DNA of 38,465 nucleotides from Deltaproteobacteria bacterium. Its GTDB lineage: Bacteria; Desulfobacterota; Binatia; Binatales; Binataceae. The stretch spans positions 1 to 38,465 of the forward strand of contig JAJYYI010000046.1 in the NCBI GenBank assembly GCA_021801125.1, read 5' to 3'. Each line of letters begins with the position of its first letter. Position 1 is the first letter of the stretch. Of the stretch, positions 1 to 38,465 are shown in pieces. Made by a program: the position numbers and the translations under genes. The notes beneath the pieces are model-generated. The model was not told the origin of the DNA, ran no database searches, and saw only the letters and a program-made list of their open reading frames with translations.

Positions 1-50
1 GGTCGATCGATCACGGGTATCACGTAAGGCGGCGTCACCCCCAGCCCCAG

Positions 51-1496
51 TCAAAACCCCGCTAGTATCGCCATGGCGAACTTTGCCGGCTCTCCCGCCT
101 CGCGCGCGCGTGCCGCTTGCTCTGATCGAGCCATGCCGAGAAAGCCCATCGCGAAGGCCTTTACGAAGCAGGTCACCGCAAGCGCGGCAGTAAGCGCCAA
201 CATCGCGCCGCAGAGGGCGAAGATCACCTTTACGCCCGCTGACTTAAGTTCGGCGCTTTGCAGTAAAGTTTGCAAGGTGAGCCATTCGCTCACGAAGCCG
301 TTGAACGGCGGCAGCGCGGATATCGACAAAGCTCCCGCGAGGAAAAATAACGCGGTCAAGGGTAAGCCTCGAATCAAGCCACCGAGCCGGTCGAGGTTAC
401 GCGTGCCTGCGGCCGACTCGATAGCGCCGGCGCCAAAAAACAGAAGCGTCTTGTAGAGCGAATGATTGACCATGTGATAGAGCGCCGCAACAAACGCTAT
501 GGACGCCGCCCCAGCATGGCCTGACGCGGAGAAAACCAGTCCCGCGCCGAAAGCGGCCGTGATCATCCCCGCGTTCTCGATCGAGCTATGCGCGAGCAAG
601 GTCTTCAGGTCGCTTTGCGTCGTCGCGTACAAAATGCCGAGCAGCGCCGTGACGCATCCGACTATGAGCGCGACCATGCCCGGTCCGACGGTCAACGCGG
701 GCAAGACAACGCCGTTGACGCGCATGATTCCGTAAAGCCCGAGATTCAGCGTCGCGCCCGCCAACACCGGAGCGAAGGCGGCCGGCGCCGCAGCGTACGC
801 CTGGGGCAGCCAGAAGCTTACGGGTATCAGGCCCGCTTTTACACCGAAGCCAAAGAAGGCGAGCAGGAACGCGGCCCATCGAAGGTTTGTGCTGATGTTC
901 GCCGCGATCGCCTTCATGGAGGAGAACTCGAGCGATCCGTTGCCGGCGACCAGCAGGAACGCAAGCGCTATGAGCAGTGTTCCCGCTTCGCCGACCCCGA
1001 GCATCAGATACCCCGCGCGCGTGTGGTCCGGATTTTCGTGCTCAAAGTTCACCAGAAGGTAGGTGAGGACCGACATCAATTCCCACAGCATCAGGAACGA
1101 CACTGCATCGCCGGACAAGGGGATGAGCACGATCGTTGCGAAGAGGCCGAAGTAAGCCGCGCTGAAGCCTCGGAGGCTGTAGCGCCCCAGATAGCCCGGC
1201 AGATTTGCTGCCGCGAAGATCGAACTGGGGAACAGCACCATCCCCGCGCTGACCAGGTATAAAGCGGAGAGCCGATCAAGCGATAGAGTAAGGGTGGCCA
1301 GAGCGGGAATCGTCCACAGCTTCAAGTGGAACGATGCGCCGCTGATAAGGGAAGCACCGCCGAACCACAGCAGTCCGAGCGATGCCAGCGCGCCGAGCCA
1401 ACCAACCGTCGCAGCGATGCGATGCTCGCTGATCGCCGCCGGCAGAACGATGCCGGCCAGACACAGCGCGAGAATGACGACCAAAAGCGCTGCCAT
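51..1496 (-). CDS. HyfB/HycC-like antiporter-type membrane subunit (NuoL/M family), interrupted by in-frame TGA
   Basis: This is a membrane-arm subunit of the hydrogenase-related complex, of the proton-translocating NuoL/M/N antiporter type. The protein is 481 residues and almost wholly transmembrane. It keeps the family's key charges: Glu139 in the helix with WELMS, Lys220 in GVKAG, and Lys349 in NHSLYK. I chose the ATG at 1496, 5 nt after the preceding stop, over an upstream start that would add an Arg-rich non-membrane tail. E. coli HyfB is longer (about 670 residues). After the TGA at 51-53 the same frame continues to the window edge as a hydrophobic LGLGVTPPYVIPVID stretch, which is how these subunits normally continue. 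The stop is therefore probably a nonsense mutation, a sequencing error or a recoded site rather than the natural end. It is the last gene of the riboswitch-led operon. Confidence 0.85.
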   Translation of the reverse strand: MAALLVVILALCLAGIVLPAAISEHRIAATVGWLGALASLGLLWFGGASLISGASFHLKLWTIPALATLTLSLDRLSALYLVSAGMVLFPSSIFAAANLPGYLGRYSLRGFSAAYFGLFATIVLIPLSGDAVSFLMLWELMSVLTYLLVNFEHENPDHTRAGYLMLGVGEAGTLLIALAFLLVAGNGSLEFSSMKAIAANISTNLRWAAFLLAFFGFGVKAGLIPVSFWLPQAYAAAPAAFAPVLAGATLNLGLYGIMRVNGVVLPALTVGPGMVALIVGCVTALLGILYATTQSDLKTLLAHSSIENAGMITAAFGAGLVFSASGHAGAASIAFVAALYHMVNHSLYKTLLFFGAGAIESAAGTRNLDRLGGLIRGLPLTALFFLAGALSISALPPFNGFVSEWLTLQTLLQSAELKSAGVKVIFALCGAMLALTAALAVTCFVKAFAMGFLGMARSEQAARAREAGEPAKFAMAILAGF

Positions 1497-1501
1497 CGAG
1501 A

Positions 1502-2239
1502 TTACCCGCAAGAGCTTGCCGGTTGGCGCTGGCCCGCGGCGACGAGCAATCCGTGCAAAATGGCCAACGGCGGCGGCGGATTGCCCGGCACTTCCACGTC
1601 GACCGGAACCGCTTGCGCGACGCCGCCGCCGCACGTGAAGCTGGGACCGAACACGCCTCCGAAAAGCGCGCAGGCGCCGGCCGCCACTACCCGCTTCGGC
1701 GTCGGCATCGCGTCGTATGCCTTGCGCAGCGCAAGGCGCATATGTTCGGTGACCGCCCCCACGACTAGCATCACGTCGGCATGCCGTGGTGTCGGCGTTA
1801 GAAAGAAGCCGAGGCGATGCATGTTGTAGTAGGGATTGTTCAACTGCTTGACCTCATTAAGGCACGCGCCGCAATCCCCCGCGTCGACCACCAAAATATG
1901 CGCCGAGCGGCGAAAAGCCGCTCCGAACCGATTGTCGTGGCGGTTGCTCTTATCCGTCACGCGCGCCCATTCATATCTGGCCTCCCATGCAAGCTGTTGG
2001 TTGACGCCTCGTCTGCATCGGAGGCAATGTATGCACCTGCGCTGGTCGACCTCGATCCCGCGCCGGCCGACGCTCAGCGCGCCGGTCGGACACCGCGCGA
2101 CAAGAGCTTGCGCATGCTCGCCGCGAAGATCGGTCGTTGCCGGCAGCCCGCATGAAAGGCCCGGCGCGGTGTCGGGAAGGCGCGGGTAGTTCGTGGTTTT
2201 GACTCCGGTCCGAAGACCCTTGACAACCCATTGACTCAT
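1502..2239 (-). CDS. HyfH-HyfI-like fusion: one-cluster ferredoxin domain plus NuoB-type small subunit
   Basis: A 245-residue electron-transfer subunit. Residues 1-90 resemble the N-terminus and ferredoxin part of HyfH/HycF. They carry Cys50 (CPTGAL context) and Cys69, Cys72, Cys75 (CIHCLRC), enough for one [4Fe-4S] cluster where the family normally has two. Residues 110-245 are a NuoB/HycG/HyfI-type small subunit with Cys123 and Cys126 (DCGACLNE) and Cys190 (GACALFGG). The fourth expected ligand, in the usual PGCPP motif, is Asn220 (PGNPP); I checked the codon, which is AAT. Cys203 is a possible substitute. The fusion and the ligand loss set it apart from canonical formate hydrogenlyase. The gene starts 134 nt after the large-subunit stop, and that gap holds nothing I recognise. 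Function is inferred from the family and operon. Confidence 0.85.
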   Translation of the reverse strand: MSQWVVKGLRTGVKTTNYPRLPDTAPGLSCGLPATTDLRGEHAQALVARCPTGALSVGRRGIEVDQRRCIHCLRCRRGVNQQLAWEARYEWARVTDKSNRHDNRFGAAFRRSAHILVVDAGDCGACLNEVKQLNNPYYNMHRLGFFLTPTPRHADVMLVVGAVTEHMRLALRKAYDAMPTPKRVVAAGACALFGGVFGPSFTCGGGVAQAVPVDVEVPGNPPPPLAILHGLLVAAGQRQPASSCG

Positions 2240-2373
2240 GACGCTAACCCGCTTGGTCGTTCGGTGCGGTTACAGATTGCGCGGCCAGGCGAACGCGTTG
2301 CGTGCTTGCCCGAAACGCGTCGCGGGCGTGGCTGGGCGTATAATTTGCCGAATCGGGTCGGCCGCGGTTTGCG

Positions 2374-3957
2374 CTAGCGATCGTTTTCATGGACCGATAG
2401 GGCGAATGTGGCAAGGATGATTGGGAAGTCCTGAAAGGCGAAACGCTCGGCGGCGAGCCTGAAGCCGTGCCAATTCGCAAACGACGGCGTGACGATACGG
2501 TAGCGCTCCACGACGTTGTTGTCCCCCAGACTAATCCAGTGCAGAGCGGCGCCGCGCGGCGCCTCGACCCAACCCAATGCCGCTCCCGAAGGGGCAGCAG
2601 CCGCAGGCGCGCGAAACGGCCCTGACGGGAGCGCCGCGCCGGTTGCCTCGATGATTCGAATCGATTGCGCTGCCTCGCGAAAGAACAAGCGCAGCCGCGC
2701 GTAGCCGTCTCCTTCGGACTCGCGCGGAACCTCAAAGGTGAGGCGGTCATAGCCGGAATAGGGCTGCGCCGTGCGCAAATCTCTTGCCACCCCGGACGCT
2801 CTGGCGACGGGTCCTACCAGGCCGAATTCCAGAGCGTCGGTCGCGCTTACGTCGCCGACCTCTTCCAGGCGATCCAGGAAACTGCTGGAGATGCTCAGCA
2901 TCTCTTCCAACTCGGAAAGCCGCGCGCCCAATTCGGAAACCTGCTCGGTTGCGCGCCGCACGGCCGAATCGTCGAGGTCTGCCGCGAGACCGCCGACCGC
3001 GTTCAGCCCGAAAAAGTAGCGATGGCCGGTCAGCACGGCAGAAATCCGTAGCAATTCCTCTTCCATTATCGCTGCCTGCGCGGCGGCAACCGCCAAGCCG
3101 GTCGACTCGCAGATTCCCTCGATCGCCGCGACGTGATGGCGCAGGCGCTCAAGTTCCGCGATGAAGACCCGCAGCGCGAGGGCACGGGGCGGCGGCTCGA
3201 TTCCGGCGATTCTTTCCACGGCCTGACAGAACGCGAATGAATGCGCGAAGGCAGAGGTGCCGCTGATGCGTTCCGCGATCAAGAGGACGTCCTCGACCGA
3301 GCGCCCCTCGGCGATTTTCTCCAGCCCTCGGTAGGTGTAGAACAAGCGCGGCTGGGCCCGTATGACGTCTTCGCCCACGGTCTCGAGCAGGAAATGCACG
3401 GGCCCGGTCGCGCTTGAATAGATCGGCCCGATCGGCATCACGAAGGAACCTTCCTCGTGAACTATCTGGCGCGGCCTCCAGTTAGCGTCCGGCTCGCGAT
3501 GCGCCACGGGTTTGCGCCCATCGAACGCGCGCCGCATAGGATTTAGGTTCTCCTGCCAAACGTCGTTATGCAGCACGAAGTCGCCGAGCCTCGGATGGCC
3601 CTCGAAGACCAGTCCGAAAAGGTCCTCCGCCTCGCGTTCGTGCCAGTCGGCGGCGTGAATCAACGCGCTGATACTGGGGAGTTTAGTCTGTTCGGCCGGC
3701 AGCCGAGCGATCATGTGCACCCAGCCCTGTTCGCGTTCGCCGTAGAACAAGTAGCGCAGGGTCCATTGCCCAGCTTGCTCCACGATTAAGCCGCCGAAGC
3801 TCAGGCCCAGCTCGTAGAAGAGCCAGCTGCATACCTCCGGTACCACATGAGGTGGGCATTCAATCCTGCTGGTGCGATCGTCGTGGCGCTCGGCGTGGAC
3901 CTGTCCGTGCCAGCGCGTGCGCGCCTGCGTCGCCATCTGTCCTGGTTCAAAGAACAT
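2374..3957 (-). CDS. HycE/HyfG-like large subunit (NuoC-NuoD fusion) lacking all NiFe-binding cysteines
   Basis: A 527-residue protein with a NuoC-like N-terminal domain (residues about 40-160, with WHEREAEDLFG and GHPRL) fused to a NuoD/HycE-like domain (about 170-527). In NiFe hydrogenases the metal is held by two CxxC motifs. Here the first (RVCGICGFAH in E. coli HycE, from memory) reads RISGTSAFAH, giving Ser232 and Ser235. The C-terminal DPCYSC motif aligns with ALSVHE, giving Ser521 and Glu524. All four ligands are gone while the flanking sequence is well kept, so it should not be a hydrogenase. It matches the description of Ehr (energy-converting hydrogenase-related) complexes. The start at 3957 follows a GAGG-type ribosome binding site that overlaps the upstream stop codon. 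Confidence 0.9.
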   Translation of the reverse strand: MFFEPGQMATQARTRWHGQVHAERHDDRTSRIECPPHVVPEVCSWLFYELGLSFGGLIVEQAGQWTLRYLFYGEREQGWVHMIARLPAEQTKLPSISALIHAADWHEREAEDLFGLVFEGHPRLGDFVLHNDVWQENLNPMRRAFDGRKPVAHREPDANWRPRQIVHEEGSFVMPIGPIYSSATGPVHFLLETVGEDVIRAQPRLFYTYRGLEKIAEGRSVEDVLLIAERISGTSAFAHSFAFCQAVERIAGIEPPPRALALRVFIAELERLRHHVAAIEGICESTGLAVAAAQAAIMEEELLRISAVLTGHRYFFGLNAVGGLAADLDDSAVRRATEQVSELGARLSELEEMLSISSSFLDRLEEVGDVSATDALEFGLVGPVARASGVARDLRTAQPYSGYDRLTFEVPRESEGDGYARLRLFFREAAQSIRIIEATGAALPSGPFRAPAAAAPSGAALGWVEAPRGAALHWISLGDNNVVERYRIVTPSFANWHGFRLAAERFAFQDFPIILATFALSVHENDR

Positions 3958-3960
3958 GCG

Positions 3961-5406
3961 TTACCTCGAAAGGCCGTCCGCGGCCATGCGCAACAGAAGG
4001 GCGAGCGGCTTGGGCATATAGAGCCCCAGCAGGACTACCGGCGATCCGGCCAGAATCAAAGTGAGCAAACAGCTTGTGGGCAGTCTCGCCGCAGCCGCGC
4101 CCGCCTCGGTTTCCTCCGGCCTGCCGAAGGTCATTCGGTTAAGGTGATAAAGCGTTCCGAAAAAGCCGATTACGACGAAGGCGGCCAACAGGCCCGCGGT
4201 GAGATAATGCTCCCGCTCGATGGCGGAGCGCAGAATCGAGAACTCGCTGAGAAATACCGCCAACGGCGGTGCTCCGGCGATCGCAACTCCGCCCAGCAGG
4301 AGAGCAGCGCCCGCCGCGGGTGATCGCCGTATCAGACCGTGCACGGCGGCTATTTGGCGCGTGTCCACCGTGAGCAGCGCGGCGCCGGCCGCGAAGAAGC
4401 AAAAGGACTTGGTCAACGCGTGGTTGAGAATCTGGTAGACCGCGCCGTAATGCGCAGCGGCGCCGCCTATGCCAGCGGCAGTGAGGATAATTCCCATATG
4501 CTCGACGGTCGAGAAAGCGAACAGGCGCTTATAGTCAGTGACTTGGATAATCAGAAAGGCCGCGATGGCGACGGAGCTAAGGCCGACCACGGTCGCCCAG
4601 ACGTCGGCGCTGCCGCTGGCGGACACGTTGAGCACCGCCGCGAACCGCAAAATGACGTACAGCACCAGCGTCGTCTTGATTCCGGAAAGCAGCGCGCATA
4701 TTGGCGAGGGCGCCTGACTGTGCGCGTCCGGCAGCCACGTGTGCAAGGGCACCAAGCCGGCCTTGGCTCCGAATCCCACGAGAATCAGAACGAAGGCGAC
4801 CTGCAACACGCCCTGAGGCGCCGCGGGCGCGAGCATGAGCAGCCGCTGCCAGGTGTACGGTCCGCCGCCGCCGAAGCTCGTCGCGGCGAACATCGCGAGA
4901 AAGCCAAGCAGCGCGATCGCTCCGCCCATTATCGTCAGCACGGAATATTTCCAGCCGGCTTCCAGCGCCTCGCGCGTATTCTCAAAAGCCACCAGATAAA
5001 CTCCGAGCACGGTGGTGAGTTCAACTGCGGTCCATACCAGGTTTGGCTCGATCAGCACCGGCACCAGCAGCATCGAGGCGACAAACAGATTGTAATTCGT
5101 GTAGTAGCGGCGCAGGCGGCGCGCGCTCTTCTCGCGCGCGATATAACCCCAAGAAAAGAGCGCTGCCGTGCTTCCCAGCGCCGCCGTCAGCAGCAGGATC
5201 AAAGCGCCGAAGCCGTCGAGCGCAACCCAATTGCGAACCGCCACGACGGGCTGCCCCGCGACGAGGCTCGCCGCGGCCGCTACGCTCAGCGCCAGCGCGG
5301 TCACGCTCGCGGCCAGCGTCGCTAGCGGCGCGATCGTACGGCCCGGGGCCAGCACCGAAATCAGCCCTGCTATCAGCGGCAGCACGACGATCGCGAGCAA
5401 AATCAT
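3961..5406 (-). CDS. HyfF-like antiporter-type membrane subunit (NuoN/M family)
   Basis: A 481-residue polytopic protein of the NuoL/M/N (Mrp antiporter-like) family. It carries the expected ion-translocation residues: Glu129 in the WTAVELTTVLG helix, Lys215 in GFGAKAGLVP, Lys244 in the next helix, and a later Lys in NHALTKSF. Length and motifs fit HyfF/HycC-type subunits. The ATG at 5406 overlaps the HyfE stop as ATGA, indicating translational coupling; a much longer upstream reading of this frame runs through the HyfE and HyfC genes and is not real. With the HyfB-like subunit it gives the complex two antiporter-type modules, so ion pumping looks preserved although the active site of the soluble arm is altered. 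Confidence 0.92.
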   Translation of the reverse strand: MILLAIVVLPLIAGLISVLAPGRTIAPLATLAASVTALALSVAAAASLVAGQPVVAVRNWVALDGFGALILLLTAALGSTAALFSWGYIAREKSARRLRRYYTNYNLFVASMLLVPVLIEPNLVWTAVELTTVLGVYLVAFENTREALEAGWKYSVLTIMGGAIALLGFLAMFAATSFGGGGPYTWQRLLMLAPAAPQGVLQVAFVLILVGFGAKAGLVPLHTWLPDAHSQAPSPICALLSGIKTTLVLYVILRFAAVLNVSASGSADVWATVVGLSSVAIAAFLIIQVTDYKRLFAFSTVEHMGIILTAAGIGGAAAHYGAVYQILNHALTKSFCFFAAGAALLTVDTRQIAAVHGLIRRSPAAGAALLLGGVAIAGAPPLAVFLSEFSILRSAIEREHYLTAGLLAAFVVIGFFGTLYHLNRMTFGRPEETEAGAAAARLPTSCLLTLILAGSPVVLLGLYMPKPLALLLRMAADGLSR

Positions 5407-6083
5407 CCGTCGACGCTCTCCTTCAGGCTCGCGAGTCCGCCCACCTCCGTTGTCCCGATTCGCTCCTGGGTCATGCGTGTCAGGATGCCTATAACGAGCG
5501 CGATAATGAGCATGTCGAACGGGAACGCCATCTCCGCCACCAGCGGCAACGACGGCGCGATCGCGATGCCGACGAACAGCGCGCCGTTCTCGATACCGAA
5601 GACACCGATTAACTGCGGCACGGCTTCGCGGCGCACCGCCAGTGTGTAGGTGCCGATCAGCAGCGCGGCCAGCCCCACGGGCAGATTGATTCGGGCCATT
5701 GCGCCCGCGGGCGCGGGCAATCGCTGGCTTAGGAAATAGGCCAACAGCGTCAGGCCGAGCGCGATCAAGAGCGAACTTGGAATATTCAGCACTTGATCGA
5801 TCTCGCGTCGGCGAAAGATTTCCCCGCGGACCATCCGTCCGAGCAGCCAGGGAATGACGATCGGCTTGATCGCTAGGTCCAACGCCGCCACCGCGAGCAG
5901 GTCCGAGGCGTGCAAGCCGAAGGCAAGCAGCAGCGCCGAGACCACCAGAAACACCGACTGCGCGATATAGAAGCGCAGGCATCCCTGCACCTGACGCGTT
6001 GCCGCCAGCGCGAAGGAACTCAGTAAGAACAATCCGGCAGCGAGCCCGTTGAGCGACGCCAGCAGTGCGGAGATCTCCCCCAT
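5403..6083 (-). CDS. HyfE-like membrane subunit
   Basis: A 226-residue membrane protein with about seven hydrophobic helices. The C-terminal half contains the QLIGVFGIENG motif typical of HyfE, the extended NuoK-like subunit found in hydrogenase-4 and Ehr complexes but absent from hydrogenase-3 (Hyc). Its presence places the complex on the Hyf/Ehr side. I prefer the ATG at 6083, with AGAGG about 6 nt upstream, over a TTG two codons earlier. It begins 9 nt after the HyfC-like stop and overlaps the next gene by 4 nt. Confidence 0.88.
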   Translation of the reverse strand: MGEISALLASLNGLAAGLFLLSSFALAATRQVQGCLRFYIAQSVFLVVSALLLAFGLHASDLLAVAALDLAIKPIVIPWLLGRMVRGEIFRRREIDQVLNIPSSLLIALGLTLLAYFLSQRLPAPAGAMARINLPVGLAALLIGTYTLAVRREAVPQLIGVFGIENGALFVGIAIAPSLPLVAEMAFPFDMLIIALVIGILTRMTQERIGTTEVGGLASLKESVDG

Positions 6084-6092
6084 CCTCAACCT

Positions 6093-7094
6093 CTAAAACC
6101 CGAGCAAGCCGCCGATCATCGCCACCACCGACGTGACGAAGGCGGCGCCAAGGAACTCGCTCACTCGAAACAACCGAAGCTTGGCTAGGGACGACTCGAT
6201 AACCACCATCACGAGCAGAAACACGCCGATCTTGAGCGACACCAACAGAGCGGCCAGCAGTACCTGAGACAGTCGCTGGTCGGCCGCCAATCCCCACGGC
6301 GTGACGAGCACGTTGAGCAGGATGCACATCAGGACGAGCAGCTTCATCTGCCCGCCCCATTTCATTAGCGCCATTCCCGTGCCCGAGTACTCCAGGCTCT
6401 TCGACTCGTCAATCATGGCCAATTCGAAATGGCCAGTCGGATTGTCGACCGGAATACGCCCGGTCTCCGCGATAATCAGCATGATAAACGCGATGACCAG
6501 CAGCACGTGGGAAGGCGCAAAGAAATTCGCCAATGGCGTGACCCAGTGCTGCTGCACGATATACGGAATCGTCGAGCCGGCGACGAAGGACACCATGAAA
6601 AAGACGATCATGAAGACCGGCTCGGCGAGAAATCCGACCATGCGCGTGCGGCTGGCGCCCATGGGGCCGTATGGGTTTCCGGTGTCAACCGCCGCCAGCG
6701 TGGCGAAAAAGCCGCCCAGCGCGAGCACGAAGCCGCCCCCGAGCATGTCGCCCATGAAGGCGAAAAACAGCGGATAACTCGTTAGCACCGGAATCAGCGT
6801 GGCAACGAAAATCGGCGCGACGAAAACCAGAAAAGGCGTGGCGCGAAAAATCCAGGAGGCCTGCTCCGAAACCACTTGGTCCTTGTTGAAAAGTTTGCGC
6901 AGGTCGCGATAGGGCTGGAGGACGCTTGGGCCGCGGCGCGATTGGACGATCTCCTTAAGACGAGAGAGTACCCCGGCGGCGAGCGGGGCAAGCCCGACGA
7001 CGAAGATCACCTGCAAAAGGTTGTACCCTATCGAACGCGCCATAACGCGCCGCATCCGTGGCGTAAGCCGTTCCACCGCCGCAGGACGCACCAT
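6093..7094 (-). CDS. HyfC/HycD-like membrane anchor subunit (NuoH family)
   Basis: The NuoH-type subunit that couples the soluble and membrane arms, about 333 residues with eight predicted hydrophobic segments. Family signatures are the cytoplasmic loop QSRRGPSVLQPYRDLRKL and ETGRIPVDNPTGHFELAMI with conserved Glu and Asp residues, close to HycD/HyfC. The start is uncertain: ATG at 7094 has GGCGGA 9 nt upstream, and 7043 (MARSIGYN) is also possible. The frame stays open to 7169, but that start lies inside the riboswitch terminator and is unlikely. It is the first gene of the operon, read after the fluoride riboswitch at 7173-7231. Confidence 0.9.
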   Translation of the reverse strand: MVRPAAVERLTPRMRRVMARSIGYNLLQVIFVVGLAPLAAGVLSRLKEIVQSRRGPSVLQPYRDLRKLFNKDQVVSEQASWIFRATPFLVFVAPIFVATLIPVLTSYPLFFAFMGDMLGGGFVLALGGFFATLAAVDTGNPYGPMGASRTRMVGFLAEPVFMIVFFMVSFVAGSTIPYIVQQHWVTPLANFFAPSHVLLVIAFIMLIIAETGRIPVDNPTGHFELAMIDESKSLEYSGTGMALMKWGGQMKLLVLMCILLNVLVTPWGLAADQRLSQVLLAALLVSLKIGVFLLVMVVIESSLAKLRLFRVSEFLGAAFVTSVVAMIGGLLGF

Positions 7095-7147
7095 CGCAGC
7101 GCGTCCGCCCGGGAGAGTATCTTCTAACCGGCTAGGGAAATAAAACG

Positions 7148-7182
7148 AAAAACCCCTACCGGCATACACCTAGGTAGGGGTT
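7148..7182 (-). terminator. Intrinsic terminator forming the expression platform of riboswitch 1
   Basis: On the minus strand the aptamer's 3' segment AACCCCUACC (7173-7182) can pair with GGUAGGGGUU (7151-7160), separated by 12 nt and followed by a run of five U (7148-7152). The 10-bp GC-rich stem plus U-run is a Rho-independent terminator. It shares its 5' arm with the aptamer's terminal pseudoknot strand, so ligand binding should prevent termination, the usual on-switch design of fluoride riboswitches. Confidence 0.85.
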
Positions 7183-7231
7183 ATCAGCCCTGATTAGGAA
7201 AGGGCGGTTGTCGTGGTGAACCCCATCACCA
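7173..7231 (-). promoter_or_regulatory. Fluoride riboswitch (crcB motif) upstream of the Hyf/Ehr-like operon
   Basis: Read on the minus strand, the RNA begins UGGUGAUGGGGUUCACCA, then has ACAACCGCCC, a short AU-containing loop, GGGCUGAU and AACCCCUACC. This matches the crcB consensus: a GGNGAUGG hairpin closed by the CACC strand, the AACCGCC arm pairing with GGGCUGAU, and a conserved CCUAC that forms the pseudoknot. The same architecture occurs at 9146-9197 before the CrcB operon, which supports the call. Recognised by eye from the consensus, not by a covariance search. Confidence 0.88.
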
Positions 7232-7253
7232 GATCGTCACTAGATACCGCTAT

Positions 7254-7281
7254 AGTTTAACAGGAGTATTACTCGAGTCAA
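7254..7281 (-). promoter_or_regulatory. Probable sigma70-type promoter for riboswitch 1
   Basis: On the minus strand TTGACT (7276-7281) and TAAACT (7254-7259) are separated by 16 nt. Transcription would start near 7246, about 15 nt before the aptamer. This separates the Hyf/Ehr-like operon from the upstream crcB gene, so it has its own fluoride-gated transcript. Confidence 0.55.
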
Positions 7282-7315
7282 TGCGGGAAGCGTTTTGCTC
7301 CTGGGCTTTGCGTGC

Positions 7316-7690
7316 TCAGATTCGGGCGCCGAGTGCGATACCGGCGAATAACGCCACGGCGCCGGTCACCACGCTTCCAATCAGATATGCTGCGCCGAGC
7401 ACCAACTCTCCGTCCTGCAACAGGCGAACCGACTCATACTCGAATGTGGAGAAAGTCGTGTACGCACCAACGAAGCCCACCGCGAACAGCAGGCGGACCG
7501 ACGGGGAAATCCAAGCTCGATCTTGAGCGAAGGCGAGAAAGAATCCGAGGATGAAGCTCCCGGACACATTGATCACGTAGGTTCCATACGGAAACCCTAC
7601 CCCCAGCCGGCTGACAACCCATCCACCCAGCAGGTAGCGCGCGTTAGCGCCAAGGAATCCGCCCAAACCAACCCACAGCACTGCTGCCAA
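7316..7690 (-). CDS. crcB: CrcB/Fluc fluoride ion channel
   Basis: A small four-helix membrane protein of about 124 residues that, as a dual-topology dimer, exports fluoride passively. Family motifs are visible: GGFLGANARYLL near the N-terminus, GTYVINVSGSFILGF (the conserved Asn helix), and GFVGAYTTFSTFE, the phenylalanine-box and TTFST segment that lines the Fluc pore. I prefer the TTG at 7690 with AGAAGG 9 nt upstream; an in-frame TTG at 7723 would overlap the CBS gene by 14 nt. It lies directly after that gene, in the transcript led by riboswitch 2. Only one crcB gene is seen, so the channel is probably homodimeric. Confidence 0.93.
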   Translation of the reverse strand: MAAVLWVGLGGFLGANARYLLGGWVVSRLGVGFPYGTYVINVSGSFILGFFLAFAQDRAWISPSVRLLFAVGFVGAYTTFSTFEYESVRLLQDGELVLGAAYLIGSVVTGAVALFAGIALGARI

Positions 7691-7709
7691 GTTTCCACAC
7701 CTTCTGGAC

Positions 7710-8999
7710 TCAGACTCGGGCAAGAAGGGCCCGCATCATTTCCGTCCTGCCAACAATTCCAAGCAATCTGCCTTGGTCGTCAACGACGGGGAGGCGTTTG
7801 ACCCGCTTCTCTGCGGAGAGCGCGAGCGCACTGGCAACCGGCATGGTGCCCTGCACGGTTATCACGTTGCGGGTCATCAGATCTTTGACAGAATTGGCGC
7901 GCAATTTCTGTAGATGCCTTCGCGCCTCGCCGCTTATTCTGGCAATGGGAATCCGCGCTCTTAGGAACTCGATGACGCCCCCCCAGCTTTCACGGCTCAC
8001 GCGCGAAATCAGGTCGGAATCCGCAATGATGCCGACCACGCGGCGCTCGTGATCGACGACGATGACCCGTTTATGCGCCGACGACACCAGCAGCTCGAAG
8101 ATTTCCTCGACGGACGCTGATTCGTGAACCGTCGGTACTTCCCGCGTCATCACGTCGGAGACCGTCACCTGTTGCCCGACAGCGGGAGGTTGCGAGTTCC
8201 ATTCAGGCAGATGGACCGCCGCGATCGTGTTCAGAACATCAAGACGCCCCAAGATTCCGAGCAATTTCCCATCCTTATCGACGACCGGAAGCCGCTTGAG
8301 GTGCTTCTCGACCATGAGCTTGGCGGCGCGACCGAGAATAGCGTCGGGGCTGATTGTCACAACGTCGCGGGTCATCACCTCCGACACTTTGCGCTTCGGA
8401 TCCTCCAGCGATTCATGCAGCTCGCGAACGAACGCAGGATCGGTCGCCCGCTTAAGACTCAGCGTCACGCTCATCCCGCCGCGCGTCAGCAGGTCGCTGT
8501 CGCTAATCATCCCGACTACCTTGTCTTGCGCGTCGGTGACCGGCACCGCGGTGAAGTCTTTATCCAGCAGCAGGTCGATGACGTCGGTAATCGGGCGGTC
8601 AGGTCGCACCGTTGCGACCTCACGGCGCATCACTTCGGAGACCTTAACGTCGGGCAATCCCTCCTTCAGCGGCGCGCCCGACTGCACCACCTCGACCTCC
8701 TGAACGATAATCAGGGCGTTGGGGGCCATTTCCCGCAGAGGAGCGATAACGCGATCGATCCGCTCCGGACGGTCCACCACGGTGATCATCATGGGGAGAT
8801 CCATAGACATGCGAAGGATAGCGGCGGTGTGAATTACCGAAGATGCCCCAAAGCCGGCTACCCCGCGAATCACCGTCGCCCCGCCGCATCCTTCTCGCCG
8901 AAGCATCTCGACAATCGCCGTGTACAGCGCCTTGCGATGGTACTGATCCGTCTCGCCAAGGAAGAGCGTGAGTTGCTTACCTTTGCCGGCAAACATCAT
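7710..8999 (-). CDS. DUF190 (PII-like) protein with four CBS domains, upstream of crcB
   Basis: A 429-residue soluble protein. Residues about 1-100 are a DUF190 domain (GKGKQLTLFLGETDQYHRKALY, then a GVAGFG loop), a PII-like fold often encoded near crcB. Four CBS motifs follow, as two Bateman pairs, beginning near residues 117 (VSEVMRREVATV), 205 (VSEVMTRDVVTI), 279 (VSDVMTREVPTV) and 372 (VKDLMTRNVITV). CBS pairs generally bind adenine nucleotides, so a nucleotide-sensing regulator of fluoride export or of the energy response is plausible, but no target can be seen. The ATG at 8999 (or 8996) matches where DUF190 proteins begin; a TTG at 9017 is the alternative. It is the first gene after riboswitch 2. 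Confidence 0.88.
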   Translation of the reverse strand: MMFAGKGKQLTLFLGETDQYHRKALYTAIVEMLRREGCGGATVIRGVAGFGASSVIHTAAILRMSMDLPMMITVVDRPERIDRVIAPLREMAPNALIIVQEVEVVQSGAPLKEGLPDVKVSEVMRREVATVRPDRPITDVIDLLLDKDFTAVPVTDAQDKVVGMISDSDLLTRGGMSVTLSLKRATDPAFVRELHESLEDPKRKVSEVMTRDVVTISPDAILGRAAKLMVEKHLKRLPVVDKDGKLLGILGRLDVLNTIAAVHLPEWNSQPPAVGQQVTVSDVMTREVPTVHESASVEEIFELLVSSAHKRVIVVDHERRVVGIIADSDLISRVSRESWGGVIEFLRARIPIARISGEARRHLQKLRANSVKDLMTRNVITVQGTMPVASALALSAEKRVKRLPVVDDQGRLLGIVGRTEMMRALLARV

Positions 9000-9118
9000 C
9001 CTCGACACCGGGCGCAAGCGGCGGCAAACGACGCTCGCTGCGCGAAGTCATTGATAAATGCTGGAGGTTAAGCTTCAAAAATCAGGCCCTGTCCTTTCCG
9101 GCAGAGCCCTGTGAAATG

Positions 9119-9154
9119 AAAAGACCCTACCCGTGTCTAACACCAGTAGGGGTC
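9119..9154 (-). terminator. Intrinsic terminator forming the expression platform of riboswitch 2
   Basis: On the minus strand GACCCCUAC (9146-9154) pairs with GUAGGGUC (9123-9130) with one bulged C, and four U follow (9119-9122). As in riboswitch 1, the 5' arm is the conserved aptamer CCUAC strand, giving a terminator/antiterminator switch. Confidence 0.8.
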
Positions 9155-9197
9155 ATCAGCTCACGCGGCGGAGCGGTTGTGGTGAACCCCATCACCA
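9146..9197 (-). promoter_or_regulatory. Fluoride riboswitch (crcB motif) upstream of the DUF190-CBS/crcB operon
   Basis: The minus-strand RNA reads UGGUGAUGGGGUUCACCA, then CAACCGCUC, a loop, GAGCUGAU and GACCCCUAC. The 5' hairpin is identical to that of riboswitch 1, and the second stem (CGCUC with GAGC) changes in sequence but keeps its pairing. Position before CrcB is the classic context for this motif. Confidence 0.92.
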
Positions 9198-9203
9198 TCA
9201 ATC

Positions 9204-9209
9204 TTTATA
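9204..9209 (-). promoter_or_regulatory. Probable -10 element of the crcB operon promoter
   Basis: TATAAA on the minus strand, 6 nt before the aptamer, would start transcription at the first aptamer bases. A TTGACT (9234-9239) lies upstream but 24 nt away, too far for this -10. It could instead serve GATACT (9214-9219), though at a short 14-nt spacing. The exact promoter is therefore uncertain. Confidence 0.4.
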
Positions 9210-9420
9210 AAAAAGTATCACCTCCGTCCCGCGAGTCAACCGCGACCCCGGCAATCGGCAGCTCCTTAGCTGCGCGATAGCGTCCGACGCGCGGCTGCCC
9301 CCATGCCTGAATATTTGGTGGTATCCTTGAGTTTTCGCGATCCTCCGCGCCAACGGCTCCTAGGGCCCTGGGTAGGATTGCGTAAGGCTTGTGAATCTAT
9401 TAAGCAGAGAAAACCGACCC

Positions 9421-9512
<92 letters not shown>

Positions 9513-9628
9513 AAAATCCCTGTAAAATTAGGCACTTGTTTGACTTTCTCCCCACAATGGCGTGTCGCCTGAAGGGTGGGGAAAATCGACTTTCACCGCA
9601 AATTCACCGCAACGTTTTCTACGATTCG

Positions 9629-9697
9629 ATTGCCAGCATCACGAAACGCCTAGCTCCCAACGGCAGGGTCTATTACGAGGCCGCGATTCGGCGATAA
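9629..9697 (+). pseudogene. Possible N-terminal remnant of a tyrosine integrase
   Basis: About 130 bp after tRNA-Ser a short frame reads IASITKRLAPNGRVYYEAAIRR and then stops at TAA. A SITKRL...G-VYYEA-IRR pattern is like the start of many phage-type tyrosine integrases. There is no start codon (ATT at the expected place) and nothing of the catalytic domain follows. The placement fits an integrase relic beside its tRNA target, but 22 residues are weak evidence. Confidence 0.3.
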
Positions 9698-9743
9698 TGC
9701 GCGGCCGCATCTGCGCGGTCTTGATAATCCCGGAAATGGGCGG

Positions 9744-9905
9744 ATGATCGAGTTCTTTATAAAGAGCGTCCACGACAGCTCCGGCCCGGTGACGGATGCG
9801 CCTGACGTGGCGGAAGCGACCTGGCGGGCCGCCACCGATCCGTCCGCACCGCTGCGCATTCCCGCCGCGGCCGACGCCGAAGCGCTGATGGCCGAGGCAG
9901 GCTGA
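9744..9905 (+). pseudogene. 3' fragment of a short-chain dehydrogenase/reductase
   Basis: A 53-codon frame ending at TGA (9903-9905). It contains DVAEATWRAATDPSAPLRIP followed by AAADAEALMAE. This resembles the C-terminal end of classical SDR proteins, where the cofactor and catalytic domain would precede it. No Rossmann GxxxGxG or YxxxK motif lies upstream, so only the tail is left. It is probably a relic of rearrangement next to the tRNA. Confidence 0.5.
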
Positions 9906-9984
9906 TCGCCCCGTCAGCCTCGCCTAAAATCCACTTCGGCGCACGATTTACCGCCGTGATCGCCGCCTTTTCCACTGCAGCGCC

Positions 9985-10968
9985 CTATTGTCGAGCAGGC
10001 GGTTTCCCGTAGCTTCGCAAGCCGGCAGCGCGCGAAGTTCTTCCGACATAGCCCAACTCTCGGCGTGCAGTGGCATCGTTGACGGTGAACTCGCGCCCGA
10101 GCATGCGTATCATCGAGCGCGAGACCGGCGGGTCGCCACGTCTCCGCGTGACGACCCAGACGGCATTTAGCAGTCGGCCTACGGCCGATGCAAGCCAGTA
10201 CGACATCGAGCGCAGCTTATCGATGGACAGGCCCTGCAAGCTCGCGAGCGACGCGACGAAGTCGCGGAAAGTCTGGCCTTCCTGGGCCTTGATGAAGAAG
10301 TCGCGAGCGCCTTTTCCGCGTTCAAGAGCGCACTGTATGGCTTCGACCACATTGTCAACATGGCAGGTCGCGAAAGCGTAGTCGCCGCTATCGATGAAGG
10401 CGAACCGTCCGGATCTGACTGCTTGGGGAAGCGTGCGACTGAATGGGTCGCCTGGCCCCCAGATTGCCGACGGGCGAAGCGCGATCGTGCGAAAGCCGGG
10501 CTTGTCGGCCGACAACACCAACGGCTCGGCCCGCGCCTTTTTAGCCAGGTAGGCAGAGAAGTGGTTAGGGAATGTGGGCGCGCTTTCATCAGCGTTGCGG
10601 ATAGGCGTACCAGCGTTGTCCATGACGATACCCGCCGTGCTGAATATGGACGAAGGTCTTCGCCCCGGCATTCTCAGCGGCCTTGAGGAGTGCAACGGTG
10701 CCGTCGACGTTGATGCGAAAGAAGGGCACGCGCGGCCCCGAAAAGCGGAACAGGGCGGCGCGGCGTGCGCTACGGCTTCGATCCCGGGCAATGACAGCCG
10801 CGCACTGCTTTCCAAATCGGCGTGGACCGGCGATGCCCCTAGCGCCGCCAGTTTGTCGTGAAACGATGCGGACCGCGTGAGGGCGAATATCTGGTGGCCG
10901 TCCTCCACGAGTTTCGGGATCAGATGGCCGCCGAGCAGGCCGTTGCCTCCCGTGACGAGAATCTTCAT
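9985..10968 (-). CDS. NAD(P)-dependent sugar epimerase/dehydratase-like extended SDR, with two compensating frameshifts
   Basis: An extended SDR of 327 codons. It opens with the Rossmann motif VTGGNGLLGGHL and has a catalytic YxxxK (YLAKK). The open frame is continuous, but residues from about 69 to 108 do not look like the family (Pro/Arg/Ser-rich), while another frame over roughly 10648-10755 gives the expected sequence (ALFRFSGPRVPFFRINVDG, then GTVALLKAAENAGAKTFVHI). One indel near 10752-10764 and one near 10641-10646 explain this. The two cancel, so the downstream frame (STAGIVMDN, LRPSAIWGPGDPF) is correct. The product may be damaged, or these may be sequencing errors. Its ATG overlaps the TetR stop by 4 nt, so TetR probably controls it. 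Confidence 0.75.
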   Translation of the reverse strand: MKILVTGGNGLLGGHLIPKLVEDGHQIFALTRSASFHDKLAALGASPVHADLESSARLSLPGIEAVAHAAPPCSAFRGRACPSFASTSTAPLHSSRPLRMPGRRPSSIFSTAGIVMDNAGTPIRNADESAPTFPNHFSAYLAKKARAEPLVLSADKPGFRTIALRPSAIWGPGDPFSRTLPQAVRSGRFAFIDSGDYAFATCHVDNVVEAIQCALERGKGARDFFIKAQEGQTFRDFVASLASLQGLSIDKLRSMSYWLASAVGRLLNAVWVVTRRRGDPPVSRSMIRMLGREFTVNDATARRELGYVGRTSRAAGLRSYGKPPARQ

Positions 10969-11540
10969 CGAGAAACACCTTCTGGTTCAGATTTCAGGAT
11001 GGCTCGCATGGCGTTCTCACGGGGCTGCTCAAGAACGGGAGATGAAGGCGGCGGTGCTTTGCGGAGCCAAGCTGTTACGTGCAGCAGGGGCGCGGCGTTC
11101 GCAGAGGCCCATAGCAAATCGGCAGCGGCCTCGATGGTGAGAGCCAGCCAGGCCTCGGAGGCTATAACCGCGAGCCGCTCGGTCAGGAGTGCGAAGGCCC
11201 GCTCGGCTGCGGGGATTGCGGCGCCGTCGAGAAGACAGCCCATCATCGCCGCGTAGAGCCGGGGGCGAGCCGCCGCGAAGCGCACGTAGTCGTTCCAGCC
11301 CTCGCGCAGCGCTACCACCGGATCGGTGGATTGAGCCGTTGCCCTCTTGCTTTCGAGGAATTGCGCGAATGCCTCCGCGATGGCGGCGCTCAGGAGGCCG
11401 TCGGCGCTGCGGTAGTGACGGTAGAGCATGGGCGGGGTGACCTTCGCGATCGCACAGACGCTGCGCGTCGAGAACTGCGCCTCGCCTTCTTCCTCAAGAA
11501 CCTTCTGGGCTGCGGCGAGCAGCGCAGCGCGTGTATCCAT
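10965..11540 (-). CDS. TetR family transcriptional regulator
   Basis: A 191-residue repressor-type protein. Residues 1-50 hold the TetR helix-turn-helix (AAQKVLEEEGEAQFSTRSV, then a recognition helix with VTPPMLYRHYRSADGLL). The rest is an all-alpha ligand-binding domain ending in WLALTIEAAADLLWASANA. It overlaps the downstream epimerase by ATGA, so the two form one transcript. A perfect inverted repeat lies 33 nt upstream and is a likely autoregulatory operator. Ligand unknown. Confidence 0.9.
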   Translation of the reverse strand: MDTRAALLAAAQKVLEEEGEAQFSTRSVCAIAKVTPPMLYRHYRSADGLLSAAIAEAFAQFLESKRATAQSTDPVVALREGWNDYVRFAAARPRLYAAMMGCLLDGAAIPAAERAFALLTERLAVIASEAWLALTIEAAADLLWASANAAPLLHVTAWLRKAPPPSSPVLEQPRENAMRAILKSEPEGVSR

Positions 11541-11572
11541 GCAAACGGTGTAGCACCGATATATAAAGCGTC

Positions 11573-11587
11573 TATAGCGCCGCTATA
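11573..11587. promoter_or_regulatory. Inverted repeat, candidate TetR operator
   Basis: TATAGCG-C-CGCTATA, a perfect 7+1+7 palindrome 33 bp upstream of the tetR start. Its symmetry, size and place fit an operator bound by the divergent or own-gene TetR dimer. AT-rich sequence between it and the gene (ATATATAAAG) could hold the -10 region. Confidence 0.6.
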
Positions 11588-11841
11588 TTGTCGTCCGTAA
11601 CCCCGCGCATGTTGGCGCTAGCTGGAAGGTCGAGTCGTAGAAACCTGGCTGCCACCATGTCGTTTACCCTGATAGCATTCTGGTGAGGTCTACGGCTCGC
11701 TGCGAGGGAGCTAATCGCAATGGAGAAAACTCTTGAGCGCCTTTGGCGGCTATAGCGTCGAATAGTGCCCATCTTCGTCCAGTTCAAGACAGAACGTCAA
11801 TTACACCCGTACTCGGTCTAGCGGCGCACCCGCAACGCCTC

Positions 11842-12915
11842 CTAACGAGAGCTTCGATACTTCGTGATTTGCCGCTGCGCCAGCCTTGCAACCGCACTGG
11901 GAACAAGTCGCCACGGAGCGACACCGCAAAAGGCATGAGCTATGGCGTAAATCGAGCCCAACGAGAAGCGGCGCTCGTTCGAGATCGCGTACACTGGTTC
12001 CCAAGTCTCGGGAAACATCTTCGCTCGGAAATGCTCAAGGCCGCGGAAGTTATAAAAACAGTTGGCGTAGTTTCGCGCCATGCGCATTGAGGTCCGAAGC
12101 CACCACGGATTACTCGCAATCTCGCGGTGAGCCTTACTGGCGAGGGCGACCAGTCCAAGAGTTGCAAAGGTGCGTCCCCAGGACGCGAATCGACGCATCG
12201 CTGAATCCACCAGCAACTCAACCGTGCCGTTGGCAGCCTGGCGGGAGCGAACTATCTGCTCGACCAGGTAACCGCCTCGTGCCGGTACGGGAGAAGCGAC
12301 GAGGAATGCCACCGGTTTGTGCTCCAGGCGCGCGACCAACAAAATCCGGTCGCGAAGCTCGCCAAGCAGGACCAAGGGCTCGGTTAAAAATCGAAGTGCC
12401 GGAAGCGGGCGCGCCGCGAGCCATTCGATGAGCAATCGCCGTATACCGTCATCATTGCGGGCGGCTTGGGGCGAAATTGACTCGACTGTCACGCCCTTGT
12501 TGCGTGCGCGGTTGAGCTGCCGGCGCAACGGCGCGTGGGTCTCGGCTATTCGAGCCCATCGCTGAGGATTCCATATCGGCTGCGCGCCCAGGGCCACGGC
12601 CGAATGATTGCGCGAACAGGCCAGCAAACTTTTAAGCTGACCTTCCACGCATACGTAGCAGATCTGATAACCTTGGTCGCGACCATGTCGCTCGAGCATC
12701 TCGACCGCGCGGGTGAGCACTTCGGACGGGCCGATCGGCGCTCCGACAACCATCAGTGTCTCGCGTGCTCGAATGTATCCCGCCACCGCCGCCATTTGAG
12801 GCGCGAACCAGTGGTCAATCCCGGGATTCAAAATTTGGTAGGAGGTGGTGTTCCAACCGTACGCCATCACCAAATCACGCGCCCTCGACCGCATCTCGTC
12901 ATGCGTAAATCCCAT
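11842..12915 (-). CDS. DUF2156 protein (MprF C-terminal / aminoacyl-PG synthase-like GNAT fold)
   Basis: A 357-residue protein related to the soluble domain of phosphatidylglycerol lysyltransferases (DUF2156, tandem GNAT folds). Visible motifs include NPGIDHWF, GAPIGPSEVLTRA, LRRQLNRARNKGV, GYLVEQIVRSRQAANGTVELLVD and, near the C-terminus, FRGLEHFRAKMFPETWEPVY. No membrane helices are present, so it is the stand-alone soluble form; it may act on a lipid or another acceptor, and lysyl transfer is not proven. The start is firm: GGAGG lies 4 nt before the ATG. It follows a CopA fragment and has no coupled partner. The 11588-11841 gap downstream holds nothing recognisable. Confidence 0.8.
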   Translation of the reverse strand: MGFTHDEMRSRARDLVMAYGWNTTSYQILNPGIDHWFAPQMAAVAGYIRARETLMVVGAPIGPSEVLTRAVEMLERHGRDQGYQICYVCVEGQLKSLLACSRNHSAVALGAQPIWNPQRWARIAETHAPLRRQLNRARNKGVTVESISPQAARNDDGIRRLLIEWLAARPLPALRFLTEPLVLLGELRDRILLVARLEHKPVAFLVASPVPARGGYLVEQIVRSRQAANGTVELLVDSAMRRFASWGRTFATLGLVALASKAHREIASNPWWLRTSMRMARNYANCFYNFRGLEHFRAKMFPETWEPVYAISNERRFSLGSIYAIAHAFCGVAPWRLVPSAVARLAQRQITKYRSSR

Positions 12916-12943
12916 TTAACCTCCGCTATTTGCCCGCTCCCCC

Positions 12944-13240
12944 TTAAACATTAAGGTGCCGGAACCGAAGTGCGCTGCCGACGAGATATACAAGGCTGAA
13001 GCTCATCGCCGCGCCCGCGATTATCGAGATAAGGAGTAGTCTAAACTTCGGGTAAAGCACGCCGGCCGCCAGCGCCAGGCCAACCGCGTTGTAGAAAGGT
13101 GTGACGAACAGATTTTGCCGGATATTCTTCATCGTGATACGGCTCAAACGTAGGGCTTTCGCGATGGCGCGAAGCTTGCCCTTAACCAGCGCCAAGACCA
13201 CAATCTACATGGCGAGGTCCGTTCCGCCACCCAATCGCGA
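12944..13240 (-). pseudogene. 3' fragment of a CopA-type heavy-metal P-type ATPase
   Basis: The frame reads GGGTDLAM, a TAG stop, then IVVLALVKGKLRAIAKALRL and SRITMKNIRQNL, then two hydrophobic helices with AAGVLYP, IIAGAAMSFS and LRFRHL. This is the end of copper/heavy-metal P1B-ATPases: the GDGxNDxxAM-side GTGTD-AM, ...LV.G.L..., and the last two transmembrane helices. The P-domain phosphorylation site, ATP-binding domain and metal-binding helix are missing, and an internal TAG (about 13204-13206) follows TDLAM. It is therefore a decayed remnant, not a functional pump. Confidence 0.75.
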
Positions 13241-13457
13241 TTCTAACCCTGGCCGCGACCCGAATACTTTTTTCAAAAATTTGTTTTCGTTGCGCTTTTA
13301 ACCTGTGCCGGACGGCAAAGAGTTGGTTTGTCCATTGTGGAACTCGCGACGACAGGGAACAAAGTCTTCGTTGTCGTTTTACCCAACGGCCGGGCGTTAA
13401 TACAGCGCGTTATCAAGGTTATTATTCGGCGTGTATCTCCGGTAGCTTGCGGTTGAT

Positions 13458-13473
13458 ATAGCAAAAATGCTAT
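13458..13473. promoter_or_regulatory. Inverted repeat upstream of higBA, candidate HigA operator
   Basis: ATAGCA-AAAA-TGCTAT, a perfect 6+4+6 palindrome ending 12 bp before the GTG start of the toxin frame. It sits in an AT-rich promoter-like stretch (TTGATATAGC). Toxin-antitoxin operons of this type are normally repressed by the antitoxin binding such palindromes; binding here is inferred. Confidence 0.5.
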
Positions 13474-13485
13474 TGAAAATGAACG

Positions 13486-13809
13486 GTGGAATGGGTGGTT
13501 GCCGTGCTAAATGGTTGGGTGGAGGCGGAGCCGGTCGCTCTGCTAAAGGATGTGCAGGCTCGCTTCCCGAGAATCCGGGAGTTGCTCGAGGGTTTCGGGC
13601 CGCGGCAGGTCGGCTTACCGCACGCAAAGCGGCTAGGCTGAAAGCTTTGGGGAATGCGCTCGGCCGCGAGAGAAGGGACGGGTCGAGCCATATGTGGAGC
13701 GACGCCAAGGCGGAGATTGGTTGTGCTTCATGCCTGCGTGAAAGAAGGGCGAAAAACGCCGCGCCGGACTACCGAGCTGGCTCTTAAGCGCCCCAAGGAG
13801 GTGGGCTAG
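13486..13809 (+). pseudogene. higB: HigB/RelE-type toxin (Gp49-like), interrupted by TGA
   Basis: A GTG at 13486 begins VEWVVAVLNGWVEAE and the frame continues through FPRIRELLEGFGPRQVGLPH and AKRLG to a TGA at 13639-13641. It resumes in the same frame as KLWGMRSAAREGTGRAI and later LVVLHACVKEGRKTP, then ELALKR. This is the full length of a HigB/phage Gp49-like toxin: the usual KLWELR and LHAF-KK motifs are recognisable. The stop replaces what is normally Gly or Asp before KLWE. The toxin is probably inactive. It overlaps the antitoxin start (TAGTG). Confidence 0.7.
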
Positions 13810-14090
13810 TGACGAAGCGTTTGCGGACCATAAAAAGGAAGATGCCCGCGGGCCTTGAGGTTCGCGCGGCTTATGACGCAAAGGCCGAAGAGTTTAATCT
13901 CTCGCGCGAGCTGATAGGCGCGCGGGTTCGCGCAGGACTGACTCAGGCCGAGTTGGCGAAACGAATGGGAACCACTCAATCGGTAATCGCGCGTCTGGAG
14001 AGCGGCGCGCAATTGCCTAGCGTGAGCACGCTTTTGAAGTTTGCGAGAGCGACGCGCTCGCGCCCGGTCATTAAGCTGCTCGCTGCCTAA
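13809..14090 (+). CDS. higA: HigA-like antitoxin (XRE family helix-turn-helix)
   Basis: A 93-residue protein starting at GTG within TAGTG. Residues about 42-92 form an XRE/Cro-type HTH (ARVRAGLTQAELAKRMGTTQ, then SVIARLESG). The N-terminus (KRKMPAGLEVRAAYDAKAEEF) resembles HigA antitoxins encoded after the toxin. It appears intact although its toxin partner carries a stop, so it may persist as an orphan repressor, possibly of its own palindrome at 13458-13473. It ends 23 nt before the methylase gene, which it might also influence. Confidence 0.85.
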   Translation: MTKRLRTIKRKMPAGLEVRAAYDAKAEEFNLSRELIGARVRAGLTQAELAKRMGTTQSVIARLESGAQLPSVSTLLKFARATRSRPVIKLLAA

Positions 14091-14113
14091 AATGCCTCAA
14101 GCGGCGTGAGGTT

Positions 14114-14932
14114 ATGACACTGGTGGCAGGAGCGATAGAGGTTGGTTCGGGTATTCGGCCACCGCTCAAGTGGGCGGGGGGTAAGCGCTGGCTGCTACCC
14201 CATATTCTGCCGTTTTGGAGGGCCGCACGGCGCCGGCGCCTGGTCGAACCGCTGTGCGGCGGTCTGGCTGTGGCGCTCAGCCTGCTCCCAGAAAGAGCTC
14301 TGCTCAACGATATCAATCCGCATATCATCAATTTCTACTCCTGGCTGAGGCGGGGGCTTCGGATTAGCCTGCCCATGAAGAACGAGGTCTCGCTGTTTTA
14401 CGAATATCGCCAGCGATTTAATGCCTTGGTAGGCGCGGGGCAGGCTCATACGCGACAAGCTGCGAGCCTTTTCTATTACCTGAACCGCACCTGCTATAAC
14501 GGGCTCTGTCGCTTCAATCGCAAGGGCGAGTTCAACGTCCCCTTCGGCCGCTACAAGAATATTCGCTACAAGAGCGACTTCACCGAGTATCGAGCCGTCC
14601 TCGCGAACTGGGAGTTTCAGTGCGTTGACTTCGAGAAGCTGATCTTAGAGCCAGAGGATTTTGTCTACGCTGACCCACCCTACGACGTGGAGTTCAGGCA
14701 GTATGCCAAAGACGGCTTCCCGTGGGCGGATCAGGAGCGATTGGCGAGGTGGCTTGCCAGCCATCCCGGTCCGGTCGTGACTTCGAATCAGGCGACCGAC
14801 AGGGTCAAGCGGCTCTACCGGAGTCTTGGCTTTGACCTTCTGCTGCTGAAGGGGCCGCGCCTCATTAGTTGCACCGGTGACCGGACCCCGGTCGACGAGG
14901 TCCTTGCATACAGGAACTGCGCAGATGGTTAG
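14114..14932 (+). CDS. Dam/DpnM-type adenine-N6 DNA methyltransferase (D12 class)
   Basis: A 272-residue D12-class (alpha) N6-adenine methyltransferase. Motif I-like WAGGK is at residues 20-24, NDINPHIINFY at 65-75, a Dam-like block NRTCYNGLCRFNRKGEFNVP then FGRYKN at 124-149, and the catalytic DPPY at 187-190 in VYADPPYD. The Dam/DpnM-like block suggests GATC or a related site, but specificity is not readable with certainty. The start follows GTGAGG. Its stop overlaps the nuclease gene by 8 nt, so the pair is a translationally coupled restriction-modification system. Confidence 0.9.
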   Translation: MTLVAGAIEVGSGIRPPLKWAGGKRWLLPHILPFWRAARRRRLVEPLCGGLAVALSLLPERALLNDINPHIINFYSWLRRGLRISLPMKNEVSLFYEYRQRFNALVGAGQAHTRQAASLFYYLNRTCYNGLCRFNRKGEFNVPFGRYKNIRYKSDFTEYRAVLANWEFQCVDFEKLILEPEDFVYADPPYDVEFRQYAKDGFPWADQERLARWLASHPGPVVTSNQATDRVKRLYRSLGFDLLLLKGPRLISCTGDRTPVDEVLAYRNCADG

Positions 14933-15341
14933 CCGCGACACTGGAACCGGATCGGTTTTGGAGCAGATGGTGATTCCGGCGCTGGAAGGCGGTGGCTACG
15001 CGGTTCAGAAGCGGGTAGTAGTTGGCCAACGCTTGGGCGGCGGAAAGCATATCGCCGATGTTCTTGCAGAGAAGGACGGCCGGTGTGTGATCGTCTCCTT
15101 GAAGTGGCAGCAGGTGTATGGGACAGCCGAGCAGAAGGTTCCGTTTGAGGTTATCTGCCTCGAAGACGCGCTCGAGTCGGGCGGCTACGAGGCCGCATAT
15201 TTGGTGTTAGGCGGCGAAGGCTGGAAGCTGAGGCAGTTTTACACCAGCGGCGGATTGGAAAGCCACTTGAGGCTATCAGGAAAGATTCGAATCGTTACAC
15301 TCGAAAAATTCGTTGCCAGGGCCAACAGGGGCGAGCTTTGA
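14925..15341 (+). CDS. Putative type II restriction endonuclease, PD-(D/E)XK-like
   Basis: A 138-residue protein overlapping the methylase by 8 nt. Residues 42-63 carry HIAD45VLAEKDGRCVIVS58LK60WQQ, which fits the D...(E/S)xK core of PD-(D/E)XK nucleases with Ser in the third acidic position, followed by a GTAEQKVPFEV helix. A conserved Glu in the N-terminal helix (VLEQMVIPALE) could complete the site. Coupling to a DNA methylase makes a cognate endonuclease the best reading. I do not recognise a named family, so the function is inferred. It should cut the site protected by the methylase. Confidence 0.7.
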   Translation: MVSRDTGTGSVLEQMVIPALEGGGYAVQKRVVVGQRLGGGKHIADVLAEKDGRCVIVSLKWQQVYGTAEQKVPFEVICLEDALESGGYEAAYLVLGGEGWKLRQFYTSGGLESHLRLSGKIRIVTLEKFVARANRGEL

Positions 15342-15521
15342 AACCTGGTATGGCGGCCAGAAAACACCGAAGGGCTGAAACTCAACGCAAGATGTTCGAG
15401 CGTTGTTCATTTCAAGTTGCAGGGGACGGCCGTCACCTAGCGGCGCGGAGAATCGTTCTCACGCTAACTGGTCGAACCATGTAAGCGCTTAGTTGTTCAT
15501 GCGGACGACGAGGAATTTCGC

Positions 15522-15737
15522 GTGAGGAAGGAGTTCAGGCCATCTGCTGGGTGGGAGGCCCTCCAACAGGACGTTACCGAAGAGCGTCGTATGTCGCCCG
15601 CCAATGCGCTCTTAGTCGAGGATGCGATCTTCGGCTTCCGGTCCTTTACGCCGTTCGCTAACGAGGATCATCTGCGGAATTCCTTGAAGGCTCTCCTTCA
15701 TAATGTAGGGGCCTTTACAAGGACCTTGGCACAATAG
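15522..15737 (+). CDS. Small hypothetical protein, uncertain
   Basis: A 71-codon frame with a GTG start in the 445-bp gap between the nuclease and the CoA-transferase. I do not recognise it. The predicted protein is mixed polar and hydrophobic, with no membrane segment, repeats or cysteine motif, and there is no convincing ribosome binding site. It may be a chance frame or a gene fragment; the rest of 15342-15786 shows nothing else. Confidence 0.25.
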   Translation: MRKEFRPSAGWEALQQDVTEERRMSPANALLVEDAIFGFRSFTPFANEDHLRNSLKALLHNVGAFTRTLAQ

Positions 15738-15786
15738 CGACTTTGGGGGACGTGAACCGCTCCAAGTCGTACCGGAGGCTTATACC

Positions 15787-16983
15787 ATGCTGCAGGGCTT
15801 ACGAATTCTCGACCTTGGCTGGGTGTTAGCTGGCCCATTCGCCGGCCAGCTTCTGGCTCAGCTTGGGGCGGACGTGATCAAGGTCGAGCCGCTCGAAGGC
15901 GATATGGCGCGGACGATTCCGCCCTACTTCGTCGATGGCGAGTCCTCATTCTTCTTGGCGATAAATCGCGGCAAACGCAGCGTCGCGATCAATATAAAAC
16001 ATGAGCGCGGCGCCAGGGTCCTCAAAGATTTGGTGCGGCGCTCAGACGCCGTGATCTGCAACTTCACGCCCGGAGCTGCTTCGCGCCTGGGCGTTGACCA
16101 CCCGTCGCTGTGTAAGCTCAACCCGAAGATATGTCTCGGCCAGCTTATCGGCTGGCATGACCAAGGCGAGTTCGCGAGTGCTCCCGCCTTCGATCTCGTC
16201 ATTCAGGCTGCAGGCGGCGTGATGAGCATCACCGGCGAACCTGATGGCGAACCTGTGCGGGTCGGCTACCAGATTGCCGATCTCGCAGGTGGTCTTTATC
16301 TAGCGCTCGGCACCCTGGGCGCCCTGGTGCATGCGGCTCGTACCGGCAAGGGCCGCCAGGTGCAAGTCTCGCTGTTCGATTGCCAACTTGCCCTGCTCAC
16401 GTGGCAGGCGCAAAACTACCTGGTCACCGGAGAGGTGCCGCGACGAAACGGGTCGAGGCATCATATGATCGCTCCCAGCGAAATTTTTACCGGTTGCGAC
16501 GGTGAGCAGTTCGTCATCTCGCCAACAGGGGAGCAGTTTTTTCGCAACTTTTGCGAGGCCATCGGTGATCCCGAGATGGCCGAGGACAAGCGCTTTGCTA
16601 CGTCCGCAGCCCGAATTAAGCACGTAACCGAACTCGCCTCGCGGTTGCAGGCCGTCTTTTCTCAACGCTCGACCGAGCAATGGCTGAAGCTATTCGAGGA
16701 AAAGCGTATTCCAGCCGGGCCGGTCAACAACGTTGCCCAAGCTCTGCATCATCCCGTCGCTACGCTTCGAAACATGCTCGAAGCCGTGGTCAACCCCGCC
16801 AGCGGCAGCACGCACGAGTTTCTCGGCAACCCATTTAAATGGCCCGGAGCGCCGGTGCTGGGCTATCCGCCCCGTCTGGGAGAACATACCCGTATCGTGC
16901 TGGAGGAAGTGTGCGGTTATGAGCCGGGCACTATCGACGATCTCGCCCGTTGTGGGGCGGTTGTGACACGCGATGCGGGATGA
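15787..16983 (+). CDS. CaiB/BaiF (class III) CoA-transferase
   Basis: A 398-residue family III CoA-transferase, moving CoA from a donor such as succinyl-CoA to a carboxylic acid through an aspartyl-CoA anhydride. It begins LRILDLGWVLAGPFAGQLLA, as in CaiB, and the catalytic Asp is Asp165 in GYQIADLAGG. RPGLxxRLGVDH-like and NPRLIxxxISGxG-like regions are present in altered form (SRLGVDHPSLCKLNPKICLGQ). GGAGG lies 9 nt before the ATG. It is the first gene of the UbiD cluster and is the likely CoA-activating step for the acid degraded there, as class III transferases do in anaerobic phthalate degradation. Substrate unknown. Confidence 0.9.
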   Translation: MLQGLRILDLGWVLAGPFAGQLLAQLGADVIKVEPLEGDMARTIPPYFVDGESSFFLAINRGKRSVAINIKHERGARVLKDLVRRSDAVICNFTPGAASRLGVDHPSLCKLNPKICLGQLIGWHDQGEFASAPAFDLVIQAAGGVMSITGEPDGEPVRVGYQIADLAGGLYLALGTLGALVHAARTGKGRQVQVSLFDCQLALLTWQAQNYLVTGEVPRRNGSRHHMIAPSEIFTGCDGEQFVISPTGEQFFRNFCEAIGDPEMAEDKRFATSAARIKHVTELASRLQAVFSQRSTEQWLKLFEEKRIPAGPVNNVAQALHHPVATLRNMLEAVVNPASGSTHEFLGNPFKWPGAPVLGYPPRLGEHTRIVLEEVCGYEPGTIDDLARCGAVVTRDAG

Positions 16984-16999
16984 GCCGGGGAGCGCGTTC

Positions 17000-17021
17000 A
17001 AGCCGGCCGAGGGCCCGGCTT
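17000..17021 (+). terminator. Stem-loop after the CoA-transferase gene, possible terminator
   Basis: AAGCCGG and CCGGCTT (7-bp perfect stem, 8-nt loop), 17 bp after the stop codon. The nearest T-run (17041-17046) is 20 bp farther on, so termination would be inefficient. The remaining gap to 17491 contains nothing recognisable. Confidence 0.35.
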
Positions 17022-17491
17022 CGGCTCAAGCTTATCCGTATTTTTTAGCACAACTTCTTCAAGTATTGGTTCGCGCTGATCCTCTGAGGCAGAATTCGCA
17101 ACGTCGATTTATTAGCGAGACGGAACACCCACCGGTCGCTGAATCGACAAGCTGCAAGCTTCGGGTGTAGCATCGAGGAGTTGGCGTGCAGGCGGACATC
17201 CTGAGCGCTAGCGAACAGCGCGGGGGCACACTCAAGCAAGCGAACTCGCCGCTACTTCTCACGAGACAGTAAATCGTTGCCCGAAGGACTGAGCAGGGGG
17301 GCGGCATACTGTGTCGCCCCATTTTTAAAGAGCCGGAAACACCGCCGGGTTTCTGCCGCAGCGTTGAGAACGCGCGTGGGCGTTTTGCGCGACATTTGCG
17401 GCTAACGTGGGAGGCGGGTTGACGGATCTGTTGCCGGCCGCGCCTTGGAAAAATGGTGCGGGTTCAACGCGAGGGGAGGGAACACCAGCGC

Positions 17492-18985
17492 ATGAAATGC
17501 ATCGATCAGAGAAATTGGCTCGCCTTGCTGGAGCAAGCTGGTGAACTAGCCCGGGTGAAGGTGCCGGTCGATTGGAATGGGGAGGTCGGAGCGATTGCGC
17601 GACGGGTCCTAAACGCACAGGGTCCGGCCCTTTTGTTCGAAAGGATACGCGGTCACGAAGAGACCTGGTGTACCAAGCTTTTCACGGGCAGTCTCGCGAC
17701 AGCCTCGCGCGTTGCGCTGGCCTTCGGGCGGGAACGGACCACCTCGCGACGCGAACTGGCGGAGATGTTTCGACGCGCGATGCGCGGGGGTGTCCCGCCT
17801 GTTGTGGTAGACAACGGTCCGGTCAAGGAAAATATTCGGCGTGGGGACGAAATCGACTTGAACGACATCCCGGTGCCGCTTTGGCATCCCGGCGACGGCG
17901 GCCGCTACATCAACACGATGTGCGCGGTGGTCACGCGTGATCCTGACAGCGGTTTTCTTAACGTTGGCACCTACCGCGGCATGATCGTCGATGCGAGACG
18001 GATATCCGTGCTCCTGTTAATCGGCGCCGGCTGGGGCGGCCATTTCGTGAAATACGCGGAGCGCGGCGAAGAAATGCCGGTGGCGGTGGTCTACGGATGG
18101 GACCCGCTGTTGGACGTCTGCGCGGGCAGCCAGGTCCCGCACGACGTATCCGAGTACGACGTCGTTGGCGCACTGCGCGGTGAACCGGCCAGGCTGGTGA
18201 AGTGCGAAACATCAGAGCTGCTTGTGCCGGCCGACGCCGAGATCGTGGTCGAAGGCTTCATTTCGGACGACCCGAAGACATTTGCGATGGAAGGGCCTTT
18301 CGGCGAGTACTCGGGCTACTATGGGGAACCGCGACCGCGCCCCGTCATTCGCGTCGAGTGCGTCACGCATCGCGATGGAGCCGTCTATCGAGGAAGTCTC
18401 GAAGGCGTTGCGCCGGGAGCGATGAACGAGGACGCGGCGATTTATAGCATCACCACCAAGGCCGCAATTTTGAACGTCCTGGACCGCGCTGGCGTGCGCG
18501 GCGTGCTCGACGCGCGTCCGGGGCCGGTCACCTTCGTTCAAATCCGCCAGACCTACAACGGCCAGGCCAAACAGGTCGCCGCCGCGCTGTGGGCCAGCGC
18601 GTCGGCAGAGCATTTCTGGAAAGTGATCATGGTTGTTGATGAGGATATCGATATCTACAACGATCGCGCGCTTCAGTGGGCGCTTTGCTATCGGGTCAAC
18701 CCAGCTTCGAACGACTTGGTCGTTATGCCGGGAACGCGAGGCGGCGTGCTCGACCAGAGCATTCCGCTCATCCGACGGGATGACACAGTGTTGGGTACCG
18801 GGAGTTGGAACCGGCTGCTTATTGATGCAACGCGAGACCTGAGCCAGGCAAGGCGCGACCGCTTCGGCCGACCGACATGGCCGCCAATGTCAACCGAAAT
18901 TGAACCTCAGGAGATGGCTCGCGTGGAGCGGCGCTGGCCCGAGTACGGCATCGCGCTGCCCCAACAGCGCGGGTGGCGCGGATGA
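17492..18985 (+). CDS. UbiD family (de)carboxylase, paralogue 1
   Basis: A 497-residue prFMN-dependent UbiD-type enzyme. The catalytic set known from ferulate decarboxylase (Arg173, Glu277, Glu282) is present: Asn157 and Arg162 in FLNVGTYRGMI, and Glu267 and Glu272 in EGPFGEY. The substrate-side IPVPLWHPGDGGRYIN and the C-terminal MPGTRGGVLDQS metal/cofactor loop are typical. The start at ATG 17492 has GAGGGGAGGG upstream; an earlier in-frame ATG at 17453 lacks this. It lies 500 bp after the CoA-transferase. It would act on an alpha,beta-unsaturated or aromatic acid, cofactor supplied by UbiX at 26079. Confidence 0.92.
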   Translation: MKCIDQRNWLALLEQAGELARVKVPVDWNGEVGAIARRVLNAQGPALLFERIRGHEETWCTKLFTGSLATASRVALAFGRERTTSRRELAEMFRRAMRGGVPPVVVDNGPVKENIRRGDEIDLNDIPVPLWHPGDGGRYINTMCAVVTRDPDSGFLNVGTYRGMIVDARRISVLLLIGAGWGGHFVKYAERGEEMPVAVVYGWDPLLDVCAGSQVPHDVSEYDVVGALRGEPARLVKCETSELLVPADAEIVVEGFISDDPKTFAMEGPFGEYSGYYGEPRPRPVIRVECVTHRDGAVYRGSLEGVAPGAMNEDAAIYSITTKAAILNVLDRAGVRGVLDARPGPVTFVQIRQTYNGQAKQVAAALWASASAEHFWKVIMVVDEDIDIYNDRALQWALCYRVNPASNDLVVMPGTRGGVLDQSIPLIRRDDTVLGTGSWNRLLIDATRDLSQARRDRFGRPTWPPMSTEIEPQEMARVERRWPEYGIALPQQRGWRG

Positions 18986-19319
18986 CGCTGTCCGCGCTGA
19001 CTGCGCCGTTCGTCATATCAGCGAAGTCGCGCTTTTGTGGAGCGCCGCGGTTAATCCGGCCTGAGACGGCCGCTCTGCCGCGGCGGACCGGGGGGCGGAT
19101 GTCGCCTGGCGGCTTGGGCGTCGACCGCGGCGTAAGCCCGGTGCACCGTGCGCGAAGTATTTCGTCGCGGTCGATGACATCGGAATCAGTGGTTCCTCGG
19201 ATTACGAGGTTGTCCAGACGGATAGAGACGGAGCTTGGCAATCTTATAACCGGATGCGAGGCGATGCCATAAAAGCAGGCGAGGCGCTTGCCCTTTAAAT
19301 CACGCTTGATGGAGGACAG

Positions 19320-20375
19320 ATGAAAGTCGAAACGCTTTTACCGGTGGGCAAACTTGATCCGGGACTGCGTGAGGTATCGATGCGCCTGGACTTGGCAACG
19401 GTGTCCACGCTGGCGCGGGAGGTCGAGGAACTCGGCTACGACGGCCTGGTCAGCGGCGAGACGAAGAACGACCCGTTTCTGCCCCTTGCGCTTGGCGCGA
19501 TGAGTACCTCGCGCCTCAGGCTCACGACGGCGGTTGCGATCGCCTTCCCGCGCAGCCCAACAGTCACCGCCATGATGGCGTGGGACATCCAGGCGATGTC
19601 AAAGGGGCGCTTCGTGCTCGGTCTCGGTACGCAGGTCAAGGGGCATATCCAGCGTCGCTACGGGATTGCATGGGCGCCGCCGCGCGCGCGCTTGCGCGAG
19701 TATATCGGCGCTCTGCGCGCGGTATGGAATTGCTGGCAGAACCGCACGCCGCTGAACTTCGCAGGCAAGCACTACAACCTTTCTCTGATGGTCCCCTTGT
19801 TCGACCCGGGACCGATCGAGCATCCGAACATTCCCATCCAACTCGCGGCGGTCAACGCGGGCATGTGCCGCCTGGCCGGGGAGTTATGTCAGGGCATCCG
19901 GCCGCATCCCATCTGCACGCCGAAGTATATAGCCGAGGTGATGGTGCCGGCGGTCCAGCAGGGCGCCGCCAAGGCCGGCCGGGAACTCGGGCAGTTCGAC
20001 GTGGTTCCAAGCCCGCTTATCGCGACGGCGCCTACGAAGGCTCTGCTCGAGGAGCGGATTCGCGACGTCCGCGCGCGTGTGGCCTTCTACGCTTCGACGC
20101 GCAGCTACCGCGCGGTGTTCGAGCATCACGGCTGGGGCGACCTGGTCCAGGAACTTCATCGATACTCGGTCGAAAAACGCTGGGAGGAGATGCCTCGGCG
20201 AATCAACGACGAGGTGCTCGACACGATCGCGGTAATCGGGACGTACGATCAAATCGCCGCCGCGCTGAAGCAGCGCTACGGCAGCGTCGCGACGAGGATC
20301 GAGTTCGGAATCCCGCTGCAAGGACCTCCGGATCACCAGGCGCTTGCCGCGGCGATCCGCGAGCTTCACGCCTGA
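19320..20375 (+). CDS. Luciferase-like (LLM class) F420- or FMN-dependent oxidoreductase
   Basis: A 351-residue TIM-barrel protein of the bacterial luciferase superfamily. Segments such as VEELGYDGLVSGETKNDPFLP, RLRLTTAVAIAFPRSP, AMSKGRFVLGLGTQVKGHI and TPKYIAEVM fit the F420-dependent LLM families, especially the one typified by a mycobacterial protein with GLGTQVKGHI. It could be a monooxygenase or a hydride-transfer dehydrogenase. A strong GGAGGA ribosome site precedes the ATG. Its position between two UbiD genes points to an oxidative or reductive step on the same substrate. The 18986-19319 gap holds nothing recognised. Confidence 0.85.
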   Translation: MKVETLLPVGKLDPGLREVSMRLDLATVSTLAREVEELGYDGLVSGETKNDPFLPLALGAMSTSRLRLTTAVAIAFPRSPTVTAMMAWDIQAMSKGRFVLGLGTQVKGHIQRRYGIAWAPPRARLREYIGALRAVWNCWQNRTPLNFAGKHYNLSLMVPLFDPGPIEHPNIPIQLAAVNAGMCRLAGELCQGIRPHPICTPKYIAEVMVPAVQQGAAKAGRELGQFDVVPSPLIATAPTKALLEERIRDVRARVAFYASTRSYRAVFEHHGWGDLVQELHRYSVEKRWEEMPRRINDEVLDTIAVIGTYDQIAAALKQRYGSVATRIEFGIPLQGPPDHQALAAAIRELHA

Positions 20376-20494
20376 AGACCGAGTGCCTGAAGAGGGCCTT
20401 GGATGGACTTCCCGAGCGGCGGGAGCGCTGTCGATGACGCAGCGGTGTTCGTGGATCAGCGCGCCAAGAGCCTGGGACTCAAGAGGTGATGACG

Positions 20495-21919
20495 ATGTCA
20501 TTTCGTGACTTGCGCGGCTTCATTGACGCGGCAAGACAAGTGGGTGAACTCAAGGAGTTCCATAGAGCTCACTGGGATCTCGAAATAGGATGCCTGAGCG
20601 AGCTTATGGCCGAACGCGCGGGGCCGATGCTCTTGTTCGATGAGATACCTGGTTACCCCACCGGCTTTCGCGTCCTCAGTAATTTCTTGTCAACGCCGAA
20701 GCGGTTTGCCATGGCGGCCGGAATTCCTTTGGACGCGACACGTTTAGAAATGCTGCAAACATGGAAGGACAAACTGAAGAACCTCCGCTTCATTCCGCCG
20801 CAGCACTCCAAGGACGGTCCTGTTGTCGAGAACGTGTTACGAGGCGACCAAGTCAACGTCGAGCTGTTTCCCGCGCCGAAGTGGCACGAGCACGACGGAG
20901 GTAGATACATTGGTACGGCGGACATGGTGATAGTCAAAGACCCGGAAAGCGACTGGGTCAATATGGGTACCTATCGTGCCTGTATTCAAGGACGTGACCG
21001 CCTTAGCTTATGGATGATAGCTGACCGGGACGGGCGACGAATCGCGAGTAAGTACTGGGCGTCGGGGAAAAGTTGCCCGGTAGCAATCGTGTTAGGACTT
21101 GAGCCGGGGACCTGGCTGGCCGCGCCCATGAAACTGAAGCCCGGAATTTCGGAGTACGACTTTGCCGGAGGTATACGCGGAGAGCCCGTCGAAGTAATAA
21201 GCGGACCAATAACCGGCCTGCCTGTTCCCGCCCACGCTGAGATAGTTTTCGAGGGAGAGATCCCACCCCCCGAGCAAGAGTCGGTCGCCGAAGGGCCCTT
21301 CGGCGAATGGCCAGGCTATTACGCGCATCAGGGTCAAGAACCTGTGATGCGTGTCGAGCAAATAATGTATCGGAACGATCCCATCCTTCTTGGCTTCCCC
21401 CCGCTCCTTCCAACCTCGATGGACAGCGGCATTCCGACGAGTGCTGCCCGCTTGTGGGAACATCTCGAAAACTGCGGAATTCCCAACATTCGAGGTGTGT
21501 GGAGCCATTGCCGTTACCTTTTGGCCGCGATCTCGATCTCCCAGTCGTATCCAGGCCATTCGGCCCAGACCCTTCTGGCCGCGGCGAGCATACAGTATGG
21601 GCCGGGGATGGACGCGTATTACATCGTGGTCGATGAGGACATCGACCCAACTGATTTGAGACAAGTCTTGTGGGCGATGTGCACTCGAGTTGATCCCAGG
21701 ACACAGGTGCAGATCGTGACCTCGTGCACTTCGAACCTTGATCCGCGTCTATCTCCTGAATCGAAGTCCCGCGGCGATCTTACGATGGGGCGTATGCTAA
21801 TCGATGCTTGCCGGCCCTATGCGTGGCGGGATAGATTTCCACGCCCGAATCGTTTTGGCGAGGAAATTCGGCGGCAGGTCTGGGAGAAATGGTCCCGGGA
21901 GTTATCTTCGCTAGTGTGA
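20495..21919 (+). CDS. UbiD family (de)carboxylase, paralogue 2
   Basis: A 474-residue UbiD-type enzyme. Asn156 and Arg161 (VNMGTYRACI) and Glu266 and Glu271 (EGPFGEW) match the prFMN/catalytic residues of the family. HDGGRYIG and a VVDEDIDPTDL segment in the last third are also typical. ATG 20495 lies 8 nt after AAGAGG; an in-frame GTG and ATG just upstream are weaker. It differs in many positions from paralogues 1 and 3, so the three are not a recent duplication. It ends 36 nt before the MFS gene. Confidence 0.92.
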   Translation: MSFRDLRGFIDAARQVGELKEFHRAHWDLEIGCLSELMAERAGPMLLFDEIPGYPTGFRVLSNFLSTPKRFAMAAGIPLDATRLEMLQTWKDKLKNLRFIPPQHSKDGPVVENVLRGDQVNVELFPAPKWHEHDGGRYIGTADMVIVKDPESDWVNMGTYRACIQGRDRLSLWMIADRDGRRIASKYWASGKSCPVAIVLGLEPGTWLAAPMKLKPGISEYDFAGGIRGEPVEVISGPITGLPVPAHAEIVFEGEIPPPEQESVAEGPFGEWPGYYAHQGQEPVMRVEQIMYRNDPILLGFPPLLPTSMDSGIPTSAARLWEHLENCGIPNIRGVWSHCRYLLAAISISQSYPGHSAQTLLAAASIQYGPGMDAYYIVVDEDIDPTDLRQVLWAMCTRVDPRTQVQIVTSCTSNLDPRLSPESKSRGDLTMGRMLIDACRPYAWRDRFPRPNRFGEEIRRQVWEKWSRELSSLV

Positions 21920-21955
21920 TACGGCGGGTTCGGATAAGGCCCGCGCGGGGGAAGC

Positions 21956-23287
21956 ATGGAACATCTTGTGGGGGGAATCGCGGCTAATGAAGAAGAAGTA
22001 TCCACGCAACAGGTTGTCAAGGCTACCATTGCTTCGGTTTTTGGTTGGGCACTTGACCTTTTCGACCTATTCATCATTCTATATCTCGCTCCGTATATCG
22101 GAGCAAATTTCTTCTCTTCGCGCTCGCCTATGGTATCCCTCGCGGGTGTTTATGCTGCCTTTGCCGTGAGCCTTGTGATGCGTCCAGCGGGATCGGCGCT
22201 TTTCGGTTGGTTCGCCGATAGTTACGGACGCAAGCGAGCAATGGTGGTAGCCGTGGTTGGAGTAGGTATAGCAACCGCGGCGATGGGGGCGGTGCCGACC
22301 ATAGCAACGATCGGGCTTCTGGCGCCGGCGATCTTCTTGCTGCTTCGGTTGATTCAGGGAGTCTTCGTTGGAGGCGTGGTTGCGTCGACCCATACGATCG
22401 GCGTCGAGACCGTGCCGGCCGGTTGGCGCGGACTGCTGTCGGGTCTTGTGGGGGCGGGGGGAGCCGGGTTTGCGGGACTACTTGCGGCGGCCGTATTTTA
22501 CCTTTTGTCAGCGGCGCTTGGGGGTGCTACGTTTGCCTCATGGGGCTGGCGGCTGATGTTTTTCAGCGGCATTCTCAGCTCGCTTCTGGGTCTTTTTGTT
22601 TTTAACTCACTTGAGGAATCGCCCCTGTGGAGCATGCTTCAACGAAGTCGTGCCGGCAAGCAAAAGGCGCCGCTGAAAGCGTTGCTGAGTCCGCAATATG
22701 CTTGGGTGCTTCTGGTCAATGTCCTGTTGTGCGCCGGCGGCGCGACGCAGTATTACCTGACGTCGGGGTTCTTGCCGACCTTCCTTGCGGTCGTAAACCA
22801 TTTACCAAAAGTGACGATTGGAATGATAATGGCCGTAAGCAACACTTTTGTGCTGCTCACCGGACCGCTGTTCGGTCATCTCAGTGAGGTTTTTGGCCGT
22901 CGCTCGATGTTTATAGCTGCGGGGCTTACGAACCTTGTGGTGCTGCCACTAGCGTATTCAAAGCTCGCACTATTAGGTGGTGGAGCAGGTGAGGTGGCGA
23001 CCGCTTGCGGGCTTGCGGTGCTGCTTGCCGTATCGGGAAATGCGGGATGCACGCCGATCGTCATTTTTCTCAACGAGCGGTTCCCAACCGGAATCAGGGC
23101 GACTGGAACCGGAGTGTCTTGGAACGTGGGTTTCGCCATCGGGGGAACAATGCCCGCTTTGGTCACGCTGGCAAGCCGGCAAGTCGCCAACCTGCCGCAT
23201 TCACTGGTGATTTTTCTGGCCACGGCGCTGGCAGTCTATATCGTTGTGGCGTTCGCGTTGCCCGAAACGCGAGGCCGTTTAACTTAG
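21956..23287 (+). CDS. MFS transporter, metabolite:H+ symporter type
   Basis: A 443-residue membrane protein with twelve predicted helices. The conserved loop between helices 2 and 3 reads GWFADSYGRKRAM, and R-(L)IQGVFVGGVVAS with later GWRLMFFSGIL resembles the metabolite:H+ symporter (ShiA, PcaK, NanT-like) subfamily, which often takes up carboxylates. ESPLW at the end of the sixth helix is another family trait. GGGGGAAGC precedes the ATG. Its place inside the cluster makes it the probable importer of the acid substrate. Confidence 0.9.
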   Translation: MEHLVGGIAANEEEVSTQQVVKATIASVFGWALDLFDLFIILYLAPYIGANFFSSRSPMVSLAGVYAAFAVSLVMRPAGSALFGWFADSYGRKRAMVVAVVGVGIATAAMGAVPTIATIGLLAPAIFLLLRLIQGVFVGGVVASTHTIGVETVPAGWRGLLSGLVGAGGAGFAGLLAAAVFYLLSAALGGATFASWGWRLMFFSGILSSLLGLFVFNSLEESPLWSMLQRSRAGKQKAPLKALLSPQYAWVLLVNVLLCAGGATQYYLTSGFLPTFLAVVNHLPKVTIGMIMAVSNTFVLLTGPLFGHLSEVFGRRSMFIAAGLTNLVVLPLAYSKLALLGGGAGEVATACGLAVLLAVSGNAGCTPIVIFLNERFPTGIRATGTGVSWNVGFAIGGTMPALVTLASRQVANLPHSLVIFLATALAVYIVVAFALPETRGRLT

Positions 23288-23310
23288 GAAATTTTCAAGG
23301 TGGCGAAGTA

Positions 23311-24105
23311 ATGCCGGCGTATACCGGGGGCCTCAATGAGATGTGCTTTAAAGACCGCACAGTGATCATAACCGGGGGAGCACAGGGAATTGGTGCGAGT
23401 TACGCACGTTCGTTCGCCGCGCAGGGCGCGCGGCTACTCATCGCTGATTTGTCCCAGGATGCGGGCGAAAGGCTCGCGGCGGAGTTGAGCGACTCGTTCG
23501 CCTGTGAAGTTCGTTTTGTCAGGGTGGATGTCTCGGAAGAGGCAGAGACGGCCGCGATGGCGGCAGCGGCGGCCGACTTGGGGCACGGCGCTATCGACGT
23601 CCTGGTGAATAATGCCGCTCTTTACGGGCAACTGCAAGGTAAAAAGCCTTTCGAGGACATAACCCGAGAGGAGTGGGACAGAGTGATGGCGGTTAACGTG
23701 CGCGGCGTGTGGAACTGCGTCAAAAGCGTTGTGCCATACATGAAGAAGCGCGCTTACGGCAAGATCGTTAACATTGCCTCCGTGGTGTTTTGTACCGGCG
23801 CACAAGGATTCGCCCATTACGTAGCTTCAAAGGCAGCGGTCGTCGGCTTGACCCGCGCCCTCGCCCGAGAACTAGGGCCGTTTGGGGTCACCGTCAATGC
23901 GGTCTCACCAGGCTTGGTGACAAATCAGTCTACATTGATCCTGAATACCCAAGACTACGTGGGACGGATGGCGGGTACGCGCGCGCTCAACCGCGAGATG
24001 GCGCCGGACGACCTCCAAGGTGCGGTACTCTTTCTCGCTTCCGAAAGAAGCAATTTCATCACGGGGCAGAATGTTATCGTCGATGGCGGAGCGGTATTTG
24101 TATAG
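23311..24105 (+). CDS. Short-chain dehydrogenase/reductase (classical SDR)
   Basis: A 264-residue classical SDR. The cofactor motif is TGGAQGIGAS, followed by LLIAD for cofactor choice (Asp favours NAD). NNAALYG, the catalytic Ser in NIASVV and Y-x3-K (YVASK) are all present, and it ends with GQNVIVDGGAVFV. The frame stays open far upstream into the MFS gene; ATG 23311 with AAGGTGG before it is the sensible start. It would oxidise or reduce an alcohol/ketone in the same pathway. A 245-bp gap then leads to UbiD paralogue 3. Confidence 0.9.
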   Translation: MPAYTGGLNEMCFKDRTVIITGGAQGIGASYARSFAAQGARLLIADLSQDAGERLAAELSDSFACEVRFVRVDVSEEAETAAMAAAAADLGHGAIDVLVNNAALYGQLQGKKPFEDITREEWDRVMAVNVRGVWNCVKSVVPYMKKRAYGKIVNIASVVFCTGAQGFAHYVASKAAVVGLTRALARELGPFGVTVNAVSPGLVTNQSTLILNTQDYVGRMAGTRALNREMAPDDLQGAVLFLASERSNFITGQNVIVDGGAVFV

Positions 24106-24350
24106 CTTGATCTTGGCAAAAGTGGCGATGTCGGAGGAGAGTATTCCGTCTGACGGCGCCCATTAGGGCTCTTTGACCAAGAATGGCCTATGGTGTGTGA
24201 CGGTATAAGGAAGTCTCGGTGGTGCAGGCAAGCGGTTGAGGCCTCCGGGTATAAGCCCGACGTTCCTTAGGGCGTCGGCTTGGGGCTGGCTCTTTATTGC
24301 ACCTTGGATCTGCGGGAGCACACGGCCGCGAAGGTTGGTGATAGGGATTT

Positions 24351-25718
24351 ATGAGGGAGACCCGGTCGGCAAAGGCGTTCAGCGATCTAAGAAGCTGGCT
24401 GTCTCATCTGGACGAGACCCAACAACTCGTCAGATTCGACGAGCCGGCCGATCTACGTTACGACGTCCCTCGTATTCTTGAGGAGCACGACGGCAGGCAC
24501 GCGGTGGTTTTTACCAACCCTGCTCTGCGCTCAAGTCTGGCGAACAGGGTGGTCGGCGGGAGCATGACGTCACGCGCGCAACTGGCGCAGGCTCTCGGGA
24601 TCGCCAATGGTGATGTTTTGCGCGCTTACATTGAGGCTCTGGCCAAGCCAATCCCTCCGTTGGAGGTTCCTCAGGATCAAGCGCCAGTGCTGGAGGTTTC
24701 TCTGCCAGACGTCAGGGTCGATAATCTTCCCGCTCCTCATCACCACGAGGGCGATAGCGGCCGCTATCTGACGGCGGCGGTGGTGGTAGCGAAAGACCGC
24801 GATGGTCATTATAACTGGTCAATCCATCGCCTCCAGATCAATGATGCGCGCCACTTGGGTATGCTGATCCTTCCGCGCCATCTGTGGCGAATCTTCTCGC
24901 AGGCGGAAGCGGAGAATCGTGATCTGCCTGTAGCCCTCGCTATAGGTCTTCCGCCCGCGTGCCTTTTAGCTTCGCAGGCGATTACCCCGTTCGGCGTTGA
25001 CGAATCGCAAATAGCAGGCGCTCTTTTGGGGGAGCCTTTGCGAATGATCAAGAGCCCGCGGTATAACATCCGCGTTCCGGCTTGCGCGGAGTTTCTATTG
25101 GAGGGTGTCATTCTGGCAAACGTTCGCGGTCCGGAAGGCCCTTTCGGGGAATTTCCTCGTACATACGGAACGCTCAACCAACGGCCGGTCATGCGCGTGG
25201 ATGTGGTGTGCCATAGGCGAGATCCTTATTTCCAGACGATTCTTCCTGCCAGCCGCGAACACATGCTGCTCGGGGCGATCTCCCGGGAAGCGACGCTTCT
25301 ACGGACGCTGAGCCAGGTATCTTCCAACGTGAGGGACGTTGTGATGACGTTTTCGGGCGGTGGCAGGTATCATGCGGTCGTTGCAATGTCTCCGAAACAG
25401 CGCGGCGAGGCTCGAAGCGTTATCCTGACTGCCCTCGGCACCATCAGTGAGCTGAAGCGTGTGGTTGTCGTCGACGAAGACGTGGATCTTCATTCAGCGG
25501 AAGACGTCGAATGGGCGATCGCAACGCGGGTCCAGCCTCAAAGGGATATAATTATTGTGCCCGAGGTGGTTGGCTCCCCGCTGGATCCGTCCGCCGACGA
25601 ACATGGATGCACCGGAAAATGGGGGCTCGATGCGACGGTGCCGGTTGGTGCAGACCGCTCACGTTTCGAAAGGGTGCATGTGCCAGTTAGGGCAAATGCC
25701 GATCCGAAGCTGTCGTGA
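24351..25718 (+). CDS. UbiD family (de)carboxylase, paralogue 3
   Basis: A 455-residue UbiD-type enzyme, the most divergent of the three. Asn155 and Arg160 (YNWSIHRLQI) and Glu262 and Glu267 (EGPFGEF) match the catalytic residues. The HRLQ context is like the ferulate decarboxylase/UbiD core group rather than the TYRG/TYRA contexts of paralogues 1 and 2, suggesting a different substrate class. The VVDEDVDL and C-terminal loop segments are present. AGGG before the ATG is a weak ribosome site. The 360-bp gap that follows has no supported gene. Confidence 0.9.
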   Translation: MRETRSAKAFSDLRSWLSHLDETQQLVRFDEPADLRYDVPRILEEHDGRHAVVFTNPALRSSLANRVVGGSMTSRAQLAQALGIANGDVLRAYIEALAKPIPPLEVPQDQAPVLEVSLPDVRVDNLPAPHHHEGDSGRYLTAAVVVAKDRDGHYNWSIHRLQINDARHLGMLILPRHLWRIFSQAEAENRDLPVALAIGLPPACLLASQAITPFGVDESQIAGALLGEPLRMIKSPRYNIRVPACAEFLLEGVILANVRGPEGPFGEFPRTYGTLNQRPVMRVDVVCHRRDPYFQTILPASREHMLLGAISREATLLRTLSQVSSNVRDVVMTFSGGGRYHAVVAMSPKQRGEARSVILTALGTISELKRVVVVDEDVDLHSAEDVEWAIATRVQPQRDIIIVPEVVGSPLDPSADEHGCTGKWGLDATVPVGADRSRFERVHVPVRANADPKLS

Positions 25719-26078
25719 CACGCAGTTCGCGAAAATCTATTTGAGATAGTAATCCGGTGGGCGAGACCTTATATAGTGGGAGCAATATGCGCGGCCTGTT
25801 TTCGAAAGAGATTTTTGAGACGGAAATGCCGAAATGATAGCTTGTGCGGGTTCATACAGGAATCGCTTGCGAAGTAGCTCGAAATCGACCGTCGACTCAG
25901 GCTGGCTTTACGCTTTTATGCGCTGGAGATGTCGTGTTGGCAGAGGCGGTGGGGAACGCCGCTCTTGCGCAATCATGCTGGGTAGCGCGCGTACGGTTGC
26001 CGACGAGGCTGCCCAGGGTTTTCCCCGAGTCGTGAGTTTGCGGGACTGCTTTTTGCGCCGGGTACCGAGGGTCGGTAA

Positions 26079-26648
26079 ATGCGATTGCGACGTCTGATAC
26101 TGGGGCTCACCGGCGCCAGCGGAATAGTCTACGGAGTGCGCTTTCTCGATTGGGTGAGCCGAGCGGGCGACATTGAGGTCCATCTGCTGATGACCAGCGC
26201 GGCCAAGGTCACGCTCGCGCACGAGATGGGTCTCTCCCCAAATGAGCTTGAGCGCAAGGCCGCCGTCGTTCACGACGTGCGTAATATCGCTGCGCCGATC
26301 GCCAGTGGTTCCTTCAGGACCTCTGGGATGGTGGTGGCACCTTGTTCGATGAAAACGCTGGCAGCGATCGCGAACGGCGATTCAGGAAATCTGCTGACGC
26401 GTGCGGCGGACGTGTGTCTCAAGGAGCGTCGTCCTTTGATCTTAGTTCCGCGCGAAACGCCGTTACACATCGGACATCTGCGGGCGTTGGTTAAAGCAGC
26501 CGAAATTGGTGCGGTTATTCTTCCTCCGTTGCCAGGGTTTTACTTCCACCCGCGAACCATAGATGATCTGGTAGATCATACCGTTGGCAAGATTCTTGAC
26601 CAGCTCGGCTTTGAACATACGCTGTTCAAGCGATGGGGCGAAAGTTAG
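26079..26648 (+). CDS. ubiX: UbiX-type flavin prenyltransferase
   Basis: A 189-residue flavoprotein that attaches a dimethylallyl group to FMN to give prFMN, the cofactor of UbiD enzymes. Motifs: LTGASG near residue 11, MTSAAKVTLAHEMG, SGMVVAPCSMKTLAAIANG, and RETPLHIGHL, the conserved phosphate/prenyl region. GAGG 10 nt before the ATG is present. Placed downstream of three UbiD genes on the same strand, it would supply all of them. Alternative roles (for example Pad1-like) are the same reaction. Confidence 0.95.
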   Translation: MRLRRLILGLTGASGIVYGVRFLDWVSRAGDIEVHLLMTSAAKVTLAHEMGLSPNELERKAAVVHDVRNIAAPIASGSFRTSGMVVAPCSMKTLAAIANGDSGNLLTRAADVCLKERRPLILVPRETPLHIGHLRALVKAAEIGAVILPPLPGFYFHPRTIDDLVDHTVGKILDQLGFEHTLFKRWGES

Positions 26649-27617
26649 GCTGGTTCGTTCTCGCTTTGCTGTAAGCGTTCGTCTATTTAGTCGCTTCCTA
26701 TCGCGGCTTTGCTGGGAAGGTCAGGCCCGGAATGCTGGGCACTAAGGTCAATCGGCGCATCGCCGATCTTCCAATTACTCGCGCAAGGCGGGCGAGGCGT
26801 CAGGTTCTCCGGCGGTGGGGAGATCGGCCATTACCTCGTCAAAGACCCCGGCGTCGCCTTCGTGTAGCCCAGCTTGTGCAGGGTCAGCGCCATGGGCCAG
26901 CGGTGCCCCGTGAGAAAGACGGTCTTGGCGCTGGTCGTCTTTACGCAGAAGTTTGAGATGGTCCCCGGCGTGGTCGGGGGAGAATGGCCGATACAAGGCT
27001 AGTGAGGACGCGCCCGTGGACCTGATCTGCGGGCGACGGGCCAAAAGACAGGGAGAACCCGTCGTGAACTTCAAGCGGCAGCAAAAGGAATTTATCCGGT
27101 TCGCCCCCGGTTTGCGCTGCGTGGCCCGAAAAAGAAAAGCCTGACGCCCTGTGGCCGCGCCATCGCGTCCCTAGGGTGACAGGCTGACTCTTGGATGTGT
27201 TGGCAGAGAACGGCGCGGGCGCCGTTTAGACGGAGCGCCGGCCGATCGAGTACAAGTGGAAGTAAAGGTGTCGGAGCAGCGCGGGGTCGTAGAGGTTGCG
27301 CCCCGGCAGCCCAATAAGCCCAGCACCGCAAATCGGCATCCGCCGCGCGCAAGACCGTCGAATCCGCTCAGCCCCTATACCTGCGCGCATCAGCTCGTTC
27401 CCGCTCTCCGCAGAGGCGGTCCGCTCAACCAACCCTGGTCCCCTGCTTCAATCCCGCTGACGTTCATCGCTCGCTGATACGGCCGGACGCCGGCTGACGT
27501 GACGGCGTGTGAAGATTCCGGAACGCGCGCTGTGGAGTTGAACCATCGTTCGGACTAGAAACGTGCGGGTTCGTCTCGGGAGCGGGTTGCTTCAATGACT
27601 GGAACCGCAAATTCCCG

Positions 27618-27637
27618 CTCCCACCGAACGGTGGGAG
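27618..27637. terminator. Perfect 8-bp stem-loop downstream of the glycan operon
   Basis: CTCCCACC-GAAC-GGTGGGAG, an exact inverted repeat about 85 bp beyond the last minus-strand gene. It is GC-rich enough to be a terminator for either strand, but lacks a U-run, so it may instead be a transcript-end stabiliser. Confidence 0.4.
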
Positions 27638-27684
27638 GCGCTGATCCATGTTGCACTAGCAGACCCAGGGCGGTATCAGCACAA

Positions 27685-27701
27685 GACGTTGCAACAACGT
27701 C
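27685..27701. repeat. Perfect 7-bp inverted repeat beside the hairpin at 27618
   Basis: GACGTTG-CAA-CAACGTC lies 21 bp after the minus-strand methyltransferase stop. The pair of hairpins (this and 27618-27637) suggests a bidirectional transcription end, or a protein site; no T-run is present. Confidence 0.4.
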
Positions 27702-27721
27702 GGCTGAGGCCACGACGATAA

Positions 27722-28519
27722 TTAGCGACAGGCACTTAAGGCGAGCTTGTTTCCCCAGCGAGCGAGAGCGAGGTTTGCACCCGCAAAGGCGAGGCGAAAC
27801 ATACCGAAGAGCCATGGGTTATCGAACCAGCGGAACAAAGTCGATGGTTGATGAGGATAGTACATCAATGTCCGTTGCCATCGAACGTTCCGGTAGCCTG
27901 CTTCTCGTAGAATCGCCGCCACTTCGGTGGGTACAAGACGTTTGACCTCGTTGCCCGCATCCTCGACGTCCACGGCAATCCCGAGCCATACTGCAAGCCG
28001 CGTCAACACCGCCTGCGCCGGATCCAGGATCAGGACGCCCTGCCGAGCGACCCGTGCCATCTCGCGAATTGCCCGTTCGGGATGTGGCAGGTGATGAAGC
28101 CCGTCGTGAACCGCCACGATATCAAAGCTGCTATCGGCAAACGTAAGATTCTCGGCGTCGGCAACCAAAAAGCGTGCCGCAAAACCGTAGCGATGCGCGC
28201 GCTCTCGCGCCCTCGCAATGGCGGCCGCCGAGAAGTCGATTCCAGTTACCTCGGCTCCGGCGCGTGCGAACTTTTCTGCCATCATGCCGGAACCGCAACA
28301 AATCTCCAGTATGGAGCGCCCGGCGACTCTGCAGCCTAAAACGCGCAGCCCGGTGCGGAATTTATGCTCTATCAAGAATTCATAGAGCCGCCCGCACCCG
28401 TGCGGCCGCGTAACCTCAAACTCCGGGTCGCACTCCTCCTCGTAGAAAACAAGCTGCCGGTCGCGAGACCCTTGCTCAGGCCCCACCACGCCGCACTGCA
28501 ACCCCCGCTCCACTTCCAT
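27722..28519 (-). CDS. Class I SAM-dependent methyltransferase
   Basis: A 265-residue methyltransferase. The SAM motif is ILEICCGSGMMAEKFARAGA, followed by VTGIDFSA (motif II) and FDIVAVHDGLHHLPHPERAI (post-I). It ends in a lipid-like hydrophobic C-terminal part. The ATG at 28519 is 1 nt after the FkbM stop (TGACATG), which argues for coupling; in-frame starts upstream (28552, 28609) would overlap FkbM. It probably methylates a glycan or lipid precursor of the surface polysaccharide; target unknown. Confidence 0.8.
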   Translation of the reverse strand: MEVERGLQCGVVGPEQGSRDRQLVFYEEECDPEFEVTRPHGCGRLYEFLIEHKFRTGLRVLGCRVAGRSILEICCGSGMMAEKFARAGAEVTGIDFSAAAIARARERAHRYGFAARFLVADAENLTFADSSFDIVAVHDGLHHLPHPERAIREMARVARQGVLILDPAQAVLTRLAVWLGIAVDVEDAGNEVKRLVPTEVAAILREAGYRNVRWQRTLMYYPHQPSTLFRWFDNPWLFGMFRLAFAGANLALARWGNKLALSACR

Positions 28520-28520
28520 G

Positions 28521-29411
28521 TCAGTCCGTAACCTGCGCGCCAGCCATCTCATCTTTCCATCGACAGCGAAGCTCTTCCAAAAGCGGCTTGTGACGGCTTG
28601 GGAACGCAACGAAATTAATTGCTTCGTTCAATACATCGCTCGTCCGCTCGGCATCCAGCAGCGCGTAGCCGAGGGGCTCCAACGTGCGTCTTATCTCCGC
28701 TCCCCCGTGGAAGCATTCGAAGATAAGGACAGGCTGGTCACTGCGAATGGTCTCCCGACCACCACGGATTACTGCCTCCTCATGTCCTTCCACGTCTATC
28801 TTGATGAGGTCTATAGGACCTGTCTCGTTACGTTCGTTGTCCAGAGATACTGCGTTGACGGTAAGAGGTCTTATGGGAACCCTCCACTCGCGCTCGGAAT
28901 AACCGATGCTATCCTCCAAGATACCACCGGTTAGCCCGCTAACTGTGTCCAGCGCAAAGCAACGTGGCCCGACCATATCACTGACCGCGACCTCGCGGAG
29001 CGTAACGCCGGTTAGCCTACGGTGCTCGATAGTCTCCCGTACAAGAGACAGATTGTCCGGGTCCGGCTCGAACATACGAACTTCTGTTAGAGGCGAAATG
29101 CTCTTGACAAGCCAACTGTAATAGCCCACATTCGCGCCGACGTCCCAGAACGATCGCAGCCCCACTTCTTTCGCGATCACGCGAAACCAGGCGACGATGC
29201 CTGGCTCCACACCTTTGGCAAGAATAAAGAAGCTTGCGTGGCGTACGAGCCGAACTTTTACCTTCCAATCGACGCCGGAAGGCTTCGCCCAGAGTGGCAC
29301 ATCCAGCACGGCCAAGAGCATCCGACCTACTGCGTGCCGCCGCAAACGGTTGAGTGGATGAAACCGCTGCCGGAAACCGTAGAGATGCTGGGTTGCGCCT
29401 ATCGATATCAT
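28521..29411 (-). CDS. FkbM family methyltransferase
   Basis: A 296-residue O-methyltransferase of the FkbM family. The SAM-binding block is FWDVGANVGYYSW, with MFEPDPDNL and, later, LIKIDVEGHE with the conserved Asp/Glu pair typical of FkbM; the C-terminus has PVLIFECF. FkbM enzymes often methylate sugar hydroxyls in exopolysaccharide loci, which fits the neighbours. The 180-bp gap before it (29412-29591) is empty. Confidence 0.88.
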   Translation of the reverse strand: MISIGATQHLYGFRQRFHPLNRLRRHAVGRMLLAVLDVPLWAKPSGVDWKVKVRLVRHASFFILAKGVEPGIVAWFRVIAKEVGLRSFWDVGANVGYYSWLVKSISPLTEVRMFEPDPDNLSLVRETIEHRRLTGVTLREVAVSDMVGPRCFALDTVSGLTGGILEDSIGYSEREWRVPIRPLTVNAVSLDNERNETGPIDLIKIDVEGHEEAVIRGGRETIRSDQPVLIFECFHGGAEIRRTLEPLGYALLDAERTSDVLNEAINFVAFPSRHKPLLEELRCRWKDEMAGAQVTD

Positions 29412-29591
29412 CAGGTCATTCGTGTGGCGGCAGCGTCATGTAGCCACTTCGACGGCAGAGATTTGCCGCAGCATTGGAATACTTGGTCGCGAATTTCCGC
29501 GGATTACCCAAGACAAATGCTGCCCCTACTCAAGCCTCGAGTATAAATCTCCCTATCGAGCGGTCGTTTAAATTGATTGGTGGCTTCACCA

Positions 29592-30662
29592 TCACGCGCT
29601 GGCAACGCGACGCACTTCTTGCTTCTCCTGGATCTTCTCCGCGATCATGTTCATTACCTTCACTGCCTCGCGGCCTTCTTCCGCGGTAACTGGTGGCGGC
29701 TTGCCATCGCGCAGGCTCCGGACGTATGCGGAAATCAGACGGTCGTGCGTGCTCACCCTTCGCTCGCGTATCAAGCCGATACCGGTCCGCACCGCTCCCC
29801 AAGCCAGCTGCCTTGCTTGTCCCAATACGGACATTCCGATGTCGAAGGTTTTGAGTTGCGGCCTACGAATCTGGGTAACCGAACGGCCGTGTAGATCGAG
29901 CTGGATCGTCCCGGTACTACCCGCAACCTCAACCCAGACCATCCACTGATTGGTCGCGTAATTAACGCTTATGCTGCTGATTCCTTCGCGACCGACCAGA
30001 TTTATACGGTAATCGTCGAAGCGCGACCAAGGATATTCTGGCAGAAGCTTGGCGCCATCCACCGTTACACTTTCAACTTCCTTAATAAACGCCAATGACA
30101 TGTACACCGCGTGCGGCCCGGTTTCGCCGATCGCGCCGCCCGGCAGTTTGTGCGCCCAATGATCCGCGTTAGACGTCATGTAGTTCGTTGGCGTCGAGAT
30201 AACGACTCTCATACCTCGAAAACTGCCGATCTTACCCGTCTCCAACAATCGCCGTGCTCTGAGAAACGGGCTGTAAAAGAGCCCGCTATGCCCCACGCAT
30301 ACTTGCACCCCACGCCTTCGAGCAGCCTCTATGATCGCGTCACAATCGGGCACGGTCGTGGCCATCGGCTTTTCAATCAGAACGTGAGCGCCACGCTCAA
30401 TCGCCGCGCACGCGATCCGAGCATGAGTCCTCGGCGGCGTACAAATATCCACTACCTCTGGCCGCTCGCACGCGATCATCTCGGCTGCGTCGCTGTACAC
30501 GCGCGGCACACCAAATTGACGGGCGACCTTCCCTGCTGCCTCACGGTTGACATCGCTAACGCCGACAACCTGAACCTGCGCGCCTGCCTTTCGCCATGCC
30601 GGTAAATGCCGATTGGAGGAGATGAACCCAGCGCCAACAACGGCTACGCGGATATCATTCAT
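29592..30662 (-). CDS. Gfo/Idh/MocA family sugar oxidoreductase
   Basis: A 356-residue NAD(P)-dependent oxidoreductase acting on a sugar or sugar nucleotide. The N-terminal Rossmann motif is VAVVGAGFISSNRHLPAW; EKP(MA) in HVLIEKPMATTVPDCD is the family's signature, and the substrate domain includes GGAIGETGPHAVYM. I prefer the ATG at 30662; a GTG at 30680 is also possible. It lies 27 nt downstream of the previous gene's stop on the same strand. Likely forms a modified sugar (for example a 3-keto or amino sugar precursor) for the glycan. Confidence 0.85.
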   Translation of the reverse strand: MNDIRVAVVGAGFISSNRHLPAWRKAGAQVQVVGVSDVNREAAGKVARQFGVPRVYSDAAEMIACERPEVVDICTPPRTHARIACAAIERGAHVLIEKPMATTVPDCDAIIEAARRRGVQVCVGHSGLFYSPFLRARRLLETGKIGSFRGMRVVISTPTNYMTSNADHWAHKLPGGAIGETGPHAVYMSLAFIKEVESVTVDGAKLLPEYPWSRFDDYRINLVGREGISSISVNYATNQWMVWVEVAGSTGTIQLDLHGRSVTQIRRPQLKTFDIGMSVLGQARQLAWGAVRTGIGLIRERRVSTHDRLISAYVRSLRDGKPPPVTAEEGREAVKVMNMIAEKIQEKQEVRRVASA

Positions 30663-30689
30663 GATTTTGGAACCAGACACATTACTCAG

Positions 30690-31409
30690 TCACGTCTTGA
30701 CCGCTTTCGCCATTAACAGCGCACCAGGAAACAAAAAGCGTAGGCCGAAGGGCAAGCTGACGGTCGCAAAATCCACGATACGTAGAGGCACAAAGCCTGT
30801 GCCTGACAGCAGATCAGAAAGACTGGTTCTGGTATAGGCGTGTGCAGAGTAATCGAGGTGCTCGTACAAACGATACCTCTTCAGCGGTATCGTAAGCCAA
30901 TGCAGGGCCTTCATCGGAATGCGGATCCGGGCGTCTGCGTGCGGGACCGACGCCATTAGTACGCCCCCTCGCTTGAGCACTCGAGCAAGTTCGCGCAAGG
31001 CCGACTGCGGCCTCTCCAGGTATTCGAGCACGCTCGAACATACGACGCCGTCGAACCACTCTCCCGGCGCATCGATATGCCTTATGTCACCCTCGAGGTA
31101 AGTCACACCCTGAAATACCTCCGCGTTCGCAAGCATCTCGGTTGAGGCGTCAATGGCAACGACGTTAGCGCCGCGTTCCCGCGCCAGCCATCGCGCAATG
31201 GTGCCGGTTCCACATCCAGCGTCGAGCCAGCGCCGGTCTGTTTCCCGTTCGGGGAGTAGCTCTTCCAGGACGCGCAGCCGCTCCGTAAATCTACGTCGCT
31301 TGTATCTGCCTTCCCACTCTGCGGCGATGCGGTCGTGGAACCTAACCGCATCCGAAGCAAGGGAGTCGGTTGTCGTCTCGTCAGTTAAACTTTGCACGCT
31401 CCTCGTCAT
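30690..31409 (-). CDS. Class I SAM-dependent methyltransferase
   Basis: A 239-residue methyltransferase with the SAM motif WLDAGCGTGTIARWLA, VVAIDAS, and the acidic post-motif FDGVVCSSVLEYLERPQSAL, followed by ELARVLKRGGVLMASVPHAD. The C-terminal part is hydrophobic, as in methyltransferases acting on membrane-linked substrates. The ATG at 31409 starts 11 nt after the GT2 stop. Role in glycan or lipid methylation is inferred from the locus. Confidence 0.85.
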   Translation of the reverse strand: MTRSVQSLTDETTTDSLASDAVRFHDRIAAEWEGRYKRRRFTERLRVLEELLPERETDRRWLDAGCGTGTIARWLARERGANVVAIDASTEMLANAEVFQGVTYLEGDIRHIDAPGEWFDGVVCSSVLEYLERPQSALRELARVLKRGGVLMASVPHADARIRIPMKALHWLTIPLKRYRLYEHLDYSAHAYTRTSLSDLLSGTGFVPLRIVDFATVSLPFGLRFLFPGALLMAKAVKT

Positions 31410-31419
31410 GAAGGATTCA

Positions 31420-32319
31420 CTAATGCAAGTCTTCGGGCACATTCTCGGGAGCTGCCGTCGACGATGAGGGTTCTTGGTTGCTGCTCATCTGGTAAGCTGC
31501 TTTCAGCTCGAGGACTTTCAAACTGGTTTGGTAGTCGACAAACGCCTTTAGCACGCAATACCGAAAGCCAATCCTACCATCGAGAAATCCCCCGCGGATC
31601 AGATACATCCAAAGAAACACCAGCGGCGACCGGCATGGCAGGTAACGGTACGCGATTTCTTTGATTAGGCGGGTTCGCTCTGGGCCGCGAACCAGCAGGC
31701 GGGGCCTCAGCCGGATTCTTTGGTCGGAGGGTCCCAATTTGATGATTTCCTGGGCCTCCATGCTCGTGTACACATTGTGCCGCTCGAACCAACGCGTCAA
31801 TCCTTTCGTATCGTGGTGCTCCAGCGGATTCCTAAGGTACCCAGCGCGTCCTTTCAGTAGCACGTGCTCGTGCACGACGCGGTCTTCGTAGCGGCCAAGC
31901 CCGCGCTTGAACAGCCGAAGTTGCCAGTCCGGGAACATTCCGGCATGTCGGATCCATTGTCCCATAAAATGGTTTTTTCGCGCCACGTAAAAGCCGTCAC
32001 AGCCACTGCAGGACTGAAGGAGCTCGGCGATCTCTCTTCGTAGCGCAGCAGTGAGCCGTTCGTCGGCATCGAGGAAGAATACCCATTCGCTTCGCAGTTG
32101 CAAATTGTCGAGCGCCCAGTTTTTTTGCGCTGAAAAGTTGTCGAATCGCCTCCGTGCAACTTGCGCACCCATAGCTTGCGCAATTTCTACGGTCGCGTCC
32201 TCACTATAGGAATCGAGAATGAACACTTCGGCCGCCCAGTCGATTACCGACCGAATCGCGTCTCCGACGTTTCGTTCCTCGTTGCGTGTTGGAACTATGA
32301 AAGATATCGGGACTCTCAT
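31420..32319 (-). CDS. Glycosyltransferase family 2 (WaaE/KdtX-like)
   Basis: A 299-residue GT-A glycosyltransferase. It starts with ISFIVPTRNEERNVGDAI, has the nucleotide-sugar region VFILDSYSEDATVEIA, the DxD metal site in FFLDADERL, and QLRLFKRGLGRYEDRVVHE, a pattern common in lipopolysaccharide-type GT2 enzymes such as WaaE. A hydrophobic C-terminal segment may anchor it to the membrane. Its ATG overlaps the upstream stop by 4 nt. Confidence 0.9.
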   Translation of the reverse strand: MRVPISFIVPTRNEERNVGDAIRSVIDWAAEVFILDSYSEDATVEIAQAMGAQVARRRFDNFSAQKNWALDNLQLRSEWVFFLDADERLTAALRREIAELLQSCSGCDGFYVARKNHFMGQWIRHAGMFPDWQLRLFKRGLGRYEDRVVHEHVLLKGRAGYLRNPLEHHDTKGLTRWFERHNVYTSMEAQEIIKLGPSDQRIRLRPRLLVRGPERTRLIKEIAYRYLPCRSPLVFLWMYLIRGGFLDGRIGFRYCVLKAFVDYQTSLKVLELKAAYQMSSNQEPSSSTAAPENVPEDLH

Positions 32320-34712
32320 TTGGTTTCGAGGACGAGAACCTGTGATGGATCCGCCAACAACGTGGGATGAGTCACCTCCGTAAAGCGGTTGTTATGCATC
32401 AGAACGTCGGCAACGTTGGCGTCGAGCTCCACCCCTACGGAGCTGTGATCGATGAGGTTACGGTCGATTATCACGTCGCGAGTCGCCGTGAAAGAGGCCT
32501 TTTCCCGGCGCCCCCCATAACCAAGCATGAGCAGTATGCGATGGCCGAAGGACAGACGATTTGCGCGTATTACGCACGCTCGAACGTACGGAAACGCACC
32601 CGGCTGGGAAGCAAAGACACCGGTGATGACGAACCCCATCAGACCATAAGGCGCACCGCCTTCAGGCGTCTTTTCTGGGCCATCGCCGGCCGGTCCTACA
32701 CCTTGGTGATAGGTCGCAGCGACTCGCAGGTCGTTGTTTAACCATTGAATAAACCAGCCCGAGAGCCCCCACATCCCCTGGCTGCGAACGACGTAGTTGC
32801 TGTCAAACGTGCAGTCGTAGAGATAGCCCCAGATCTCAAACAGCCCGCTTGCGTCCACTGCTCGGTTTCGGTAGAAGATGCCGCGACCTGGAAGTTGAAA
32901 GGCGAGAACTGTGCTAGTCCGGTCGGGCTCGACCATCCAAGGCGCTGAAACCGTTATTGAATCCTCTGTGTTGTCGCTTATTCGGCGGTATTCTCCTGCG
33001 CCGCTTCCAGCTAAGACGAGTAAGTCAAGGCCGTGGTACGCATGCGGCGGCAGATGAGAACCCACAAGGCGCACGGTTGTTCCGTTGCCGGAACCGACAT
33101 GTCCGAGCCATGGTTGAACCACTGGCAGCTTAAGGTTCTTCCATTCCTCCGAAATTTGCCGACCGGTAACTCCGTTCACATCGAAGCCAAGCGCCTCGCG
33201 TTCTCCGCAAACAATGTTTTGGCTACGGTTATAGGCACAGTAAATGTGCGAGAGAGTGACCCAGCCCAACCCCCACCCAGAAGCTCCGTTAATTACATTG
33301 TCTTGGACAATGAGATATTGGCTGCCCAGGTTCGTCCAGGACAGCGTCGCCCACTGATTGTCGAAGTGATTAGCAACAATGCGTGCGTTGATCGCATCCA
33401 GTACTCGCTGAGCTCCGCCCACGAATCGGCAATCTGAAATCTCAAGATTATGAATTCCCTCTAGGGCGATCACCTTGATTAGCTCGTTGTTTTTCCAACC
33501 GAAGCCGTTTAAGGACCAGCGCGGGTCACGGGCAGGGTTGGCAGATCGCACGGCGTAATACAGCAACTGGAAATCCACGTTCCGAAGGAAGACGTCCCTC
33601 TCTGTGCCCGGTTGGGTAAGATAGCTTTGGAGTTCAGGAACCAGCGCCCTGCCCGCCTGGGAGGCGTCCCAAGAAAGATCCCGCAGGATAGTTTGCGCGT
33701 TGGCTGCGACCACGGTGAGATTCTCGATTCCGAACTCGCCCACGCTATAGAGGACACTCGGAATGAATTCCGAGGCTGAAGCGGGCACGGTCTCGGGCCA
33801 CTTGAGAAAAGTCAGATCGCGCGCCTCCCCACGCAGCACAACGCGCTTGGGAATAAAGAACCAACCATTAAGGCGGTAGGTGCCGGCTGGAAAGTATATG
33901 ACACCGCCACCGTTACGGTTGGCAGCGTTAAGAGCGCTTCGAAATGCGCTGCTGGCGTCGGAAATATTATCGCCACGCGCCCCGAGGTCTTTGACGTTAA
34001 AGACAGTAGCAGGCCACATAGCGGCCGGCTTGACGTTTAGGAGCAGACCTCCACCCCACCCACTCGGGCCTCCGTAACCATTATGTAGCCAGATCTGGTA
34101 TCTACCGGCTGCAAGCGATGCAGGAAGCCGAGCAGTAATGCTGTACTTGTCAGCCGACAACATGGCAAGCTGAATGATCTGCCCCTGCTCGCTGCGCAAC
34201 GCAACTCGCAGGCGACCGGCGCTCGTCGGCGTCAAGAGGAAGTTTCGCCCTATAATCTGTATCGCCGAGCCCGGTGCCGCTTCATTTTCCATTAAACCCG
34301 GCAGAAGCCTTGTCGGTTGACACCAGTCGACCTGCGGAACGCCGAGGAGGATCGGGTTTCCGCCGTAAACTACCGCGAAAACGCCAGGCGGTAGAGCTTT
34401 TGGTATAATGAATTTCAAGGAATTCGGCGTCGATTGATACGCTGGGACGCTAATCGACTTCGCCGCGGAGATCGACAGACGACCCGGTGGCTCGCCCGTT
34501 GCGTCATCTGTAAGACGATTTAAGAAGATAGAGCGCACGCCGGCGAGGTCTCCACCATAGAGTAAGACTGCGTCACCCGGCGAAACAGGTTGGGAAGCCC
34601 AGAAGACCACCGGCACTGCAACAGCGCTCGATGGTCCCACAAAGAATAGAATCGAAAGGGCTGCACAGAACACGAAGAGCCTGTGAGTAGGTGATAGTAT
34701 GTTACAAATCAT
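32316..34712 (-). CDS. Exported parallel beta-helix (pectate lyase-like) protein
   Basis: About 798 residues. From ATG 34712 a signal peptide is visible (HRLFVFCAALSILFFVGPSSAVA), so the protein is exported. The middle part has VFNVKDLGARGDNISDASSA, then GGGVIYFPAGTYRLNG, the start of a right-handed beta-helix (pectate lyase 3 type). Later repeats are rich in N and D turns such as NRLSFGHRILL and NNRFTEV. An N-terminal domain of about 200 residues precedes the helix. A GTG at 34778, overlapping the upstream stop, is an alternative start giving a long N-region. It could be a glycan lyase, epimerase or binding protein linked to polysaccharide export; catalytic residues are not identified. Confidence 0.75.
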   Translation of the reverse strand: MICNILSPTHRLFVFCAALSILFFVGPSSAVAVPVVFWASQPVSPGDAVLLYGGDLAGVRSIFLNRLTDDATGEPPGRLSISAAKSISVPAYQSTPNSLKFIIPKALPPGVFAVVYGGNPILLGVPQVDWCQPTRLLPGLMENEAAPGSAIQIIGRNFLLTPTSAGRLRVALRSEQGQIIQLAMLSADKYSITARLPASLAAGRYQIWLHNGYGGPSGWGGGLLLNVKPAAMWPATVFNVKDLGARGDNISDASSAFRSALNAANRNGGGVIYFPAGTYRLNGWFFIPKRVVLRGEARDLTFLKWPETVPASASEFIPSVLYSVGEFGIENLTVVAANAQTILRDLSWDASQAGRALVPELQSYLTQPGTERDVFLRNVDFQLLYYAVRSANPARDPRWSLNGFGWKNNELIKVIALEGIHNLEISDCRFVGGAQRVLDAINARIVANHFDNQWATLSWTNLGSQYLIVQDNVINGASGWGLGWVTLSHIYCAYNRSQNIVCGEREALGFDVNGVTGRQISEEWKNLKLPVVQPWLGHVGSGNGTTVRLVGSHLPPHAYHGLDLLVLAGSGAGEYRRISDNTEDSITVSAPWMVEPDRTSTVLAFQLPGRGIFYRNRAVDASGLFEIWGYLYDCTFDSNYVVRSQGMWGLSGWFIQWLNNDLRVAATYHQGVGPAGDGPEKTPEGGAPYGLMGFVITGVFASQPGAFPYVRACVIRANRLSFGHRILLMLGYGGRREKASFTATRDVIIDRNLIDHSSVGVELDANVADVLMHNNRFTEVTHPTLLADPSQVLVLETK

Positions 34713-34777
34713 CTGTCGCGCGCGTCGAAGGTTGCGGCTTTCCACATACAGGGCCTCTGATCCTGAGGCGTAAGTCA

Positions 34778-35737
34778 CTACCGTGAAGCGGCTGTCTCAA
34801 GATAGGTGGATGACGGAAAGTGTTCAGATATCTCCCCAAAGCTTAGATAGCTTTCGTCCCGCAGGCCATCACGCTCACGCTGAGGACGATATTCCGGAAA
34901 CACCTCCTGTAACACGTTCCGCCGCTCGTAATGGAGCCAACTCAGTGAGAACAGGACTCGAACCGAGCGGTTGCCGACTAGAAAGGCGTGAAGCAGCGCG
35001 GTTTCCTGGGCCTGAGAGAGCGTCTTAAGTGCGTCCCGTGGACAGTCGTAAGGAAAATAGATGTCATGAAAGTGCACAACCACCCCGGGTTTGAGACGCG
35101 GAATCACTTCCAAGATCAAGTAGTTCACGTAGCTGCCGGTGTTAACCGCGTGGGAGGAGTCGATGAATAGCATCGTCCCTGGACCCAAGCGCTCCGGAAA
35201 GAAATCGGGCGGCACTGCCTGAACAGGCCTGGGAATCAATTCAACCGGGGCGCTCCGCAACCCGGGCCGCGGGTACGGTTCGATGCAAACCACATCACAG
35301 TCTTCGCCTGTTTCAGTTCGATTCAGCGACGCGGCATGTAACGTGCAGCGTGTGGAGACGCCCGAGCCGACCTCTATGACTTGAGTAGCCTTGAAATGTC
35401 GCATCACCCCGTGCAGCGCCTGGGCCTCTATGTAGCCAAAGCCCGGTCCGCTGTTCGAGAGGCAAGCTTCTAGGTACGTGTGATTACCGCGATATTCACT
35501 CTCGAACGGTGCCACGATTTCCTTGAGGCGTGTAGCTTGGCCGTTGATGTCGCAGTCGACTCCCCCCATGGCCGACTTTCGTGCCCCTAACTCGCGAGTG
35601 CGAGCAAGTTCGTTTAAATCTGGCACACCCACGTAGTAATGTTTCGGAAGAACGACGACTCCAAATCGAAGGGCGAGCCTATGAAACCTTAGAAAGGCAC
35701 GCCTTGCCTGATTACGTAATGAGCGACTGTTCATCAT
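34778..35737 (-). CDS. SAM-dependent methyltransferase-like protein (Methyltransf_24 type)
   Basis: A 319-residue protein. VIEVGSGVSTRCTLHAA is a SAM-binding motif, and TMLFIDSSHAVNTGSYVNYL followed by VVHFHDIYFPYD matches the family of small-molecule methyltransferases often found in glycan clusters. A short positively charged N-terminus (NSRSLRNQARRAFLRFHRLALRFG) may associate with the membrane. The gene has two adjacent ATG starts (35737, 35734). It follows the interrupted methyltransferase by 63 nt. Substrate unknown. Confidence 0.75.
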   Translation of the reverse strand: MMNSRSLRNQARRAFLRFHRLALRFGVVVLPKHYYVGVPDLNELARTRELGARKSAMGGVDCDINGQATRLKEIVAPFESEYRGNHTYLEACLSNSGPGFGYIEAQALHGVMRHFKATQVIEVGSGVSTRCTLHAASLNRTETGEDCDVVCIEPYPRPGLRSAPVELIPRPVQAVPPDFFPERLGPGTMLFIDSSHAVNTGSYVNYLILEVIPRLKPGVVVHFHDIYFPYDCPRDALKTLSQAQETALLHAFLVGNRSVRVLFSLSWLHYERRNVLQEVFPEYRPQRERDGLRDESYLSFGEISEHFPSSTYLETAASR

Positions 35738-35800
35738 AGCCGCTGCAGTAGCGTGCGCCTGGCACGAGCCGTGACGACCTTCTCATACGGATGACCCCGC

Positions 35801-36559
35801 TTACAATGCCGCGGTGTCTGCGCCGTAGCGAGGCACCGGCTTTCGAAAGCACGCGAGAATGCAGGCTCGAAGACCCGAGAGCGCTTCAGAGTGATTTACG
35901 ATTCTTTCGTAGCCAACCCCGAGAAGAAACGATGGGACAGAAAACATCAGGTAGCTGGGCTCGGCTTCGACCATCAATATATCCTCTTCGGTGAATCCCA
36001 CGCTTTTAAGTGCACGGCGTACCGCCACCAGACTGTTCATGCGGTAATAAGTCGGATGGGGATCAGAAGCGTTCGGAGGCATACCACGTACTCGATTCGC
36101 GAAAAGCTGATGGAACCAATGCGGTGTAGCTGCAGCGATTGCGTAGCTGTAATGACGGATGTTACCGGTTCGAAAGACGAAAACACCACCAAACCTCAGT
36201 ACACGGGACACCTCTCACACGGCTACCTCAGGCTCGAACAAATGTTCGACAACCCATTCGCTCAGAACCAGATCGAAGCTTTGAGCTCGAAATGGCATGT
36301 GTTCGCCACGACCGATGACTGCATGGTCTATCTGTGAGTTCCTGTGGATGCTCGGACTCAGGTCTAACCCGATGACGCTCTGTACCTCACCTTTAAAATT
36401 GATAGGCGCGGCGTTCCCTTCCCCCGCGCCGAGGTTCAAGACTCGGAAGCCGGGTTTTGTATACTTTCTAAGAAGATTGCCGAACCGTGAAGTCACGTCC
36501 ACCCAGTCAGGGTGCCCATTGTAAAAGCGCTCAACGAGGTTGTCCACCCCGCAGTTCAT
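35801..36559 (-). pseudogene. SAM-dependent methyltransferase interrupted by an in-frame TGA
   Basis: The frame from ATG 36559 reads FRVLNLGAGEGNAAPI, SVIGLDLS and FDLVLSEWVVEHLFEPEVAV, then TGA (36215-36217), and continues in the same frame as EVSRVLRFGGVFVFRTGN and a full C-terminal part to 35801. Together they give the 252-codon length of a class I methyltransferase. The expected residue at the stop is Arg or similar (E-AFREVSRVL in homologues), so CGA to TGA is a simple explanation. It may be a null allele or a sequencing error. Start overlaps the GT4 stop by ATGA. Confidence 0.7.
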
Positions 36560-37782
36560 TGCACTTGACCGCTGAGCGTGGCAGAGTCCGCACTCGTCTG
36601 ATCGTCGCGTTTATCCAGGCGAGAACCGATTACGCGTTCATAGACCCGCACGAGTTGGTCGCCGGCCGCACGCCACGAAAATCCCTCTCGCGCTAGACAG
36701 CGCCCACGCTCACCCATTTCTTTGGCCATTGTCGGGTTATCGAGCAGCGTAAGTGTCGCTTTAGCTACTTCTCCGGCGTCAGGTTTTACCACCAGCCCTG
36801 CTCGCGCCGCGTCTATCTCACGCCAGATGTTGACGCGGTTCGAGATCACCACGGGTAGGCCGGCGGCCATGGCTTCTACCACGGCGATGCCGAAGTTCTC
36901 CGAATAGGAAGGGAGTACGAAGACCTTAGCGTCCCGCAGGAGCACTTCCTTATTCTCACCTACCACCATCTCGGTGAAGGTAGCCGCTTCCAACGCGCTC
37001 TCCTCGGCGAGCCAGCGGCGCACTTGCGCAGCGTAGGAGTCATAATCCGGACCGGCGATCACGAGGTGAACATCCGTACGCCTGCGATGAATTTGTCCGA
37101 ATGCCCGCACCAGAATGTCTAAGCCCTTTTTGAAATTGACGCGAGACAGAAAAAGGACGACTCTTTTTCCAGCAAGCTGGGGCCAGATCCGATCTGCTCG
37201 AAACGGCACCGGAGCAATCCCTTCTTCAACTTCCACGCCCAGCGGAACCACGACCCCACGGAAGCTAAGGCCAGAGAGACTCGCCAGTCTCAATTCTTCG
37301 GCGCTCGTGAATTGAACCGCTGCAGCACGCTCCAAGTTGCGTCGCTCAATTAGAGTTTCGTAGATCCGCTTGCGCAATGGATGACGCCGAAACAGGTACG
37401 GATCCAGCGTGCCGTGAGGCAGCAGGATATACGGTACTCCATATTTTCGACAGTAATACGCTGCAGCTGTTGATGGGAACTGGTATAACGAGTTGATGTG
37501 AACGACATCATAATGTGGGATGTTTGCTCTAAGGGCAGCGTTCATGTTCCAGGAACATTTGTAGTAATGCCCCCCGTTGATGGGGAAGTACACAACACTG
37601 ACGCCTCGAACCTCGACTGGCCTTCCCAGTGGAACATCTAGAGAGCCGTCGCCTTCCGCGTTGGTGGTATATATCTCGGCATGTTCGCCCCGGCGTAGAA
37701 GTTCCCGACACATTTCGACAGCCGCTTTTGCCGGACCGCCGTCGCGTGCGGCGAGACTCGGGATGACGTGAAGAATGCGCAT
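36556..37782 (-). CDS. Glycosyltransferase family 4
   Basis: A 408-residue GT-B glycosyltransferase. The N-terminal half starts MRILHVIPSLAARDGGPAKA and contains YDVVHINSLYQFP and LLPHGTLDPYL. The C-terminal half carries VVLFLSRVNFKKGLDILV, LVIAGPD and the conserved EX7E-like segment in VLPSYSENFGIAVVEAMAAG. The ATG at 37782 has a GAGG ribosome site; a GTG at 37794 is possible. Probably transfers a hexose onto a lipid-linked glycan. Confidence 0.92.
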   Translation of the reverse strand: MRILHVIPSLAARDGGPAKAAVEMCRELLRRGEHAEIYTTNAEGDGSLDVPLGRPVEVRGVSVVYFPINGGHYYKCSWNMNAALRANIPHYDVVHINSLYQFPSTAAAYYCRKYGVPYILLPHGTLDPYLFRRHPLRKRIYETLIERRNLERAAAVQFTSAEELRLASLSGLSFRGVVVPLGVEVEEGIAPVPFRADRIWPQLAGKRVVLFLSRVNFKKGLDILVRAFGQIHRRRTDVHLVIAGPDYDSYAAQVRRWLAEESALEAATFTEMVVGENKEVLLRDAKVFVLPSYSENFGIAVVEAMAAGLPVVISNRVNIWREIDAARAGLVVKPDAGEVAKATLTLLDNPTMAKEMGERGRCLAREGFSWRAAGDQLVRVYERVIGSRLDKRDDQTSADSATLSGQVQ

Positions 37783-37794
37783 ATTAGGCCTCAC

Positions 37795-38005
37795 ACGAAG
37801 TGGGAAGGTCCGGCCCCAGGAGCCGAGAGTGTTTCTTCAGCTAAAGGCCGACCTCCCAAGCGAGCCCATTGCCCAGCCGGGAAGGCCGCCCCTGAATATG
37901 ACGTCGCCGATATTCGAAACTTGCGCCGAGACTGGTACCGCAAAGCCGGTCTTGCTGCGACCAATAATCACAGACGGCACGTTGCTGCGGCCAATCCACA
38001 CATCT
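37795..38005 (-). other. Gap between the two GT4 genes, possible remnant of an acyl/acetyltransferase
   Basis: A minus-strand frame across this gap reads RDVWIGRSNVPSVIIG and then GDVIFRGGLPGWAMGSLG before a stop. DVWIG is a typical hexapeptide-repeat acetyltransferase phrase, but the frame overlaps the upstream GT4 gene, has no good start and lacks the rest of the repeats. It may be a short decayed tail of such a gene. I would not annotate it as functional. Confidence 0.2.
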
Positions 38006-38465
38006 CTAAACGCCCAGCGCGGCGCGTAGACCCTGTACGTCTTCCTCAAAGCTCCAGCGGTTGATGATTTCGAGGCTCCGGCGACCCATCTCAGCACATC
38101 GTTGACGATCAGCTAGGGCGTCTCGTAATGCGCGCGCCAAATCATCCGGCTCCCCAGCCTTAAAAACGAATCCGTTGACGCCATCGCGAACCAAGTCACG
38201 CGAACAGCCCACTCGGTCGCTGGCGACGATGGCCTTTCCCGCATTCATTGCCTCGTTCACCACTAGGCCCCACGGCTCAATCGCCGACGGCATCACGAAC
38301 ACGTCGCAGAGGTCGTAGAACGCAGGCATTTCGGTCTGATTCTTGAACCCGAGGAACCTGATTGTGTTCAAGCCCGTTGCGGATGCCATTGCCTCAAGCC
38401 CGCCGCGCATCTCGCCGTCGCCTACGAAGAGGAGATAAGGACGAGACCCCGGGCGACTGTCCGCC
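38006..38465 (-). CDS. Glycosyltransferase family 4 (C-terminal part, cut by the window edge)
   Basis: The last about 152 codons of a GT4 gene that begins beyond the right edge. The visible part opens PYLLFVGDGEMRGGLEAM and contains FYDLCDVFVMPSAIEPWGLV, the donor-binding region with the conserved Glu, followed by VNEAMNAGKAIVAS and the RDLVRDGVNGFVF segment. It is the second GT4 of the locus and differs from the neighbour at 36556-37782. The N-terminal acceptor domain is not in view. Confidence 0.88.
   Translation of the reverse strand, partial: ADSRPGSRPYLLFVGDGEMRGGLEAMASATGLNTIRFLGFKNQTEMPAFYDLCDVFVMPSAIEPWGLVVNEAMNAGKAIVASDRVGCSRDLVRDGVNGFVFKAGEPDDLARALRDALADRQRCAEMGRRSLEIINRWSFEEDVQGLRAALGV

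Follow-up and report, generated by a model that had tools for sequence, protein, structure and literature searches.

Family-wide linkage of fluoride riboswitches to a hydrogenase-4-like complex lacking the four Ni-Fe cysteines

A six-gene operon, hyfC-E-F-G-I-B, encoding a hydrogenase-4-like membrane complex stands behind a fluoride riboswitch throughout a family of bacterial loci, and fluoride control of the complex is very likely. This linkage is family-wide and wider than the initial annotation of the locus had stated. Judged from its residues, the complex is not a hydrogenase but of the Ehr type, with hydrogenase-4-like subunits that lack the Ni-Fe residues. Our best reading, to which we give a probability of roughly 55%, is that it acts as a fluoride-induced, redox-driven ion pump that supports membrane potential and pH.

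The operon was analyzed in a window of 38,465 nucleotides (contig JAJYYI010000046.1 of assembly GCA_021801125.1, a Deltaproteobacteria bacterium of the Binataceae), which contains the following features.

51-1496, minus strand: hyfB, antiporter-like pump subunit (PF00361), cut near the contig end
1502-2239, minus strand: hyfI, NuoB-like subunit with a ferredoxin-like N-terminal part (PF01058)
2374-3957, minus strand: hyfG, fused NuoC-NuoD (30 kDa + 49 kDa) large subunit without Ni-Fe cysteines
3961-5406, minus strand: hyfF, antiporter-like pump subunit (PF00361; pump residues)
5403-6083, minus strand: hyfE, NuoK-like subunit (NCBIfam hydrogenase 4 membrane subunit, 65.7 bits, below the cut-off of 136)
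6093-7043, minus strand: hyfC, NuoH-like membrane subunit (PF00146, 112.7 bits)
about 7182-7143, minus strand: terminator-like hairpin, AACCCCTACC ... GGTAGGGGTT, with U tract (read from the sequence; present in the fold)
7168-7239, minus strand: fluoride riboswitch aptamer upstream of hyfC (RF01734, 50.2 bits, E 3.8e-11)
7281-7254, minus strand: promoter-like boxes TTGACT-16-TAAACT (consensus scan; TTGAC conservation)
7316-7723, minus strand: crcB, Fluc fluoride channel (PF02537, 100.9 bits; TIGR00494 above its cut-off)
7710-8999, minus strand: DUF190 protein with four CBS domains (PF02641, PF00571)
9140-9205, minus strand: second fluoride riboswitch aptamer, upstream of DUF190-crcB (RF01734, 55 bits, E 1e-12)

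The start of hyfC at 7043 was judged from relatives, as its open reading frame (6093-7169) could begin further upstream, and the C-terminus of HyfB opens another contig of the same genome, C43 (G000:C43:3-692). The best NCBIfam matches of the hyf proteins are hydrogenase 4 subunits, all below their cut-offs. Within the six-gene operon, as it occurs in the window's family, we found no formate dehydrogenase, maturation protease, or hyp genes, and the hyf operon likewise contains no NADH module. Two more RF01734 matches were found in the same genome: contig C35 has one of 34.7 bits, and C43 has one immediately behind the HyfB end that, at 33.1 bits, falls short of the cut-off. The aptamers in these two regions, G000:C43:728-1722 (L005) and G000:C35:41323-42263 (L006), precede proteins with paired CxxC / CxxH motifs; one of these proteins resembles DUF6062 below cut-off, and the other is without a Pfam match.

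Both aptamers of the window exceed the RF01734 gathering score of 34 bits given by Rfam. The initial annotation had predicted a full aptamer directly before the HyfC-E-F-G-I-B operon, at 7173-7231, and a second copy about 2 kb away in front of crcB; the first prediction lies inside the match at 7168-7239, and the second was recovered at 9140-9205. It had further proposed that the aptamer has a terminator and a promoter of its own. The leader has a terminator-like hairpin with a U tract that overlaps the aptamer, and promoter-like boxes that are weak alone (one found by the consensus scan versus 0.7 expected in shuffles). In the aptamer pseudoknot, the 3' strand doubles as the 5' arm of this hairpin. 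Aptamer and hairpin are kept in all seven aligned hyf leaders of the window's family, and TTGAC is invariant in the same seven. The pattern scan, limited to loops of 3-8, did not list the hairpin at about 7182-7143, and in folding the full 135-nt leader is only slightly better than shuffles (z, -1.53). As read from these elements, the layout of the leader is that of a switch in which fluoride would prevent termination: without fluoride the leader would form the terminator, whereas fluoride would stabilize the aptamer pseudoknot, so that the terminator could not form and hyfC-E-F-G-I-B would be transcribed. The motif TCCCTA, directly 3' of the U tract at about 7132-7140 on the minus strand, is invariant in 7/7 aligned leaders (alignment A4) and could pair with the 3' arm of the terminator.

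Covariation was analyzed in an alignment of 126 aptamers. Of 14 tested pairs, 13 show changes on both sides, and 96.1% of paired cells are complementary, versus 82.0% in shuffles and 35-51% when the alignment is slid by 1-3 columns. The pseudoknot, which is absent from the model structure, is 97.0% paired, with four of its five pairs changed on both sides. Furthermore, the pairs hold with few exceptions in the 61 aptamers that lie directly before hyfC, the window included. Columns 14 and 103 of alignment A5, which we take to be the tertiary pair A6-U38 of the T. petrophila aptamer, also covary (AU in 93, GC in 16, UA in 15, and other combinations in 2 of the 126). Among the 101 of 130 aptamers that could be parsed for form and gene (29 could not), the G-C and U-A forms are found mostly before DUF6062-like, dynamin, MutS, and MetK genes, and the A-U form before hyfC and crcB.

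To survey genomes for the riboswitch upstream of such genes, as the initial annotation had suggested, hyf loci were collected by pattern search from the HyfG alignment, with one genome per species. This gave 128 confirmed stretches, of which the best 80 were kept; because the search used two conserved peptide patterns and kept the best 80 of 128, it favors close relatives. These 80 loci span 14 phyla by NCBI names, with 6 loci lacking a phylum, although bin labels can be wrong; 79 have MAG in their titles, and the remaining one is designated a bin. A covariance model built from the relatives' aptamers gave 135 matches in the 80 loci. All 65 loci with more than 450 bp upstream of hyfC carry a same-strand riboswitch before the hyf operon. 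It lies directly before hyfC in 58 of them, at a median of 169 nt from the hyfC match, and in the other 7 a crcB, DUF190, or dynamin-like gene stands between riboswitch and hyf. The 15 loci outside this count either lack hyfC or show under 450 bp upstream of it, and two of them (L096 and L128) show a riboswitch all the same. L075 and L076 are one island in two bins, and L093 and L104 come from a single genome.

The 72 host genomes of L081-L153 were also searched with the Rfam model itself. RF01734 matches above the cut-off were found in 38/39 and 28/33, and at an E value of 0.001 in 38/39 and 31/33. In the genomes of L130, L131, and L134 all matches are weak (22.6-26.3 bits), though located where expected. 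Only the genomes of L101, L123, and L145, among the 72, had no RF01734 match, and the hyf locus there is cut at a contig end.

The specificity of the linkage was examined in the 72 genomes. No large subunit outside the family exceeds 343 bits there, versus at least 511 bits for the family, and 21 of the 35 weaker matches (in 20 regions) were inspected. A divergent sister type has the HyfC-E-F-G-I-B order with a riboswitch upstream in 5/5 loci. In contrast, Ehr-type complexes with hyfB first have a riboswitch in 0/13 loci; since the DNA before hyfB is short in several of these, their count rests also on the whole-genome RF01734 searches, which gave no match near the 13 loci among the matches listed. 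Two of the inspected regions hold true NiFe subunits, one with a chance-level match of 18.4 bits, and the contigs of the remaining 14 of the 35 weaker matches are without an RF01734 match among the matches listed. In a quick tree of 105 large subunits, in which the Ehr-like rows are sequences found here and not named Ehr references, riboswitch state changes once. All 81 family rows were labeled as riboswitch bearing in this tree, the upstream DNA being unseen for 13, and the state still changes once with these 13 removed. Support is 100 for the main group and 92 for its join with the sister type, where a long-branch warning applies. One region (L215, G068:C461:12500-25000) holds a tandem of two distinct six-gene hyf units, and a separate riboswitch match precedes each of them. 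Plasmid-borne carriers were also considered and dropped: no match in the plasmid collection reaches 37% identity, the locus examined on an Azospirillum plasmid is hyfB-first without a riboswitch, and two others are true formate hydrogenlyase (FHL) loci, with HycH, HycI, and hyp or fdh genes adjoining.

The active site of the large subunit argues against a hydrogenase. The four Ni-Fe cysteines were found together in none of 81 rows, two being the most in any row, and the commonest set at the four positions is A, T, S, E. HyfG of the window has no CxxC, which bears out the suggestion in the initial annotation of an Ehr-type, non-NiFe large subunit. A new hard-ligand metal site at the old cysteine positions, which are invariant in the window's family, was considered and dropped, as the larger set shows variation at positions 232 and 235, and position 524 resembles the Glu near the C-terminus of complex I. 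As we read its sequence motifs, HyfG of the window lacks the quinone-site Tyr/His. Canopy and loop positions, the roles of which in HycE are described in PMC9474812, were mapped through the large-subunit alignment with HycE. The canopy Asp (position of HycE D529) is kept in 17/80 rows and lost in 63/80, the canopy Arg is kept in 54/81, and the beta1-beta2 loop Glu is kept in 72/81, though not in HyfG of the window.

The residues for electron transfer and pumping are mostly retained. In HyfI, the ferredoxin-like cysteines are kept in 75-78 rows and three proximal cysteines in 78/78. The fourth proximal-cluster cysteine is supplied at position 220 or 203 in 65/77 rows, 12/77 supplying three only; N220 goes with C203 in 32/33 rows, and C220 with S, A, T, or V203 in 24/27. 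It seems, from this pattern, that the fourth cysteine has moved from 220 to 203 in many rows, and loss of the proximal cluster was dropped as an explanation, because C203 replaces C220 in many rows and 65/77 have one or the other. At pump positions presumed from NuoM residue numbers, HyfF has the TM5 Glu in 72/77, the TM7 Lys in 78/78, and the TM12 Glu in 79/79 rows, and HyfB has them in 78/79, 79/80, and 75/75, respectively. The TM8 position of HyfF is Lys in 24/79 and Glu in 52.

These features place the complex beside several known systems. Ehr complexes are described as having group 4 hydrogenase-like subunits without the Ni/Fe-holding residues, and it is suspected that redox reactions in the cytoplasm drive charge translocation by them (PMC6349859). 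The hyf complex shares with them the hydrogenase-4-like subunits without Ni-Fe residues; it differs in its riboswitch, in the HyfC-E-F-G-I-B order with hyfB last, and in having its own tree branch. With E. coli FHL and hydrogenase-4 it shares homologous HyfC, F, G, I, and B subunits, and the best solved match of the large subunit is E. coli HycE (PDB 7z0s, 257.6 bits), but the Ni-Fe cysteines, formate dehydrogenase, and maturation protease of FHL are missing from hyf. The sulfane sulfur reductase MBS of Pyrococcus furiosus, a superfamily member with an incomplete Ni-Fe site, unusual proximal-cluster coordination, and electrons from ferredoxin (PMC7684303), offers a precedent for both the altered pocket and the unusual cluster. 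MBS, however, retains two of the four cysteines and is equipped with additional Mrp subunits, whereas in hyf the fourth cluster cysteine is moved or gone in many rows. Respiratory complex I shares the membrane subunits, the NuoC-NuoD-NuoB core, and, by reading, a C-terminal E-x-D-R (the complex I row ends GGECDR), whereas the hyf operon has no NADH module and the canopy Asp in only 17/80 rows.

The statement in the initial annotation that formate hydrogenlyase genes had been linked to the crcB motif was right. Weinberg et al. reported in 2010 that the motif precedes formate hydrogen lyase genes (PMC2864571), and a 2024 review lists formate hydrogen lyase among the commonest riboswitch-associated enzymes and sets it beside a metabolic shift to fermentation (PMC11139923). 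The gene association between the riboswitch and "formate hydrogen lyase" is thus already known. No literature tying a non-NiFe complex to fluoride was found in a search that most subscription papers lay outside, and the non-hydrogenase identity, the near-obligate linkage, and the breadth of the family appear new relative to the literature searched. Because the family is no NiFe hydrogenase, the fermentation-shift explanation given in the review does not fit it.

Collectively, these findings favor the reading of hyf as a redox-driven ion pump, for which we infer induction by fluoride, the electron donor and acceptor, the direction, the ion, and the physiological role. Electrons would enter by the ferredoxin-like [4Fe-4S] part, move on over the proximal cluster, and reach an acceptor in the emptied active-site pocket, and their flow would power the translocation of ions by HyfC, HyfF, and HyfB. 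As HF leaks in, the cell would benefit from the membrane potential and from a less acidic cytoplasm, and this would in turn power fluoride efflux (by Fluc or CLC-F) and recovery; Fluc efflux is driven by membrane potential according to the 2024 review (PMC11139923). This reading draws on the riboswitch in 65/65 loci and 5/5 sister loci, on the covariation and the single change in the tree, and on the absence of the four Ni-Fe cysteines alongside kept Fe-S cysteines and mostly kept pump residues. It is also in line with relative G018, where a riboswitched Na+/H+ exchanger, together with a universal stress protein (Usp), takes the slot after crcB in place of hyf, Na+/H+ antiporters being the next-most common riboswitch-associated class in the review (PMC11139923). 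The first relatives hinted that hyf and the riboswitched exchanger exclude each other, but this idea was dropped because L143 has both, so the two are not simple substitutes. Against the ion-pump reading stand this locus, the Lys at TM8 of HyfF in only 24/79 rows, and the presence of CrcB in only 39/72 carrier genomes (with bins incomplete), which implies that feeding Fluc is not the whole story; furthermore, loss of the canopy Asp in 63/80 rows makes the redox reaction of the putative pump harder to place.

In relatives, the hyf operon lies within islands of genes behind fluoride riboswitches. RF01734 matches were found in 24/57 genomes, the window's own included, with up to 11 matches per genome, often clustered. 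All 10 hyfG-carrying relatives have RF01734 matches versus 14/47 others (Fisher P value, 4.5e-5, ignoring kinship); eight of the ten are also among the 80 loci (L074-L080 and L088). A recurring order is riboswitch-DUF190-crcB, riboswitch-hyf, riboswitch-DUF6062-like gene, metallophosphatase, HEAT, dynamin, and MFS, as called with a custom script and with the DUF6062 match below the Pfam cut-off. Riboswitches in the islands also lead pyrophosphatase, SAM synthetase, IlvD, and dynamin-like genes. Enolase lies directly behind a riboswitch in G024 and behind another gene in G033 and G017, and MutS-like genes come after IlvD in G033. One island of G033 (G033:C61:128255-159475, L035-L036) has at least eight riboswitch matches in about 26 kb, in different transcription units that include IlvD, PPase, dynamin, SAM synthetase, crcB, and hyf. 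A comparable case is the fluoride-resistance operon of Enterobacter cloacae FRM, on a genomic island, where a fluoride riboswitch leads crcB together with enzymes that fluoride inhibits; none of its six genes is complex I-like, and one riboswitch was found, not many (PMC5533749).

Such islands raise the possibility, which we hold to be distinctly less probable, that the complex is a fluoride-tolerant stand-in that replaces a housekeeping pump or redox enzyme blocked by fluoride and serves neither pH nor export. The islands hold extra enolase, pyrophosphatase, SAM synthetase, and IlvD genes, riboswitched enolase and pyrophosphatase being of kinds reported as fluoride-sensitive in PMC11139923 and PMC5533749, and hosts also carry unswitched hyfB-first relatives. 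However, a housekeeping counterpart that fluoride blocks is not known here, and the catalytic pocket is unlike those of NiFe enzymes and complex I, which argues that the same reaction would not occur.

It seems improbable that the complex itself expels fluoride, in a redox-driven or antiporter-like manner, in hosts without Fluc or CLC-F. CrcB was found in 39/72 carrier genomes and not in 33/72, the bins being incomplete. The GEVTP motif that defines CLC-F (PMC11139923) was read in the CLC matches listed for the 33 CrcB-less genomes and for G001 and G009; it is present in one of the 33 (G064) and also in G001, with a stop reported. No known fluoride exporter (CrcB or CLC-F with GEVTP) was thus found in 32/72 carriers, a lead only given the incomplete bins, and G009, which is 94% complete, yielded neither. 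Against export by the complex stand the incompleteness of the bins, the 39/72 carriers that do have CrcB, and possible other exporters such as the riboswitched MFS gene; furthermore, we know of no complex I superfamily member that moves halides. We have similarly little confidence in the bolder version, in which this branch of the superfamily is a fluoride-defence machine with a new reaction at the emptied Ni-Fe/quinone pocket, itself expelling fluoride where Fluc and CLC-F are missing.

A formate hydrogenlyase or hydrogenase-4, through which fluoride would move the cell to formate fermentation, is very unlikely. The closest solved structure (HycE, 7z0s), the NCBIfam hydrogenase 4 matches below their cut-offs, and the label in PMC2864571 and PMC11139923 would suit it, but the four-cysteine test (0/81 rows) rules it out by sequence as a NiFe enzyme, and the hyf operon has none of the HycH, HycI, and hyp/fdh genes found near the true FHL plasmid loci. 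Finally, although two aptamer copies lie 2 kb apart in the window, a riboswitch that is a relic, a chance neighbor, or a crcB-leader copy with no role for hyf is practically excluded for the family and was rejected on the constant position in 65/65 loci, the compensatory changes, the hairpin kept in 7/7 leaders, and the riboswitch in 0/13 hyfB-first relatives.

In many uncultured bacteria the complex therefore appears to belong to fluoride defence, having been classed until now as a formate/hydrogen enzyme. Fluoride would give a large Ehr-type complex a physiological trigger, which makes its function testable, and the riboswitch together with the hyfB-last gene order provides a clean annotation marker. 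Fluoride stress may thus have shaped a whole respiratory-type complex in many uncultured lineages.
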